Source: Amycolatopsis acidicola
GTDB lineage: Bacteria > Actinomycetota > Actinomycetes > Mycobacteriales > Pseudonocardiaceae
Length of the DNA stretch: 64,000 nt
Assembly: GCF_007713735.2 (NCBI RefSeq)
Contig: NZ_VMNW02000015.1
Coordinates: 62,001 to 126,000 of the forward strand
Direction: 5' to 3'
Position numbers and translations under genes: made by a program. This document shows, one piece after another, positions 1 to 64,000 of the stretch (its first letter is position 1; every line of letters starts with the position of its first letter). The notes beneath the pieces were generated by a model. It was given only the letters and a program-made list of their open reading frames with translations. It ran no database searches and had not been told where the DNA came from.

Positions 1-420
<420 letters not shown>

Positions 421-463
421 TCACCGTCCCGACCTTCAGGCAGACGATCGGCGACCGCCTGCC

Positions 464-488
464 TGGCACTCGACGGTGCCGAGTGCCA
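464..488 (-). promoter_or_regulatory. CIRCE operator 1 (HrcA site) of groEL
   Basis: TGGCACTC, a 9-base spacer, then GAGTGCCA: a perfect 8-bp inverted repeat with the CIRCE spacing (consensus TTAGCACTC-N9-GAGTGCTAA). It lies about 165 bases upstream of the groEL start and is expected to bind the heat-shock repressor HrcA. Confidence 0.9.
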
Positions 489-497
489 ATCCCGTGT

Positions 498-524
498 TTA
501 GCACTCTCCGGGGGAGAGTGCAAG
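498..524 (-). promoter_or_regulatory. CIRCE operator 2 (HrcA site) of groEL
   Basis: TTAGCACTC, 9 bases, then GAGTGCAAG. The left half is an exact consensus half-site and the right half has two changes at its end. It lies 34 bp, centre to centre (about three helical turns), from the first CIRCE and only 10 bases past the stop codon of the upstream kinase gene, so the groEL promoter is squeezed directly against that gene's end. Confidence 0.9.
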
Positions 525-533
525 AACCACAGG

Positions 534-1973
534 TCAGGAGGAGGGCTTGATCGAGATGGTGGGCGGCGGCGGGTTGTTCGAAGACGGGCCGGCGGTCTGG
601 CTGCCGGAAGGGCCGACCGGGATCACGGGCGCGGTGGTGGTGGGTTCGGTGCCGCCGCCCTTGCCGATCAGGAAGATGGCCGCGACGATCCCGCCCGCCA
701 CGACGATGGCCGCGACGACGATCCACAGCCAGAGGAGGCTGCTCTTCTTTTGCGGCTGCTGCTGTTGATGTTGCTGATGCGGCGGATACCCCGGCGGCCC
801 GTACCCGGGCGCCCCGTAACCAGGGGCGCCGTACTGCTGCGGCGCGCCGTAACCCTGCGGCGGCCCGTACGGCTGGGCCTGCTGGTACGGCTGGCCGTAA
901 GGCTGCTGCGGCTGGCCGTACTGGGGCGGCTGCTGTCCCCAGCCTTGCGGTTGCTGCTGCGGCGGCGCCTGCTGATGGGGCTGCCCCTGTAGCGGCTGAC
1001 CAGGTTGGCCGGGTTGGCCTTGCTGCGGCGGCTGACCAGGCTGGCCACCCGGCTGCTGTCCGAACGGCTGCATCTGGGCTGCCTCCCGTGTTCCGGCCTG
1101 CGGTGTTCCCTGCGGCGTGTCGGGCGTCGCCGTCTGGCCCAGCGCCTTGCGCGCGGCGGAGATCAGCTCCACACAGTTGTCGTAGCGGTCGGCCGGGTTC
1201 TTGGCCATCCCCTTGCGGATCACTTCGTCGATCGACGGCGGCAGCCCACCCTGCCGCGAGACCGGCGCCGGTTCGCCCGCGAGGTGTCCTTTGATCACCG
1301 TCGGCACGTCGCCCTGGTACGGCGGCCCGCCGGTGAGGCAGGCATAGAGGACGCAAGCCAGCGCGTACTGGTCCGTGCGGCCGTCGAGCGGTTCGCCGCG
1401 CAGATGCTCCGGCGCGGCGTACGTCGGCGAGCCGAGGAAGTCCCCGCCCCTGGTGCGGTGCCCGGTGGCGCCACGGCGGGTCAGCCCGAAGTCGGCGACG
1501 TAGACGTGCTCGCGCGCCGACTCCCGGCTGGTGACCAGCACGTTGGCCGGTTTGACGTCCAGGTGCACCAGGCCGCGGTTGTGCAGGCTGTCCAGCGCGT
1601 CCGCGACCTGGTCGAGCAGGCGGAGTGTGCGGTCCGGGGAAATCGGACCGGCGGAGATCAGGCTGGCCAGGTCCGCGCCGTCGACCAAGCGCATGGCGAT
1701 GTAGTGCATGCCGTCGATCTCGCCGAAGTCGTACAGGGGCACGACATTGGCGTGGTCGATGGCCGAGGTGTTGCGTGCCTCGTCGACGAAGCGTTCGCGG
1801 AACTCGGCATCGGCACCGAGGTGCTCACCGATGACCTTCAAGGCCACCTTGCGCCCGAGCCGGACGTCGGTGGCCTTGTACATGACACTCATGCCGCCTT
1901 TGCCGAGCACCCCGTCGATGCGGTAGTTGCCCAGCCGGCGACCGGTGAGGTCCCCCGACACATCGCCTGTCAC
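534..1973 (-). CDS. Membrane-anchored Ser/Thr protein kinase (Pkn type)
   Basis: Eukaryotic-type kinase, 479 residues. Glycine loop [10 protein letters not shown] at 23-32, ATP lysine K46 in VALKVIG, catalytic loop HLDVKPAN at 137-144, DFG in [10 protein letters not shown] near 160 and an APE motif in YAAPEHL. The catalytic loop reads HLD instead of HRD, so it is a non-RD kinase that may not need activation-loop phosphorylation. Residues about 290-400 are a Gln/Gly/Pro-rich disordered linker, then one membrane span ([20 protein letters not shown]) and a short Pro/Ser/Thr-rich outer tail with no PASTA domains. It is upstream of groEL on the same strand, but the groEL operators separate them. 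Substrates cannot be read from the sequence. Confidence 0.93.
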
Positions 1974-1996
1974 ACAGCGCAGCCTAGCCGCAGCTC

Positions 1997-2203
1997 TCAG
2001 GCGAGCTTTCGGACGTCCGCCGCCTGGCTTCGCCCGTCGCGGCCGGCCTGTATCTCGAACTCCACCTTGTCACCTTCGTCCAAGGTGCGGAATCCATCAG
2101 ACTGAATGGCCGAATAATGCACGAATACATCCGGGCCGTCGGGTGACGCGATGAACCCATAGCCCTTTTCGGAATTGAACCACTTGACCGTGCCGACTGC
2201 CAC
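1997..2203 (-). CDS. Cold-shock protein (CspA family)
   Basis: Single OB-fold nucleic-acid chaperone of 68 residues, normal for the family. RNP1 is KGYGFIA and RNP2 is VFVHYSAI; the N-terminus [15 protein letters not shown] is typical. I chose the GTG at 2203 because AAGGAGG lies five bases upstream; longer upstream reading is unrelated to the family. It probably melts secondary structure in mRNA. Its stop is 23 bases from the start of the kinase gene, so the two may be co-transcribed. Confidence 0.95.
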
Positions 2204-2302
2204 GGCGTCCTCCTTGCGGCGAAAGAACACTGGGAGACCGGGGGAACCGGGATCCCGAGATGCGATCACGCTACCGGAATAACAGCCCTGGGCAATGGTC
2301 AA

Positions 2303-2917
2303 TCAGCGAGATTTACGCGCTTGCACCAAAACGGTCCCCGGGCCGGCGAAGTCGAGCGCCAGTCCCTCGCCCGTCCGGATCGATTGCGGGCCCGAGGGAT
2401 CGACCGCGCGGAGCCGGGTCTGCACGGTGTCCGGGTACGCCAGCAGGAAGCCGGGCCGGATCGTGATGAGCTCCCCCGATTCGATCTTGAACGCGTCCAC
2501 CGGGCCGGCGCAGGCGAGCACGAGCGGGCCGGTTCCGCTGTAGTGCTCGAGGAAACCGTTGTCCCCGCCGAACAACGCCTGCAGCGGCTGCCACGCGTGG
2601 TCGACGCGGACCGTGGACGGCCGGGCGAGGAAGGCCTGTTTCGCCACGTTCCAACCGGTACGGCCGTCGAGTTCGAGCGGGTACACGTCGCCCGCCCCCT
2701 CCGGCGCCAGGTCCACCCAGCCGCCCTCGGCGGGCGCGGTGAACACCGAGGGCGCGCCCTTGCCGTGCCCGCGCATCCCGCCCTTGGACTGCGTCACCTC
2801 GGTGACGCCGAAGCTGCTGGCGATCATCGTGTCGCCCACGGCCTGAACCGCCTCGCCTGCCGCGAGACTGACCCGCGCGACGCCGAACGCGGGCGTGTGC
2901 CGCGTGTGGACCTGCAC
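2303..2917 (-). CDS. AIM24 / TIGR00266 family protein
   Basis: 204-residue protein of the AIM24 family, a beta-rich fold found across bacteria and in mitochondria; its biochemical role is not established. Recognisable features are the N-terminal VQVHTRHTPAFGVARVSL, the central glycine-rich GGMRGHGKG and the late PVDAFKIESGELITIRPGF. The GTG at 2917 is preceded by GGGGGAGG at ideal spacing, so the longer in-frame extension is unlikely to be translated. Divergent from moeA with about 70 bases between the starts. No signal peptide or membrane span. Confidence 0.8.
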   Translation of the reverse strand: MQVHTRHTPAFGVARVSLAAGEAVQAVGDTMIASSFGVTEVTQSKGGMRGHGKGAPSVFTAPAEGGWVDLAPEGAGDVYPLELDGRTGWNVAKQAFLARPSTVRVDHAWQPLQALFGGDNGFLEHYSGTGPLVLACAGPVDAFKIESGELITIRPGFLLAYPDTVQTRLRAVDPSGPQSIRTGEGLALDFAGPGTVLVQARKSR

Positions 2918-2988
2918 TCCGCCTCCCCCTGAACCGATCAAACGGGGAGAGTGTTGCACGAGCATCCGGGCGGGGGAGGATGGTGCAC

Positions 2989-4194
2989 GTGATTTCCGTC
3001 GACGACTACCGCGCCACCGTGATCGAGCTGCTCGGCAGGCGGGACCCGGTGCGCAGGCCGCTGAGCGCGTGTGCGGGCCTGGTGCTGGCCGAGGACGTAC
3101 TGGCCGGTGTCGCACTGCCGCCCTTCGACAACTCCGCGATGGACGGCTACGCCGTGCGCGCGGCCGATGTCGCGGGCGCGAGCGCGGACGCTCCGGTCGA
3201 ACTCCCCGTCACCGCGGACATTCCGGCAGGCCGCACCGAAGTGCCCGAGCTGACGCCGGGCACCGCGCACCGGATCATGACCGGCGCCCCGATGCCGCCC
3301 GGCGCCGACGCCATCGTGATGGTCGAGCACACCGACGGCGGCACGGAAAAGGTGCGGATCAGCCAGGAGTCCGCGGCGGGCACGCATGTCCGGCACGCCG
3401 GCGAAGACGTCGGCAAGGGCACTGTCGCGTTGAAGGCGGGCACGGTGCTCGGCCCGGCGCAGCTCGGGCTCGCGTCGGCTGTCGGGCTGGCCGAGCTGAC
3501 GGTGTGGGCGCCGTTGCGGGTGCTGGTCGTGTCGACCGGTTCGGAACTCGTGGTGCCGCCCGAGGAACTGCGGTTCGGGCAGATCTACGAGTCGAACAGC
3601 ATCATGCTCGAAGCCGGGATCACGGCGCTGGGCTGCGAGGTCGAGATCGTGCGCAGCGTGGTCGACGACGTCGACGAGTTCCGCCTTGCCATTGAGCCGA
3701 AACTAGCCGCGGCCGACCTCGTGGTCACCTCCGGCGGAGTCAGTGCCGGCGCGTACGAAGTGGTCAAGGACGCGCTCACCGGCGCTGGCGTCACGTTCAC
3801 GAAGGTCGCGATGCAGCCGGGCGGCCCGCAGGGCAACGGCCGCTGGCACGACGTGCCGGTGGTGACGCTGCCGGGCAACCCGGTGAGCGTGCTCGTCTCG
3901 TTCGAGGTGTTCTTGCGCCCGGCGATCCTGTCCGCGCTCGGGCACACGGCGGTGGACAGGCACCGCGTGCGGGCCCGGCTGACCGAGAGCCTGAAGTCGC
4001 CCTCCGGGCGGCGCCAGTTCCGGCGCGGGTACTACTGGCACAAGGAAGGCGAGGTGACCGGCATGGTCGGCCCGCGCGGCGGCCCCGGCTCGCACCTGCT
4101 CGCGGCCTTCACGCAGGCGAACTGCCTGATCGTGTTGCCGGAAGACGTGGCGGAGGCGCCCGAAGGCAGCGAGGTCGACGTACTCCTCTTCTGA
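2989..4194 (+). CDS. moeA: Molybdopterin molybdenumtransferase MoeA
   Basis: Inserts molybdate into adenylylated molybdopterin, the last step of molybdenum cofactor synthesis. Landmarks: PPFDNSAMDGYAVRA near residue 45, GAPMPPGADAIVMVE near 105, STGSEL near 185, GQIYESNS, the MPT-binding SGGVSAGAYEVVKDAL near 250 and LPGNPVSVLVSFEVF near 295. Length (401) is normal. GTG at 2989 sits nine bases after GGGGGAGG; ATG at 2980 directly abuts the ribosome site and is less likely. Corresponds by position to mycobacterial moeA2 and starts the conserved moeA-psd-pssA-ATPase series. No other cofactor gene is in the window. Confidence 0.95.
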   Translation: MISVDDYRATVIELLGRRDPVRRPLSACAGLVLAEDVLAGVALPPFDNSAMDGYAVRAADVAGASADAPVELPVTADIPAGRTEVPELTPGTAHRIMTGAPMPPGADAIVMVEHTDGGTEKVRISQESAAGTHVRHAGEDVGKGTVALKAGTVLGPAQLGLASAVGLAELTVWAPLRVLVVSTGSELVVPPEELRFGQIYESNSIMLEAGITALGCEVEIVRSVVDDVDEFRLAIEPKLAAADLVVTSGGVSAGAYEVVKDALTGAGVTFTKVAMQPGGPQGNGRWHDVPVVTLPGNPVSVLVSFEVFLRPAILSALGHTAVDRHRVRARLTESLKSPSGRRQFRRGYYWHKEGEVTGMVGPRGGPGSHLLAAFTQANCLIVLPEDVAEAPEGSEVDVLLF

Positions 4195-4221
4195 TTCTTC
4201 GCGCGCCATTAGGCTGTGCCG

Positions 4222-4494
4222 ATGGGTTTCTTCTCGTGGATCGTCTTCGGCGCGCTGGCGGGCTGGGCGGCGAACCTGGTCATCGGGGGCCGCGACCGGC
4301 GTCGCCAGGGCTGCCTGGTCAGCGTGCTCGTCGGGGTGGTCGGCGCCGCGCTCGGCGGGCTGATCTACCGGCTGGCCACCGGCCACGAGAAGGACTTCGG
4401 CTTCGACTTCCCGAGCTTCGGCGTCGCCGTGCTGGGCGCGGTGGTGCTGCTCGGCATTCTCCGGCTCGCGCTGGGGCTCGTCCGGCGCGAGTGA
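4222..4494 (+). CDS. Small membrane protein, GlsB/YeaQ/YmgE family
   Basis: 90 residues with three hydrophobic stretches: MGFFSWIVFGALAGWAANLVI at the start, GCLVSVLVGVVGAALGGLIY, and VAVLGAVVLLGILRLALGLV at the end. This is the layout of transglycosylase-associated / GlsB stress membrane proteins. The ATG at 4222 gives the usual start; a GTG two codons upstream is possible. It follows moeA by 27 bases and may be co-transcribed. Biochemical function is unknown for the family. Confidence 0.8.
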   Translation: MGFFSWIVFGALAGWAANLVIGGRDRRRQGCLVSVLVGVVGAALGGLIYRLATGHEKDFGFDFPSFGVAVLGAVVLLGILRLALGLVRRE

Positions 4495-4565
4495 CGGTTT
4501 GTAACAACTTGCGTACGAGAGGTCACAGGAAGCTGCACCTTGGTTAAACTCTCCCGACCGGGTGC

Positions 4566-4751
4566 TCAGTCACCCAGCCGGATCGGCGCCTCGTCGGGGG
4601 AGGCGTTGCTCCGGTACTGTCCGGCGCGGACGATCGCGACCGCGGTGGCGAGATCCACCACTTCGGGGAACGGCACGCTGCCGATGTCCCTCCGCCAGGC
4701 TTCGAGCATCCGGCCAAGACGCTCGTCGAGCGCGAAGTCCGGGGTGGCCAT
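4566..4751 (-). CDS. Conserved hypothetical small protein (61 aa)
   Basis: MATPDFALDERLGRMLEAWR followed by an acidic, probably helical stretch (VVDLATAVAIVRAG). ATG at 4751 has AGAGAGGA eight to ten bases upstream, supporting translation. It stands alone between convergent gene ends on the left and the psd leader on the right. I do not recognise the family; no membrane span or signal peptide. Confidence 0.55.
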   Translation of the reverse strand: MATPDFALDERLGRMLEAWRRDIGSVPFPEVVDLATAVAIVRAGQYRSNASPDEAPIRLGD

Positions 4752-5009
4752 GACGGTTCCTCTCTGCTGTTACTACTTTCTGCATCGCCGTCGGCAACCG
4801 TGCGTTAGCACTACCTCCCCACCCGGGTTCACCCGAACGGGGGTATCTCTGCCGGTCGAACGCGAGGTGGGAAAGCCGCCTGCGGGGACGCAGCACCGGG
4901 CCGCTGGAGACCTGGCGGTAGCGTGGATACCCGGATCGGTGGAATGCCAAGCTCGTCCCCGCTTGGTCGATACCAACCGGTTACCTTTGAGCCAACCCAT
5001 GGGAAGCAG

Positions 5010-5729
5010 ATGAGCCCCAACCTGCCCGAGCAGGCGAGCAATCCGGTTGCCCACGCCTTGCAGCTGGCCCGCGAAACACTCCCCCCGATGCACCCGGCCG
5101 GCAGGCCGTTCGTGGTCGGCGGCCTGGCGGCGACGCTGCTGCTGAGGCGGCTGTCCAAGCCGCTGGGCACGGCCGCCGGACTGGCGACGCTGGCCACCGC
5201 TGCCTTCTTCCGCGAGCCGAAGCGCGTGCCGCCGGAGCGCTCCGGTCTCGCGCTCGCGGCCGCCGACGGGCTCGTCTCGCTGATCGAGGAGGCCACCCCG
5301 CCGCCGGAGCTGGGCCTGCCCGACGAGCCGCGGCTGCGGGTCAGCATCTTCCTGTCGATCTTCGACGTGCACGTCCAGCGCGCGCCGGCGAGCGGGCTGG
5401 TCGAGCGGATCGCCTACCGGCCAGGCAAGTTCCTGTCCGCGGACCTGGACAAGGCCAGCGCCGACAACGAGCGCAACTCGATGCTGCTGCGCACGGTCGA
5501 GGGCCACGAGCTGGTGGTGGTCCAGATCGCGGGACTCGTGGCGCGGCGCATCTTGTGCCAGGCGGCCGAGGGCGACAAGATCGCGGCCGGTCAGACCTAC
5601 GGCCTGATCCGCTTCGGCTCCCGCGTGGACCTGTATCTCCCTCCGGGCAGCCGGGTACTGGTCAGCAAGGGCCAGCGCACGATCGGCGGCGAAACCCCGC
5701 TCGCCGAGCTCCCCCAGGGGAAGGTCTAG
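5010..5729 (+). CDS. psd: Phosphatidylserine decarboxylase proenzyme
   Basis: Makes phosphatidylethanolamine from phosphatidylserine at the membrane. It belongs to the short (about 240 aa) form. The self-cleavage site is the Gly-Ser in IRFGSRVDLYLPPG near residue 203, where the serine becomes the pyruvoyl group. Other conserved parts are FFREPKRVPP, DGLVSLIEE and VSIFLSIFDVHVQRAP. ATG 5010 follows GGAAG at close spacing; an upstream in-frame ATG adds unconserved residues. The stop is two bases from pssA, so the two successive steps are translationally linked. Confidence 0.95.
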   Translation: MSPNLPEQASNPVAHALQLARETLPPMHPAGRPFVVGGLAATLLLRRLSKPLGTAAGLATLATAAFFREPKRVPPERSGLALAAADGLVSLIEEATPPPELGLPDEPRLRVSIFLSIFDVHVQRAPASGLVERIAYRPGKFLSADLDKASADNERNSMLLRTVEGHELVVVQIAGLVARRILCQAAEGDKIAAGQTYGLIRFGSRVDLYLPPGSRVLVSKGQRTIGGETPLAELPQGKV

Positions 5730-5731
5730 TC

Positions 5732-6706
5732 ATGGTCCGCGTGGTGACCCCGGGCGTCCGGCTGCTGCCGAACGCGATCACGGTGCTGGCGCTGTGCGCC
5801 GGCCTCTCGTCGGTCCAGTTCACCTTGAGCCACAACTACGTGCTCGCCATCGGGGCGATCGGCGTGGCCGCCGTGCTGGACAGCCTGGATGGCCGGATCG
5901 CGCGGCTGCTCGATGCCACCTCGAAGATGGGCGCGGAACTGGACTCGCTGTCCGACGCGATCTCCTTCGGCGTCGCGCCCGCGCTGGTGCTCTACATCTG
6001 GCACACGGACACCCAGGGCATCGGCTGGATCTGCACGCTGGTGTTCGCGGTGTGCATGGTGCTGCGGCTGGCCCGGTTCAACACCCTCCTCGAGGTCGAC
6101 AAACCGCCGTACGCCAACGAATTCTTCGTCGGCGTGCCCGCGCCCGCCGGCGGGCTGCTGGCGCTGCTGCCGCTGATCCTGACCCTCGAATGGGGCGATG
6201 GCTGGTGGTCGGCGAAACCGGTGGTGTGGGTGTGGACGATCGGCATCTCGATGCTGCTGATCAGCCGGATCCCGACGCTTTCGCTGAAGACGGTCAGGGC
6301 ACCGGCGAAGGCGATCGCCCCGCTGCTGGTGGGCGTCGGCCTGCTCGCGGCGGCGATCATCCAGTACCCGCTGGTCGCGCTGGCCGCGGCGCTGCTGATC
6401 TACCTCGTGCACATCCCGTACGCCGTGCGCCGGTACCACTGGCTGGCCAACCACCCGGAGGCGTGGAACGTGCCGCTGCGGGAGCGCCGCGCCATCCGCC
6501 GTTCGCGGAGCACGCGCAGGCTGCGGCTGCGCCGCCCGAAGCTGCCGAAGGTCGCGGGCGCGAGCGGGCTCAACATGCGCCTGCCGCGTCCCGGCACGAA
6601 CAGCCACGTGGTCCGCGGCGTGCGTACTTTCCCGCCGGACAGCCAGGATCGCAACCGCCGCCGGAGCTGGCGGCGGATCGGCCTTCGCCAGCGGGGCGAC
6701 CGCTAG
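5732..6706 (+). CDS. pssA: CDP-diacylglycerol-serine O-phosphatidyltransferase
   Basis: Condenses CDP-diacylglycerol with serine, supplying the substrate of the adjacent psd. The CDP-alcohol phosphotransferase signature DG-x2-AR-x8-G-x3-D-x3-D is complete at about residues 53-75 (DGRIAR...GAELDSLSD). At least six membrane spans follow up to about residue 235. The last 80 residues are an unusually Arg-rich cytoplasmic tail (RRAIRRSRSTRRLRLRRPK), probably associated with acidic lipid headgroups. ATG 5732 is two bases after the psd stop. Its own TAG stop is exactly where a small inverted-repeat element begins. Confidence 0.96.
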   Translation: MVRVVTPGVRLLPNAITVLALCAGLSSVQFTLSHNYVLAIGAIGVAAVLDSLDGRIARLLDATSKMGAELDSLSDAISFGVAPALVLYIWHTDTQGIGWICTLVFAVCMVLRLARFNTLLEVDKPPYANEFFVGVPAPAGGLLALLPLILTLEWGDGWWSAKPVVWVWTIGISMLLISRIPTLSLKTVRAPAKAIAPLLVGVGLLAAAIIQYPLVALAAALLIYLVHIPYAVRRYHWLANHPEAWNVPLRERRAIRRSRSTRRLRLRRPKLPKVAGASGLNMRLPRPGTNSHVVRGVRTFPPDSQDRNRRRSWRRIGLRQRGDR

Positions 6707-6808
6707 GAAGTGTTTTAGAAGCGGCGGAGCCGCTTGCCGTGGGCCGTCAGCTCGCACCCCTCAGGTTCCCCTACCTGCACCGCCACGCAAACCACTCGAA
6801 AACAGTCT
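6707..6808. mobile_element. Small MITE-like inverted-repeat element, copy 1
   Basis: 102 bases filling the whole gap between the stop codons of pssA (6704-6706) and the convergent tetR gene (6809-6811). Imperfect terminal inverted repeats: GGAAGTGTTTT at 6706-6716 and AAAACAGTCTC at 6799-6809 (with TA flanking both ends). Inside is a perfect AAGCGGC-GGA-GCCGCTT hairpin (6719-6735). A second copy at 50540-50610 shares the ends and the 15-base core GGCGGAGCCGCTTGC. No coding capacity. Termini and CTAG-like flanks resemble small derivatives of IS5-family elements, which is an inference. It could also act as a bidirectional terminator. Confidence 0.65.
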
Positions 6809-7447
6809 CTAGGAGCAGCGTCCGCTGTTGGCGAGGCCGTTCAAGAACAGTTCCAGCTGGAACTCGAAATCCTGCACGCAGTCCACCTCGACGAGCGCGG
6901 GCAGCACTCGGTGCAGGTGCGGTACTTCCCGCTCGCTTGCGTTGCGGCGGAACCATTCCACGGGCGGCGCCGCGGTTTCGCCCGCCGACGCCGACGTGCC
7001 CACCAGCACCGCGCCGAACACCATGCCCAGCAGCGACCGGTAGCCGCGGGCGGCGTGCTGCTCGCTGAGCCCGGCGTCGAGCAACGCGCCCAGCATCGCG
7101 TCGATCAGCCGCAAACCGCCGCGTGACAACGGTTTCACCTCGTCCGCGGCGAGCGCCTGCGCCACCACGGGATGGGCGTTGAACGCATCGAACGTGGCGT
7201 GCGCCAGCTCCCGCAGACGCTCCTGCCACGGCCGCGCCTCGTCGGGCAGCTGGATGCTCTCGAACACCCGCGCCGCGACGCCGTCGAGCAGATCGCGCTT
7301 GTTCTTCACGTGGTTGTAGAGCGACATCGCCTCCACCCCGAGCTCGGTGGCGAGCTTGCGCATGGACAGCCCGGCCAGTCCGTTCCGGTCGGCGAGGCGC
7401 AGCGCGGCGTCGAGCACCTTTTCCCGGGATAGCGTTTCTCGAGGCAT
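6809..7447 (-). CDS. TetR-family repressor with TetR_C_1-like C-terminal domain
   Basis: 212 residues. The N-terminal helix-turn-helix is typical (LSREKVLDAALRLADRNGLA, then LSMRKLATELGVEAMSLYNH, ending KRDLLDGVA by residue 55); the rest resembles tetracycline-repressor C-terminal domains. Divergent from the nitroreductase-like gene across 51 bases holding two palindromes, so it very likely represses that gene and itself. There is no clear ribosome site before the ATG at 7447, so the mRNA may be leaderless. Inducer unknown. First gene of an island interrupting the core pssA-ATPase order. Confidence 0.9.
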   Translation of the reverse strand: MPRETLSREKVLDAALRLADRNGLAGLSMRKLATELGVEAMSLYNHVKNKRDLLDGVAARVFESIQLPDEARPWQERLRELAHATFDAFNAHPVVAQALAADEVKPLSRGGLRLIDAMLGALLDAGLSEQHAARGYRSLLGMVFGAVLVGTSASAGETAAPPVEWFRRNASEREVPHLHRVLPALVEVDCVQDFEFQLELFLNGLANSGRCS

Positions 7448-7450
7448 CGA

Positions 7451-7478
7451 CTTACAGTGTAAGTACTTACAGCGTAAG
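7451..7478. promoter_or_regulatory. Double TetR operator
   Basis: Two near-identical palindromes, CTTACAGTGTAAG (7451-7463) and CTTACAGCGTAAG (7466-7478), with centres 15 bp apart. The junction forms a further palindrome GTAAGTACTTAC. Located between divergent tetR and nitroreductase starts, this is the expected site for the adjacent repressor, probably bound by two dimers. Confidence 0.85.
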
Positions 7479-7498
7479 CATGCGAGAGGAAGTCGCTC

Positions 7499-8113
7499 AT
7501 GGACGTCGAAACCGCCCTCACGACCACGCGTTCCGTGCGCCGGAAACTGGACCTCGACCGCCCGGTGGAACGGGAGGTGATCCTCGACTGCCTGCGCGTC
7601 GCCATGCAGGCCCCCATGGCCGGCAGTCAGCTCGGCACCCTGCGCTGGGTGGTCGTCACCGATCCCGCGCTCAAGGCGAAGATCGCCGAGCCCACCCGGG
7701 AGGTCGGCCACGCCATGCACGCCAGGTACGGGCACCGGGCCGAGCCGCGAGCACTGGCGTCGTCCACCCACCTGCTGGACGTTTTCGACCGCGTGCCCGC
7801 CCTGGTTTTCCCCTGCCTGCAAGGGAAACCGGAGGGCAAGCACGTGATGCTGACCAGTTTCTACGGTTCGGCGTACCCCGCGATCTGGAGTTTCCAGCTG
7901 GCGCTGCGCAGCCGCGGCCTCGGCAGCACGATCTGCGGCTACCACCTCTACGGCCACGAGCGAGAGGTCGCCGGCCTGCTCGGGATCCCGGAGGACTACA
8001 CGCAGATCGCCGTGCTGCCGGTGGCCTACACGACGCAGCGGGACTTCCGCCCCGCCGCGCGGCAACCGGTCGAGGAGGCGACCTACTTCGAGCGATGGGG
8101 GAAGGTCAGCTGA
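7499..8113 (+). CDS. Nitroreductase-family flavoprotein
   Basis: 204 residues, close to the FMN-dependent nitroreductase length. The N-terminal [16 protein letters not shown] is the typical FMN-phosphate-binding Arg-Ser-x-Arg region; the C-terminal [20 protein letters not shown] and [18 protein letters not shown] match the conserved helix and strand near the flavin. Reduces nitro or quinone compounds with NAD(P)H; substrate unknown. ATG 7499 has GAGAGGA upstream. Controlled by the divergent TetR through the double operator; its last eight bases overlap the convergent oxidoreductase gene. Confidence 0.85.
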
Positions 8114-9032
8114 CCTCCAGCACCGCCTTGCCGTGCAGTCGCCGGCCGAGCAGCGCCGAAGTCGCCTCCTCGTGCTTCGACCAGTCGCCCCGCCAGCTGA
8201 TCTGCGGGTCGACCCTGCCCGCGGCAACCTCGCCCGCGAGCCACGACAGCTCGGCCGAGATGTCCTGAGCCGGATCCGCGAGCAGGTAGAAGGTCTCGAT
8301 CGAACGCTGGTGACGGCCCGCGTCCGCACGGAAGGCACCGAGCTCGAACACCGCCTCCGAATGCGCGGCGTGCCCGATGCTGACGAGCTTGCCGCCCGGT
8401 GCCAGCGCGCGGAAACCGTCGACGAGCTGGGTGCCGCCGACGTTGTCCAAGATGCCGAACACGGGCTTCTCGAGTTCGGCCGGACTGCCGACGACCTCGT
8501 CGGCGCCCAGCTCACGCAGGCCCTCCTGCTGCCCGCTCGACGCCACCACCTCGGCACCGGCACGGGCGGCGAGCTGCACCGCGAACCGGCCGACCCCACC
8601 GGAGGCGCCGGTGATCAGCACCCGCCTGCCGAGCAGCAAACCCAAGCGGCGCAAGGCGAACAGCGCTGTCAGACCCGCGACCGGGATCGCGCTGATCGCA
8701 CCGGCGTCCGCGTCCTCGGGCACCTCGCCGAGCAGATGCGTCGGCACCGCCCGGAGTTGCGCCCAGGCTCCGGCGCCGTTGAGCGTGACCACCGGCGTTC
8801 CGGCGGCGGGCCCGGAACCGTCCGCCGCCGCGCGTTCCACGACTCCGGCCGCGTCCCAGCCCAGCAGCGTCCCGTCGGGCACGGCCGGATCGGTGCTCGC
8901 GCGGGTTTCGCCCGCGTTGAGCGAAATCGCCCGCACCCGGACCAGTGCCTCGTTCGGCGCGGGCTCCGGTTCGGGCACCTCGGCGAAGGCCAGGTGCGAT
9001 TCGGTGGTGTGGTCCACGACCAGCGCGCGCAT
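8106..9032 (-). CDS. Zinc-independent quinone oxidoreductase / MDR-family dehydrogenase
   Basis: 308 residues. GroES-like N-terminal half ([20 protein letters not shown]), then a Rossmann half with [20 protein letters not shown] near residue 145. The catalytic and structural zinc cysteines are missing, as in QOR/zeta-crystallin enzymes that reduce quinones or enones with NADPH. I chose ATG 9032 because GGAGGAG is five bases away; the ATG at 9044 lacks a ribosome site. Divergent from a second TetR gene, which probably controls it. Confidence 0.88.
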
Positions 9033-9074
9033 GCTCTCCTCCATCAAATGCCGTCGATGACCGGTCGACCATGT

Positions 9075-9087
9075 GCCACTCAGTGGC
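9075..9087. promoter_or_regulatory. Palindromic operator, probable TetR site
   Basis: GCCACTCAGTGGC, a perfect palindrome around one central base, in the 91-base gap between the divergent oxidoreductase and TetR genes. Its position 37 bases upstream of the TetR start suggests autoregulation and control of the oxidoreductase. Confidence 0.7.
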
Positions 9088-9123
9088 GTTTGCCATCCTG
9101 ACGCACAAGCTACACTCATCCGG

Positions 9124-9714
9124 ATGACCGTGGCCGATCCACTTCCCCTGCGCGAGCGCAAGAAGCTGCGCACGCGCCAGGCGCTCGCGGAGACGGCCGT
9201 GGCGATGTTCACCGGGCGCGGCTTCGACGCGACCACGCTCGACGCGCTGGTCGAGGCCGTGGAGGTCTCCAAGCGCACGTTCTTCCGCAACTTCCGGTCC
9301 AAAGAGGACGTAGCGCTGACCGCGATCAAGCAGTTCTGGGGCACGGTCCTGGAAGTCCTCGAGGAACGGCAGGCCACCGGGCCGCTGCTGGAGTCGCTGC
9401 GGGACGTGCTCCTGGAAGCGCTGGGCCGGATGGACGACTACTGGTTCCGCCAATTCCGGCCGACGCTCTCGCTCGTCGAGTCCTCCCCGGCGCTGCAGGG
9501 CCACACGTTGCGCTACTGCTCGGAAATCCAGCGTGACGTGGTGCGCCGGCTCGGCCGCGGGGAAACGCTGGAGCTGCGGCTCCTCGTCGAACTGGTCGTC
9601 GCCGTCTGGCGGGCCGCGGTGGCCGAATGGCCGCCGACCGGAAGCCGTGCCGAGTTGGCCGAGCACATCGAGAGCGCGTTCGCCGCCATTCCGCGGAGTC
9701 TGTCTCTAAGGTGA
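9124..9714 (+). CDS. TetR-family transcriptional regulator
   Basis: 196 residues. N-terminal DNA-binding domain with [20 protein letters not shown] and the recognition region [20 protein letters not shown] followed by FRSKEDV, close to actinobacterial regulators of the AcrR type. The ligand domain is not assignable. ATG 9124 has only a weak ribosome site. Likely partner of the divergent oxidoreductase via the palindrome at 9075-9087. Ends five bases before the AAA+ ATPase start, so the ATPase may also read through from this promoter. Confidence 0.9.
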
Positions 9715-9718
9715 CAGG

Positions 9719-11926
9719 GTGAGCTCACCCCAGATCGCCCTCACCCTCCGGCACACCCCGTCGGCGTTGGACAGCAGGCGCGGAATCGTGCGGCTGCACC
9801 CCGAAGTGCTCGACGCGCTGGGCCTGCGCGCCTGGGACGCGGTGCACCTCACCGGCGCGAGGGTGAGCGCCGCCCTCGCCGCCCCGGCGGACGGCGCGAA
9901 CGCCCCTGGCGTCGTACTCGCCGACGACGTGACGATGTCGAACCTCGGCGTCACCGAAGGCGCGGAGGTCGTGGTCGCGCCCGCTTCGGTCTCCGGGGCG
10001 CGCACGGTGACGGTCTCCGGTTCCCGCCTGGCGAGCAGCTCGGTGTCGCCCCACACGCTGCGGCTCGCCTTGGTGGGCAAGGTACTCACGGTCGGTGACG
10101 CGGTTTCCTTGCTGCCACAGGATCTCGCGCCGACACCGGGTTCGGACGCTGCCTCCGTGCGCGGCACGCTGTCCCGCGCGATCGGCTCCACCTGGACCAC
10201 CGAGCTGCTGACGGTCACCTCCACCGAACCGGCAGGCGCGGTCGCCGTCGGTCAGTCCACTGTGGTCAGTTGGCGGGACGGCGCGGCACCCGCACCGCAG
10301 GAAACCCCGGCCGCGGCGCCTGCGCCGGTCATGGTGACTCCGGCCGAAGAAGAGGAGGACGAGCCGATTCCGGTGACCGACCTCGTCGGCGCGCAGACGC
10401 AGGCGAGGGCGCTGGCCGAATGGTTCGATCTCGCCTTCCAGCGGCCCGAATTGCTGGCCCGGCTGGGCACGACGGCCCGGCTCGGGGTGCTGTTGTCCGG
10501 CCCCGAAGGCGTCGGCAAGTCCACGCTCGTGCGTTCGGTCGCGGCGGCCGAGGACATCCGTGTGCTCACGCTCGCCGCGCCGAACATCGCCGTGCTGGAA
10601 CCGAACGCGGCCGCGAACGCCCTGCGCGAGCGGCTGGCCAAAGCGGCCGAGGGCACGCCGACGGTGCTGGTGATCACCGACATCGACGCGCTGCTCCCGG
10701 CCACGCAGCCGCCGCCGGTCGCCACGATCGTGCTCGAAGAACTGCGCGCCGCGCTCGGGCAACCGGGGTTCGCGGTGGTCGCCACCACCGCGCATCCGGA
10801 GGCTTGCGACCCGCGCCTGCGCGGGGTGGAGCTGCTCGACCGCGAGCTGTCGATCCCGTTGCCGGACGACAAGATCCGCACGGAACTGCTGCGGATGCTG
10901 TTGCGCGACGTGCCCGTCGAGTCCGGTGTGGACTGTGGCGCGCTGGCCGCCCGCACGCCCGGTTTCGTCGCCGCCGACCTGATCGCGCTCCGCCGGGACG
11001 CCGCCCTGCGCGCCGCGTTGCGCCAGCGCGAGTCCGAGGAACCGCGCATCTCACAGCAGGATCTGGTGGACGCGCTGGAAACCGTGCGCCCGATTTCGAT
11101 GTCCACTTCGGACACCCTGGCCACCGGCGGGCTGGGGCTCGACGACGTCGGCGATATGACCGAGGTGAAGCAGGCGCTCACCGAGGCGGTGCTGTGGCCG
11201 CTGCGCTACCCGGATTCGTTCGCCCGCCTCGGGGTCGCGCCGCCGCGCGGGGTGTTGCTCTACGGCCCGCCGGGCGGCGGGAAGACGTTCCTGGTGCGGG
11301 CGTTGGCGGGCACCGGCGCGCTGAACGTGTTCGCGGTCAAGGGCGCCGAGCTGCTGGACAAATGGGTCGGCGAATCCGAACGCGCGGTGCGTGAACTGTT
11401 CCGCCGCGCGGCCGAAGCCGCGCCCTCACTGGTGTTCCTGGACGAGATCGACGCGCTCGCGCCGCGCCGTGGCCAGTCCTCGGACTCGGGCGTCGCCGAT
11501 CGCGTGGTGGCCGCGCTGCTGACCGAACTGGACGGTGTGGAGCCGATGCGCGACGTCGTCGTGCTCGGTTCCACCAACCGGCCGGAGCTGGTCGACCCCG
11601 CGTTGCTGCGCCCGGGCAGGCTCGAGCGCCTCGTCTACGTGCCGCCGCCGGACGCCGAAGCGCGAGCGGACATCCTGCGTGCCACAGCGAAAAACACTCC
11701 ACTCGCGTCCGATGTGGACCTGGACGAGTACGCCTCCACTTTGGACGGATACTCGGCGGCGGACTGCGCCGCGCTGATCCGAGAGGCCGCACTGACGGCG
11801 ATGCGCGAGTCATTGGACGCCACCGAAGTCACCGCCGCGCACCTGGCGAAAGCGCGCGAAACCGTGCGCCCTTCACTCGACCCGGCGCAGCTCGCGGCGC
11901 TGGAGGCCTACGCCAAGGGGCGCTGA
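9719..11926 (+). CDS. CDC48/p97-like double AAA+ ATPase
   Basis: 735 residues: N-terminal substrate-binding domain (double-psi barrel type, about 1-180), an acidic linker EEEEDEP, ATPase D1 (about 220-450) and D2 (about 480-720). D2 is complete: GPPGGGKT, LVFLDEIDAL and the second-region-of-homology Arg residues in DPALLRPGRLE. D1 keeps Walker A GPEGVGKST but its Walker B reads VLVITDIDAL, lacking the catalytic glutamate, so D1 probably binds ATP without hydrolysing well. Actinobacterial homologue of archaeal/eukaryotic unfoldases (Rv0435c position). Starts with GTG 9719 after AAGG; its end overlaps the next convergent gene by 19 bases. Confidence 0.92.
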   Translation: MSSPQIALTLRHTPSALDSRRGIVRLHPEVLDALGLRAWDAVHLTGARVSAALAAPADGANAPGVVLADDVTMSNLGVTEGAEVVVAPASVSGARTVTVSGSRLASSSVSPHTLRLALVGKVLTVGDAVSLLPQDLAPTPGSDAASVRGTLSRAIGSTWTTELLTVTSTEPAGAVAVGQSTVVSWRDGAAPAPQETPAAAPAPVMVTPAEEEEDEPIPVTDLVGAQTQARALAEWFDLAFQRPELLARLGTTARLGVLLSGPEGVGKSTLVRSVAAAEDIRVLTLAAPNIAVLEPNAAANALRERLAKAAEGTPTVLVITDIDALLPATQPPPVATIVLEELRAALGQPGFAVVATTAHPEACDPRLRGVELLDRELSIPLPDDKIRTELLRMLLRDVPVESGVDCGALAARTPGFVAADLIALRRDAALRAALRQRESEEPRISQQDLVDALETVRPISMSTSDTLATGGLGLDDVGDMTEVKQALTEAVLWPLRYPDSFARLGVAPPRGVLLYGPPGGGKTFLVRALAGTGALNVFAVKGAELLDKWVGESERAVRELFRRAAEAAPSLVFLDEIDALAPRRGQSSDSGVADRVVAALLTELDGVEPMRDVVVLGSTNRPELVDPALLRPGRLERLVYVPPPDAEARADILRATAKNTPLASDVDLDEYASTLDGYSAADCAALIREAALTAMRESLDATEVTAAHLAKARETVRPSLDPAQLAALEAYAKGR

Positions 11927-12861
11927 TCCCACCAGCCGAGCACCCGGAGCCCGGACAGCGTCAGCCACTTCGACGGCTCTCCCTCCGGGACGTCGACGTC
12001 GAACCACACCCGGCCCGGCAGCGGGCGGCCCTGGAGCCAGGTGCCGTCCGGCTGCCTGGCTGCGCGGATGAGCTCGATGGCCTCGGCCAGCCGCGGATCC
12101 GGCGGCACGCCGTCGAACTTCGCGGCCTCGCGGAAGTACTCGGCCGCGTTGAGCACGCTGTAGAACCAGCGGCACGGGTAGACGAAGCGGGTTACCCACG
12201 GCCCCACCGGTTCCCCGGTCGAAAGGCGGCGGATGAGCCCGCGTCGCAACAGGTACTCCTCGCCCGACCGACGGGCGGCTCGGGTCTCGTCCGTGCCGCC
12301 GGTGGCGATGTCGTAGGCCAGGAGGCCCTTCAGGGTGTTGAGCGTCGAGTGGAACGACGAGCGCGTCGAACCCTCGACCCATTCGCAGTTCCAGCCGCCG
12401 TCCGGCTGCCGGTGCCCGACGAGCCAGTCCACGATCCCGCTGACATCCGCACCGAGCCACAGTCCATTCGCGACAGTCCAGGCGTTGATGCAGCAGTCGA
12501 CCTCGCCGTCCCAGTACGGCAGGTTTTCGTACTCCCAGCGGCAGTTCGCCGCGAGCAGTTCCGCCGTGCCGCGCAGCACCGCCGGGTCGAGGCCCCACTC
12601 GCGCAAGGAGTTCAGCGTCCAGGTTGTCGCCGTCCACGGCTGCCCGGACTCCTCCATCTCGGCGAACTCGAAGTCCGCGGGGAAGAAGGCGCCGCCTGCC
12701 CACTGGCCGTCCGGCTCCTGGAGCGCGAGCAGCCGCGCGCCGAACCCCTCCGTCGCGACCCTGGCGCGGGTGGCCTCCCAGACCTCCGGCGGCTCGCCTG
12801 CCAGGTCCCGCTCCACCTGCCAGCGGAGCGCGGGATCGGAGTCACGCAGCCAGGCGAGCAC
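11908..12861 (-). CDS. Squalene-cyclase-like alpha/alpha-toroid protein
   Basis: 317 residues with repeated helical segments of the terpene cyclase/prenyltransferase toroid type: LLALQEPDGQWAGG near 50, VGHRQPDGGWNCEWVEG near 150 and RAARQPDGTWLQGRPLPG near 270, each a QPDG-W (QW-like) repeat. The DxDD motif of true squalene cyclases is not seen, so enzymatic activity is uncertain. No signal peptide. Its GTG start touches the TAG stop of the upstream LytR_C gene, so the two are translationally coupled. Confidence 0.7.
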   Translation of the reverse strand: MLAWLRDSDPALRWQVERDLAGEPPEVWEATRARVATEGFGARLLALQEPDGQWAGGAFFPADFEFAEMEESGQPWTATTWTLNSLREWGLDPAVLRGTAELLAANCRWEYENLPYWDGEVDCCINAWTVANGLWLGADVSGIVDWLVGHRQPDGGWNCEWVEGSTRSSFHSTLNTLKGLLAYDIATGGTDETRAARRSGEEYLLRRGLIRRLSTGEPVGPWVTRFVYPCRWFYSVLNAAEYFREAAKFDGVPPDPRLAEAIELIRAARQPDGTWLQGRPLPGRVWFDVDVPEGEPSKWLTLSGLRVLGWWDQRPLA

Positions 12862-13506
12862 CTAGGAACCCTTGGACTGCAGGCCCCGGTAGTCGTTGGT
12901 GACGATCACGATGACGCCGGCGCTCGAGTTCTGGATGCCCTCGAACCGTGGCTCGACCTTCATGCCGAAGTCCGCGGCCAGTGCCCTCGCCGCCGTCTCC
13001 TCGTCGGTGCCCGGCGTGTAGTAGGCCGTGGTGGTCGGGATGACGCCGTACGGGTAGTTGGCCGTCTCGGCGACGTTCCAGCCGTCGGCGCGGAAGTCGT
13101 CCGACGCGCGCGCGGCGAGGCCCTTGACGGTGCTGTTGTTGTAGACCCGCACCGGCACCCACTTGGCCGCGGCCTGGTCGGCCGGGACGCCGCCGTCCGG
13201 GCCCGTCGTCGGCGCGCCGCCCTGCTGCGGGCCGGGCGAGGCGGGCGGGGGCGCGCCCGTTGTGGACGGTGCGCCGCTGGCGGGCGTTGTCGTGGTGGGG
13301 CTCGGCGCGGACGGGCTCTCCGTCGGGCTGCCGCCGCCGGGCGTGCCCGAGGACGCCGAGGAGGACGGCGAAGGCGCCGCCGTCTGCTCGGACCCGCCAC
13401 CACTGACCGCCGTCACCACGCCGATGACACCGGCGATCACAGCAATCCCGATCAATGCGACCCCGGCCAGCCGCATCGGCCGGGACAGACTCTGCAGGAA
13501 GTTCAT
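12862..13506 (-). CDS. LytR_C-domain membrane protein (VirR/Rv0431-like)
   Basis: 214 residues. A short cytoplasmic N-terminus, one membrane span (LAGVALIGIAVIAGVIGVV, about 15-35), a Pro/Ser/Thr-rich linker (about 40-115), then a LytR_C domain (VPVRVYNNSTVKGLAARASD to the end) expected outside the membrane. In mycobacteria the protein at this position, VirR, influences envelope integrity and vesicle release; the assignment rests on domain and synteny. ATG 13506 overlaps the DUF3263 stop as ATGA, and a squalene-cyclase-like gene follows directly. Confidence 0.85.
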   Translation of the reverse strand: MNFLQSLSRPMRLAGVALIGIAVIAGVIGVVTAVSGGGSEQTAAPSPSSSASSGTPGGGSPTESPSAPSPTTTTPASGAPSTTGAPPPASPGPQQGGAPTTGPDGGVPADQAAAKWVPVRVYNNSTVKGLAARASDDFRADGWNVAETANYPYGVIPTTTAYYTPGTDEETAARALAADFGMKVEPRFEGIQNSSAGVIVIVTNDYRGLQSKGS

Positions 13507-13808
13507 CGCGCCTCGATCCCCAGCCGCCGGGCGACCCGCTTGCGTTGCCGCGCGGTGCGGAGCTTGCGCAGGCGCTTGACGAGCATCGGGTCGGCCGCCA
13601 GCGCCTCCGGCTTCTCCAGCAGCTGGTTCAGCAACTGGTAGTACCGCGTCGGGGAGAGTTCGAACTGCTCGCGGATCGCCTGTTCCTTCGCGCCGGCGTA
13701 GCGCCACCACTGGCGCTCGAACGCCAGGATGGCGAGCTCGCGTTCGGACAGGCCGGAGGCCTCTGGCGGGGATGGCTGCCCGTCAGCCATCGACTCCGCG
13801 GCGTCCAT
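13503..13808 (-). CDS. DUF3263 protein (Rv0430-like)
   Basis: 101 residues. Core LSERELAILAFERQWWRYAG followed by KEQAIREQFELSPTRYYQLL: a small helix-turn-helix-like fold in which the second segment looks like a recognition helix, then a basic tail RRLRKLRTARQRKRVARRLG type. Likely DNA-binding, possibly regulating its operon partner virR; function unproven. ATG 13808 has GAGGAG four bases upstream; a TTG four codons earlier overlaps that ribosome site. Divergent from def. Confidence 0.85.
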   Translation of the reverse strand: MDAAESMADGQPSPPEASGLSERELAILAFERQWWRYAGAKEQAIREQFELSPTRYYQLLNQLLEKPEALAADPMLVKRLRKLRTARQRKRVARRLGIEAR

Positions 13809-13936
13809 GTGACTCCTCAACTTCGGCGAAACACACGGTTGTCATTCCGCGGCGCCATTGAACCACGATGGCCACGGGTGGGGGTGGGATCACGGCCCGG
13901 CGCGTCACGGTGCACCAATGGGTACGATCGCTGGTT

Positions 13937-14494
13937 GTGACGATCCACCCGATTCGTATCGCCGGCGACCCGGTGCTGCACAACCCGACCCGCGAAGTCG
14001 ACCGCTTCGACGAGGAACTGCGCACCCTGACCGACGACATGTTCGAGACCATGTACGCGGCCGAGGGCGTCGGGCTGGCGGCCAACCAGATCGGCGTGGA
14101 CCTCCGCGTGTTCGTCTACGACTGTCACGACGACAAGGGCGAGCAGCACAAGGGAATCGTGGTCAACCCGAAGCTCGAGACGTCGGTGATCCCGGAGACC
14201 ATGCCCGACCCGGACGACGACTGGGAGGGCTGCCTCTCCGCGCCCGGCGAGTCGTTCCCGACGGGCCGCGCGAGCTGGGCCAAGGTCACGGGCTACGACA
14301 TCGAGGGCAACCCGATCGAGGTCGAGGGCACCGGCTACTTCGCCCGCTGCCTCCAGCACGAGACCGACCACCTCGACGGCTACATCTACCTGGACCGCCT
14401 GGTCGGGCGCCACGCGCGCGAGGCGAAGCGGATGCTCAAGCGCAACAAGTGGGGCGTGCCGGGGCTGTCCTGGCTGCCGCCCAAGGAAGGCTGA
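13937..14494 (+). CDS. def: Peptide deformylase
   Basis: Removes the formyl group from nascent N-terminal methionines. All three motifs are present: [10 protein letters not shown] near residue 46, EGCLSAPGE near 100 (the metal-binding Cys) and QHETDHLDG near 142 (HExxH-type metal ligands and catalytic Glu). 185 residues from GTG 13937, which places [15 protein letters not shown] at the usual N-terminus; the longer in-frame ORF adds unrelated residues. Followed after 87 bases by a serine protease gene on the same strand. No fmt gene is in the window. Confidence 0.95.
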
Positions 14495-14581
14495 GTTCGC
14501 CCAGGGTGAAAGGGGCGGCAGTCCCGGACGAAACGGGCGCACACTGATACCTGTAATGGTGTAATCAGGGTGGTGGTCGTG

Positions 14582-15499
14582 ATGCCGGACTCCGACGCCC
14601 TCGACGCCTACTCCCGCGCGGTCAGCTCGGTCGCCGCGGAAGTGACGCCGCACGTGGCGAGCATCGGGCTGAGCCGGGGCGGTGGCTCCGGGGTCGTCTT
14701 CTCCGACGACGGGTACCTGATCACCAACGCGCACGTCGTCGGCCGCGAACGCGAGGGCACGGCCACGTTTTCCGACGGCACCGAGACCCCGTTCCGGGTC
14801 ATCGGCGCGGACCCGCTTTCGGACCTCGCGGTCGTGCGCGTGCGCGGCAACGCGCCCGCGGCGGCGCGCCTCGGGGACGCGGACAAGCTGGTGGTCGGGC
14901 AGCTCGTGGTGGCGGTCGGCAGCCCGCTGGGCCTCGCCGGTTCCGTCACGGCCGGGGTGGTCAGCGCGCTCGGCCGGTCCCTGCCCGTCCGCACGCGCAG
15001 CGCGGGGCGCGTGATCGAGAACGTCATCCAGACCGACGCGGCGCTCAACCCAGGCAACTCCGGCGGCGCGCTCGCCGACTCCAGCGGCCGGGTGGTCGGG
15101 GTCAACACCGCGGTGGCGGGCATCGGGCTCGGCATGGCCGTCCCGATCAACTCGACCACCCGCCGGATCATCGACACCCTGCTCGTCGAGGGCAAGGTGC
15201 GGCGCGCGTACCTCGGCGTGGTCGGCACCCCGGCGCCGCTGCCCGACGAGGTGGCCGAGCACACCGGGCAACAGGCGGGGCTGCGGGTGGTCGAGGTGGT
15301 GCCCGGCGGTCCGGCGGCGAGCGCCGGGTTGCACGCGGGCGACCTCGTGCTGACGGTCGGGCGCGCCAGGGTTTCGGACGCGCAGGACATCCAGCGGCAG
15401 TTGTTCGGCGAAGTGATCGGCACCCGGCTGCCGGTGACAGTGCTGCGCAACGGCGCGATGGTCGACGTGATCGCCAGGCCGACGGAGCTGCCAGGCTAG
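14582..15499 (+). CDS. HtrA/DegP-like S1C serine protease with PDZ domain
   Basis: 305 residues. Trypsin-like fold with His in LITNAHVVG (near 52), Asp in DPLSDLAVVRV (near 84) and Ser in NPGNSGGALAD (near 160), then a PDZ domain from about 215 (RAYLGVVG ... GLHAGDLVLTVGRARV). It has no signal peptide or membrane span, unlike most HtrA proteins, so a cytosolic location is predicted. Several starts are possible (GTG 14570, GTG 14579, ATG 14582); all give the same domains. Substrates unknown. Confidence 0.88.
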   Translation: MPDSDALDAYSRAVSSVAAEVTPHVASIGLSRGGGSGVVFSDDGYLITNAHVVGREREGTATFSDGTETPFRVIGADPLSDLAVVRVRGNAPAAARLGDADKLVVGQLVVAVGSPLGLAGSVTAGVVSALGRSLPVRTRSAGRVIENVIQTDAALNPGNSGGALADSSGRVVGVNTAVAGIGLGMAVPINSTTRRIIDTLLVEGKVRRAYLGVVGTPAPLPDEVAEHTGQQAGLRVVEVVPGGPAASAGLHAGDLVLTVGRARVSDAQDIQRQLFGEVIGTRLPVTVLRNGAMVDVIARPTELPG

Positions 15500-15610
15500 A
15501 AAAGTCAAGCCCGGCAAGGGAAACCCGTGATGACCACGAACCGGCACCAGTGTTCGTGAGCAGCCGCACTTGTTCTGCGCGGCCGGGCATGGCATGGTCG
15601 TGGGAGCAAT

Positions 15611-15718
15611 TCCAACGCGGGAGCTCGCGCTATGGCGGGCTGAGAGGGTGACTGGTGTCCGTCCCGGACCCGGCGTCACCGACCGCCGAACCTGACCGGG
15701 TAATGCCGGCGTAGGGAG
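15611..15718 (+). ncRNA. TPP riboswitch (THI element) controlling thiC
   Basis: Contains CGGGAGCTCGCGC, the near-invariant GGCTGAGAGGGTGAC (15638-15652), then CCGAACCTGACCGGGTAATG and CCGGCGTAGGGAGTG. These are the two pyrimidine- and pyrophosphate-sensing halves of the THI box in order and spacing. The conserved 3' GTAGGGAG also serves as the Shine-Dalgarno of thiC, nine bases before its TTG, so TPP binding should block translation directly. Confidence 0.95.
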
Positions 15719-15721
15719 TGA

Positions 15722-18174
<2,453 letters not shown>

Positions 18175-18213
18175 AGGGGAAGGTGCGGCCCAACGATCTC
18201 GGACCAGGCGCCC

Positions 18214-18235
18214 CCGTTCTGGCGACTGCGACACT
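18214..18235 (+). repeat. Decayed duplicate of the thiD 3' end
   Basis: Within the 76-base gap between the tandem thiD genes, these 22 bases match the last codons of the first thiD (18151-18172) at 21 of 22 positions, including the codons for PFWRLRH-type ending. It is 63 bases from the original and is followed by TGAGACACTAG. It looks like a scar of the duplication that produced the second gene. Confidence 0.6.
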
Positions 18236-18250
18236 GAGACACTAGAAGGC

Positions 18251-19081
18251 ATGGTTGCAAGCGCACTGACCATCGCCGGCTCCGATTCGGGTGGGGCGGC
18301 CGGGCTGCAGGCCGATCTGCGGACGTTCCTGACCTGCGGGGTGCACGGGCTCGTGGCGGTCACCGCGGTGACGGTGCAGAACACGCTCGGCGTGCACGAC
18401 CGGTCCGACATCCCGCCGCACGTGGTCGCGGGTCAGATCGAGGCCGTCGCCGCGGACATGGGCGTCAACGCGGCGAAAACCGGGATGCTCGCGTCCGGGG
18501 AGATCATCAAGGCCGTCGCGGAGGCGTGCGACCGCGCGGACATCGGCCGGGATCGCGCGGTGCCGTTCGTGGTCGACCCGGTCGCCGCGTCCATGCACGG
18601 GCACCCGCTGTTCGACGACGCCGGGCTGGCCGCGCTGCGCGAGGAACTGCTGCCGCGCGCGACGGTGCTCACCCCGAACCTCGACGAAGTGCGCCTGCTG
18701 ACCGGTCTGACCGTGACGGGCCGCGCCGAAATGCATGAGGCCGCCGTCGCGCTGCACGCGCTCGGGCCGCGGTACGTGCTGGTGAAGAGCGGGCACCTGA
18801 CCGAAGACCCGGAATGCGTGGACGTGCTCTACGACGGCACGGATTTCGTGGACCTGCACGGCCCACGCTTCGCGACGCCGCACACGCACGGCGCGGGCGA
18901 CTCGATGGCCTCCGCGCTGACGGCCGGACTCGCGCGCGGTATGTCGGTCCCCGAAGCGGCGCGGTTCGGGAAGTGGTTCGTCAGCAACGCCGTCGCCAAT
19001 TCCTACCCGATGGGCGCGAAAGTCGGCCCGGTGAGCGCCTTCTGGCGACTGGCGCCGGAGGAGTTCACGCCCGGCGGCTGA
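18251..19081 (+). CDS. thiD: Hydroxymethylpyrimidine (phosphate) kinase, second copy
   Basis: 276 residues, clearly paralogous to the preceding gene along its whole length (ALTIAGSDSGGAAGLQADLR, GMLASGEI, VDPVAASMHGHP, LTPNLDEVRLLTG, HTHGAGDSMASAL). The kinase residues are kept, so it is probably active; it may prefer a different pyrimidine or work in salvage. Starts at ATG 18251 after AGAAGG. Same strand as thiC-thiD with 76 bases between, likely in the same transcript. Confidence 0.93.
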   Translation: MVASALTIAGSDSGGAAGLQADLRTFLTCGVHGLVAVTAVTVQNTLGVHDRSDIPPHVVAGQIEAVAADMGVNAAKTGMLASGEIIKAVAEACDRADIGRDRAVPFVVDPVAASMHGHPLFDDAGLAALREELLPRATVLTPNLDEVRLLTGLTVTGRAEMHEAAVALHALGPRYVLVKSGHLTEDPECVDVLYDGTDFVDLHGPRFATPHTHGAGDSMASALTAGLARGMSVPEAARFGKWFVSNAVANSYPMGAKVGPVSAFWRLAPEEFTPGG

Positions 19082-19144
19082 AGGTGGCGCGTGCTGGGAT
19101 CGCTTGCGCGCCTGGGGAATGCGGCAGGAATTCACCGCAAGGGC

Positions 19145-19576
19145 TCACTCCTCGTCCGCGAGTAGCGCCTCCAGCGCGACGAGCCCGGCGGCCAGGTCCT
19201 TCTGCAGTTCGATCGGCAGCCGGTCGATGCGTTTGTTCAGCTCGTGCACTCTCGTCGAGCGGACTCCGGACAGCATCCGCTCGCCGTCCTCCGTCGCCGT
19301 GGCCAGCCAGGCCCGGCGGTCGATCGGATCCGGCTCGCGGCGCGCGTGGCCCGCTTCGACCAGCGACGCCACTATGCGCGACATGGTCGCGGCCGCCACG
19401 CCCTCCTTCACCGCCAGGTCGCCCAGCCGCATCGGCCCCTGCGCGACGAGCGTCGCGAGCGCCGAAATCGACCCGTGGCCGGGCCCCGGAGTGCCGGCCT
19501 GCCGCAGGGATCTGGACAGCCTTCCCACCGCGAGGAACAGCCGCCCCGCGACATCCTCGGTTTCCGACGCGTCCAC
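19145..19576 (-). CDS. MarR-family transcriptional regulator
   Basis: 143 residues with the MarR winged helix: MRLGDLAVKEGVAAATMSRI (recognition helix) and the wing RREPDPIDRRAWLATATEDG. GTG 19576 follows AAGGAG at six bases. It lies between convergent thiD2 and the thiG operon end and has no obvious target next to it. Redox cysteines are absent, so a small-molecule ligand is more likely. Confidence 0.9.
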   Translation of the reverse strand: MDASETEDVAGRLFLAVGRLSRSLRQAGTPGPGHGSISALATLVAQGPMRLGDLAVKEGVAAATMSRIVASLVEAGHARREPDPIDRRAWLATATEDGERMLSGVRSTRVHELNKRIDRLPIELQKDLAAGLVALEALLADEE

Positions 19577-19741
19577 CTCGAGCTCCTTCTGCTCGCCGAT
19601 CCCCCGAATTCAAGGTGCGGACAACCATACGTGCTCTCGAAGTGGCCGTGCGGTGAACACCGATAGCCGGGCGTTTCCCGCGGTTTACCCTCACAGAATC
19701 GTTATCTGCCGATCGGTGGCAGCCCCGAATCCGCCGACTTG

Positions 19742-20713
<972 letters not shown>

Positions 20714-20714
<1 letters not shown>

Positions 20715-21811
20715 TAGTGCTCCAGCCTTTCCGGATGTGCGGCCGCCACGCCTGGCGGTGGTTCCTCCCCGGCCAGCAGCGCGACGATCGCGTCGGCGGT
20801 CACCGGGGCCATCAGCAGGCCGTTGCGATGATGCCCGGTCGCCGCGAAGATCCCGGGCTCGAGTTCGCCGATGAACGGCACCGTGTCCACGCTCGCCGCG
20901 CGCAACCCCGCCGCCGTCTCGGCCAGTTCGTACTCGCCGACGCTCGGGAAGACGCGCTCCGCCCCTTCGAGCAGCTCGCGCACACCGCGCGCGCCCACTG
21001 TCTCGTCGAACCCCGCTTCGTACTGCGTGGCCCCGAGGACCAGCTCCCCGTCCACACGCGGGACAAGGTAGATCGGCCTGCCCTCGACGACCGCGCGCAC
21101 AGTCCGCCGCGGCGGCGGGAGGCTGCTTCGCCGCGCACGCAGGCGCAGGATTTCGCCCTTCAACGGCCGCACCGCACCGGCGAGTTTCGGGTGCAGGCCA
21201 CCGCTTCGCGCGCCTGCGGCGAGAACCACGACATCACAGTCGAGTTCCCCGGAAGCCGTCCGTACACGCCCCGGCTCGACCGCCGTCACGTTGTCTTCGA
21301 TGAACTCGACGCCGCGCCGGGACGCCGCGAGCCGCAGCGCGCGCAGCAGTTTCCTGTTGTCCACGCCCAGATCTCCCGGCACCAGCAGCCCGCCGCGTAC
21401 GGCGCCGAGGCCCGACTCCGCGGCACGCACCTGCCTGCTGGTGAGCCGTTCGGCCTCGCGACCGACCTTGGCCAGGTACTCCGCGACCACGTCCACCTGG
21501 TCGGCGTCACCGCGGTCGAAGGCGACCAGCAGGGTGCCCGCCGTGGACAGGTCCGGGCTGCCGCCCTCGGCCGTGAGTGCCTCGGCGAACGCGGGCCAGC
21601 GGCGCAGGGACTCCTCGCCGAGGTGCAGCGCCGTCTCCTCGCCAGGCCACGCTTCGCTGACCGGGGCGAGCATTCCGCCCGCCACCCAGGAGGCGCCGCG
21701 GCCGGGCGTGGGGTCGACCAGCTTCACGGCGTGACCGGCCGCGGCGAGCCGCCAGGCCGCGGACAGCCCGATGACCCCGCCACCGACGATCACGAGGTGC
21801 TTGCCAGACAT
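20714..21811 (-). CDS. thiO: Glycine oxidase ThiO
   Basis: FAD enzyme making dehydroglycine for the thiazole ring. Dinucleotide-binding VIVGGGVIGLSAAWRLAAAG at residues 6-26, ASWVAGGMLAPVSEA of the active site near 40, and the C-terminal FAD region TGHHRNGLLMAPVTAD near 335. 365 residues from ATG 21811, preceded by CAGGGAGCGTGATCTTC, which is the 3' end of a TPP riboswitch; an upstream start would lie inside the aptamer and is rejected. Confidence 0.95.
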
Positions 21812-21818
21812 GAAGATC

Positions 21819-21908
21819 ACGCTCCCTGCGCCGGCATGATCCGGATCAGGTTCCACGGTCGGAGCGGTACCGGCTCCCTCTCAGCCCGTCCTCGGGCTCC
21901 CGTGCGGA
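21819..21908 (-). ncRNA. TPP riboswitch (THI element) controlling thiOSG
   Basis: On the minus strand: CACGGGAGCCCG, GGGCTGAGAGGGA, then GTGGAACCTGATCCGGATCA, TGCCGGCGCAGGGAGCG. Same order as the thiC element. Both share the 3' end (AGGGAG, then TGATCTTC before the start codon), with the ribosome site inside the aptamer, indicating the same translation-blocking mechanism. Here P3 is shorter. Confidence 0.95.
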
Positions 21909-21968
21909 CCCCTCCACGGTACCTCGTGGCCGCCGGGGCGGTGCTCAGGGTGGGTTACCGTTGCGGCC

Positions 21969-22637
21969 ATGCCAGGGCTCAGTGGTGACCAGATCCGGAA
22001 ACGACTCGACGCGTCGCGGTTGTACCTGTGCACCGACGCGCGCGCCGAGCGTGGTGACCTCGCGGAGTTCGCCGACGCCGCGCTCGCCGGCGGGGTGGAC
22101 ATCATCCAGCTGCGGGACAAGACGAACGGGGCGCCCATTGAGGCCAAGCAGGAGCTGGCCGCGCTGGAGGTGCTCGCCGAGGCCTGCGCGCGGCACGGCG
22201 CGCTGCTCGCCGTGAACGACCGGGCCGACGTGGCGCTGGCCGTGGACGCGGACGTGCTGCACCTCGGCCAGGACGACCTGCCGGTGCCGCTGGCGCGGCG
22301 GATCATCGGGGACGAGCCGGTGATCGGCCGCTCGACGCATTCGATCGAGCAGGCCCGCGCGGCGGCCGACGAGCCGGGCGTCGACTACTTCTGCACCGGC
22401 CCGTGCTGGCCGACGCCGACGAAGCCGGGCCGCTCCGCGCCGGGGCTCGACCTGGTGCGCGACACGGCGGCGTCGGGCACCACCCGGCCGTGGTTCGCGA
22501 TCGGCGGGATCGACACCGAACGCCTGCCCGAGGTGCTCGCGGCCGGCGCCTCCCGCGTGGTGGTGGTCCGCGCGATCACCGAAGCCGACGACCCGGCCGC
22601 CGCGGCGCGGCGGATCGTCTCGGGGCTCGGCGCTTAG
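21969..22637 (+). CDS. thiE: Thiamin-phosphate synthase ThiE
   Basis: Joins HMP-diphosphate with thiazole phosphate. TIM barrel with QLRDK near residue 40, [20 protein letters not shown] and DDLPVPLAR near 80-105, GRSTHSIEQ, and the phosphate-binding [13 protein letters not shown] and FAIGGID. 222 residues. ATG 21969 is about 60 bases from the thiO riboswitch on the other strand; no separate THI element is visible for thiE, so it may escape direct TPP control. Confidence 0.95.
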
Positions 22638-22696
22638 GGATCGCTCCGAGGCTTGGGTTCGCCCCGCGCTTGGGGACCGCTCCGAGGACAACCTTC

Positions 22697-23755
22697 CTAG
22701 GGGCCGCTGGAGGGGGCGGCGCTCTCGGTCTGGGTGGGGGTCGCCGATTCCTGCGCGCTGCTGGACTGCGTCGGCTGGACCGTTTCCGACTGCGGCGCCG
22801 GGGCCTGCGACTGCGTCTGGCTGGTGGGCGTCTGCGAACCCGTGGTTTTCGTGGACGTCTCGCTCTGCTGCGTCTCGGTCGGGGTCACGGTGGTCGTGGT
22901 GCTGGACGAACCGCCCGAGCCGCCGACGACCCGGCTGAACGTGGTGCCCGAACCGCCGGAGATCGCCTGGCCCGTGATGCCCTCGAAGCCGGTGATGACG
23001 AGCATCCCGACCAGGAACGCGACCACGCTGGTGCCGATCAGCAGCGTCCAGCGGTTCTTCCACCATGGCTTCTTCGGCGCCGCGTCGTCCTCGGGGCCCG
23101 TCAGGACCTGGGTCTGGCCGTTCAGCGGCGGCTGCCCGTTGACCTGCGTGGCACCGTTCACCGCGCCGTTGACCTGCGTGGCACCGTTCAGCTGCGTCGC
23201 GCCGTTGACCTGCGTCGCGCCGTTGACCGGCTGGCCGAACACCTGCGTGCGGCCGTTGAGCGGCGGCTGCGCGCCCTGCCGCGCGATGAACACGGTGCGC
23301 TGACCGGACTCCGACTGTCCGTCACCGGCCTTGGGAATCCACTTCGTCGGCTGGACCGCGTTCGTCTGCGCCGGGGGCAGCTGACCGTGCCGCGCGAGCG
23401 GCATGGCGTCCTGCCGCGTCTGCCGCGGGACGCCTCGCTGCGCGGACGGCTGCATCAGCGGGTTCACCGAGCGCCGTGGCGGTTCGACCAGTTGCGTCTC
23501 CTGGCGCAGCCTGGTGTCGGTCAGCGCGAGGACCTCCTTGGTCTTGCGGACCGCCTGCCGCGTCTTCCGCAGGGACCGTAGATACACCTCGCCGCCCACC
23601 GTCGTCACCACGCTGGCGATGCCCGCACCGACCACGGTGCCCGCGACGCCCAGCGTGGACCCCAGGAACGCCGCTGTGACAGCCGCGAGCGCCGACGCGG
23701 CTATCTGTGCCGGCTTGAGGCCGGCCTTCTCCGTGCTTTCCTTCTCCTCGGTCAT
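22697..23755 (-). CDS. Membrane protein with repeat linker and Ser/Thr-rich tail, function unknown
   Basis: 352 residues from ATG 23755 (MTEEKESTEKAGL). An N-terminal hydrophobic, Ala/Gly-rich region (AALAAVTAAFLGSTLGVAGT type, about 12-55) probably forms a membrane hairpin. It is followed by a long polar linker with tandem six-residue repeats NGATQV, a basic patch KKPWWKNRW, a second span (TLLIGTSVVAFLVGMLVITG, about 245-265) and an outer Ser/Thr/Gln/Pro-rich tail. The layout resembles actinobacterial envelope-associated proteins; I do not recognise a catalytic domain. Convergent with thiE. Confidence 0.75.
   Translation of the reverse strand: MTEEKESTEKAGLKPAQIAASALAAVTAAFLGSTLGVAGTVVGAGIASVVTTVGGEVYLRSLRKTRQAVRKTKEVLALTDTRLRQETQLVEPPRRSVNPLMQPSAQRGVPRQTRQDAMPLARHGQLPPAQTNAVQPTKWIPKAGDGQSESGQRTVFIARQGAQPPLNGRTQVFGQPVNGATQVNGATQLNGATQVNGAVNGATQVNGQPPLNGQTQVLTGPEDDAAPKKPWWKNRWTLLIGTSVVAFLVGMLVITGFEGITGQAISGGSGTTFSRVVGGSGGSSSTTTTVTPTETQQSETSTKTTGSQTPTSQTQSQAPAPQSETVQPTQSSSAQESATPTQTESAAPSSGP
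23138..23231 (-). repeat. 18-bp tandem coding repeat
   Basis: About five copies of an 18-base unit (GTTGACCTGCGTGGCACC and variants on the plus strand) encoding the hexapeptide NGATQV/L on the minus strand. Because the unit is a multiple of three, copy-number change would keep the frame. Confidence 0.75.
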
Positions 23756-24101
23756 GATCCCGATCTGCTCGACGATTGCCCGTGATCTCCGGTTGCTCAA
23801 CGTGTTAGTCGATTGAGATGCTCCCGGTGTTAGCAGTTTCGTGAGCAGAAACACGCGGACTGTCCATAGTGGACGACATGAACCAACCGCGTGTGCTCCC
23901 GGTGAGCCGGCCCCTCATTCGGAGGAGGGAACTTCTCCTTATGCCGCAACGTGTTTTCGGATCAGCACAGTGTCACCGGCACCAAGGAGACCAGTGTGCC
24001 ACGAGGACCGGTTCCGCCGAAACGCGTAAGGAAACCGGCCAACCAGGGGACCGGAAAAACGACGGGGACATACTCCGGAGTAGCCCGGGCGAAAACGCGC
24101 G
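23756..24101. other. Intergenic stretch (346 bases)
   Basis: No convincing gene. It holds the leader of the membrane-protein gene, the palindrome GTCCATAGTGGAC (23862-23874) and, at 23930-24000, two ribosome-site-like sequences followed by ATG (23941) and GTG (23996) whose reading frames run antisense into the MFS gene with atypical codon use. The MFS gene ends at 24102. Confidence 0.5.
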
Positions 24102-25574
24102 TCAGTTCCGTGTGTGGGTCGGCGGGGCGTCCACCGCGCAGTGCAGGCACCGCGACAGGTCCGGACCTGCCATGGGCGCAGGTTCCTCCTGCAGCACGGA
24201 GTTCCGCACGCCGAACGCCAGCAGCCCGCCGACGACGGCGAGCCCGGCGCACACCACCAGCGCCATCCGCCAGCCCGCGGTCAGCTCGGCCGGGTCGGAG
24301 TAGGACTCCCCGGTCAGCCCCGCAACCGCGGGCAGCACGGCGATCGCCAGCAACCCGCCGGCCCGCGCGATGGCGTTGTTCACGCCGGACGCGACCCCGG
24401 CGTGCTCGTCCGGCGCCGCGGCCAGCACGGTCGCCGTCACCGGCGCCACGACCGCCGCCAGCCCGAGCCCGAACACCAGGACAGCCGGGAACACCGTGCC
24501 GAGGTACGAAACGCCCGGCCCGATCCGCGTCATCAGCAACATCCCGGCCGCGAGCAGGAACGGCCCGGCGATCAGCTGCGCGCGTGGCCCGATCTTCTGC
24601 GCCAGCGCGCCGGAACGCCCGGACAGCAACAACATCACGAAGGTGATCGGCAGCCCGGCGAGCCCCGCGGCCGTCGGCGTGTAGCCGAGCGAAACCTGCA
24701 GCTGCAACACGAGCAGCATCATCACGCCGCCCAGCGCCGCGTACACGACGAAGGTCAGCCCGTTGGCGAGCGTGAACGTCCGGTCGGTGAACAGCCGCGG
24801 CGGCACGAGCGGGTCGGCCGAGCGCAGCTGCATGCGGACGAACGTGGCCAGCCCGGCCACGCCGAGCAGCGCGCAGATCCACACCAGCGGGCTGCCCACC
24901 CCGCGGGTCGGCGCTTCGACCAGCGCGGCGGTGATCCCGGCCAGCCCCAGCGCGCCCAGCACGGAAGCGAGGATCCCGGGCCGCCCATGAACCGTCTCGT
25001 CGCGTGACTCCGGCACGCACCGGTGCGCCAGCAGCACGCACACCACGGCCAGCGGCGGGTTGATCAGGAAACCCAGCCGCCACGACCAAGCCTGCACGAG
25101 CAGCCCGCCGACCAGCGGCCCGATCGCCGCCGCGATCCCGCCCAGCCCGGACCACGTGCCGATCGCCCGCGCGCGGTCGTCGTGCGCGAACGTCGCCTGC
25201 AGGATCGCCAGCGATCCCGGGGTGAGCAGCGCCCCGCCGATCCCCTGCAGGATCCGGGTGACCACGAGCATTTCCGTGGACATCGCCAGCCCGCACAGCG
25301 CCGAAGCCACGCCGAACCACACGACGCCGATCACGAACACACGCCGCCTGCCGTAGCGGTCACCGAGGGAGCCCGCGACGAGGATCAGCGACGCGAGCGC
25401 GAGCAGATACCCGTCGAGGATCCACTGCAGCCCCGAAACCGAGGCCCCGAACTCCGCACCGATCCGGGGCAGCGCGACGTTGACGATGGAGCTGTCCAGC
25501 ATGGCCATCCCGGAACCCAGGATGGTGGTGGCCAGGACTCCCCGCGCCTGCGCGCTGCCCCAGCGGACGGTCAC
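24102..25574 (-). CDS. MFS multidrug exporter, DHA2 (EmrB/QacA) family
   Basis: 490 residues with about 14 membrane spans. Proton antiporter motifs: [18 protein letters not shown] in span 1 (motif D1), [16 protein letters not shown] in loop 2-3 (motif A) and [20 protein letters not shown] in span 5 (motif C), all typical of drug/H+ antiporters. Its GTG start overlaps the dasR stop (GTGA), so the exporter is translated after the regulator and is likely under DasR autocontrol. Substrate unknown; a Cys/His-containing tail ([10 protein letters not shown]) is unusual. Confidence 0.92.
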
Positions 25575-26299
25575 GGCCGGGTGAGCGTGGTGATGAACTT
25601 GTAGCGGTCACCGCGGTAGATCGAGCGCACCCATTCGACCGGCTTGCCGTCGGAGCCGAAGGAGTGTCGCGAAAGCAGCAGCACCGGCATGCCGACGTCG
25701 GCGCCGAGCAGCTCGGCCTCCTGCGGACCGGCGAGCGAGGTCTCGATCGTCTCCTCGGCGCGGTCCATCTGCACGCCGAACTGCTCGCGCAGCACCGAGT
25801 ACAGCGAGCCGCCCGCCGAGACGTGCTTACGCAGCCCGCGGAACCGGCTCAGCGGCAGGTGCGTGGTCTCCAGCGCCATCGGCTCGTTGTCGGCCAGCCG
25901 CAGGCGCCGCAGCCGCAGCACCTTGGCGCCGCCGCGGGTGCCGAGCAGCTTCGCCAGCTCGGGGTCCGCCGACATCTCCTCGATCTCCAGCAGCTTCGAC
26001 GAAGGCTCGCGCCCCTGCGCGCGCATGTCCTCGGTGTACGACGACAGCTGCAGGCGCTGCGCGAGCTTCGGCTCGGCGGCGAACGTGCCCTTGCCTTGTA
26101 CGCGGTGCAAGCGCCCTTCGGCGGTGAGGTCCGCCAGCGCCTGCCGCACCGTCGTGCGGGACACCGCGAACTCCGTGGCCAGCGAACGCTCGGTGGGGAT
26201 GGGCGAGCCGGGTGGCAATGTGTCGAGGAGGTCGAGCAGGTGCTGCTTCAACGCCCAGTACTTCGGCTCGCGCTGACCGCGCGTGGGTGACTCCAACAT
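25571..26299 (-). CDS. dasR: GntR/HutC regulator, DasR homologue
   Basis: 242 residues: winged helix (about 10-75; [20 protein letters not shown] and [18 protein letters not shown]) and a UTRA effector domain (from about 90; [60 protein letters not shown]). These match my recollection of Streptomyces DasR, the GlcN-6-P-responsive regulator of amino-sugar use and antibiotic production. A dre-type site sits in the divergent promoter, and amino-sugar genes lie opposite. ATG 26299 has AAGGAG upstream. Confidence 0.9.
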
Positions 26300-26376
26300 G
26301 ACCGACTCTCCTTCGAACCGCGCATCCGGCGCAGGAAGAAACTACCCTTTCCCGATATCGACGCGCCCGGGCTAGC

Positions 26377-26392
26377 ATTGGTCTAGACCTTC
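26377..26392. promoter_or_regulatory. dre operator (DasR site)
   Basis: ATTGGTCTAGACCTTC: a near-perfect match to the DasR-responsive element (core TGGTCTAGACCA). It lies between dasR and the SIS-domain gene, 16 bases before the start of the latter, and should repress both directions until GlcN-6-P accumulates. Confidence 0.92.
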
Positions 26393-26408
26393 AGCCCTAG
26401 GAGACGTG

Positions 26409-27437
26409 ATGACCAGCCCCGGACAGCACATGGCAGCCGAGATCGCGGAGCAACCAGCCGTGCTGGCCGGCCAGGTGGCCCGCCGTGCGGAGTTCGCCGA
26501 GGTGGCGAGGGTGATCGCACAACGGCCGCCGCGCTTCGCGTTGCTGGCCGCGCGCGGATCGAGCGATCACGCGGCGCTGTACGCGAAATACCTGATCGAA
26601 GTATTGCTCGGCCTGCCCGCGGGCCTGGTGTCCCCGTCGACCGTGACACTCTACGGTGCCCGCCCCGATCTGCGCGACGTCCTGCTGATCTCGGTCAGCC
26701 AGAGCGGCGGCTCGCCCGACCTGCTGGAATTCACCGAGACGGCCAGGGAGCGCGGCGCGCTGACCGTCGCGGTCACCAACACCCCCGACTCGGCGCTCAA
26801 CAAGGCGGCGGAGCTGGCGGTCGACATCGGCGCGGGCGCGGAGGTCGCGGTGGCCGCGACGAAGACGTACTCGGCCACGCTGCTCGCGTTGTACCTGCTG
26901 ATCGACGCCGTGCGCGGAGGCGACGCGTCGGCGGCGGCGAACCTGGGCGAGCTGGCGGCGCAGGCGCTGGAAGCGCCCGTGCAGCGCGCGATCGACCGGT
27001 ACCGGTTCGTCGACCGGATCATCACCACAGGCCGCGGCTACTCCTACGCCACAGCGCTGGAGACGGCGCTGAAGCTCGCCGAAACGAGCTACCTCGCCGC
27101 CCGCGCGTACAGCGGGGCGGACCTGCTGCACGGCCCGGTGGCGGCGATCGACGAGGAAACCGCCGTGCTCGCGGTGACCGGCGCGGGCCGCGGCGGCGCG
27201 GCGATGCACGACGTGCTCAAGGCCGTCACCGAGCGGGGCGCCGACGTGCTCGCGCTCGGGTCGTCCACGGAAGACGTGCCCGCGGCGGTGCGGATCCCGA
27301 TCCCCGAGGTGGCCGAGGAACTCGCGCCGGTACTGGAAGTCCTTCCAGCACAACGACTCGCGCTCGGGCTCGCGCTCGCCCGCGGCGGGAACCCGGACAA
27401 CCCGCGCGGGTTGCTCAAGGTCACGAAGACGCGATGA
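26409..27437 (+). CDS. SIS-domain sugar-phosphate isomerase/deaminase (NagB-II/GlmS-C-like)
   Basis: 342 residues with two SIS domains, like the isomerase half of GlmS without the glutaminase. Signatures: LLAARGSSDHAALYAKYLIE near 50, LISVSQSGGSPDLLEFTETA near 97 (phosphate binding), AATKTYSATLLALYLLID and TTGRGYSYATALETALKLAE near 205, with the C-terminal ALARGGNPDNPRGLLKVTKT. This fits a glucosamine-6-phosphate deaminase of the SIS type, consistent with the kinase downstream and dre upstream. ATG 26409 follows AGGAG. Confidence 0.85.
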   Translation: MTSPGQHMAAEIAEQPAVLAGQVARRAEFAEVARVIAQRPPRFALLAARGSSDHAALYAKYLIEVLLGLPAGLVSPSTVTLYGARPDLRDVLLISVSQSGGSPDLLEFTETARERGALTVAVTNTPDSALNKAAELAVDIGAGAEVAVAATKTYSATLLALYLLIDAVRGGDASAAANLGELAAQALEAPVQRAIDRYRFVDRIITTGRGYSYATALETALKLAETSYLAARAYSGADLLHGPVAAIDEETAVLAVTGAGRGGAAMHDVLKAVTERGADVLALGSSTEDVPAAVRIPIPEVAEELAPVLEVLPAQRLALGLALARGGNPDNPRGLLKVTKTR

Positions 27438-28342
27438 GGTTCGTCGTCGGGGTGGACGCGGGTGGCACGTCCACCCGCGCGCTCGCGGTCTCCGCGGACG
27501 GGACGGTGCTCGGCAGCGGCAGGTCCGGCGGCGCGAACCCGAACTCGCAGCCGCCCGCCGAAGCCGTCGCGCATGTGGCCGAAGCGATCGGCAGCGCGCT
27601 GACCGGGCTCGATCCGTACGAAGCAAACGCTTGCGTCGTCGGCATGGCGGGTACGGCCAAGCTGACCGACCGTACGGTCGCGGCACTGTACGAAGCCACC
27701 TGGGAACGACTCGGCCTGTCCGGGGTCGTGGTGCTGACCGACGCCGAAGTGGCGTTCGCGTCCGGGACCACGGCTCGGGACGGCACGGTGCTCGTCGCGG
27801 GTACGGGCTCGATCGCGGGCCGGATTCGCGGGCGGCGCATGGTTTCCACGGCCGGCGGCTACGGCTGGTTGCTCGGTGACGAAGGCTCGGCGTACTGGCT
27901 CGGCAGGGAAGCCGTCCGCACCACGCTTCGCGCGTTGGAGACCGACGCCGAACTCGACGAGCTCGCTGCGGCCGTACTGCGCGAGACCGGCATCGACCCG
28001 GCCGACCGGAAGACGGCGTGGCGGCGCCTGATCACGGTGGCCAACGGCGAAGCCCCGATCCGGCTGGCCCGCTTCGCCCCGCTCGTCGGGCCCGGCCCGA
28101 TCACCGAGCGCGCCGCGGACCTGCTCGTCGAGATCGCGCTGGCCGTCAGGGAACCCGGCGAGACCACGCCGGTCGTGCTCGTCGGCAGCGTCCTCGGCGG
28201 CCCTGTCGGCGACGGCGTGCGCAAGCGGCTCGCCGGGCTGGAAGTGCAGGCCAGCAACGACGGCGTGTTCGGCGCGGCCTGGCTCGCCGCCGTCGAGGCA
28301 TACGGTGAGGCCGCTAGGTTTCCACGTCCTCGGGCGTCCTGA
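27434..28342 (+). CDS. N-acetylglucosamine kinase-like protein (BadF/BadG/BcrA/BcrD ATPase family)
   Basis: 302 residues of the ASKHA fold. Phosphate-binding FVVGVDAGGTSTRALAVSAD at the start, VLTDAEVAFASG near 100, VLVAGTGSIAGR near 118 and the GGYGWLLGDEGSAYWLGREA motif near 140 that is diagnostic of GlcNAc kinases in this family. Probably phosphorylates GlcNAc or GlcN entering the DasR-controlled pathway. Overlaps the SIS gene by ATGA. Its 3' end overlaps the convergent DUF3159 gene by 29 bases. Confidence 0.85.
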   Translation: MRFVVGVDAGGTSTRALAVSADGTVLGSGRSGGANPNSQPPAEAVAHVAEAIGSALTGLDPYEANACVVGMAGTAKLTDRTVAALYEATWERLGLSGVVVLTDAEVAFASGTTARDGTVLVAGTGSIAGRIRGRRMVSTAGGYGWLLGDEGSAYWLGREAVRTTLRALETDAELDELAAAVLRETGIDPADRKTAWRRLITVANGEAPIRLARFAPLVGPGPITERAADLLVEIALAVREPGETTPVVLVGSVLGGPVGDGVRKRLAGLEVQASNDGVFGAAWLAAVEAYGEAARFPRPRAS

Positions 28343-28970
28343 TCCGCCGCAGCCCAGGGTGATCATCCGGCAACGATCGGTACAACACCCAGCCCGCGGC
28401 GGCCACCGTGAGCGCCTGCAGCGGCCACGTCAGCACGGTCCGTGCCACTCCCAGCGCGACGAGTTGTCCCGCCCACCACAGCGGCAGGTACACCACGACC
28501 CGCAACAGGTACTGGCACGACCACAGCAGACTCGCCCGTGAATAGGCGCGAAGCAGCTCAGGATCCTTGCGCCAGCGGGTTTTCTGGCCGAGCACCAGCC
28601 CGACCACGACGCCGAGCAGCGGCCAGCGCACCACCACGCTCGCCGCCCACAGCAACGCGCTGGCCACATTGGACAGCAGCTGGATCAGGAAGAAGTCCTG
28701 TGCCCGCCCGGTGTGCAGGGCGACCAGCGCGGCGACGATCACCGCGGCGAGGCTCACCACGACCGCGCGCGCCTTGCCGCCGCGGGCGAGCCGCACCGCC
28801 CCGACGACGACGGCGACGGCGATCGCCGCGATCGAGCCCCAGGCGATCGAACTGCCGGCGGCCAGCCACCCGATGACGAACGCGACCGGCGGCAGACTCG
28901 CGTCGATCGCACCCCCGCGACCGCCGAGAACGCTCGCCAGCGACTCCCGCTCCGTGGTTTGTGAGGTCAC
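28314..28970 (-). CDS. DUF3159 integral membrane protein
   Basis: 218 residues. Five or six membrane spans with the family signature DASLPPVAFVIGWLAAGS near the N-terminus, RAQDFFLIQLLSNVASALLW in the middle and LLWSCQYLLRVVVYLPLWW near 155. Biochemical role unknown; in other actinobacteria the family is often near TrkA genes, which are not present here. GTG 28970 is the best start (AGGG nearby). Longer ORF sequence upstream is not conserved-looking. Confidence 0.8.
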   Translation of the reverse strand: MTSQTTERESLASVLGGRGGAIDASLPPVAFVIGWLAAGSSIAWGSIAAIAVAVVVGAVRLARGGKARAVVVSLAAVIVAALVALHTGRAQDFFLIQLLSNVASALLWAASVVVRWPLLGVVVGLVLGQKTRWRKDPELLRAYSRASLLWSCQYLLRVVVYLPLWWAGQLVALGVARTVLTWPLQALTVAAAGWVLYRSLPDDHPGLRRIRTPEDVET

Positions 28971-29197
28971 CCTTACACCCTGCCCGATTCGTGCCCCGAA
29001 CGGCAGGGGGCACCGAGATCTTCGCCACACGATGGGGGTCACCGGCAGTAATGAAGAGGCGCTCGGAGCCGACAAGAGAAGAGACTGTTACCCCGGGCTG
29101 AACCGACGGTGGCGTAGGTCGGGATTACAGGTGCATCCTCGCGATGTTGTTCTTGGGGCGAGAACTACATCAGCGTGCTGGGCGAAAGGGGAACCGC
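28971..29197. other. Divergent promoter region (227 bases)
   Basis: Separates the DUF3159 gene and the SGNH hydrolase gene. I see no hairpin, palindrome or convincing small ORF; the ribosome site of the hydrolase gene (AAAGGGG) is at its right end. Confidence 0.4.
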
Positions 29198-30052
29198 ATG
29201 TACGGCTACGAAAGCTATGTCGCCGTTGGTGACAGCTTCACCGAGGGCCTGAATGACGCGCTCCCCGACGGCACGTTCCGAGGCTGGGCGGACCGGCTGG
29301 CCGAGATACTCGCGGGCGACATGCTCGGCTTCCAGTACGCGAATCTCGCGCTGCGCGGCAAGATGCTCGGCGAGATCGTCGACGAGCAGATCCCGATGGC
29401 GCTGGAGCTCAAGCCCGATCTGGTCACCTTCTGCGGCGGCGGCAACGACGTGATCGTGCCCGGCAGCGACGTGGACGAGATCTGCGCGCAGATCGACGCG
29501 GTGGTCGGCGCCCTGCGGGCGGCGGGCATCGACGTACTGCTGTTCAACGGCCCCGACACCAAATCGTTGTCCGTGATGAGCGTGCTGCGCGGCAAGATCG
29601 GCATCTACAACACGAACCTGTGGGCCATCGCGGCGCGGCACGGCGCGAAGGTGGTCGACCTGTGGGCGATGCGGGTGCTCGCGGATCATCGCGCCTGGAG
29701 CGACGACAGACTGCACTTCACCGCCGAGGGCCACCGGCGGATCGCCTTGCGCACGGCCGAGTTGCTGGGTGTCCCGGTGGCCGAGGACTGGCGCGAGCCG
29801 TGGCCGGCGCTGGATCACCAGCCCGACTGGCTGACCAACCGCCGCTCCGATCTCGCGTGGACGAAGACGCACCTGCTGCCGTGGATCCGCCGCCAGCTGC
29901 GCGGCGAATCCATGGGCGACGGCCTTTCCCCGAAGCGGCCGCAGCTCGCGCCGTTCGTCCCGATGCAGACCCCGCAGACCGCGGATGATCTTCCGTCGCT
30001 CCCACCTGACCGGCGGTACCCGTCCGAGCGCGGCACGTACTCGAGCAGTTGA
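29198..30052 (+). CDS. SGNH/GDSL-family hydrolase
   Basis: 284 residues. Block I VAVGDSFTEG at 8-17 with the catalytic Ser, block III CGGGNDV near 78, block V SDDRLHFTAEGH near 168 with Asp and His. No signal peptide, so it is cytosolic, unlike many GDSL esterases. C-terminal 80 residues are outside the core fold, basic and proline-rich. ATG 29198 has AAAGGGG upstream. Substrate unknown. It precedes the two-gene module by 13 bases and could share a transcript. Confidence 0.9.
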   Translation: MYGYESYVAVGDSFTEGLNDALPDGTFRGWADRLAEILAGDMLGFQYANLALRGKMLGEIVDEQIPMALELKPDLVTFCGGGNDVIVPGSDVDEICAQIDAVVGALRAAGIDVLLFNGPDTKSLSVMSVLRGKIGIYNTNLWAIAARHGAKVVDLWAMRVLADHRAWSDDRLHFTAEGHRRIALRTAELLGVPVAEDWREPWPALDHQPDWLTNRRSDLAWTKTHLLPWIRRQLRGESMGDGLSPKRPQLAPFVPMQTPQTADDLPSLPPDRRYPSERGTYSSS

Positions 30053-30065
30053 TAGTTTTTCAGGC

Positions 30066-30548
30066 ATGTCGCCGCTCCCACACTGGACTCCGGAGGGGGC
30101 ACTTCCGCCTGGACGGCTCCCGGCCGATGTCGCCGACATCTACGAGCGGCTGGTGTTCGACGCTCCACACCAGAACGAGCGCGAAATCCTGTTCAGCGCC
30201 CTGAACTCCTACCTCGGCGCGGTCGCGCGGATCATCCCGTCCGGCCGCGCGTGGATCGGCGGCGCGTTCATCACGCGCACCGAAGGCGTGCCGTCGGGGC
30301 TGGATGTGGTGCTGCTGCCCGAAGACTGGGGCAGCCTCAAGCGCATGACCGGTCCGGCGCGCGACGCGTTGTACGGGCTGTTGACGCTGCGCGGGGTGAT
30401 CGTCGGCCAGCCGGCGATGTATCTGGACAAGGTGCAGCCGGTCGGCGGCCTGCTCGACGGGTTCCTCTGCTTTCCCGGTGACGAGGAGACCTGGGAGTAC
30501 ACGTGGTCCGCGCACGGCACCCGCGGTTTCCCCGAGGTGGTGTGGTGA
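30066..30548 (+). CDS. DUF6932-like protein, degenerate nucleotidyltransferase fold (module gene A)
   Basis: 160 residues. The layout LPPG near 13, an Arg-rich helix with NEREILFSALNSYL, then AWIGGAFITRTEGVPSGLDVVLL resembles DUF6932 proteins, whose G-[GS]-x-F-x-T ... P-x-D-[IV]-D motif is nucleotidyltransferase-like. Here the first catalytic Asp appears replaced by Gly (SGLDVV), so it may bind rather than transfer nucleotides. ATG 30066; stop overlaps the next gene as GTGA. Family assignment is from motif memory only. See the finding on this pair. Confidence 0.5.
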   Translation: MSPLPHWTPEGALPPGRLPADVADIYERLVFDAPHQNEREILFSALNSYLGAVARIIPSGRAWIGGAFITRTEGVPSGLDVVLLPEDWGSLKRMTGPARDALYGLLTLRGVIVGQPAMYLDKVQPVGGLLDGFLCFPGDEETWEYTWSAHGTRGFPEVVW

Positions 30549-31429
30549 GTACGGAGTACCGGCGCCTCGCCGACGAAATTCCCGGCGGCACCTGGCTTGC
30601 CGACCTCTCGCGCGCGTCGGCGATGGCCGCGCACGCCAAGTTCGAGCGCACCGCGCGCTCGCCGTTGCTGCGCGTTTCCATGCTGGGCTCGACGAACCTG
30701 GACGCGTACACGTTCTCCGACATCAGCCGCGCGCTGCAGGACGCCACCGCCAAGGTCGGCCACATCATCCGCAACCCGCAGGCTGAGGTCACCTACGTCC
30801 AGCCGACCGATCGTGACAAGGCCCCGCTGCTCCAGCGTGGCCAGGCCGGGAACACGATCTTCTTCGGGTTCCCCGAGCCGGCGCTGGACGACGCGCTGAT
30901 CCACGACGGGATCGAGACCCTGTCCGAGCGCGCGGTCAAGGAGCTCTGCGATTTCCTGCCGGCCAACGGTTCCGACGACGGCGCGCTGGACGCCGTGCTG
31001 CTGCAGCGGGACACGGTGCGCAACGCGGTCAGCGACATCGTCAACGCGGTGGTCAAGAACACCGGCATCGGGCTGCAGCTGACCCCGACCTCGGGCGAGG
31101 ACCTCGCCCGCAGCGTGACCATGGACCAGGCGAAGGTGCTGCAGAGCAGCCTGCGCGAATCCCGGGAAGCCGTCGGGTACGAGACCGTCTCCGGGCGGCT
31201 CGACGGTGTGCGCACCCGGCGGCGGATCTTCTACCTCGAGCGCGAATCCGGCGGCACGATCCAGGGCGCCGTCGCGCCGGACCTGCTGGACCAGATCAAG
31301 GAGAACCTGGACCGCCCGGTGACGGCGCGGCTCCGGGTGGTCCGGACCACCACGATCGACGGCCGCCGCGGCCGCCCGGTGCACGAACTGCTGGAGATCA
31401 CCCCGGAAGTGCACCTCTTCGACCATTGA
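30545..31429 (+). CDS. Conserved hypothetical protein (module gene B)
   Basis: 294 residues of unrecognised family. Mixed alpha/beta composition without membrane spans or signal: an early strand LLRVSMLGSTNLDAYTF, a conserved-looking TIFFGFPEPALDDALIHDGI near 100, and basic C-terminal strands (TRRRIFYLERESGG; TARLRVVRTTTIDGRRGR). Its GTG overlaps the stop of gene A (GTGA), so the two are made together, as partners in toxin-antitoxin or enzyme-accessory pairs often are. No catalytic motif seen. Confidence 0.6.
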   Translation: MSTEYRRLADEIPGGTWLADLSRASAMAAHAKFERTARSPLLRVSMLGSTNLDAYTFSDISRALQDATAKVGHIIRNPQAEVTYVQPTDRDKAPLLQRGQAGNTIFFGFPEPALDDALIHDGIETLSERAVKELCDFLPANGSDDGALDAVLLQRDTVRNAVSDIVNAVVKNTGIGLQLTPTSGEDLARSVTMDQAKVLQSSLRESREAVGYETVSGRLDGVRTRRRIFYLERESGGTIQGAVAPDLLDQIKENLDRPVTARLRVVRTTTIDGRRGRPVHELLEITPEVHLFDH

Positions 31430-31440
31430 GCCCTGCCCGA

Positions 31441-31574
31441 CGCGGCCCTCCCGTGTACGAGTTGGCCCCTCCCGCACACGAGTTGGCCCCTCCCGTCGAC
31501 ATGTTGGCCCTTCCGGTGCACGAGTTTGCCGTTCCCGTGCACGAGTTTGCCGTTCCGGATGCGCGGGTCGGCCC
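31441..31574. repeat. 21-bp tandem repeat array, GTTGGCC orientation
   Basis: Core (G/T)TTGGCC or TTTGCC recurs with exact 21-base spacing: TTGGCC at 31462, 31483 and 31504, TTTGCC at 31525 and 31546, with weaker copies at 31442 and 31568. The unit is roughly CACGAGTTGGCCCCTCCCGTG. It starts 11 bases after the stop of module gene B. See the finding for the opposed array. Confidence 0.8.
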
Positions 31575-31633
31575 GGCGGGGCGCGTCGATCCATGGCAAC
31601 CATCCGGCCACCCCCGCCGCGTGATCGCGAGCA

Positions 31634-31745
31634 GCCAACACACCCACGCGGGCGGCCAACGCGCACACCGGAGCAGCCAACACATCAACGCGCGCGGCCA
31701 ACACACACCGGGGCGACCTCCGGCCACACGCGCGAACGGCCACCA
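31634..31745. repeat. 21-bp tandem repeat array, GGCCAAC orientation
   Basis: GCCAAC at 31634, 31655, 31676 and 31697, exactly 21 bases apart, with degenerate GCCAC copies at 31723 and 31739. GGCCAAC is the reverse complement of the GTTGGCC core of the array at 31441-31574, so the two arrays are head to head around a roughly 60-base centre. Transcripts could form a long imperfect hairpin. Confidence 0.8.
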
Positions 31746-31772
31746 CGCGGGCAAGAGAGAACCAAAGTACGC

Positions 31773-31807
31773 GGCCGTCTGACGCTCCCCCATTGCGTCA
31801 GACGGCC
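31773..31807. terminator. Strong hairpin terminator between convergent genes
   Basis: GGCCGTCTGACGC, a 9-base loop, then GCGTCAGACGGCC: a perfect 13-bp stem. It lies between module gene B and the convergent SARP gene, so it can serve both. No U-tract follows, as is common in actinomycetes. Confidence 0.85.
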
Positions 31808-31863
31808 TATGGGGGACCTTACGCCAGTCAAGCTGCCTGACGCTAAGAATTCGCTAACTGCGT

Positions 31864-34566
31864 TCAAGGCCGCAGAGCTGCGAGTTCGTCCTCGATGGCG
31901 GGCGAACGCAAGGGACTTACACGTTTGCGCAGCTCAAGCGACAGCCGCAGCTGCACACGCGCGCCCTCGAAGTCGCCGCGCTCGCGCGAAATCCGGCTCA
32001 GAGTCGTGCGGGCGACCGCCTCCTGGAGCAGGAAACCCCGGTTCTCCGCCAGCTCGATCGCGGCGCGCGAGTAGCTCGCGGCCGTGTTCAGGTCGCCGAG
32101 GAACAGGTACAGCTCGGCCAGGTTGTTCAGCGACACCACGGCATAGCTGTCGTCCCCGAGCCGCTGGTCGATCTCCAGCGACGCCAGCTGGTGCTCGACC
32201 GCCTCGACGTACTTGCCCGCCTGCTTCTCCGCCTCGGCGCAGTTGTTCAGTGCCTGGCCGAGCAGTTCCTCCTCGCCGCTCCGCTCGGTCTCCGCGATCA
32301 CCGCCTGCAGGCATTCGATGGCCTCGTCGAACCTGCCGGACAGCGTGAGCGCGCAGCCGCGGTGGATCTGCGCGGACAGGGTCAGCCGCGGATCTCCCAG
32401 CCGCCGCGCGAATTCCAGTGCCTGCTCCGCGTCCGCCAGCCCACCGTCCCCGACCTCGAACGTCAGCGCGAACGCGCACCGGGAGATCAACATCCAGTAC
32501 CGCGCCTGATCGTCCCCGCACGCCAGCGCCGACTCCATGCCGATCCGGATCAACCGCGCCCATTCACCCCACAACGGCCGCACCACGCGGTACGTGTGCG
32601 CGACCCGCACCAGCCGCCACACGTCCTCGTGCCTGCCGGCCTCCTGCGCCGCCGCGCAGACCGCCACGATGTTCGGCCACTCCGCGGCGAACCACGCGAG
32701 CGCGTCGTCGTAACAGCCCAGCGCGGGCGCTTCGACCGGCACGTCCAGGAAATCCACCGGGTCGACGATCCGCAGCAGCTTCCGGCGCGCCCTGTCGGCG
32801 GCGGCCTGGTAGTACCGCACCGCCCGCGCCACCACTTCCTCTGCCGGGCCCGCGACCTCCCGCTGGTACAGCCGGATCAGGTCGTGCTGGGTGAACACGT
32901 CCTGCCCCTGCTCGAACAGAAGGTGGTGCGCGGTCAGCACGCGCAACCGCCGACGTGACTCCGCCAGCGTGACGTTTTCCAGCGCTGCCACCAGATGCGG
33001 CCCCGACGTCTCCAGCGAAACCACACCGAGCGCCCGGAACGTGCCGGCGACTTCGTCCGGCAGCCCGCGATAAGACACGTCCAACGCGGCGCGCACCCCG
33101 GCGTCGTCCACGTCCAGCGCCGCCAGCCGGGTGCGTTCGCTCTCCAACCGCGCCACGAACTCCTCGATCGTCCATTGTGGACCAGCAGCGAGCCGGGCGC
33201 CGACGATCCGCAGCGCCAGCGGGAGATCCCCGCACAACCGCGCCAGCCGTTCGTGGTGCTCCGCGGCCTCCCCGCCGGCCAGCTCGGCGATCAGCCGCAC
33301 CGAGTCCTCGCGCGCCAGCGGATCCAGCCTGCGCACCCGCGCCGCGTTGGAGACCACGAGCCCGTCCAGCCGGGCCCGGCTGGTCACCAGCGCGAGCGAA
33401 GCGCCGCCCGGCGGCAGCAGATCACGGACCTGCTCGGCGGAACCCGCGTCGTCCAGCAGCACCAGCACGCGCCGCCCGGCGATCAGCGACCGATACAACG
33501 CGACCCGCTCGGACGCTTGCTCGGGCAGATCCGCGGCCGGTACCCCGAGCCCGAGCAGGAACTGCGTGAGCACTTCGGCCGAGCCGCTGAGCGACGCGAA
33601 CAGCACCCCGTCCGGGAACCGCGTCGCGACCCGGTGCGCCCACGACACCACCAGCGCCGTCTTGCCGACGCCCGCCGCGCCGGTCACGACGGCGACCGCC
33701 CCGTCCGGCAAACCGTTCAGCCAGGCCAATTCGGCGTCACGCCCCGCGAGCGGCCCGGCCGGCGGCAGCTGCCGCGGCACCACGCGCGTGACGTCGACCT
33801 CCGTGCCCGGTTCGGCGCCCGACATCGGCGGCAGGTTGTCGTTGAGGATGCGCTCGTGCAGCTCACGCACTTCCGCGCCGGGGTCGATGCCGAAGGTGTC
33901 GGACACGCGCCGGGCCATCGTCCGGTACACCTCGAGCGCCTCGGCCCGACGGCCGGAGTAGTACAGCGCCCGCATCAGCTGCCCGACGGTCCGCTCCGCG
34001 CGCGGGTTCTCCCGGACCATTGTGGACAGTTCGACGATCAGCTCCGCGTGCCTGCCGAGCGCCAGCTCGGCGTCCACCCGCGCGCCGTGCACCGCCAGCC
34101 GCAACTCGGCCAACTCGGGCGCACGCAGCGAAGCGGGCACATCGGACAACTCCGGACCACGCCACAGGCGATAGGCCTCGGCCAGCAGCTCCGTCCGCTC
34201 CCGCAACGGCGCCTCGTCCGCCTCCGCCAGCAGCTTGCGCGCGCGGAAGAGGTCGATCCGGTCCGGGTCGATGATCAGCCGGTAGCCGGGCGCGACGGTT
34301 TCGATCAACGCCTGGTTGGGCGGGTCGAACGAGCGCATCACCCGGCGCAGCAAGGAAACGTTGCCGTGCACGATGGTGCGCGCGGTGGCGGGCGGGTCGT
34401 GCCCCCACAGCGCGTCGATCAGGTCGTCGAGCGCGACTATGCGGTCGGCGTCGAGCGCGAGCAACGCCAGCAGCCCGCGCACGGCCGGCCCGCCGATCGG
34501 CACCGGGGTTTCCCCGGCCAGCAGCCGGACCGGGCCGAGCAGCTGAATCCGCAAAGCCTCCCGCAC
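31864..34566 (-). CDS. AfsR-type SARP transcriptional regulator with NB-ARC and TPR domains
   Basis: 900 residues: OmpR-like winged helix (1-95; LRIQLLGPVRLLAGETPVPI), BTAD (95-245), P-loop STAND ATPase (from about 265; VVTGAAGVGKTALVVSWAHR, Walker B VLVLLDD near 365), then TPRs (about 640-880; CAEAEKQAGKYVEAVEHQLA, LNNLAELYLFLGDLNTAASY). This is the architecture of AfsR-like activators of secondary metabolism. No biosynthetic cluster is adjacent; nearest are the ectoine genes, read in the same direction. GTG 34566 has GGGGAG six bases upstream. A perfect 22-bp hairpin lies 38 bases before the start. Confidence 0.92.
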   Translation of the reverse strand: MREALRIQLLGPVRLLAGETPVPIGGPAVRGLLALLALDADRIVALDDLIDALWGHDPPATARTIVHGNVSLLRRVMRSFDPPNQALIETVAPGYRLIIDPDRIDLFRARKLLAEADEAPLRERTELLAEAYRLWRGPELSDVPASLRAPELAELRLAVHGARVDAELALGRHAELIVELSTMVRENPRAERTVGQLMRALYYSGRRAEALEVYRTMARRVSDTFGIDPGAEVRELHERILNDNLPPMSGAEPGTEVDVTRVVPRQLPPAGPLAGRDAELAWLNGLPDGAVAVVTGAAGVGKTALVVSWAHRVATRFPDGVLFASLSGSAEVLTQFLLGLGVPAADLPEQASERVALYRSLIAGRRVLVLLDDAGSAEQVRDLLPPGGASLALVTSRARLDGLVVSNAARVRRLDPLAREDSVRLIAELAGGEAAEHHERLARLCGDLPLALRIVGARLAAGPQWTIEEFVARLESERTRLAALDVDDAGVRAALDVSYRGLPDEVAGTFRALGVVSLETSGPHLVAALENVTLAESRRRLRVLTAHHLLFEQGQDVFTQHDLIRLYQREVAGPAEEVVARAVRYYQAAADRARRKLLRIVDPVDFLDVPVEAPALGCYDDALAWFAAEWPNIVAVCAAAQEAGRHEDVWRLVRVAHTYRVVRPLWGEWARLIRIGMESALACGDDQARYWMLISRCAFALTFEVGDGGLADAEQALEFARRLGDPRLTLSAQIHRGCALTLSGRFDEAIECLQAVIAETERSGEEELLGQALNNCAEAEKQAGKYVEAVEHQLASLEIDQRLGDDSYAVVSLNNLAELYLFLGDLNTAASYSRAAIELAENRGFLLQEAVARTTLSRISRERGDFEGARVQLRLSLELRKRVSPLRSPAIEDELAALRP

Positions 34567-34871
34567 GCTGATCTCCCCAGACGCCTCCGGCGACCATGAA
34601 AACGAGTGCGGCCCCGCACCATCAGTCCCGATCTGATGGTGCGGGGCCGCACTCGGTGAAACGTGCGGCGGGGTCGGGTGCTCCCCCGCCGGACACTGCT
34701 GTCAGCGGTCACACAGGACTCACCCCGAGCAAGGAGGAACCCACGCCACCGACGACAACCTCGGCCGCCTCGACTGTCGCCGACGCGGTTGCGACACCGT
34801 AACAGGGGGCGATGGGTCCGCTACACCCGACCCACGAAATCCGCACTGTGATCTTTTACTCTTCGCCCCGC
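34567..34871. other. Intergenic stretch between ectD and the SARP gene (305 bases)
   Basis: No supported gene. Besides the 22-bp hairpin, it contains an AAGGAGGAACC-like sequence at 34731 followed by no credible ORF. It must hold the SARP promoter, as the ectoine operon should end before it. Confidence 0.5.
34604..34654 (-). terminator. Perfect 22-bp hairpin (ect terminator or SARP leader attenuator)
   Basis: Two 22-base arms (GAGTGCGGCCCCGCACC... and its exact complement) around a 7-base loop TCCCGAT. It lies 218 bases past the ectD stop and 38 bases before the SARP start on the same strand. It may end ectoine transcripts or attenuate the SARP mRNA. Either is inference; the pairing itself is plain in the sequence. 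Confidence 0.75.
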
Positions 34872-35774
34872 TCAGCGCGAGACCGGCGTGAAGTCCCTGC
34901 TGCCGATGAACTCCGGCCGCGGCTTGCTCGCCGCGTAGGGCTCCACGAGCGCGTTCTCCACGCTGTTGAACACCAGGAAGATGTTCGAGCGCGGATACGG
35001 CGTGATGTTGTTACCCGAGCCGTGCATGATGTTGGAGTCGAACCAGAGCGCCGAGCCCGCCGACCCGGTGAACTGGTCGATCCCGCACTCCGCCGCGAGC
35101 TTGGTGACGTCGTGCTCGCTCGGCACGCCGATCTCCTGCTCCTTCAGCGAGCTCTTGTAGTTGTCGTCCGGGGTCGCCCCGACGCACTGCACGAACGTGC
35201 GCTGGGAACCCGGCATGACCATGAGCCCGCCGTTGAACGGGTAGTTGTCGGTCAGCGCGATCGAGCAGCTCACGGCCCTCGGCCTCGGCATGCCGTCCTC
35301 GGCGTGCCAGGTCTCGAAGTCGGAGTGCCAGTAGAACCCGCTGCCGCGGAAGCCGGGCATGTAGTTCACCCGGCTCTGGTGGACGTAGACCTCCGAGCCG
35401 AGAATCTGGCGGGCGCGGTCGAGGATGCGCGGATCACGGACGAGCTCACCGATCAGCGCGCTGAGCTTGTGCACCTCGAAGATGGAGCGAACCTCACCGC
35501 TCTTCTTCTCGGTGATCACGCGTTCATCGGCCTTCAGCTGCTCGTCTCCCGACAGCCGGACCAGTTCCTGCCAGTAGGCCTGCACCTCGGCCGGGGACAA
35601 GAGTCCCTCGACGACGTGGTAGCCCTTCGCGTCGTGCGACGCGAGCGTCGCCGCGTCCACCGGACCATCGCCATCGGCACCCCAAACGGTCGGGTCCACC
35701 CGGTCGAACGGCTCCGCCGCACCGGTGACCCGCGTCGGGTAAACGTCCTCGACGCCGGTGTCCATGATCGTCAA
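34872..35774 (-). CDS. ectD: Ectoine hydroxylase EctD
   Basis: Fe(II)/2-oxoglutarate dioxygenase making 5-hydroxyectoine. Carries the family signature FYWHSDFETWHAEDGMPRPR near 145 (His and Asp iron ligands) and the distal His in SNIMHGSGNNITPYPRSN near 248 followed by the 2-oxoglutarate Arg. 300 residues, normal. TTG 35774 has GGAGG nine bases upstream; ATG 35765 is an alternative. Final gene of ectABCD, 76 bases after ectC, so it may have extra internal control. Confidence 0.96.
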   Translation of the reverse strand: MTIMDTGVEDVYPTRVTGAAEPFDRVDPTVWGADGDGPVDAATLASHDAKGYHVVEGLLSPAEVQAYWQELVRLSGDEQLKADERVITEKKSGEVRSIFEVHKLSALIGELVRDPRILDRARQILGSEVYVHQSRVNYMPGFRGSGFYWHSDFETWHAEDGMPRPRAVSCSIALTDNYPFNGGLMVMPGSQRTFVQCVGATPDDNYKSSLKEQEIGVPSEHDVTKLAAECGIDQFTGSAGSALWFDSNIMHGSGNNITPYPRSNIFLVFNSVENALVEPYAASKPRPEFIGSRDFTPVSR

Positions 35775-35850
35775 ATCGGTTCGCCTCCTCTTCGACTGCC
35801 CCTCTTTAATTTGATGTGGTGGGAGTTCGCTCCGCGTCAGCCCGGAGCCA

Positions 35851-36240
35851 TCATTCCTCGACGATGAGCGGGTAAACCCCGTTCTCGTCGTGCACCTCGC
35901 GCCCGGTGACCGGGGGGTTGAAGACGCAGACGGTCTTCATCTCGGTCTTCGGCCGCACCTGGTGCTTGTCGTGGTCGTTCAGCACGTAGATGGAGCCCGG
36001 CTTGAGCTGGTGCACCTCGCCGGTGGCCTTGTTTTCGACCTCGCCCTCGCCTTCGGTCACGAAGACGGCCTCGATGTGGTTCGCGTACCAGAAGTCGTTC
36101 ACGGTGCCCGCGTACAACGTGGTTTCGTGAACCGAGAACCCGAGCTTTTCCTTCGCCAGGATAATGCGCTTGCTCCGCCAGTTCGGCGTCTTGATGTCAG
36201 CGTCGGTGTCGGTGATCTCGTCGAGGGTACGGACGATCAA
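35851..36240 (-). CDS. ectC: L-ectoine synthase EctC
   Basis: Cupin-like enzyme cyclising N-gamma-acetyl-diaminobutyrate to ectoine. 129 residues, normal size: MIVRTLDEI, then [36 protein letters not shown] (metal and substrate region) and the cupin motif [15 protein letters not shown]. Starts with TTG 36240 after AGGAG; the longer ORF upstream overlaps ectB antisense to its sense of use and is not conserved. Confidence 0.96.
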
Positions 36241-36266
36241 AACTCTCTCCTTCTCCTTGCTTGGTA

Positions 36267-37532
36267 CTACTTGCCAAGAACGGACTTGACCGAGGCGTCG
36301 ATGATGCCGAGGCCTTCGTCCACTTCGGCGTCGGACAGGGTCAGCGGCGGCAACAGCTTGGCCACCTCGCTGTCCGGACCGGAGGTCTCCATCAGCAGAC
36401 CACGCTCGAACGCGGCCGCGCACACCTTGCCCGCGATCTCGCCGCTCTCGAACTCGAGCCCGCGCGCGAACCCGCGCCCCTTGGCGAGCACGTTCGACTC
36501 GGGGTAGCTCTCGGCGATGCCCTGCAGTGTGTTGCCGATCCGCTCACCCTTGGCGCGCGTGGACTTCTCCAGCTCGTCGTCGCTCCAGTAGGCGCGCAGC
36601 GCCTCGGCGGCGGTGACGAACGCCGGGTTGATCCCGCGGAAGGTGCCGTTGTGCTCGCCCGGCTCCCAGACGTCCAGCTCCGGCTTGATCAGCGTGAGCG
36701 CGAGCGGCAGGCCGTAGCCGCCGATCGACTTGGACAGGCAGACCATGTCCGGGTAGATGCCGGCGTCCTCGAAGCTGAAGAACGGGCCGGTGCGGCCGCA
36801 GCCCATCTGCACGTCGTCGACGATCAGCAGGATGTTGTGCCGCTGGCACAGATCCGAAAGCCCGCGCAGCCATTCGATCCCGGCCGCGTTGATCCCGCCT
36901 TCGCCCTGCACGGTCTCCACGATCACGGCGGCCGGCGCGTTCAGGCCACTGCCCGAGTCGTCGAGCAGCCGTTCGAAGTACAGGAAGTCCGGGTACGCGC
37001 CGTCGAAGTACTGGTCGTACGGCATCGGCGTGGCGTGCACGAGCGGGATGCCCGCGCCGCTGCGCTTCATCGAGTTACCCGTGACCGAAAGCGCGCCCAG
37101 CGTCATGCCGTGGAACGCGTTGGTGAAGTTGATGACCGACTCCTTGCCGGTCACCTTGCGGGCGAGCTTCAGCGCGGCCTCGACGGCGTTCGCGCCACCG
37201 GGGCCGGGGAAGACGACCTTGTACTCGAGCTCGCGCGGCCCGAGGATCTTGTCCTCGAGCGTCTGCAGCAGGTCGCGCTTGGCGACGGTGTACATGTCCA
37301 GCGCGTGCGTCACGCCGTCGCGCGAGATGTAGTCGAGCAGAGCCTGCTTGAGGATCGGGTTGTTGTGCCCGTAGTTGAGCGCACCCGCGCCGGCGAAGAA
37401 GTCGAGGTACGGCGTGCCGTCCTCGGCGTACAGGTGGCTGCCGACGGCGCGGTCGAACACGACCGGCCAGCCACGGCTGTAGCTGCGAACTTCGGATTCC
37501 AGCTTTTCGAAGATGCTCACTGGTTTTTTCAA
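36267..37532 (-). CDS. ectB: Diaminobutyrate-2-oxoglutarate aminotransferase EctB
   Basis: PLP class-III aminotransferase making L-2,4-diaminobutyrate from aspartate semialdehyde. PLP lysine in [16 protein letters not shown] near 262 and [15 protein letters not shown] near 230; early [15 protein letters not shown] and the [19 protein letters not shown] region near 110. 421 residues. TTG 37532 or GTG 37520 are both possible; the latter gives [12 protein letters not shown], the usual N-terminus. 26 bases before ectC. Confidence 0.96.
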
Positions 37533-37555
37533 CTCCCGATTTTCCTTATCGACCG

Positions 37556-38068
37556 CTATTCCGGCTTTTGCCGGAGAGTAAGCGGGCCGATACGGTAGAG
37601 GTCCTCTTGCTCATGCTGCTCGCCGGTGTCCGGGAAATCGGCGCGAGCGAACAGCGTCGTTTGTTCGACGGTCGCGCCCCAGCGCTCGCCGAACGACGCG
37701 AACAATCTGATCGAGGCTTTGTTGTCCGGTGTGATCGTGGTCTCCAGGTAGCGGACGCCCTGGCTCACCAGACGGGTGTACAACTCGTCCAGCAGTGCCC
37801 CAGCCAGGCCCTGACCGCGCTGCGACGCGTCGACGGCAACCTGCCACACCAGCGCCACCTCGGGTGCCTGCGGTCTACGGTACGCCATCACGAAACCGAC
37901 CGCTTCACCGTCCACTTTGGCCACAACTGATGTTTCGGCGAAATCCCGGCACCACAACAAATACGCGTACGGCGTGTTGAGATCCAGCTTCTGTGAATCC
38001 CGTGCTATTCGCCACAGCGACTTGCCGTCGGCCTTGGTCGGAGATTCGATCAAGTGCTTTCCGGACAT
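37556..38068 (-). CDS. ectA: L-2,4-diaminobutyrate acetyltransferase EctA
   Basis: GNAT acetyltransferase, first committed ectoine step. 170 residues: LDLNTPYAYLLWCRDFAETS near 29, acetyl-CoA-binding VAVDASQRGQGLAGALLDEL near 78 (Q/R-x2-G-x-G/A) and TTITPDNKASIRLFASFGER near 110. ATG 38068. Starts the ectABCD operon; an unusual palindrome GCTAACAGAGTCAGTTAGC sits 11 bases upstream. The adjacent trehalose genes far to the right are a second osmolyte system in the window. Confidence 0.96.
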   Translation of the reverse strand: MSGKHLIESPTKADGKSLWRIARDSQKLDLNTPYAYLLWCRDFAETSVVAKVDGEAVGFVMAYRRPQAPEVALVWQVAVDASQRGQGLAGALLDELYTRLVSQGVRYLETTITPDNKASIRLFASFGERWGATVEQTTLFARADFPDTGEQHEQEDLYRIGPLTLRQKPE

Positions 38069-38078
38069 GTCAAAACAA

Positions 38079-38097
38079 GCTAACAGAGTCAGTTAGC
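38079..38097. promoter_or_regulatory. Palindrome in the ect leader, possible operator
   Basis: GCTAACAGAGTCAGTTAGC: 6-bp arms GCTAAC/GTTAGC around a 7-base centre, directly before the ectA start. GCTAAC recurs at 38122. Possible site for an osmotic regulator; no EctR-type gene is nearby. Confidence 0.55.
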
Positions 38098-38291
38098 CCG
38101 TTCAGCGCAAGCCGGGCGCCGCAGGCTAACTACCTGCAACGACGAAGAAACACATGTGACAATAGCAACAGAAATGTACCATTTCCGGCTGAAATGTGGT
38201 ATAACCCCAGCGCATACCGGCCGCGGCACCCGTGGACGCCTCCCTGTCCAGCGCCGAGGCTTGCGATTTCGTTACACGGTAGTGGCCCGGC

Positions 38292-39059
38292 TCACTCGAC
38301 GCGAGTCCGGACCGCAGGATCGCACGCCGCCCAGAACCGCGAGCCGAACCGGGACAGCCGGACGGTGTGCCGGATCAGCTTCGTCCGCTTCGCGCTCGCC
38401 TGCGCCGCGCGGACCAGCTCGTCGGTGGCGAGGATCTCGTGCTGAGCGGACAGCACCGGGTCGTCGTCGGTGATGTCCACCAGGCCGAGCCCGGCCAGCC
38501 TGGTCAGGTAGCTCGGCACCTCGTCGGGCAGGGTCACGCCGGCCGAGATCCCCACGGTCGAGGCGTTGCGCAGCAGAATCCGGCTCCCCTTGGCCACGAC
38601 GTCCACGGCGGGGAACGGGTCGCCGTCCGCGAGCACGGCGATGATGCGCGCCTCGTCCGGGGTGAGCCGGCGCAGCACGGTGGCGTAGAGGTACTCGCGC
38701 GCCCGCTCCCGGTCGAACCCGATCGACCGGTCGAGCAGCTCCTTCATCGCGGTGCGCAACGGCTCCCCGGCGAGCACGAGCTGCGCCGGGGAGCCGTTGT
38801 TCCCGTTGTGTTCGTTGCCGGCCGAGGCGGCACTGAGCGCGACCACGTACGGGTCGTCCACCTCGTCCAGGCGCCTGCGCAGGCCGGACAGCACCTGCCG
38901 CTCGACCTGCCGCAACCCCTCACCGGCGAGATCCACGCCGGGCAGCCGTCTGGTCAGCCCGGCGCCGGTGCGCGCCGCCCAGCCGGCGACGCGCCCAGCC
39001 CTGCGCAGCAGGTTCTGGTCTTCGGTCTGCGGGATCGCGGGAAGGTCTTCGCTGGTCAC
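38292..39059 (-). CDS. Abi-alpha (DUF4393)-like protein
   Basis: 255 residues. A basic N-terminal part is followed by an all-helical core with LRTAMKELLDRSIGFDRERA, LRRLTPDEARIIAVLADGDP near 130 and LPDEVPSYLTRLAGLGLVDI near 175, then an ending QHEILATDELVRAA. This resembles the Abi-alpha family, first named from a Lactococcus phage-abortive-infection protein; a defence role here is unproven. No known Abi partner sits nearby. GTG 39059 has no obvious ribosome site. Upstream of ectA on the same strand with a 223-base gap. Confidence 0.55.
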   Translation of the reverse strand: MTSEDLPAIPQTEDQNLLRRAGRVAGWAARTGAGLTRRLPGVDLAGEGLRQVERQVLSGLRRRLDEVDDPYVVALSAASAGNEHNGNNGSPAQLVLAGEPLRTAMKELLDRSIGFDRERAREYLYATVLRRLTPDEARIIAVLADGDPFPAVDVVAKGSRILLRNASTVGISAGVTLPDEVPSYLTRLAGLGLVDITDDDPVLSAQHEILATDELVRAAQASAKRTKLIRHTVRLSRFGSRFWAACDPAVRTRVE

Positions 39060-39142
39060 GCCGAGATGCTAACCGAGCTGCGCGCCGATCCGGTCGGCGA
39101 CGATGCCGGCACTGGCCACGGTTGCCGTCCTACGTCGTGACC

Positions 39143-39466
39143 TCACCGGGGTGATCGGCCGAGGCGTTTTGTCGCTTTGCGTAACTGCATGATCCGGGCC
39201 GCCCCGACCAGCGCGACCAGCGCCGCGCCGGCGATCGCGGAGAACAGCATCGCGAGCGCGAGCGGGATGCTGCCGCTGCCCCAGAGGAACGTGACCGTGG
39301 CGTCCTCGAGGTTCTGCAGAATGAAGATCAGCAGAAAGACCAGCAGGACGAGGGCGACGATGACGGCGATCCAAGTGCCGCTGACCCTGGTGTGCTTGAT
39401 CCGCGCGGGCCGGGCCGCGGCGTGCGGCGGAGCCTTCTGCGGTTCGCCTTCCTGCGCGTGTGTCAT
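39143..39466 (-). CDS. LapA-domain (DUF1049) membrane protein
   Basis: 107 residues: polar N-terminus (MTHAQEGEPQKAPPHAAARP), then span WIAVIVALVLLVFLLIFILQ with the LapA signature ILQNLEDATVTFLWGSGSIPL, then a second span and a basic end RIMQLRKATKRLGRSPR. LapA-type proteins act in envelope assembly in Gram-negatives; in actinomycetes the role is unknown. ATG 39466. Confidence 0.85.
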   Translation of the reverse strand: MTHAQEGEPQKAPPHAAARPARIKHTRVSGTWIAVIVALVLLVFLLIFILQNLEDATVTFLWGSGSIPLALAMLFSAIAGAALVALVGAARIMQLRKATKRLGRSPR

Positions 39467-39502
39467 TGCGCCATTGTCGTCCCCCACCACGGGGTTCGCC
39501 CG

Positions 39503-40285
39503 TCAGAGCGTCCGTTCGGGTGACCAGGTCACCGTCGTCATACGCCGGATTCCCGGGTCCGTCCCGCGCAGCGCGTCGGCGACCTCGTCGGCCCTGTCCA
39601 CGCCGAGGCAGAGCCGTTTGCGCGTGGTCTCGACGAGTTCGGGGAACGGGATGGGGGCCGCTTTCTCTTGCCAGCGCCGGATTTCCGGCCGCACGCCCAG
39701 CTCGCGCAGTGCCGCGACAGCGTCGTCCGACGTCGGCCTTCCGGGGCGGTGGATGCCGTGGAACCGTTCCCACAGCGGGCTCATCCGCGTCATCGGATGG
39801 TGCTCGTTGAGCTCGACCACGACCGCGCGGCGCGTGTGCTCGTTCAGCGCACGGACGAACGGCTCCAGGTCGGGCACGTTGTAGAGCACGTTGGCGCACA
39901 CGGTGACGTCCACGGTCCCGGCTTGAGCGGCGGCGTTGGGCCAGCGCCCTTCGACGGTACGGTGCGGCAGCCCGAGCATTTCCGCCCGTTCCGCGAATTC
40001 CTCGAGCAGATTCGTGTCCACGGCCGTGACGTGGGTGATCGCCTCCGCGCAGGGCAGGCTCGCGGCACCCGCGCCCGCGCCGACGTCGAGCAGCGTCCCG
40101 CCGCCGTCGAGCGCGGCGAGCACCGACCGGTGCGTCGGGGTGCGGGGCCCGCCGATCTGCCGGTCGGCCCGGCGCACGAAAACCTTGCCCGGCAACGTGA
40201 ACGGCGACTCCGGTGCGGCCGCGAGGATGTGCCCGGGGATCGCCCAGCCCGCCAGGTGCTCCGCCCACTGCTCCACCGCGCTCAT
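39503..40285 (-). CDS. SAM-dependent methyltransferase
   Basis: 260 residues of the class I fold. Motif I TLLDVGAGAGAASLPCAEA near 65, acidic end of strand 2 HVTAVDTN near 88, motif post-I VDVTVCANVLYNVPDLEPFV near 125. Substrate unknown; no rRNA or tRNA signature. Ends 36 bases upstream of the LapA gene start; preceded by the hydrolase gene with only four bases between, so it likely belongs to the hydrolase-dioxygenase operon. Confidence 0.88.
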   Translation of the reverse strand: MSAVEQWAEHLAGWAIPGHILAAAPESPFTLPGKVFVRRADRQIGGPRTPTHRSVLAALDGGGTLLDVGAGAGAASLPCAEAITHVTAVDTNLLEEFAERAEMLGLPHRTVEGRWPNAAAQAGTVDVTVCANVLYNVPDLEPFVRALNEHTRRAVVVELNEHHPMTRMSPLWERFHGIHRPGRPTSDDAVAALRELGVRPEIRRWQEKAAPIPFPELVETTRKRLCLGVDRADEVADALRGTDPGIRRMTTVTWSPERTL

Positions 40286-40289
40286 GCGG

Positions 40290-40895
40290 TCAATTGTCGG
40301 CCAGCCAGGCTTTCGCCGCCGCCACCGCCTCCGGCGTGACGAGGTGGCCTCCGGGGTGGCGGTGCAGCGTCACTTGCGCCGAGCGCTCGCGCAGCAGTTC
40401 GATGAAGCGTTCCGTGGACGGCAGGGGCGCCATCGGGTCCCGCTCCCCGTTCGACAGGAACACACGGCTGCCGCTCAGGTCGTGCGGCGGCGGATCCGGC
40501 ACCGGGAGCATCGAGGCGAACAGCGCCGCCTCGGTGAGCGCGTCCGGCCGGAGCAGCGTGACCGCGCCGGCGACGTTGGCGCCATTGGAAAATCCGACGG
40601 CGACCAGCCGTCCGGCCAGGTTGTACTGCTCGCGCGTGGCCAGCACGAAATCCGCGAGCTCGTTCGCCCGGCGGACGACGTCTTCGTAGTCGAACACGCC
40701 CTCCGCGCGGCGCCGGAACCAACGCGCCGCACCGTTCTCGGAGACCGGGCCCGCCGGCGCGAGCAGCGCCGAACGCGGGCTCAGCTCGCGGGCCAGGCCG
40801 AGCAGATCCTCCGGGCCGCCGCCGGTGCCGTGCAACAACAACAGCGCGGGCGCGTCCGGAGCGCCCTCGACGAACTTGTGCTCCAGACCGCTCAC
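40290..40895 (-). CDS. Alpha/beta hydrolase, phospholipase/carboxylesterase (MhqD-like)
   Basis: 201 residues. LLLLHGTGGGPEDLLGLARE of the oxyanion region near 17, nucleophile GFSNGANVAGA (G-x-S-x-G) near 107, Asp in NGERDPMAPL near 158, His in RHPGGHLVTPE near 185. Like MhqD of Bacillus, which acts with the MhqO dioxygenase in quinone detoxification. GTG 40895 overlaps the dioxygenase stop (GTGA), supporting joint function. Confidence 0.9.
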   Translation of the reverse strand: MSGLEHKFVEGAPDAPALLLLHGTGGGPEDLLGLARELSPRSALLAPAGPVSENGAARWFRRRAEGVFDYEDVVRRANELADFVLATREQYNLAGRLVAVGFSNGANVAGAVTLLRPDALTEAALFASMLPVPDPPPHDLSGSRVFLSNGERDPMAPLPSTERFIELLRERSAQVTLHRHPGGHLVTPEAVAAAKAWLADN

Positions 40896-41854
40896 ACCAG
40901 CTCCGGGTTGTTCTCGCTGGGCAGGTTCAGCTTCGGCAGCATGTGCGCGATCTGCTCGCGGTCCGGCTCCAGCCACGGCGGCAGCTTCAGCGCGCGGCCC
41001 AGTTCGAGCAGCGGCTCGTCGATCGCGAAGCCCGGCTGGTCGGTCGCCACCTCCAGCAGCGTGCCACCAGGCTCGCGGAAGTAGATCGAGCGGAAGTACT
41101 GACGGTCCAAAATGGACGTTACCTTGAGCCCGGCGTCCAGCAGCTCCGAACGCCAGCCCGCCTGGGTCTCCTCGTCCGGCGCGCGCCACGCGACGTGGTG
41201 CACGGTGCCCGTGGAGACGAGTCCTCGTGGGACATCCGGGGTGACGAGCACGTCCACGATCGCGCCGGGGCCGCCTTCGCCCGCGCTGAACCGGAGCCGG
41301 TTGGACTCCTGGCCGGTGAACGTGAGCCCGAGATCGCGGAACATCTCGGCGGTCGCGTCCTCCTCGGCGACCGACAGCGTGACCGAGTGCAGGCCGCGGA
41401 TCGCGTGTTCGGCAGGCACGTGCCCGTTGTCCCACGGGTCGCGCGGGTCGCCCTGCGGATGCGCGACGAGCGCGAGCTGCAGGCCGTCCGGGTCGTCGAA
41501 GAGCAACACGTCCTCGCCGTCACGGTTCGCGATACGGCCCGTGGTCACGCCGGCCTCGGCCAGCTGGTCCTTCCACCAGCCGATGGAGTGCGCCGGTACC
41601 GAGAACGAAGTGGTGGTCACCTGCCCCGTGCCGCGCCGGCCGGGTTTGGCGTCGCGCCACGGGAAGAAGGTCATCAACGTGCCCGGCTTGCCGGACTCGT
41701 CGCCGTAGTAGAGGTGATAAGTGCCAGGATCGTCGAAGTTGACTGTCGTCTTCACCAGGCGCAACCCGAGCGTGCGCAGGTAGAAGTCGGCATTGCGCTG
41801 CGGATCGCCGCCGATCGCCGTCACATGGTGCAGGCCGGTCGTCTTGATGGACAT
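40892..41854 (-). CDS. Ring-cleaving dioxygenase of the VOC superfamily (MhqO-like)
   Basis: 320 residues with two VOC halves. N-terminal TTGLHHVTAIGGDPQRNADF with a metal His, middle AIRGLHSVTLSVAEEDATAE, C-terminal SIYFREPGGTLLEVATDQPG with the metal Glu. Hydroquinone/extradiol dioxygenases of the LinE/MhqO type have this layout. Operon partner of the MhqD-like hydrolase and divergent from a MarR gene, matching the MhqR-MhqOD arrangement for quinone and thiol-reactive stress. Confidence 0.9.
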   Translation of the reverse strand: MSIKTTGLHHVTAIGGDPQRNADFYLRTLGLRLVKTTVNFDDPGTYHLYYGDESGKPGTLMTFFPWRDAKPGRRGTGQVTTTSFSVPAHSIGWWKDQLAEAGVTTGRIANRDGEDVLLFDDPDGLQLALVAHPQGDPRDPWDNGHVPAEHAIRGLHSVTLSVAEEDATAEMFRDLGLTFTGQESNRLRFSAGEGGPGAIVDVLVTPDVPRGLVSTGTVHHVAWRAPDEETQAGWRSELLDAGLKVTSILDRQYFRSIYFREPGGTLLEVATDQPGFAIDEPLLELGRALKLPPWLEPDREQIAHMLPKLNLPSENNPELV

Positions 41855-41907
41855 CGGGTCCTCCTCTGCGGGGCTGCCGCCCAAGCTAGCCGGATAACCT
41901 CTCGCCA

Positions 41908-41930
41908 GCAAGATATATTCCGGCAAGATA
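41908..41930. promoter_or_regulatory. Direct repeats GCAAGATA, probable MarR operator
   Basis: GCAAGATA at 41908-41915 and 41923-41930, 15 bp apart, in the 96-base gap between the divergent dioxygenase and MarR genes; an AAGATATATT AT-rich core stands out in this GC-rich DNA. Likely binding region of the adjacent MarR protein. Confidence 0.6.
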
Positions 41931-41950
41931 ACTGTGCCTATACTGGGGGT

Positions 41951-42397
41951 GTGGCGGATGACGACGAAATCGTGACGTGGTGGGGTCTGGTGATCGAGGG
42001 TTACCTGGCCACACAGGACAAGCTGCTGGGCGAGATCGCGGAGCGCTTCGGCCTGGCCCCGGCGTCGTTCGACATCCTGTTGCGACTCGTGCGCACCCCC
42101 GGCCACCAGATGCCGATGACGAAACTGGCCAACGAGGCCGCGTTGTCGAGCGGCGGGTTCACCAAGGTCGCCGACCGGATGGTGACCGCGGACCTGATCT
42201 GCCGGCTGCCCAGCCCGCACGACCGCCGCGTGACGTACGCCTGCCTCACCGAGCACGGGCGTGAGATCGCGGAGAAGGCGCGCCAGGCGTGTGCCGAAAT
42301 CCTGCGGCGCCGGGTGCTCGAACCGCTCGGACCCGAGGCCTCCGAAGCACTCGCCGCTGCCATGCGGACACTGCGGGAAGTCAACGGCCAGAACTGA
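41951..42397 (+). CDS. MarR-family regulator
   Basis: 148 residues with a winged helix: FGLAPASFDILLRLVRTPGH, then recognition helix LANEAALSSGGFTKVADRMV and the wing RLPSPHDRRVTYACLTEHGR. GTG 41951 follows TGGGGG. Divergent from the mhqO-mhqD-like operon, which it probably represses until quinones or electrophiles appear. It has one Cys in the wing region (ICRLPSP) and others that could sense oxidation, as MhqR-like proteins do not require. Confidence 0.9.
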   Translation: MADDDEIVTWWGLVIEGYLATQDKLLGEIAERFGLAPASFDILLRLVRTPGHQMPMTKLANEAALSSGGFTKVADRMVTADLICRLPSPHDRRVTYACLTEHGREIAEKARQACAEILRRRVLEPLGPEASEALAAAMRTLREVNGQN

Positions 42398-42480
42398 TTG
42401 CCTCCGCGGCGGTCGCGAGCGCACGATGAGTTCAGTCGCGCCGCACGAGGCAGCGGCGCCCGGCCCGCGAGGAGGCCGCC

Positions 42481-42864
42481 ATGCTCAGCAAGTCCACTGT
42501 GGTCACCATGCTCCCGGTGCACGACGGCGACCGCGCCCGGCGGTTCTACACCGACGCGCTCGGCCTGCACGAGGTCGCCAGCAGTCCCGACGGGACGCAC
42601 TACTTCGAGGTCGGTGGCGGCGGCGCCATCGGGCTGCGGGTGCTGCCGAACACCGAGCCCAGCCCGAACACCGCGCTGAGCTTCGAGGTCGGCGACATCG
42701 CCGCGGAGGTCGGCGAGCTGGAAGAACGCGGGGTCCGGTTCCAGGACTTCGACGCTGGCGAACTGCACACCGTCGGGCACATCGCGACCATGGAAGGTGA
42801 AAAGGCCGCGTGGTTCACCGACAGCGAGGGAAACACCCTCTGCCTGCACCAGCCCGTGGGCTAG
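42481..42864 (+). CDS. VOC-superfamily (glyoxalase/bleomycin-resistance-like) protein
   Basis: 127 residues, one VOC pair of beta-alpha-beta-beta-beta units: VTMLPVHDGDRARRFYTDAL at the start and AAWFTDSEGNTLCLHQPVG at the end, the latter with a Glu/Asp expected at the metal site. Substrate unknown. ATG 42481 follows GAGGAGG. Its TAG overlaps the stop of the convergent amidohydrolase in the palindrome CTAG (42861-42864). Confidence 0.88.
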   Translation: MLSKSTVVTMLPVHDGDRARRFYTDALGLHEVASSPDGTHYFEVGGGGAIGLRVLPNTEPSPNTALSFEVGDIAAEVGELEERGVRFQDFDAGELHTVGHIATMEGEKAAWFTDSEGNTLCLHQPVG

Positions 42865-43718
42865 ATTCCCAGCCCTGGAAAGAGTTTCCCGGCATTACCG
42901 GACAGCACGTCGGTGAGCACGTCGTCCGGCAGGCCGAGTGCGGCAAGGGCACGTACGTTCCGGCTCGCGCCGGGGACGCCGGGCCAGTCCGTGCCGAAGA
43001 CGAACTTCCCGGCGAGCCTTTCCAGGTCGAACCGCGCGTAGTAGTCGGGCAGTTTCTTCGGCGGCAGGCCAGCCAGGTCCAGCCACACGTTTTCCTTCGC
43101 CAGCGCCAGGAACGCCGCCACGTCGTACCACCAGCCACGGCCGCCGTGCGCGAAGACGAAGTTCACCCGCGGGAAGTCCTCGACCACGTCGGAGAGCAGC
43201 TCCGGGTTGCCGAAACTCGCCCGCGCGCCGGGGAAACTGCTCGTGCCGGAATGCAGGATCACCGGCACCCCGCGCTCGGCGCACACCTGGTACGCGGCGT
43301 ACAACTCCTTGTCCGCCGGGGAAAACGCGCCGTGCACCGGGTGGATCTTCAGCGCCACCGCGCCGAGATCGAGCTGCCGCTCCACCTCGGCCGCGACCGG
43401 ATGGTGCAGGTGCGGGTTCACGTTGGCCACCAGGCGGAAGCGCTCGGGGTTGTGGCGAACCAACGGCAGGTTGTCCTCGATCGGCTGGATGCCCGTGGCG
43501 CGCGGGCTGTACTCGCAGAACAACAACGCGCGGTCGACGCCCTCCGAGGCCAGCAGACTGTCCAAACGCGACGGTACCGGGTCACCGTTCTCGTCGTAGG
43601 CGGAACGCCAGTCGTGCGGGCCGGAGAACTGTTCGGCCCAGTCGAGCCAGGCGGGTTTCAGCGTGCTCAGCCGGGGAACGTGGACGTGCGCGTCCACCAC
43701 TGTCCTGCCATCGATCAC
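42861..43718 (-). CDS. Amidohydrolase-2/ACMSD-family metal enzyme in the box operon
   Basis: 285 residues, TIM barrel. Metal ligands DAHVHVPR (9-16), ALKIHPVHG with Lys/His near 120, VILHSGTSS near 150, VFAHGGRGWW near 182 and a late GTDWPGVP. Family members decarboxylate or hydrolyse aromatic or ring-fission acids. Its GTG overlaps the benzoate-CoA ligase stop, so it belongs to the box operon; it is not a standard box enzyme and may process a hydroxylated benzoate or ring-opened product. Confidence 0.82.
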   Translation of the reverse strand: MIDGRTVVDAHVHVPRLSTLKPAWLDWAEQFSGPHDWRSAYDENGDPVPSRLDSLLASEGVDRALLFCEYSPRATGIQPIEDNLPLVRHNPERFRLVANVNPHLHHPVAAEVERQLDLGAVALKIHPVHGAFSPADKELYAAYQVCAERGVPVILHSGTSSFPGARASFGNPELLSDVVEDFPRVNFVFAHGGRGWWYDVAAFLALAKENVWLDLAGLPPKKLPDYYARFDLERLAGKFVFGTDWPGVPGASRNVRALAALGLPDDVLTDVLSGNAGKLFPGLGI

Positions 43719-45277
43719 GCGAGCGCCCCCGGGCGCAGCGCGTCACGGACCTGCTCGCGGATCACGTTGCGGCGGATCTTGCCGGTGGCCGTCTTCGGCA
43801 GCTCGGCGACCCCGACCACGGCACGCGGGCGCTTGAACGCCGCGAGGCCCTCCCGGCAGAACTCGATCAGCGCCTGCTGGTCCAGCTCACGCCCGGCGAC
43901 CGGCACCACGCACGCCACCGGTTTGTCGATGCCGTCCTCGTCCGGCGCCGCGACCACGGCCACCTCCGCCACATCGGGATGCTGCAACAGTCTTTGCTCC
44001 ACTTCGGACGGTGACACCCAGATGCCACCGGCTTTCAGCATGTCGTTGAACCTGCCGAGACAAGTGTAAGTGCCGTCGTCGTTGCGCACATAGCTGTCAC
44101 CCGTGCGCAGCCAGTCGCCTTGGAACACCCGCTTCGACGTCTCGTACCGGCTCCAGTACCCGAACGCGGTGGACGGCCCGCGCACGAACAGCTCGCCCGG
44201 CTCGCCGGTGCCCTCGATGCGCACGCCTGACGCGTCGCGGATTTCGACGTCGTAACCGGGAACGGCGGTGCCGGTGGTGCCGGGAACCACGGCACCGGGG
44301 CGGTTCGACAGGAAGATGTGCAACGCCTCTGTCGAGCCGATGCCGTCGAGGATCTCCACCCCGAACCTCGACCGGAAGCGCTCGAACAACACGGCGGGCA
44401 ACGGCTCTCCGGCCGAAACCGCTTGGCGCACCGAGGAAAACGTGTCGTCGGGGATATCGCTGGACAGCAACGCCGAGTAGAACGTGGGTACCGCGAAGAA
44501 CAACGAGGGCTGTTCCTCGCGCACGCGCTCGGCGATCAGCTTCGGGCTCGGCTTCGACGGCTCGAGCACCGTCGTCGCGCCGACGGAGAACGGGAAGAAC
44601 AGCGAATTCCCTATGCCATAAGCAAAGAAGAGTTTCGCCACGGACAGGCAGCTGTCGTCGCCCCTGATTCCGAGCACCTGGCTGCCGTAGGTTTCGCACA
44701 CCGCGCGGATGCTCGCGTGCCGGTGCATCGCGCCCTTCGGTTCACCCGTGGTGCCCGACGTGTACAACCACAACGCGGGCGAGTCCTCCCACGTCTCGTA
44801 CGGCCGCACCGCGTCCGAAGTGGACAGTTGTGACCAGTCATGCGTTGTCACCGAAGGGAAAGCGGCCGGATCGGCCCGGTCGAGGACCACGTCGGTGACC
44901 TCCGGGGCGAGCGCGATCGCTTCCTTCGCCGCCGCGGCGAACTCCGCCGAAACGCACAGCACGCGGGCGCGGGAGTCGGCGAGCACCTTGCCCAGCTCCG
45001 GCCCGGTCACCATCGTGGACACGGGTACCGGCACCGCGCCGCTCGCCATCGCCCCGAGCACGGCGCTGAGCATCTCGACGCCGTCCACCATGCACAGCAT
45101 CACCCGTTCCTCCGGGCGCACACCGATACTCCGGAACCCGCCGGCGACGCGACGTACCTCGTCCGCCAGCTCGGCGTAGGTCAACGTGCGACCAGGCGCG
45201 CGTACCGCCGTCCGGGCGCCGCGACCCTCCCTGACGTGCCGGTCGAGCAAGTAGTCCACAGCATTGAACCCGACCAT
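43715..45277 (-). CDS. bclA: Benzoate-CoA ligase family protein
   Basis: 520 residues, ANL adenylating enzyme. P-loop-like LWLYTSGTTGEPKGAMHRH near 167, A5 DGIGSTEALHIF near 305, A8 GDWLRTGDSYVRNDDGTYTC near 395 and A10 LPKTATGKIRRNVI near 500. The mid-region FFAYGIGNSLFFPFSVGATT matches benzoate-CoA ligases. Makes benzoyl-CoA for BoxB/BoxC. ATG 45277 has GAGGAG upstream, ten bases after the boxB stop. Confidence 0.92.
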   Translation of the reverse strand: MVGFNAVDYLLDRHVREGRGARTAVRAPGRTLTYAELADEVRRVAGGFRSIGVRPEERVMLCMVDGVEMLSAVLGAMASGAVPVPVSTMVTGPELGKVLADSRARVLCVSAEFAAAAKEAIALAPEVTDVVLDRADPAAFPSVTTHDWSQLSTSDAVRPYETWEDSPALWLYTSGTTGEPKGAMHRHASIRAVCETYGSQVLGIRGDDSCLSVAKLFFAYGIGNSLFFPFSVGATTVLEPSKPSPKLIAERVREEQPSLFFAVPTFYSALLSSDIPDDTFSSVRQAVSAGEPLPAVLFERFRSRFGVEILDGIGSTEALHIFLSNRPGAVVPGTTGTAVPGYDVEIRDASGVRIEGTGEPGELFVRGPSTAFGYWSRYETSKRVFQGDWLRTGDSYVRNDDGTYTCLGRFNDMLKAGGIWVSPSEVEQRLLQHPDVAEVAVVAAPDEDGIDKPVACVVPVAGRELDQQALIEFCREGLAAFKRPRAVVGVAELPKTATGKIRRNVIREQVRDALRPGALA

Positions 45278-45287
45278 CGCACACTCC

Positions 45288-46706
45288 TCAGAGGTACACG
45301 TATTCGTAGTCGAACGGCTTGCCGTTGATGCCCTGCCGTGGCGGCGCGACCCAGCTCGCGATCTTGCCGCGTTCGTACACCGGGTGCATCAGCGAGCGGA
45401 CGAAGGCGAGGTCCTCGCTCGTCGGCAGCCACCTGTGCTGCCCTGCCTGCCAGGTCTGCTCGTCCACGATGGTTCCGTCCGGCGTGATGTGGTGGCCGGA
45501 GTTTATGCCGACCTGCCGGTTGAAACCAGGGTGTGGCAGCGCGAAGGTGTAGGAGATGTCGTTGTCGGCGAGGATCTTGTTCCACCGTTTCACGCCCGAC
45601 TGGCAGTCCGAGATGTATTCACCGCGCAGATCCAGGTTCAGCAGCAGGATCTTCTGCATCTCCTCGGTCTCCCACGTGCCGTCGTCGCGCGGCCGCATCA
45701 GCTCGGCGGCGTCGTCGGTGAGCTGGTGGTCGTCCTTGCGACGCGGCTCCATCCACCGGCCCTTGAGCCCGGCCGTGTAGTAGTTGGCGGCGTTGGTGGA
45801 GGTCTCGCTGCCGAACAGGTCCAGCGAGACGGTGTAGTGGAAGTTGATGTAGCGCTGGATGATGTCCAGCGGGATCCCACCGTGCGCCGCGATATCCATC
45901 GTGTCGTGCTCGCGGATCAGCTCGGCGGAACGCTGCACCACGCGGTCGACGCCGGTGGTGCCGACGAACATGTGGTGCGCTTCCTCCTTGAGCATGAACT
46001 CACACGTGCGGGAGAGCGGGTCGAACGCCGACTCCTTCAGCGTGCCCAGCTGGTACTTCCCGTCGCGGTCGGTGAAGTAGGTGAACATGTAGAAGGCCAG
46101 CCAGTCCGCGGTCTCCTCGTTGAACGCGCCGAGGATGCGGGGCGAGTCGGGACTGCCGGAGTTCCGGTGCAGCAGCCCCTCCGCCTCTTCACGCCCTTCG
46201 CGGCCGAAGTAGGCGTGCAGCAGGTACACCATCGCCCACAGGTGGCGGCCCTCTTCGACATTGACCTGGAACAGGTTCCGGAGATCGTAGAGCGAAGGAG
46301 CGGTCAGCCCCAGCAGTTTCTGCTGTTCCACCGAAGCCGGTTCGGTGTCGCCCTGGATCACGATCAGCCGCTGCAGATCGGCGCGGTACTCGCCGGGAAC
46401 CTGCTGCCACGCCGGTTCGCCCTTGTGCTCGCCGAACGCGATCTTGCGGTCCGGGTCGCGTTCGGCGAGGAAGATGCCCCAGCGGTAGTCGGGCACGTTG
46501 ACGTGGTCGAAATGCGCCCAGCCGTCGCGGCCGACGCTGACCGCCGTCCGCAGGTACACGCCCTGGGTTTCCAGTGTGGGGCCCATTTCGCCCCACCAGT
46601 TCATGAACTTCGGCTGCCAGCCCTCCAGCGCCCGCTGCAGCCTGCGGTCCGAGGCGAGGCTGACGTTGTTCGGGATCTTGGCGTCGTAGTCGATCTGCTC
46701 CGGCAC
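45288..46706 (-). CDS. boxB: Benzoyl-CoA 2,3-epoxidase subunit BoxB
   Basis: 472 residues. Diiron oxygenase of the box pathway that epoxidises benzoyl-CoA. Recognisable blocks: SLYDLRNLFQVNVEEGRHLW near 135 (E..E..H iron ligands), LGAFNEETADWLAFYMFTYF near 190 and EFMLKEEAHHMFVGTTGVDR near 232 (E-x2-HH). It needs electrons from BoxA, which is not in the window. GTG 46706; the boxC stop is three bases upstream of the start. Confidence 0.93.
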   Translation of the reverse strand: MPEQIDYDAKIPNNVSLASDRRLQRALEGWQPKFMNWWGEMGPTLETQGVYLRTAVSVGRDGWAHFDHVNVPDYRWGIFLAERDPDRKIAFGEHKGEPAWQQVPGEYRADLQRLIVIQGDTEPASVEQQKLLGLTAPSLYDLRNLFQVNVEEGRHLWAMVYLLHAYFGREGREEAEGLLHRNSGSPDSPRILGAFNEETADWLAFYMFTYFTDRDGKYQLGTLKESAFDPLSRTCEFMLKEEAHHMFVGTTGVDRVVQRSAELIREHDTMDIAAHGGIPLDIIQRYINFHYTVSLDLFGSETSTNAANYYTAGLKGRWMEPRRKDDHQLTDDAAELMRPRDDGTWETEEMQKILLLNLDLRGEYISDCQSGVKRWNKILADNDISYTFALPHPGFNRQVGINSGHHITPDGTIVDEQTWQAGQHRWLPTSEDLAFVRSLMHPVYERGKIASWVAPPRQGINGKPFDYEYVYL

Positions 46707-46709
46707 TGG

Positions 46710-48320
46710 TCACACCCGCTTGCGGTCGAAGGTGGGCTTCTGGCCGGTCCCGTAGCGGCGCAGCGCGCCCTCGGGGCCGGCGGCGTTCGGTCTCGTGAAG
46801 ATCCAGTTCTGCCAGGCCGTGAGCCGTCCGAAGATCTTGGTCTCGATGGTCTCCGGCCCGACGAACCGGTGGTTGGCCTCCATCGCGGTGAGCGCGTCGG
46901 GCGACAGCGCGGCGCGGCCCTCGACGACGATCCGGATCTCGTCCTCCCAGTCGAGGTCGTCCGGGGCGTCGGTCACCAGCCCGAGCTCCACCGCCTCCGG
47001 CGCGCCGATCGGATGATCACGTTCGCGCTTGAGCCAGTCCAGGTGATCGGATTCGCCGTAGAACCGGGATTCCAGGCGGGACAGGCCATTGCCCATCGGG
47101 AACACCCCGAAGTTGGCCTCCGACACCGTGATCGACGCGCGTTCGGGGCTGTCCTCGTCGTCGATCGGAGGACCGTCCAGCATGTACTGCCTGTCGCACG
47201 CCAGCGCCAGCTCGAGCAAGAGCCCGGCGAAGCAGCTGCCCGGTTCGATCAGCGCGATGAGGCTGCGGCTGGTCACGTCCAGGCGTTTCAGCGTCCGCTT
47301 GTAGAAGTGCAGGATTTCGTTGGACAGCCAGTCGGACGCGGCGAGCAGGCGCCGTTCGTGCGCGAGCACCACGTCGGGGTCGCCCTCGGTGCGCAGCAGC
47401 CAGGTGCCCAGCGTCGGTTCGTTCGTGCGCAGGCGCAGGATCAGGTCGTCCAGCTCGCGCGTCATCGCGAGCAGCCAGCCTTCGTTCTCCGCGGCCCGCA
47501 CGGTGATCGTGACGACGCCGCCTGCCCGGTCGAGCTTCGCGGTGACGTTCGGGTAGCGGATCTCGTCCTCGGTCTCGGTGCGTTCGAGCGGCGTCAGCTC
47601 GATGCCCTCGGCGTCGGCGGGACGGTGCGTGCGCGCGGCGAGTTCGCGGGCGCGTTTGGTGACGACGTCGCGGAATTCCTGGCGCGGCACCAGTTCGTCC
47701 ACCAGCCGCCAGTCGACGGCGGTGCGGCCCTTGACCCCGTCCGGGCGGGTGGCGAACACGTCGGCGCGGTCTTTGCGCACGCGGCGTTTGTCGGTGACCC
47801 TGGTCAGCCCGCCGGTGCCCGGCAGCACGCCGAGCAGCGGGACTTCGGGCAGGGCGACGGTGGAGGAGTTGTCGTCGACAAGCAGGATCTTCTCGCAGGC
47901 CAGCGCGATTTCGTAGCCGCCGCCGGCACAGCTGCCGTTCACCGCGGCGAGATAGACCTGACCGGAGTTCTCCGTGGCATCCTCGATGCCGTTGCGGGTC
48001 TCGTTGGTGAACTTGCAGAAGTTCACCTTCCACTCGTGCGGGGAGCCCGCGAGCATCCGGATGTTCGCGCCCGCGCAGAACACCTTGTCCTTGGCGCTGG
48101 TGATGACGACGGCGCCGATCTCGGGATGCTCGAAGCGCAGGCGCTGCACGGCGTCGTACAGCTCGATGTCCACGCCGAGGTCGTAGGAGTTGAGCTTGAG
48201 CTCGTAACCCTCGACGAGCCCGCCGTTCTCGTCGACGTCCAGCTCCAGCCAGGCCACCGGCGGCTCGAGCCGGAGGCGCCAGTGCCGGTAGGTGGTCGGA
48301 TCCCGGTCGAATGACACCAT
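46710..48320 (-). CDS. boxC: 2,3-epoxybenzoyl-CoA dihydrolase BoxC
   Basis: 536 residues, two crotonase-like units. First unit: [20 protein letters not shown] near 85 and [18 protein letters not shown] near 130; second unit centred on [20 protein letters not shown] near 365. It opens the epoxide by hydrolysis to an aldehyde acid and formate. I chose ATG 48320 because GAGGG is seven bases upstream; the ATG at 48326 is too close. Divergent from ilvD; first gene of the box operon. Confidence 0.93.
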
Positions 48321-48337
48321 CGTCATGCCCTCAATTG

Positions 48338-48373
48338 TCTACAAGGTTATCTCGGTCGTCAACGTTTTGTAGA
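48338..48373. promoter_or_regulatory. Inverted repeat TCTACAA...TTGTAGA, probable box operator
   Basis: TCTACAA (48338-48344) and TTGTAGA (48367-48373), separated by 22 bases, in the 101-base gap between boxC and ilvD. AT-rich for this DNA, and the first half also belongs to TTGTCTACAA. No box regulator gene (BoxR type) is near, so the binder is probably encoded elsewhere. Confidence 0.6.
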
Positions 48374-48421
48374 TATTTTTCGGCTGTGCGAGGCGCCGAA
48401 GCCAGGCATATCGTGCTTAGC

Positions 48422-50089
48422 ATGGCCGACCTCAAGCCGCGATCCCGTGACGTGACCGATGGCCTCGAACGGGCCGCAGCCCGTGGGATGCTGCGCGCGC
48501 TCGGAATGGGCGACGAAGATTTCGCGAAGCCGCAGATCGGCATCGCCTCGTCCTGGAACGAGATCACCCCGTGCAACCTTTCGCTGCAGCGGCTCGCGCA
48601 GGCCGGAAAGCAGGGGGTGCACGCCGGCGGCGGTTACCCGCTGGAGTTCGGCACGATCTCGGTCAGCGACGGCATCAGCATGGGCCACGAGGGGATGCAC
48701 TACTCGCTGGTCTCCCGCGAGGTGATCGCCGACTCCGTGGAAACCGTGATGCAGGCCGAACGCCTCGACGGCGCGCTGCTGCTCGCGGGCTGCGACAAGA
48801 GCCTGCCGGGCATGCTGATGGCCGCGGCACGACTCGACCTCGCGGCGGTGTTCCTCTACGCGGGTTCGATCCTGCCCGGCAAGGTGGACGGTCAGGAAGT
48901 GACGATCATCGACGCCTTCGAGGCGGTCGGGGCCTGTGCTCGCGGGCTGATCTCGCGGGAGCAGGTCGACAAGATCGAGCGGGCGATCTGCCCCGGCGAA
49001 GGCGCCTGCGGCGGGATGTACACGGCGAACACGATGGCCTCCGCGGCCGAAGCGCTCGGCATGTCGCTGCCGGGGTCGGCCAGCCCGCCCTCGGTGGACC
49101 GGCGGCGCGACAGGTTCGCGCGCGAAAGCGGCGAGGCGATCGTCGGGATGCTCGAAAAGGGGATCACCGCGCGCGACGTGCTGACCCGCGAGGCGTTCGA
49201 GAACGCGATCGCCGTGGTGATGGCGCTCGGCGGTTCGACCAACGCCGTGTTGCACCTGCTGGCGATCGCGCACGAGGCCGAGGTCGAGCTGACGCTGGAC
49301 GATTTCACGCGCATCGGCGACCGCGTGCCGCACCTGGCCGACGTCAAACCGTTCGGGCGCTACGTGATGACGGCGGTGGACCGGATCGGCGGGGTGCCGG
49401 TGGTGATGAAAGCGTTGCTGGACGCGGGTTTGCTCAACGGCGACTGCCTGACGGTCACCGGCAGGACGATGGCGGAGAACCTGGACCGGTTGTCGCCGCC
49501 CGAGCTCGACGGTGACGTCATCCGCAAACTTTCGGACCCGATCCACCCGACCGGCGGCCTCACGATCCTGCACGGTTCGCTCGCGCCGGAGGGCGCGGTG
49601 GTCAAGAGCGCGGGCTTCGACTCCTCGCGTTTCGAAGGCAGGGCAAGGGTTTTCGACGGCGAGAAGGCCGCGATGGACGCGTTGGGCACGCTTGAGCCCG
49701 GCGATGTCGTGGTGATCCGCAACGAGGGTCCGCGCGGCGGGCCGGGGATGCGCGAGATGCTCGCGGTCACCGGCGCGATCAAGGGCGCGGGGCTCGGCAA
49801 GGACGTGCTGCTGCTCACCGATGGCCGGTTTTCCGGTGGTACCACGGGCTTGTGCATCGGGCACGTGGCCCCGGAGGCCGCGCACGGCGGCCCGATCGCC
49901 TTCGTCCACGACGGCGATCCGATCGTGCTGGACATGGAGAAGCGCACCCTCGACGTGCTCGTCGACGAGACGGAAATGGCGCGGCGTAAGGAAGGCTGGG
50001 AAATTCCGCCCGCGCCGCGGCGCACCGGAGTGCTGGCGAAGTACGCCGCACTGGTGGGCTCAGCGGCGAAGGGCGCGGTCTGTTCGTGA
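48422..50089 (+). CDS. ilvD: Dihydroxy-acid dehydratase IlvD
   Basis: Fe-S dehydratase of valine, isoleucine and pantothenate synthesis. 555 residues. Cluster cysteines in [10 protein letters not shown] near 51, [11 protein letters not shown] near 120 and [20 protein letters not shown] near 195, with the C-terminal [20 protein letters not shown] near 465. ATG 48422 is the family start; GTG 48413 is also possible. Divergent from the box operon. Confidence 0.96.
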
Positions 50090-50095
50090 GCCGCG

Positions 50096-50539
50096 ATGAC
50101 CTTCCAGACGGCCAAAGTCGAAGAGACACCTGAAACGATCGCGCCGGACGGCTCCCGCGTGCGGCCGCTCTGCACCTTGCCGGAGCGAGCGAGCTTCGCG
50201 CGTTTCGAGTTGGCTCCGGAGCAGGTGTCGCAAGCCGTTTCCCATGCCACGGTGGAAGAAATCTGGTACGTCATCGGTGGCGCGGGCCGGATCTGGCGCG
50301 CGATGGCGGACCGGGAGGAAGTCACCGACCTCGTACCGGGCGTGTGCCTGACGCTGCCGATCAGGACCACGTTCCAGTTTCGCGCCGGACCGGAGGGCCT
50401 GCTGGTGGTCGCCGCGACCGTGCCGCCATGGCCGAACACCCCGGACGAGGCTCGCGTCGGTCGCGGCACCTGGCCGAGTGGAAGGGCCCGGCGAAAGCCC
50501 GGCACCCCACCGGACTCCCGCCGGGCCCACGTCGGCTAG
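50096..50539 (+). CDS. Cupin-fold protein
   Basis: 147 residues with a single cupin barrel: QAVSHATVEEIWYVIGGAGR near 48 (motif 1, with His and Glu; the other motif-1 ligand is weak), then VPGVCLTLPIRTTFQFRAG (motif 2, lacking the usual His). Metal binding is thus doubtful. Starts six bases after ilvD, so probably co-transcribed. The Arg/Pro-rich end runs right up to an inverted-repeat element, whose insertion may have altered the tail. Confidence 0.75.
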   Translation: MTFQTAKVEETPETIAPDGSRVRPLCTLPERASFARFELAPEQVSQAVSHATVEEIWYVIGGAGRIWRAMADREEVTDLVPGVCLTLPIRTTFQFRAGPEGLLVVAATVPPWPNTPDEARVGRGTWPSGRARRKPGTPPDSRRAHVG

Positions 50540-50610
50540 GGAGTGTTTCCAACGTGGCGGAGCCGCTTGCTGTGAGAACGGCGGCTCGCAGGCCACTCTC
50601 GAAACACTCC
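50540..50610. mobile_element. Small MITE-like inverted-repeat element, copy 2
   Basis: 71 bases filling the whole gap between the cupin TAG (50537-50539) and the convergent membrane-gene stop (50611-50613). Perfect 10-bp ends: GGAGTGTTTC and GAAACACTCC. Shares GGCGGAGCCGCTTGC and end sequences with copy 1 (6707-6808) but is shorter in the middle. No ORF. It can fold as one hairpin and could serve as a bidirectional terminator. Confidence 0.65.
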
Positions 50611-51111
50611 TCAGACCAGGTTCCCGCCGGTCGAATACGGGCCGCCCTGCTCGACGCTCGGGCTGACCTGCGGGTTCCGGCCTTCCTGGCCGGGCACCGG
50701 CGAAACCACCGGCTCGCTCAGCTGCCGGTCGATGGGCGCCTGCGCGCGGGGATCGACACCCCGCCCGCGAGTGTGCATCTCCTCGACCACCTGCTCCTCA
50801 CGCACCCTCGCCAGCACCCCGAGGGTGATGGCGTGCGCGAGCGCCAGCACGAGCAACATCACGCCGATCCGGCCGACCACCGACGGCAGCGAGCTGCCAC
50901 CGGGGAAGCCGATGGTCGACAGGAGCGCCAGTGCGCCCAGCACGACCAGGTGGAACAGCACGGTGACCAGCCGGGTCATCGACGCGCCGGCCTCCGGATT
51001 CCCTTGTGTGTTACGCAGATAGCGCTTTCCGCTGTGGTAGATGAACTGGCCGTCGATCGCGACCAGCAGGACCCCCACCACCAGGAAGGCGACATAGGCA
51101 TTGGTGTCCAC
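50611..51111 (-). CDS. Hypothetical integral membrane protein
   Basis: 166 residues. Three spans: TNAYVAFLVVGVLLVAIDGQ at the N-terminus, LVTVLFHLVVLGALALLSTI near 48 and GRIGVMLLVLALAHAITLGV near 80, followed by a charged, Pro-rich cytoplasmic tail. I do not recognise a named family. GTG 51111 has GAGGAG six bases upstream. Its stop codon abuts inverted-repeat element copy 2. Confidence 0.75.
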   Translation of the reverse strand: MDTNAYVAFLVVGVLLVAIDGQFIYHSGKRYLRNTQGNPEAGASMTRLVTVLFHLVVLGALALLSTIGFPGGSSLPSVVGRIGVMLLVLALAHAITLGVLARVREEQVVEEMHTRGRGVDPRAQAPIDRQLSEPVVSPVPGQEGRNPQVSPSVEQGGPYSTGGNLV

Positions 51112-51207
51112 GACGGGCTCCTCTCCTACACCCCGTGGGTTACCCGTCGCCCGATGCCACAAAACCGGGCACGGAATTCCCGAGGAGCCGGGCTCGTTCC
51201 CTTCACC

Positions 51208-51615
51208 ATGAGTGACCTTGCCGAACGCGTCCTCGCCGAGGCGGAGACCATCGCGGTGGTGGGGCTGAGCCGCAGCCCGCACAAGTCCGCGCATTCCGTG
51301 CCCGCCAGCCTGCAGGCCGCGGGTTTCCGGATCATCCCGGTGCATCCGTCGGCGGACGTGCTCCTCGGCGAAAGGGTGTACCGCTCCCTCGCCGAAATCC
51401 CGTTCCCCGTGGACATCGTCGACGTGTTCCGGCCCGCACCCGAGGCGCCGGGGATAGCCGGACAAGCCGTCGCGATCGGCGCGAAAGCCCTTTGGCTGCA
51501 ACAAGGCATCGTCTCGGCGGAGGCACGGCGCATCGCGACCGATGGCGAACTGGCGTATATCGAAGATCGCTGCATCGCGGTCGTCCGCGCGCTCGCGCAG
51601 CTGACCAGGCGTTAG
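51208..51615 (+). CDS. CoA-binding-domain protein (YccU/CoA_binding_2)
   Basis: 135 residues, one Rossmann domain: ETIAVVGLSRSPHKSAHSVP near 13, FRIIPVHPSADVLLGERVYR near 42, DIVDVFRPAPEAPGIAGQAV near 70 and AKALWLQQGIVSAEARRIA near 92. Matches the YccU family, which binds CoA; function is otherwise unknown. ATG 51208 has no close ribosome site. Confidence 0.88.
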   Translation: MSDLAERVLAEAETIAVVGLSRSPHKSAHSVPASLQAAGFRIIPVHPSADVLLGERVYRSLAEIPFPVDIVDVFRPAPEAPGIAGQAVAIGAKALWLQQGIVSAEARRIATDGELAYIEDRCIAVVRALAQLTRR

Positions 51616-51731
51616 CCACCGACGGCGGAAAACAACTCCTCCGGCGTGGGACTTTCGACTCTCCCGCGGACCACGCACCGGCCGGCCACAATTACGAGTC
51701 TTCTCGCCGGCGAACCGAAGAGGTGAGGTCC

Positions 51732-52274
51732 GTGACCGTGGAACACGTCGCGCCGAGGCTGCTGGACCAGTTCGCGCCCAGCTACGACTTCGTGTTGCGC
51801 GAGCATCTGCTCGTCGACACCCCGGCGACGCGCACGACGGACGCGCTCCGCAGATTCGGCTCCGACCCGGCGGCCCTGTTCGGCTGGGCCTTCGGGGTGC
51901 CGATGCCGTTGCGCCCCAACTCTTCGTCGCCGGGATTCGACGAGATCCTCAGCAACGGCCAGTGGACCGTGCTCGGCGAACGCGCCGGGCAGGAGGTCGT
52001 GCTCGGCACGGCCGGGCGGTTCTGGACCTCGTTCTCGGACTGGCAGCGGGTCAGCGCGCAGGAGTTCCCGTCGTTCCGCCGACCGCGCCGGGGCACGATC
52101 GCGATCGCGCTCTCCTACCACCCCTACCACGAAAACCGGACCCTGCTGACCTTCGAGGCGCGCGCGAAGACCACCGACGAAGTCGCCTACCGCTGGGCCG
52201 ACTGGTACTGGGAAGCCGTCAAACCCACCGCGCGATTGGTGGTGCGCCAGGTACTTCGCCGGGCGACCTGCTGA
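51732..52274 (+). CDS. Conserved hypothetical protein
   Basis: 180 residues with no domain I can name. Begins MTVEHVAPRLLDQFAPSYDF (GTG 51732, GAGG upstream), has SDWQRVSAQEFPSFRRPRRG and a strand-rich TIAIALSYHPYHENRTLLTF near 130, and an amphipathic C-terminal helix ending RQVLRRATC. The overall alternation suggests a START/SRPBCC-like fold, as a guess. Convergent with the lysozyme-like gene, almost touching it (one base between the stops). Confidence 0.6.
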   Translation: MTVEHVAPRLLDQFAPSYDFVLREHLLVDTPATRTTDALRRFGSDPAALFGWAFGVPMPLRPNSSSPGFDEILSNGQWTVLGERAGQEVVLGTAGRFWTSFSDWQRVSAQEFPSFRRPRRGTIAIALSYHPYHENRTLLTFEARAKTTDEVAYRWADWYWEAVKPTARLVVRQVLRRATC

Positions 52275-52275
52275 A

Positions 52276-53292
52276 TCAGCCGACGTAGGTGGTGAAGGCG
52301 TGATCGGCGGTGTAGCGCAACACCACGCCGACCGGCTGGTTTCCGTTGCCGTCCCGCGGGATGTCGATCGGGCCGGGCCGGTCGGTGTTGAAGACGTGAT
52401 CGTCGTTCCAGCCGCCGCCGGCGTACACCGGATCCGTGCTGACGTACTGCGTCGGCATGACGTAGGCGCACTGGTGCACGGTCACGCTATGCCCGAAAGC
52501 CGCGTAGAGGTACCAGAACAGCGGCCGCCCGGCGCACGGCAGCACGACGTGTTCGTTGGTTCCGGCTGGCACGAGCATGGTGGTCTCCTCATCGTTTTCC
52601 GGTCCCGCGCCCTGGCCGAGCAGGGCGGCGAGTTGTTCGCGGGTGCCGCGGTAGGCGTTCGCGTCGAGCGGGGCGTAACCCGCGATCCGGGCGGAACTGC
52701 TGAACTGCAGTAGCTCGACGCCGAGCCCGCCGTACCCGTCCCAGTAGCCGGCGGGCACGTCGGCCCATTCGTCGGCGAGCGAACCGACCGCCGTGTCGGG
52801 ATAGCGCGAGGACCACAACGGCGGCAACCCGGCGAGCGACGGCGAGCCCAGCTGCTGCCAGTACCAACGCGGCAGGTAGGTCAGCGGCACCAGATACCCC
52901 GCGGCGCGCACTCGGTTCACGACGTCCTGCACGAACCCGACCCCGCCGCTGCCCGACTCGACGTCCGGGATGACCGGCACCCCGTGCGGCACAACGTTTC
53001 GCACCAGGTCAGCGTGGGCCTGCGCGGACGCGCTGGAGCGCAGATACCAGTACGCCGCGGTGAGCAGCCCCGCCGCGCGCCCCTTGGCGAGGTTGTTCGC
53101 GAACGCCGGATCGGTGATCGAAGCCCCTTCGCCCGCCTTGATGATCACCAGCTCGCAGCCCTCGCGTCTCGCCTCGGCGAGATCGAGCGAGGCAGGCTGG
53201 TAGTGGCTGATGTCGAGGGCGAAGGTGACGATGACAAGCTCCTGAATACTCGTGGTGTCTCCACAGCTACCCCCGTTACACGTACGGGACAC
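52276..53292 (-). CDS. GH25/DUF1906-like lysozyme-fold protein
   Basis: Core barrel: FALDISHYQPASLD, ELVIIKAGEGASITDPAFAN, AAYWYLRSSASAQAHADLV, VIPDVESGSGG and WQQLGSPSLAG, resembling GH25 N-acetylmuramidases (catalytic Asp/Glu in D-V-E). A C-terminal ~100-residue domain (MLVPAGTNEHVVLPCAGRPL ...) is of unknown type. No signal peptide. GTG 53292 gives 338 aa, but the only good ribosome site, AGGAG, is six bases before an ATC codon at 53232. The true start is unresolved. Confidence 0.75.
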   Translation of the reverse strand: MSRTCNGGSCGDTTSIQELVIVTFALDISHYQPASLDLAEARREGCELVIIKAGEGASITDPAFANNLAKGRAAGLLTAAYWYLRSSASAQAHADLVRNVVPHGVPVIPDVESGSGGVGFVQDVVNRVRAAGYLVPLTYLPRWYWQQLGSPSLAGLPPLWSSRYPDTAVGSLADEWADVPAGYWDGYGGLGVELLQFSSSARIAGYAPLDANAYRGTREQLAALLGQGAGPENDEETTMLVPAGTNEHVVLPCAGRPLFWYLYAAFGHSVTVHQCAYVMPTQYVSTDPVYAGGGWNDDHVFNTDRPGPIDIPRDGNGNQPVGVVLRYTADHAFTTYVG

Positions 53293-53482
53293 GGGGGCGG
53301 ATCACACCGATGGTGGGAAAGCCGCGAAACCGGCATTCCGGAATGTGGCGCGCGTCACTTTCCGGGGAACGCCAACGTCAGCGGCCACAAGCACGTCACC
53401 GGCCGGGACGCAAGCAGGACTCCACCGCCGGTGAACCGTTAACCTCTTTCCTGTTAGGCAAAACTGAGGAACAGGAGCGACC

Positions 53483-53806
53483 GTGGGGCTCACGGTGGAG
53501 TGTGCACACACGCCGGAATCCGTTGTGGTCGTGGCAGACGGCGAAGTGGACGCCAGCACCGCGGCGAGGTTCAAGGAAACCGTCGCGGACGCACGGGAAA
53601 ACGGCAAGCACGCCGATGTCTACCTCGATCTGACCGCGGTCACGTTCCTCGATTCCGCCGGGCTGGCGGCTTTGGTCGAGGTGGCTAGCCAGTGTCACAA
53701 CGCCGACCAGAAGCTCCGCCTCGTGTGCACCACGCGCGCCGTGCTGAATCCCATCAAGCTCACCGGACTTGACCAGGTCTTCACGATCGTCGACTCACGC
53801 CCCTGA
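53483..53806 (+). CDS. STAS-domain anti-anti-sigma factor
   Basis: 107 residues. STAS fold with VVVVADGEVDASTAARFKET and the phosphorylatable serine in DLTAVTFLDSAGLAALVEV near 58. Such proteins sequester an anti-sigma kinase and free a stress sigma factor; no kinase or sigma gene is adjacent, so the partner is elsewhere. GTG 53483 has AGGAG five bases upstream. Confidence 0.92.
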   Translation: MGLTVECAHTPESVVVVADGEVDASTAARFKETVADARENGKHADVYLDLTAVTFLDSAGLAALVEVASQCHNADQKLRLVCTTRAVLNPIKLTGLDQVFTIVDSRP

Positions 53807-53830
53807 ACGGCGTAACGCGGATACGGCCGT

Positions 53831-55339
53831 TCAGGCGGATCGCTTGAGGCCGTTGGGAGGCCACGGTTTTTCCTTCAGCACGAAGCCCCGCACGCCCAGC
53901 CGCCGTGCCGCTTCGTCGCGCAGCTGACGCTTGAGCACTTTGCCGAGTTCGTTACGGGGCAAGGCTTTCGCGTACAACAGCCGTTTCGGCAACCGCGCCG
54001 GGCCGAGCCTGTCCAGCAGGAACTCGCTCAACCCGGCCTGGTCGAACACCGGGCCGGTGACGATCGCGGCCGCCACGTACTCGCCCAGCGCCGGGTCCGG
54101 CAGGGCGAACGCGGCGGCCTCCCGGATGCCGGGGAACTCCTGCAGCACGGTTTCGACCTCGATCGTCGAGATGTTGAGCCCGCCGGAGATCACCAGATCC
54201 TGGTGGCGGTCGAGGAGGAACAGGAAGCCGCGGGCGTCCAGGAAACCGAGGTCGCCCGTGCGCACCCACCCGTCCGGCCGGAACACGGACGCGTCGGCGT
54301 CGAGGTAGCGGCGCCGTGGGGCGTGCGGTGCGCGCAGTTCGATGTTGCCCGGTTCGTTGGGCGCCAACGGGGTTCCGGCGTCGTCCACCACGCGGACGTG
54401 CACGGAACGCCCGACCGACGCGGGGCGGACGGGGTCGAAGGTGATCTTCACGCGGGCCGGGAAGGCTTCGGTGCTGGTGTACATGTTGATCGTGGCCGCG
54501 CCGGGGAAAAGGGCGGCGAGGCCCGCCAGCGTGGCGGGTGCGATCGGGGCGCTGATCGTTCGTACCACCCGCACCGAGGGAGTGTCGACGACACTGTCCA
54601 CAAGGGACGAAGCTTGCGCGGGTACCAGCACGACGTGGGTCGGCCGGTAGTACTCGATCGCGGCGCCGAAACCCCGGTCGTCGTAGGCCGGTAGCGCGAT
54701 CACCCGGTGCGGGACGCCGTCGAGCGGCTGCAGCAACAGTCCTTGTCCGGCAAGGGAAGCGGGTTGCAGCGCGTGCAGCACCACGTGCGGTTCTCGGGCG
54801 GTGGCAACGGGTTCGTGGGTGCACAGGACGCACTCATGTGACGCGACCACGCCTTTCGGCACACCCGTGGTGCCGGCGGTGAAGAGGATCTCGGCGTCGT
54901 CCCGCGGGCACGCCCGGAGCGGGAGAGGCTGGGTCGACTGCCCGACCTCCAGCGTCCGCACCGGGACGCCGCGCACCGGCAGATCGGCGTCGGGCACCAC
55001 ACCCAGGATCACGACAGCGCCGGACTTCTCGCACACCTGACGCAGGTGGTTCTGGCCCGACCGCCGCTGCACCGGCACGGCCACGGCGCCGGCCTTGTGC
55101 ACCGCGAGGTACGAGACCGCGTAGTCGAGCAGGTCGGCGTTGTCGCCCCAGACGACGACGCGGTCACCGGGCCGGATACCCCCGGCGACCAGGCCACGGG
55201 CCGCCGCGGAGGAGCGCTCGTCCCATTCACGGAAGGTCAACCGCCCGGCGCCGACCACTTCCAAAGCCACTTCGCCAGGCCGCTCCGCCGCCCTCGCCGC
55301 GAGCCGCGCGGGCGTACATGCCGGGATGCGACTGGTCAT
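53831..55339 (-). CDS. AMP-dependent (ANL) acyl-CoA/aryl-CoA synthetase
   Basis: 502 residues. A3 core ILFTAGTTGVPKGVVASHEC near 175, A5 NMYTSTEAFPAR near 300, A7 GWVRTGDLGFLDARGFLFLL near 375, A8 HQDLVISGGLNISTIEVE and A10 LPRNELGKVLKRQLR near 475. Several class-defining positions differ from box benzoate ligase, so the substrate differs and is unknown. ATG 55339 has GAGGAGG upstream; a longer ORF start is unlikely. Confidence 0.88.
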   Translation of the reverse strand: MTSRIPACTPARLAARAAERPGEVALEVVGAGRLTFREWDERSSAAARGLVAGGIRPGDRVVVWGDNADLLDYAVSYLAVHKAGAVAVPVQRRSGQNHLRQVCEKSGAVVILGVVPDADLPVRGVPVRTLEVGQSTQPLPLRACPRDDAEILFTAGTTGVPKGVVASHECVLCTHEPVATAREPHVVLHALQPASLAGQGLLLQPLDGVPHRVIALPAYDDRGFGAAIEYYRPTHVVLVPAQASSLVDSVVDTPSVRVVRTISAPIAPATLAGLAALFPGAATINMYTSTEAFPARVKITFDPVRPASVGRSVHVRVVDDAGTPLAPNEPGNIELRAPHAPRRRYLDADASVFRPDGWVRTGDLGFLDARGFLFLLDRHQDLVISGGLNISTIEVETVLQEFPGIREAAAFALPDPALGEYVAAAIVTGPVFDQAGLSEFLLDRLGPARLPKRLLYAKALPRNELGKVLKRQLRDEAARRLGVRGFVLKEKPWPPNGLKRSA

Positions 55340-55809
55340 GGCACCTCCTCGTGACCGGGCCACTACCCGGATCGTGACGCTTTCCGCCGCCGCCAGGAAC
55401 TCGTCGAGATTCACCGCCTCGAAGCGGCCTTCGCCCGCTTGGCAAAGGTTGGCGCGCTGATGGGGCTGAGCGCCGCCCGGGCCCTGAACGTCGCCGTGCA
55501 ACTCCATCGGCAACCGCTACGCCCCACCGACCGCGATGCGGTGATCCACTTCGTCCGCCGTGATGTCGGCCGCCTCGATGTCCAGCGCCACCCGACGGAC
55601 CTGGACCGCGGTGGCCGCGCAACTTGCCGAACTGACCCAGCGCTACTCCGACGCGAATCCCGCCCGGCTGCGTGTTCCCACCGCAGCCGGTAACGCCGGG
55701 ATGAAAGCGGTGGCGTGGCGCGATCGGCGGGCTTCACGTGATCCATCACCGGCTCCGAAGCGGCCACACGCGACGGAAACAACGTGCAGCTCAACCACGA
55801 TTTCCAGTG
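55340..55809. other. Gene-poor stretch beside tRNA-Thr, possible gene remnant
   Basis: 470 bases with no confident gene. One frame reads RRRQELVEIHRLEAAFARLA then AVQLHRQPLRPTDRDA on the plus strand and another, shifted, continues AAQLAELTQRYSDANPARLR, suggesting a decayed ORF. tRNA-adjacent remnants can mark old integrations, but no integrase motif or repeat of the tRNA end is visible. Confidence 0.4.
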
Positions 55810-55882
55810 AGCCGACTAGGGGACTCGAACCCCTGACCTGCTGTTTACAAGACAGCTGCTCTACCAACTGAGCTAAGTCGGC
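55810..55882 (-). tRNA. tRNA-Thr (anticodon TGT)
   Basis: Full cloverleaf: acceptor GCCGACT/AGTCGGC, D arm GCTC...GAGC, anticodon stem GCTGT/ACAGC with loop CTTGTAA (anticodon TGT, reading ACA), T arm AGGGG-TTCGAGT-CCCCT. No encoded CCA. ACA is rare in such GC-rich genes. Confidence 0.97.
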
Positions 55883-56100
55883 CTGCTTCCGCCTGCCCCG
55901 GCGCGGGGCCTCGGTCGCGCGCTCATCATATCGGCCGCCCGGCGCGCGACTGCTGCCACCACCGGCGGTTTCGTGGATGATCGTCATGGTGGCGCACGCC
56001 ACGGTTGCTTCCTTGCAACGGCGGGCGGGGGCGTGGCGATGCTCACCGGGGAGACCGTGACAAGCCGGCTTCGGATCCCTCGTGAGGAAGTGGAGGTCCC

Positions 56101-57618
56101 ATGAAGAGCAACCAGCGCGCCCGGGGCCCGGTGACCCGGCGGCGCGGCTGGCACATCCTGGAGGCGCCCCAGGATCAGAACGTCGAAACAACCCACCGGC
56201 GGCGAAAATCGAACGAGCCGCGGCGGCGTGCGTGGCACATCCTGGAGGCGCCGACCGGGGAGTTCCCTGCCCCGGACTTCGGCGCCGAGCACGGGCCCGC
56301 GCTGCCCGACGACGCCACCGTCAACTTCGTGCTCGACCTGGCCCTGCGCATCGGTGAAGTCCAGATGGCAAGCGGGGCGGGCGCTTCCGACGTGACGGCG
56401 ACGATCATCGCGCTGACGTCGGCGCTCGGGCTGCCGCACTGCGAGGTCGACGTGATCTTCACGTCGATCACGGTCACCTGCCACCGCGGCACCGGCATGG
56501 CCCCGGTGAGCGCGCTGCGCGTGGTGCGCTCCCGCAGCCTCGACTACACCCGGCTGTCGCAGACCGAGATCCTCGTCAACCAGATCACCCGCGGCAACGT
56601 CGGCGCCGAAGAGGCGTACACCGAACTGCACAAGATCACCACCGCCCGGCACCCGTACCCGCGCTGGGTCGCGACGCTGTCCTGGGGCGGGATGGCCTTC
56701 TTCATCACCCTGCTCCTCGGCGGCACGGTCCCCATCGCGCTCGGCGCGCTGGTGATCTCGTCGCTGATCGACCGGCTGGGCAGGCTGCTGAACAAGTACG
56801 CGCTGCCGTTCTTCTTCCAGCAGGCCGTCGGCGGGCTTGTCGCCACCGGGCTGGCCACCCTCATCGTGGAGACCGGGCTGGTGCCCACCCGCTTCTCCAC
56901 GCTGGTCGCGGCCGCGGCCATCACAGTGTTGCTGTCCGGGCTGTCCACGGTCTCCGCGGTGCAGGACGCCATCACCGGTTACAACGTCACGGCCGCGGGC
57001 CGCACGATGGAGACCGCGTTGATGTCGGCCGGGCTGATCACCGGGGTGGCGCTCGCACTGAGCATCGCCAAGGCGAGACATTTCGTGGTGGTCGAGCCCG
57101 AACTACCCACGCAGACCGCGCTGGCGCTGCCGGTCATGATCGTCGCGGGTGCCGGCACAGCCGCTTGCTTCGCGCTCGGCAGCTACTCCATGCTCCGCTC
57201 GCTGCTGGTCGCCGCGGCCGCGGGCGCGATCGGCGCCGGTGTGTACGGCGGGCTGCTGCTCCTCAAGTTCGACCAGATCACGTCGTCGGCGGTCGCGGCG
57301 ACGCTCGTCGGGTTCTGCGGCGGCGTGCTGTCCCGGCGGTTGAAGGTGACCCCGCTGGTGGTGGCCGTGTCCGGCATCACGCCCCTGTTGCCCGGTCTGT
57401 CCACGTACCGTGGCCTGTACGAGCTGGCCACCCAAGGCGGAGGGAACATATCCACCCTTATGCAGGCGGTCACGATCGGGCTTGCACTGGCCGCCGGCGT
57501 GGTACTCGGCGAATACCTCGCCCAGCCGGTCCGCACCGGGCTCGGCAGGCTCGAACGGAAGCTCGCGGGGCCGCGGATGGCGGGCCCGCTCAGGCCTTCG
57601 GAGGGACGTCTGGAGTAG
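56101..57618 (+). CDS. ThrE-family threonine/serine exporter
   Basis: 505 residues. N-terminal cytosolic ThrE domain (about 60-190; DLALRIGEVQMASGAGASDV, TCHRGTGMAPVSALRVVRSR), then about ten spans: PYPRWVATLSWGGMAFFITL onward and a second ThrE_2-type bundle from about 345. Exports Thr/Ser in Corynebacterium. The N-terminal 50 residues hold an in-frame repeat (see finding). ATG 56101 has GGAGG four bases upstream. Next to a tRNA-Thr gene on the other strand. Confidence 0.9.
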   Translation: MKSNQRARGPVTRRRGWHILEAPQDQNVETTHRRRKSNEPRRRAWHILEAPTGEFPAPDFGAEHGPALPDDATVNFVLDLALRIGEVQMASGAGASDVTATIIALTSALGLPHCEVDVIFTSITVTCHRGTGMAPVSALRVVRSRSLDYTRLSQTEILVNQITRGNVGAEEAYTELHKITTARHPYPRWVATLSWGGMAFFITLLLGGTVPIALGALVISSLIDRLGRLLNKYALPFFFQQAVGGLVATGLATLIVETGLVPTRFSTLVAAAAITVLLSGLSTVSAVQDAITGYNVTAAGRTMETALMSAGLITGVALALSIAKARHFVVVEPELPTQTALALPVMIVAGAGTAACFALGSYSMLRSLLVAAAAGAIGAGVYGGLLLLKFDQITSSAVAATLVGFCGGVLSRRLKVTPLVVAVSGITPLLPGLSTYRGLYELATQGGGNISTLMQAVTIGLALAAGVVLGEYLAQPVRTGLGRLERKLAGPRMAGPLRPSEGRLE

Positions 57619-57709
57619 CCGGCCAAGCCACCCTCGCGGTCAACTTGCCGCGCCCGGAACGAGATAGTGTTCTGGGTGCCGCGCTCGAAATGGGCAAGGA
57701 GCAGCTAGC

Positions 57710-59152
57710 GTGAGTGAGTCAGAGATCGGGCAGGCCTCGGCGGATTTCGTCGTGGTCGCGAACCGCCTGCCGGTCGACCTGGACCGGGGGTCCGACGGCA
57801 CCCAGCGGTGGACGGCCAGCCCCGGCGGCCTGGTGTCCGCGCTGGAGCCGTTCCTCCGCTCACGCAAAGGCGCCTGGGTGGGCTGGCCCGGTGTACCCGG
57901 CGTGGACGTCGACCCGTTCAGCGACGAGGGCATGGTCCTGTACCCGGTCACGCTGACCGCGGAGGACGTCCGCGACTACTACGAGGGCTTCTCCAACGCC
58001 ACGCTCTGGCCGCTCTACCACGACGTCGTGGAACGGCCGGTGTTCGACCGGAGCTGGTGGGAGAGCTATGTCAAGGTCAACCGCCGCTTCGCCGAGGCGA
58101 GCGCGAAGGTCGCGGCCGACGGCGCCACGGTCTGGGTGCAGGACTACCAGCTCCAGCTGGTGCCGAGCATGCTCCGCGAACTGCGCCCCGACCTGCGCAT
58201 CGGCTTCTTCCTGCACATCCCGTTCCCGCCGGTGGAGCTGTTCATGCAGCTGCCGTGGCGGGCCGAGATCGTGCGCGGGCTGATCGGCGCCGACCTGGTC
58301 GGCTTCCACCGGCCCGGCGGCGCGCAGAACTTCCTCTGGCTGGCCCGCACCCTGGTCGGCCTCGAGCCCAGCCGCGGCGCGGTCGGCGTCCGGTCCCGGC
58401 CGGGCATGATGCAGGTCGGCAACCGGACGGTGCGCGTCGGCGCCTTCCCGATCTCGATCGACGCGGCCGGGCTCGACTCGCTGGCCCGCGGCAAGGACGT
58501 GATCGAACGGGCCGCGCAGGTCCGGCGCGACCTCGGCAATCCGAAGACGGTGCTGCTCGGGGTCGACCGCCTCGACTACACCAAGGGCATCGACCTCCGG
58601 CTGCAGGCGCTGCACGAGCTGCTGCACGAGGGCCGCGTGCAGCCGGAGGACGTCACGTTCGTCCAGCTGGCCACGCCGAGCCGGGAGCGGGTCGAGCACT
58701 ACCAGCGGATGCGCAGCGAGATCGAGCAGATGGTCGGCCGGATCAACGGGGAGTTCGCCAGGGTCGGTCACCCCGTGGTGCATTATCTCCACCAATCGGT
58801 GAGCCGGACCGAGCTCGCGGCCTTCTACTCGGCCGCGGACGTGATGGTCGTGACGCCGTTGCGCGATGGGATGAACTTGGTCTGCAAGGAGTACGTGGCG
58901 TGCCGTCACGATCTGGGCGGTTCGCTCGTGCTGTCCGAGTTCGCGGGCGCGGCCGCCGAGCTGACCAGTGCTTTTCTGGTCAATCCGCACGATCTGGACG
59001 GGGTTAAGAACGCGTTGGAAGCGGCCATTACCCTCGACCCTGCCGAGGGCAGACGCCGGATGCGCGCGCTTCGTCGTCAGGTCCTCACCCACGACGTGGA
59101 TCGGTGGGCACGGTCGTTCCTGGAAGCGCTTGGTTCCGAACCGGCTGCCTGA
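57710..59152 (+). CDS. otsA: Trehalose-6-phosphate synthase OtsA
   Basis: GT20 enzyme joining UDP- (or GDP-) glucose with glucose-6-P. 480 residues: [11 protein letters not shown] near 14, [31 protein letters not shown] near 143, [19 protein letters not shown] near 283 and [20 protein letters not shown] near 380. GTG 57710 with AAGGAG upstream. The phosphatase partner follows 48 bases on. Confidence 0.96.
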
Positions 59153-59200
59153 GTCGCCCGTCTTGTCGACATTGATGCTTGAGCTCCTTAAGGAGGAGTG

Positions 59201-61750
59201 GTGACCGCCGAGTCCCTGCCCGCCGAGCTGCGCCGTGCGATCGTCCAGATCGCCCGCACGCCGCGACTACTGGTCGCGTGCGACTACGACGGGACACTGG
59301 CGCCGATCGTGACGAACCCGGACGAGGCGCGCCCGCTGCCCGAGTCGGTGGGTGCGCTGCGTTCGCTGGCCGGTCTGCACGAAACGACCACCGCGGTGAT
59401 CTCCGGCCGCGCGCTGAGAGACCTGGCGACGCTGTCCCGGCTGCCGCACGAGGTGCATCTCGTCGGCAGCCACGGGTCCGAGTTCGACATCGGTTTCGTG
59501 CACGCCCTCGACGCGGACGCGCGCGAGCTGCACCGCAGGCTGGAGAGCGAGCTGGAGCAGCTGACCCAGGGCACGCCGGGGGTGCAGCTGGAGGTCAAGC
59601 CCGCGAGCATCGCCGTGCACGTCCGCCGCGCGGAGCGGGAAGCCGCCGCACGCGTACTCGAAGCAGTCCACAATGGACCTTGCGGCTGGGACGGCGTGAC
59701 CACCACCGACGGCAAGGAGGTCGTCGAGCTCGCGGTGGTCCAGACCGACAAGGGCCGCGCGCTGGACACGCTGCGGCACCAGGTCGGCGCCACCGCGGCC
59801 ATCTTCCTCGGTGACGACGTGACCGACGAGAAGGCGTTCGCCCGGCTGTCCGGTCCCGACCTCGGGGTCAAGGTCGGCGAAGGCGAAACGCTGGCCGCGT
59901 ACTGCATCAGCGGCGCCGAAGAAGTCGCGATGGTGCTGGCGTTCATGCTCGAAGAGCGGCGCAACTGGCTCTACGGCGAGCAGGCCACCCCGATCGAGCG
60001 GATGTCCTTGCTGGCCAACGAACGTTCGGTCGCGCTGCTCACTCCCGACGCCCGCCTCACCTGGCTGTGCCACCCCGGCCCGGACGCGCCCGCCGTCTTC
60101 GCCGACCTGCTCGGCGGCACGGGCGCCGGGCACTTCTCGATCAAGCCCGGCGGCACGGATTCCGCGCAGCGCCAAGGGTTGCCGCTCGGTCAGCGCTACC
60201 TGCCGAACACCATGACGGTGGAAACCCGCTGGTCCCGGCTGCTGGTCACGGACTACCTCGAACCCGACGGCCCGGCGCACCGCACCGACCTCGTGCGCGT
60301 GATCTCCGGCTCGGCCCCGGCCACCGTCACCTTCGCCCCGCGGCCCGAGTTCGGCGCGGTGCCGGTCAGCCTGGAGCAGGAGGATGACGGGCTGCGCGTG
60401 GTCGGCACATCGGAGCCGATCGTGCTGCGCTCGCCGGGAGTGCGCTGGGAAATCACCAACGACGGCCTGCACGACAGCGCGACCGCGGTCGTCCAGCCGA
60501 CGCCCGAAGAGCCGATCCTGCTCGAACTCCGTTGTGGCACAACGGATCTGACCGCGCACGAACTGTCCGAAGTGGACCGCAGGGAGCGCGCGGGCAAGTA
60601 CTGGAGCGATTGGGCCACGGCGCTGAAGCTGCCGGGCGTCGAGTCGGAGCTGGTGGCCCGCTCGGCGCTGACCCTGCGCGGCCTTTGCAACGCCGACACC
60701 GGTGGCGTGCTCGCGGCCGCCACGTCCTCGCTGCCCGAGGAGATCGGCGGCGTGCGCAACTGGGACTACCGCTACTGCTGGGTCCGCGACGCGTCGATGA
60801 CGGTGCGCGAACTGGTCGGCCTCGGCTCGCTGAGCGAGGCCGACGGGTACCTGGATTGGCTCCACGGCGTGCTTTCCACGCTCGCGGGCCCGGAGCGGCT
60901 GCACCCGCTGTACACGCTCGCCGGCACCACGCTCGGTGCCGAAGCGGTGATCGACACCCTGCCCGGCTACGCGGGTTCGCGCCCGGTGCGCGTCGGCAAC
61001 CTGGCGAACCACCAGGTGCAGCTGGACGTGTTCGGCCCGGTCGTCGAGCTGGTGTGCGCGCTGGCGGAAGCACGCGGCGGGCTGCGCGACCAGGACTGGC
61101 AGATGGTGCGCGCGATGGCCGAAGCCGTGACGCGGCGCTGGTCCGAGGCCGACCACGGCATCTGGGAGGAGCGGCATGTGCCGCGGCACCGGGTGTACTC
61201 GCGGGTCATGTGCTGGGTGACCATCGACCGCGCGATCAAGCTCGGCGAGATCTACGAGCGCGAGATCCCGGTCGGCTGGCACGAGCTGCGCGACGAGATC
61301 GCGAACGACGTGCTGACCAACGGGTGGAACGACGAGGTCCAGGCGTTCACCACCGCCTACGACGGCACGGACCTGGACGCGGCTTCGCTGTTCGTCGGGT
61401 TGTCCGGGCTGCTGGACCCGTCCGACGAGCGTTTCCAGGCCACGGTGACCGCGATCGAGGCCGAGCTGCGCAGCGGTTCGACCGTGTACCGCTACCGCCG
61501 CGACGACGGCCTCCCCGGCGGCGAGGGCGGGTTCCACCTGTGCGCGGCCTGGCTGATCGAGGCGTACCTGCTCACCGGCCGCCGCACGGAGGCCGAGGAG
61601 CTGTTCGAGCAGATGGTGGACGCCGCCGGCCCCACCGGCCTGCTGCCGGAACAGTACGACCCGATCGCGGAGCGCTCGCTGGGCAACCACCCGCAGGCGT
61701 ACTCGCACATCGGCCTCATCCGCTGCGCGAAGCTGCTCGCGGCACAGTAG
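59201..61750 (+). CDS. otsB: Trehalose-6-phosphate phosphatase fused to a GH15 glucoside hydrolase
   Basis: 849 residues. N-terminal HAD phosphatase (1-255): nucleophile loop LLVACDYDGTLAPIVTNPDE near 24, VISGRALRDL near 65, FLGDDVTDEKAF near 205. From about 265 a GH15 protein: SLLANERSVALLTPDARLTW then NWDYRYCWVRDASMTVREL near 525 (catalytic-domain hallmark), RYRRDDGLPGGEGGFHLCAA near 765. GH15 trehalases or glucoamylases have this form. One protein thus could make and hydrolyse trehalose. GTG 59201 has AAGGAGG. Confidence 0.92.
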   Translation: MTAESLPAELRRAIVQIARTPRLLVACDYDGTLAPIVTNPDEARPLPESVGALRSLAGLHETTTAVISGRALRDLATLSRLPHEVHLVGSHGSEFDIGFVHALDADARELHRRLESELEQLTQGTPGVQLEVKPASIAVHVRRAEREAAARVLEAVHNGPCGWDGVTTTDGKEVVELAVVQTDKGRALDTLRHQVGATAAIFLGDDVTDEKAFARLSGPDLGVKVGEGETLAAYCISGAEEVAMVLAFMLEERRNWLYGEQATPIERMSLLANERSVALLTPDARLTWLCHPGPDAPAVFADLLGGTGAGHFSIKPGGTDSAQRQGLPLGQRYLPNTMTVETRWSRLLVTDYLEPDGPAHRTDLVRVISGSAPATVTFAPRPEFGAVPVSLEQEDDGLRVVGTSEPIVLRSPGVRWEITNDGLHDSATAVVQPTPEEPILLELRCGTTDLTAHELSEVDRRERAGKYWSDWATALKLPGVESELVARSALTLRGLCNADTGGVLAAATSSLPEEIGGVRNWDYRYCWVRDASMTVRELVGLGSLSEADGYLDWLHGVLSTLAGPERLHPLYTLAGTTLGAEAVIDTLPGYAGSRPVRVGNLANHQVQLDVFGPVVELVCALAEARGGLRDQDWQMVRAMAEAVTRRWSEADHGIWEERHVPRHRVYSRVMCWVTIDRAIKLGEIYEREIPVGWHELRDEIANDVLTNGWNDEVQAFTTAYDGTDLDAASLFVGLSGLLDPSDERFQATVTAIEAELRSGSTVYRYRRDDGLPGGEGGFHLCAAWLIEAYLLTGRRTEAEELFEQMVDAAGPTGLLPEQYDPIAERSLGNHPQAYSHIGLIRCAKLLAAQ

Positions 61751-61757
61751 TTCGGCA

Positions 61758-61794
61758 GGCCGGGGAAGAGTGGGTGCCCCGCACTTCCCCGGCC
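61758..61794. terminator. Hairpin terminator between convergent otsB and radA
   Basis: GGCCGGGGAAG and CTTCCCCGGCC pair over 11 bp around a 15-base loop, between the otsB stop (61750) and the radA stop (61813). Suitable for both strands; no U-tract. Confidence 0.85.
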
Positions 61795-61812
61795 CGAAAC
61801 CGCGCTGACCCC

Positions 61813-63192
61813 TCAGGCGTGGTTGGCCGCGTTCAGCGCCTCCGCCACGTTCGCCACCTCCAGCACGCGGATCCCGTCCGGCAGCTTTCCCGGGTCGGGC
61901 GGGACGATCGCGTGCGTGAAGCCGAGCCGCACGGCCTCCGCGAGCCGCCTGCCGACGCCGGTAACGCGGCGGATCTCCCCGGCCAGCCCGACTTCGCCCA
62001 GCGCCACCAGCCTCGGTGACAACGCCACGTCGTTCAGCGAGGACGCGATGGCCAGCACCACCGCAAGATCCACGGCGGGCTCGGTCACCTTCATCCCACC
62101 GACCGTCGCCGCGTAGACGTCCTGCGTGCCGAAGGCGACGCCGCCGCGCTTCTCCAACACCGCCAGCACCATCCCCACCCGCGCGGAGTCGAGCCCGCTC
62201 ACCGCGCGGCGCGGCTGCGGCAGGCTGCTCTTCGACACCAGCGCCTGCACTTCGCACAGCAACGGGCGCTTGCCCTCCACCGTCACGGTGATCGCCGTGC
62301 CCGGTACGGCTTCGGTGTGCCGGTTCAGGAAGATCCCCGACGGGTCCGGCACTCCGGCTATCCCGTCGTCGTTCAGTTCGAAACAGCCGATCTCGTCCGC
62401 CGGCCCGAAGCGGTTCTTCACGCCGCGCACGAGCCGCAGCGTGGAATGCCTGTCGCCCTCGAACTGGAGGACCACGTCGACCAGGTGCTCCAGCACGCGC
62501 GGCCCGGCCACCGACCCGTCCTTCGTCACGTGCCCGACGAGCACGATCGGCAGCCCGCGCTCCTTCGCCAGCGCGACCAGCCCGGCCGTGACCGCACGAA
62601 CCTGCGTGACGCCGCCGGGCGCTCCTTCTGCCTGCGGCGAAGCCATCGTCTGCACCGAGTCGACGATCAGCACGCCCGGCCGCACGGCGTCCACGTGCCC
62701 CAGGATCGCGCCCAGATCGCTTTCCGCCGCAAGGTACATCTGGTCGTGCAGGTTCCCCGTGCGCTCGGCGCGCAGCCGCACCTGGCCCGCCGATTCCTCG
62801 CCCGTCACATACAAAGCGGGCGCCGAAGACGTGGCCGCCCACTGGTAGGCGACCTCCAGCAGCAGCGTGGATTTGCCGACGCCCGGCTCCCCGGCGAGCA
62901 ACACGACAGCGCCGGGGACGAGCCCGCCGCCCAGCACCCGATCCAGTTCGTCGACACCCGTCGCGCGCGCTCGCGCCGCTTCGAGATCGACCTGTGCGAT
63001 CGGTTTCGCCGGCGCGCTCGGTGCGCCCGCGGCCACCCTGGCTATCGCCGGGCGGGCGTCACCGCGTTCTTCGAGCGTGCCCCACGCCTGGCATTCCGGA
63101 CAGCGGCCGACCCATTTGGCGGCCTCGTGCCCGCATTCCGCGCAGCGGTAGCTGATCCCCTTCTTGCCCACGGTCGGCGACGTTAGCGCCAA
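61813..63192 (-). CDS. radA: DNA repair protein RadA
   Basis: Branch-migration helicase of homologous recombination. 459 residues: zinc finger CAECGHEAAKWVGRCPEC near 17, Walker A GEPGVGKSTLLLEV near 100, Walker B VLIVDSVQ near 175, RadA motif VKNRFGPADEIG near 255, and the C-terminal Lon-type domain (SLPQPRRAVSGLDSARVGMV on). TTG 63192 is used; GTG 63171 is an alternative. Pairs with the LpqE-like gene as in mycobacteria, but disA does not follow. Confidence 0.95.
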   Translation of the reverse strand: MALTSPTVGKKGISYRCAECGHEAAKWVGRCPECQAWGTLEERGDARPAIARVAAGAPSAPAKPIAQVDLEAARARATGVDELDRVLGGGLVPGAVVLLAGEPGVGKSTLLLEVAYQWAATSSAPALYVTGEESAGQVRLRAERTGNLHDQMYLAAESDLGAILGHVDAVRPGVLIVDSVQTMASPQAEGAPGGVTQVRAVTAGLVALAKERGLPIVLVGHVTKDGSVAGPRVLEHLVDVVLQFEGDRHSTLRLVRGVKNRFGPADEIGCFELNDDGIAGVPDPSGIFLNRHTEAVPGTAITVTVEGKRPLLCEVQALVSKSSLPQPRRAVSGLDSARVGMVLAVLEKRGGVAFGTQDVYAATVGGMKVTEPAVDLAVVLAIASSLNDVALSPRLVALGEVGLAGEIRRVTGVGRRLAEAVRLGFTHAIVPPDPGKLPDGIRVLEVANVAEALNAANHA

Positions 63193-63204
63193 CCACCGAC
63201 AATC

Positions 63205-63825
63205 TCAGTGACCGGCTTCGGCCTGTTCGCTCTGGGCCGGCTGGCAGTTGAGCTCCTTCGTGGGAGCGGCGACCGGCACCTGCACGGTGACGGGGCCCGC
63301 GTCGCGGAAGACGAAGGTGACCGGGGTCAGCTGGCCCGGCCAGATCACGGTGTTGAGGCCCTGCAGTTCGACCGTGGCGTGCCCGACCTTCGCCGGGGCG
63401 TTGGTGGCGGCGCCTGCCTCCGACGTGGGTGCCGACGACGAGCTGCTCGCGGCCGACTCGGCGGCGTCCGCGTCACCGACGACGAGCGTGCTGCCCGCGA
63501 CGATCGCCTTCTGGCCCTGGATGTTCGCGCCGGCGGCACTGGGCGAGGAGACCGAGACCAGCTCGTCGTCGGCCGTGCCCGCGTTCGCGATGGTCAGCGT
63601 GAGCGGCGCGGTGGAACCGGCCGTGTAGGCCTGCTCGCAGTCGTTGCGGTTCGCGATGCCCGCGTTGCGGAGCGAAATCTTGCCCGCCGACGCGAGCGCG
63701 CCGTTGACCGCGGGCAGCATCGTGTCGGTCTGCGTGATCTGACCGGCACCGCAGCCGGCGAGCACCAGGGCAGCACCGACGCCCACCACGCTCGAAGTGA
63801 ACACGCGACGTTTCTGCAGCCTCAC
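63205..63825 (-). CDS. LpqE-like lipoprotein
   Basis: 206 residues. Lipoprotein signal: basic MRLQKRRVFTSSVVGVGAAL then lipobox LAGCGAG near 24. Ser/Ala-rich exported body with a beta-sandwich-like segment (HATVELQGLNTVIWPGQLTP) similar to copper-chaperone PCuAC-like folds, but without its Met/His site. Its neighbour radA matches the lpqE-radA order of mycobacteria. GTG 63825 follows GGAGGGA. Confidence 0.85.
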   Translation of the reverse strand: MRLQKRRVFTSSVVGVGAALVLAGCGAGQITQTDTMLPAVNGALASAGKISLRNAGIANRNDCEQAYTAGSTAPLTLTIANAGTADDELVSVSSPSAAGANIQGQKAIVAGSTLVVGDADAAESAASSSSSAPTSEAGAATNAPAKVGHATVELQGLNTVIWPGQLTPVTFVFRDAGPVTVQVPVAAPTKELNCQPAQSEQAEAGH

Positions 63826-64000
63826 GGTCTTCAGTCCCTCCTAGAGCCCGCGTTACTACTGCGCAGACTAGCCGGGGCCCCGGAACGCGGCGGAACCCGG
63901 TGCCACTGCCCGCTCTGGACCGTCCACAGTGGATTCGTGATCAACCGGCGGACCACCTGCATGAGCACGCCACAAGTGGATTTGTCAACCCCTGCCACGG
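63826..64000. other. Promoter region at window end (175 bases)
   Basis: Leader of the LpqE-like gene. Contains a one-mismatch copy of the GTCCANNNTGGAC word near 63921. In mycobacteria carD is divergent here; it would lie beyond the window and cannot be confirmed. Confidence 0.4.

Follow-up and report, generated by a model that had tools for sequence, protein, structure and literature searches.

A dispersed 21-bp tandem repeat of Amycolatopsis acidicola lies mostly between converging genes, and its layout suggests kinship with a small transposable element

A two-armed array of GTTGGC cores in a 64,000-nucleotide stretch of the Amycolatopsis acidicola genome (contig NZ_VMNW02000015.1, positions 62,001 to 126,000; hereafter the window) belongs to a 21-bp tandem repeat that is apparently non-coding, occurs in many copies across the genome and lies mostly between converging genes. 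Judged by sequence, the array looks like tolerated, mobile DNA whose layout is akin to that of a small transposable element.

The array in the window and its copies across the genome

The positions of the two arms, the spacer between them and the neighboring genes are given in Table 1. The preliminary description of this DNA had placed TTGGCC/TTTGCC cores at 31462, 31483, 31504, 31525 and 31546 and inverted GCCAAC cores at the four starts listed in Table 1; these positions were confirmed, and core positions and TRF together verified the exact 21-bp steps and the flip of orientation in mid-array. Its further observations, that the core stays constant while the spacers vary and that the array sits at the end of two convergent genes, also held. 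TRF reported the left arm at 31446–31551 (period 21, 5.0 copies, score 121) and the right arm at 31626–31706 (period 21, 3.9 copies, score 83), and a repeat search of the window agreed on the 21-bp spacing. The 295-aa upstream gene, which matched no Pfam family, has a single match per genome in all 19 genus genomes searched, A. acidicola included. The 900-aa regulator is one that we take to be SARP/AfsR-like, and two minus-strand open frames beyond it (34872–36240) presumably encode ectoine hydroxylase and ectoine synthase. A separate tandem array with periods of 18, 30 and 36 bp (TRF score up to 132) occupies 23117–23270 of the window.

Table 1. Features of the repeat array and its surroundings (window coordinates)
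Feature	Position	Strand	Basis or remark
Left arm: five GTTGGC/GTTTGC cores, starts 31461, 31482, 31503, 31524, 31545; 21-bp steps	31461..31550	+	pattern and TRF
Central spacer separating both arms, 83 bp	31551..31633	.	
Inverted arm: four GCCAAC cores, starts 31634, 31655, 31676, 31697; 21-bp steps	31634..31702	-	pattern and TRF
Perfect inverted repeat, 13 bp, loop 9 nt	31773..31807	.	probable terminator of minus-strand gene
Upstream converging gene, 295 aa, stop 31429	30542..31429	+	
Downstream converging gene, 900 aa, BTAD/NB-ARC/TPR regulator, stop at 31864	31864..34566	-	

The unit is abundant in the A. acidicola assembly (9.47 Mb, 195 contigs, contamination estimate 6.96). Genome-wide, GTTGGC-N15-GTTGGC pairs occur 274 + 309 times (583 in total), as compared with 5 + 2 (7) for the reversed control; with a free gap of 5–35 the counts are 348 + 372 against 27 + 21. 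Pairing of GTTGGC at 21 bp is thus beyond chance. A BLAST search with 31400–31800 as query returned at least 86 matches in the same genome. Placement was analyzed in 453 kb comprising long blocks of contigs C66, C140 and C107, window included, with genes called by a simple codon-usage finder; these blocks were picked as known array carriers, and array density in them is not the genome average. The commonest spacings between GTTGGC pairs there were 21 (25 pairs), 42 (14) and 63 bp (7), followed by 29, 9 and 68 bp (3 each). All 25 pairs with 21-bp spacing were non-coding, in a sample whose non-coding share is 10%.

Of the gaps of at least 1 bp in these blocks, 53 are convergent, 181 tandem and 78 divergent, and arrays occupy 5, 1 and none of them, respectively; the convergent bias (5/53 versus 1/259 other gaps) has a Fisher p of 6e-4. 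Once the array is subtracted, array-bearing convergent gaps are about equal in length to those without arrays (median 80, n = 23, versus 62.5, n = 48; p 0.14), which fits insertions. We further examined 51 array loci of A. acidicola, most of them fetched through similarity or pattern. Contig ends hold 15 of these; the other 36 comprise 22 convergent, 11 tandem and 3 divergent loci, including three that overlap called genes and were kept in the counts. Arrays frequently begin within tens of bases of stop codons. Because contigs often end in or beside arrays, fragmented assemblies probably undercount them. With head-to-tail units of tens of bases and repeat numbers that differ among loci, the arrays have the form of minisatellites.

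Conservation of the core was assessed by the agreement between adjacent units in period-21 TRF arrays that are non-coding, as compared with random hexamers from the same arrays. Across 13 arrays of the 453-kb blocks, core agreement was 0.92 against a mean of 0.78, and none of 52 hexamers scored as high (80 were drawn, of which 52 were kept after removing those overlapping the core). In 38 arrays of the congener G012, taken from stretches selected for containing the core, agreement was 0.83 versus 0.76, with 0 of 43 hexamers as high, and hexamers shifted into GTGTT scored slightly above GTTGGC. Such agreement points to some degree of selection on the core, to its recognition, or to its involvement in how units are copied.

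A ~230-bp element with IS630-like ends

The congener G004 has the 21-bp unit within an element of ~230 bp whose copies are near-identical; 20 of them were fetched and 13 measured. By eye, both halves of the element consist of 21-bp units with GTTGGC, GTTTGC or related cores, arranged head-to-head. The measured copies carry CTAG at the right end in 13 of 13 cases and at the left end in 11 of 13, consistent with a target-site duplication. Being short, multicopy and bounded by terminal inverted repeats, the element is a MITE. BLAST with the element gave at least 44 matches in G004, and 15 copies were placed in A. acidicola, where the right-end pattern has 15 matches and the reversed pattern 1. 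Only 3 of 19 genus genomes contain the element end pattern: A. acidicola (17), G004 (59) and G018 (1), with controls at 0. The G018 match belongs to a 435-bp remnant in which both element-like ends enclose a 111-aa transposase piece that matches Pfam DDE_3 (3.3e-13) and reaches 78 of the 100 bits required for the NCBIfam IS630 transposase, below cut-off. No intact autonomous IS630-type copy with such ends was seen in the sequences examined, and the window array is devoid of element-type terminal inverted repeats, with no CTAG in 31400–31900.

Of the element's copies, 9 of 15 in A. acidicola and 6 of 19 in G004 are flanked by converging genes (one of the 20 copies, lacking a right neighbor, was left out, and one counted as convergent sits in a called gene), as compared with the 22 of 36 array loci noted above, a set in which two are copies of the element itself. 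The difference in placement between element and arrays was not significant in the pooled data (p 0.23) and borderline in G004 alone (p 0.05). The spacer consensus sequences of MITE units and array units match at no more than 7 of 15 positions (p 0.23 by permutation), so the kinship between element and arrays is drawn from core, period and layout.

Distribution and orientation of the arrays in relatives

Absence of 21-bp phased arrays from related genomes had been named in the preliminary description as evidence against it; such arrays are present. Exact GTTGGC-N15-GTTGGC pairs are numerous in four congeners (G009, 159; G012, 109; G004, 105; G007, 84) and fewer in four others (G013, 28; G001, 22; G017, 16; G010, 13), with reversed controls of 0 to 5 across these eight; the remaining ten congeners have 5–12 pairs versus 2–13 in controls. 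Sequence stretches held in common tie G004 to A. alkalitolerans and G018 to A. acididurans. The largest excesses among the 101 genomes from other genera were 24 versus 4 (G027), 16 versus 3 (G119) and 14 versus 2 (G058). The family is therefore patchy within the genus. Of 297 genomes of the bacterial family, 56 gave matches to a relaxed four-core pattern, including 10 of 19 in the genus (314 matches in A. acidicola, 237 in G012) and 46 of 278 outside it, with at most 26 matches (G027); judged by their letters, some of these matches come from perfect satellites or from a single conserved site that is probably coding, and a few controls give matches as well. The possibility that other genomes favor 21-bp repeats in general was considered and rejected: across nine genomes sampled at 80–100 kb each, repeats in convergent gaps had many periods and 21 was not dominant, a weak negative since none was found there in G009 despite many elsewhere in that genome.

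At the corresponding position, no GTTGGC array lies downstream of the counterpart of the 295-aa gene in any of 18 congeners, which is weaker evidence than it appears because the downstream neighbor often differs there. Likewise, none of 51 loci in named records has a GTTGGC array in the same gap; the next called gene is not convergent in 34 of them, and A. arida alone has a 21-bp tandem repeat there, right after the gene's stop codon. In several congeners this gap contains repeats of other periods. A different tandem family with a step of ~23 bp and units like GGTCCACTC/GATGAACGGACCACTCA occupies it in G010 and G009 (L060, L067) and is seen at L115:4300-4406, and by eye the gap is full of low-complexity NCGGC-like repeats in G002, G017 and G013 (L053, L058, L063). 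Gene contexts of arrays in A. acidicola and G012 overlap little: a BLAST comparison of the flanking proteins, 87 from A. acidicola and 43 from G012, produced 4 hits, of which the best had 61% identity and lay in a different arrangement.

Spacers and orientation of the arrays depend on the species. Adjacent facing arms in A. acidicola were head-to-head in 24 cases and tail-to-tail in 1, a count that includes 20 loci found by similarity to the head-to-head window, a selection that favors this order; loci found otherwise gave 12 head-to-head gaps and 1 tail-to-tail pair. In G012, 20 stretches selected from a listing contained 6 adjacent pairs that were tail-to-tail and 1 that was head-to-head. 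In G009, all 5 two-armed groups among 12 groups were tail-to-tail, in stretches chosen from a listing whose 4 close opposite pairs were all of that kind, and both close opposite pairs listed for G004 were head-to-head. By eye, several arrays of G009 (L261, L263, L264, L266) adjoin another dispersed repeat, and some centers there are near-perfect 22-bp palindromes, e.g., GGCCAACACGCGCGTGTTGGCC. The earlier question of whether phase and inversion are conserved thus has a divided answer: 21-bp arrays recur in relatives, but the head-to-head inversion that prevails here gives way in G012 and G009 to a mostly tail-to-tail order.

Facing arms are separated by distances that cluster at 8.7 modulo 10.5 (n = 27, R 0.53, p 4.5e-4), both in similarity-found loci (n = 15, p 0.028) and in the others (n = 12, p 0.012). 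Other periods also score across all 27 gaps (10 bp, p 0.0016; 11 bp, p 0.018; 21 bp, p 0.0056). Given that several periods were tried and that the loci may share descent, the phase is only suggestive. The spacing nonetheless suggests modest support for helical phasing, one of the two functions initially proposed; the lack of a conserved inversion across species speaks against it.

Origin of the arrays and comparison with known systems

We consider it probable that the repeat is a dispersed minisatellite of extragenic DNA, some of it carried as an IS630-type MITE, and that it is tolerated between converging genes. Units would arrive at new sites by mobile-element-like copying, at least partly as the ~230-bp MITE; slippage or recombination may then lengthen and shorten the arrays, and these would persist mainly between converging genes, where presumably no promoter is harmed. 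Any effect on transcription would be secondary. Core conservation together with the weak 10.5-bp phasing is unexpected for purely passive DNA, and makes protein binding or bidirectional termination possible.

A role of the arrays at the ends of convergent genes, as insulators or as terminators of transcription from both directions that work either by RNA folding or by stalling polymerase, seems rather unlikely to us, although it would account for the bias toward convergent gaps. At one locus (L009) the array leaves just 6 and 15 bp beside the stop codons and hence probably little space for another terminator; some array centers form tight palindromes, and 14 folded array segments gave z values from +0.7 to −12.2 (15 shuffles each). 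In the window, however, the minus-strand gene has its own hairpin (Table 1), and by eye a similar hairpin precedes the same kind of gene in G018, G005, G013 and G009, at loci that have no array. Convergent gaps that carry arrays and those that do not have similar best local hairpins (median −29.4 versus −25.1, 21 each). A terminator consensus scan of 31300–31950 detected no terminator-like site; it showed no G+C-rich hairpin followed by a T run, and it found no T run for the hairpin at 31773..31807. A Rho-like C-over-G bias of the 3′ transcript was inconsistent in A. acidicola, with a sense-strand skew of +0.085 in the 53 arrays that have GTTGGC on the sense strand and −0.098 in the 20 that have it on the antisense strand, and inconsistent again in G012 (+0.144, 10 arrays; −0.205, 23 arrays). 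The long hairpin RNA proposed at the outset as the other possible function finds weak support: the window gap folds with a z of only −1.83, and by eye the arms of one locus can differ in spacer type (L009). A search of 31000–32200 for known RNA families yielded no Rfam match up to E 1.

We regard as still less probable, indeed as distinctly doubtful, that the arrays are helically phased sites at which a dyad-covering protein binds and serves as a roadblock or nucleoid element. The exact 21-bp step, a core more conserved than other hexamers in the array sets of two genomes and the phased gap between facing arms all speak for such sites; against them stand the success of other periods in the phase test, the possible common descent of the phased loci, an arm orientation that varies between species and the other repeats behind the same gene in G009, G010 and similar relatives. 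A combined version, in which lineage-specific, dyad-symmetric protein-binding arrays with helical phasing would insulate converging genes and be spread by a site-carrying IS630-type MITE, appears just as improbable. The remaining reading, that the period reflects a seven-codon protein repeat, has almost no chance of being correct. Open frames do span the arrays, and two frames sharing third positions have a synonymous excess in A. acidicola (z 5.2 and 3.8), yet the same frames reach just 0.3 and 1.9 in G012. Changes number 243, 348 and 395 at first, second and third codon positions, the second nearly equaling the third, and the exact pairs of the 453-kb sample all fall outside called genes. 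Six open frames over the window array matched no Pfam or NCBIfam family, in line with the initial statement that no frame holds a credible gene. These results disfavor heptapeptide-repeat coding, and the window array is very probably not coding.

A large extragenic repeat family with a MITE relative thus occupies gaps between convergent genes in one actinomycete group, the Amycolatopsis group, which is known for antibiotics. The arrays coincide with breaks in the assembly and, if functional, would offer a handle on the separation of converging transcription in GC-rich bacteria. No description of a 21-bp family in this group was found in the part of the open literature sampled. REP/BIME sequences with RAYT, as presented in the portion consulted of PMC2817692, resemble the arrays in being extragenic, inverted in arrangement, high in copy number and species-specific, but they use RAYT transposases, and a RAYT match (Y1_Tnp, PF01797) was present in 1 of 19 genus genomes (G011) and absent from A. 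acidicola and the array-rich G004, G007, G009 and G012; a RAYT-driven origin was rejected for want of this transposase. In the consulted part of PMC5217627, the uptake-signal pairs of Haemophilus influenzae are likewise one short sequence found genome-wide, often as opposite pairs at gene ends; those are dyad pairs in terminators, whereas A. acidicola has 21-bp arrays.

The ~230-bp element finds parallels in RUP and other small bacterial MITEs of about 100–200 bp, RUP being linked to IS630-Spn1 (PMC2229807, consulted in part): both are non-autonomous and intergenic, with IS630-like ends and a TA-containing target. The word "tandem" is absent from the text of that source, and in our case only the ~230-bp element has such ends. 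The closest known system is the BrickBuilt MITE of Porphyromonas gingivalis, in which a 23-nt tandem repeat lies in a small element with inverted ends (PMC4596501, likewise consulted in part). The window array, unlike BrickBuilt, is without terminal repeats; "convergent" does not occur in the main text of that source, nor were head-to-head arms found described in it, and its 19 copies in one strain compare with hundreds of units over many loci here. What BrickBuilt and the A. acidicola repeats have in common, as far as that source goes, is a short tandem repeat within a small inverted-end element that is multicopy, intergenic and species-restricted.
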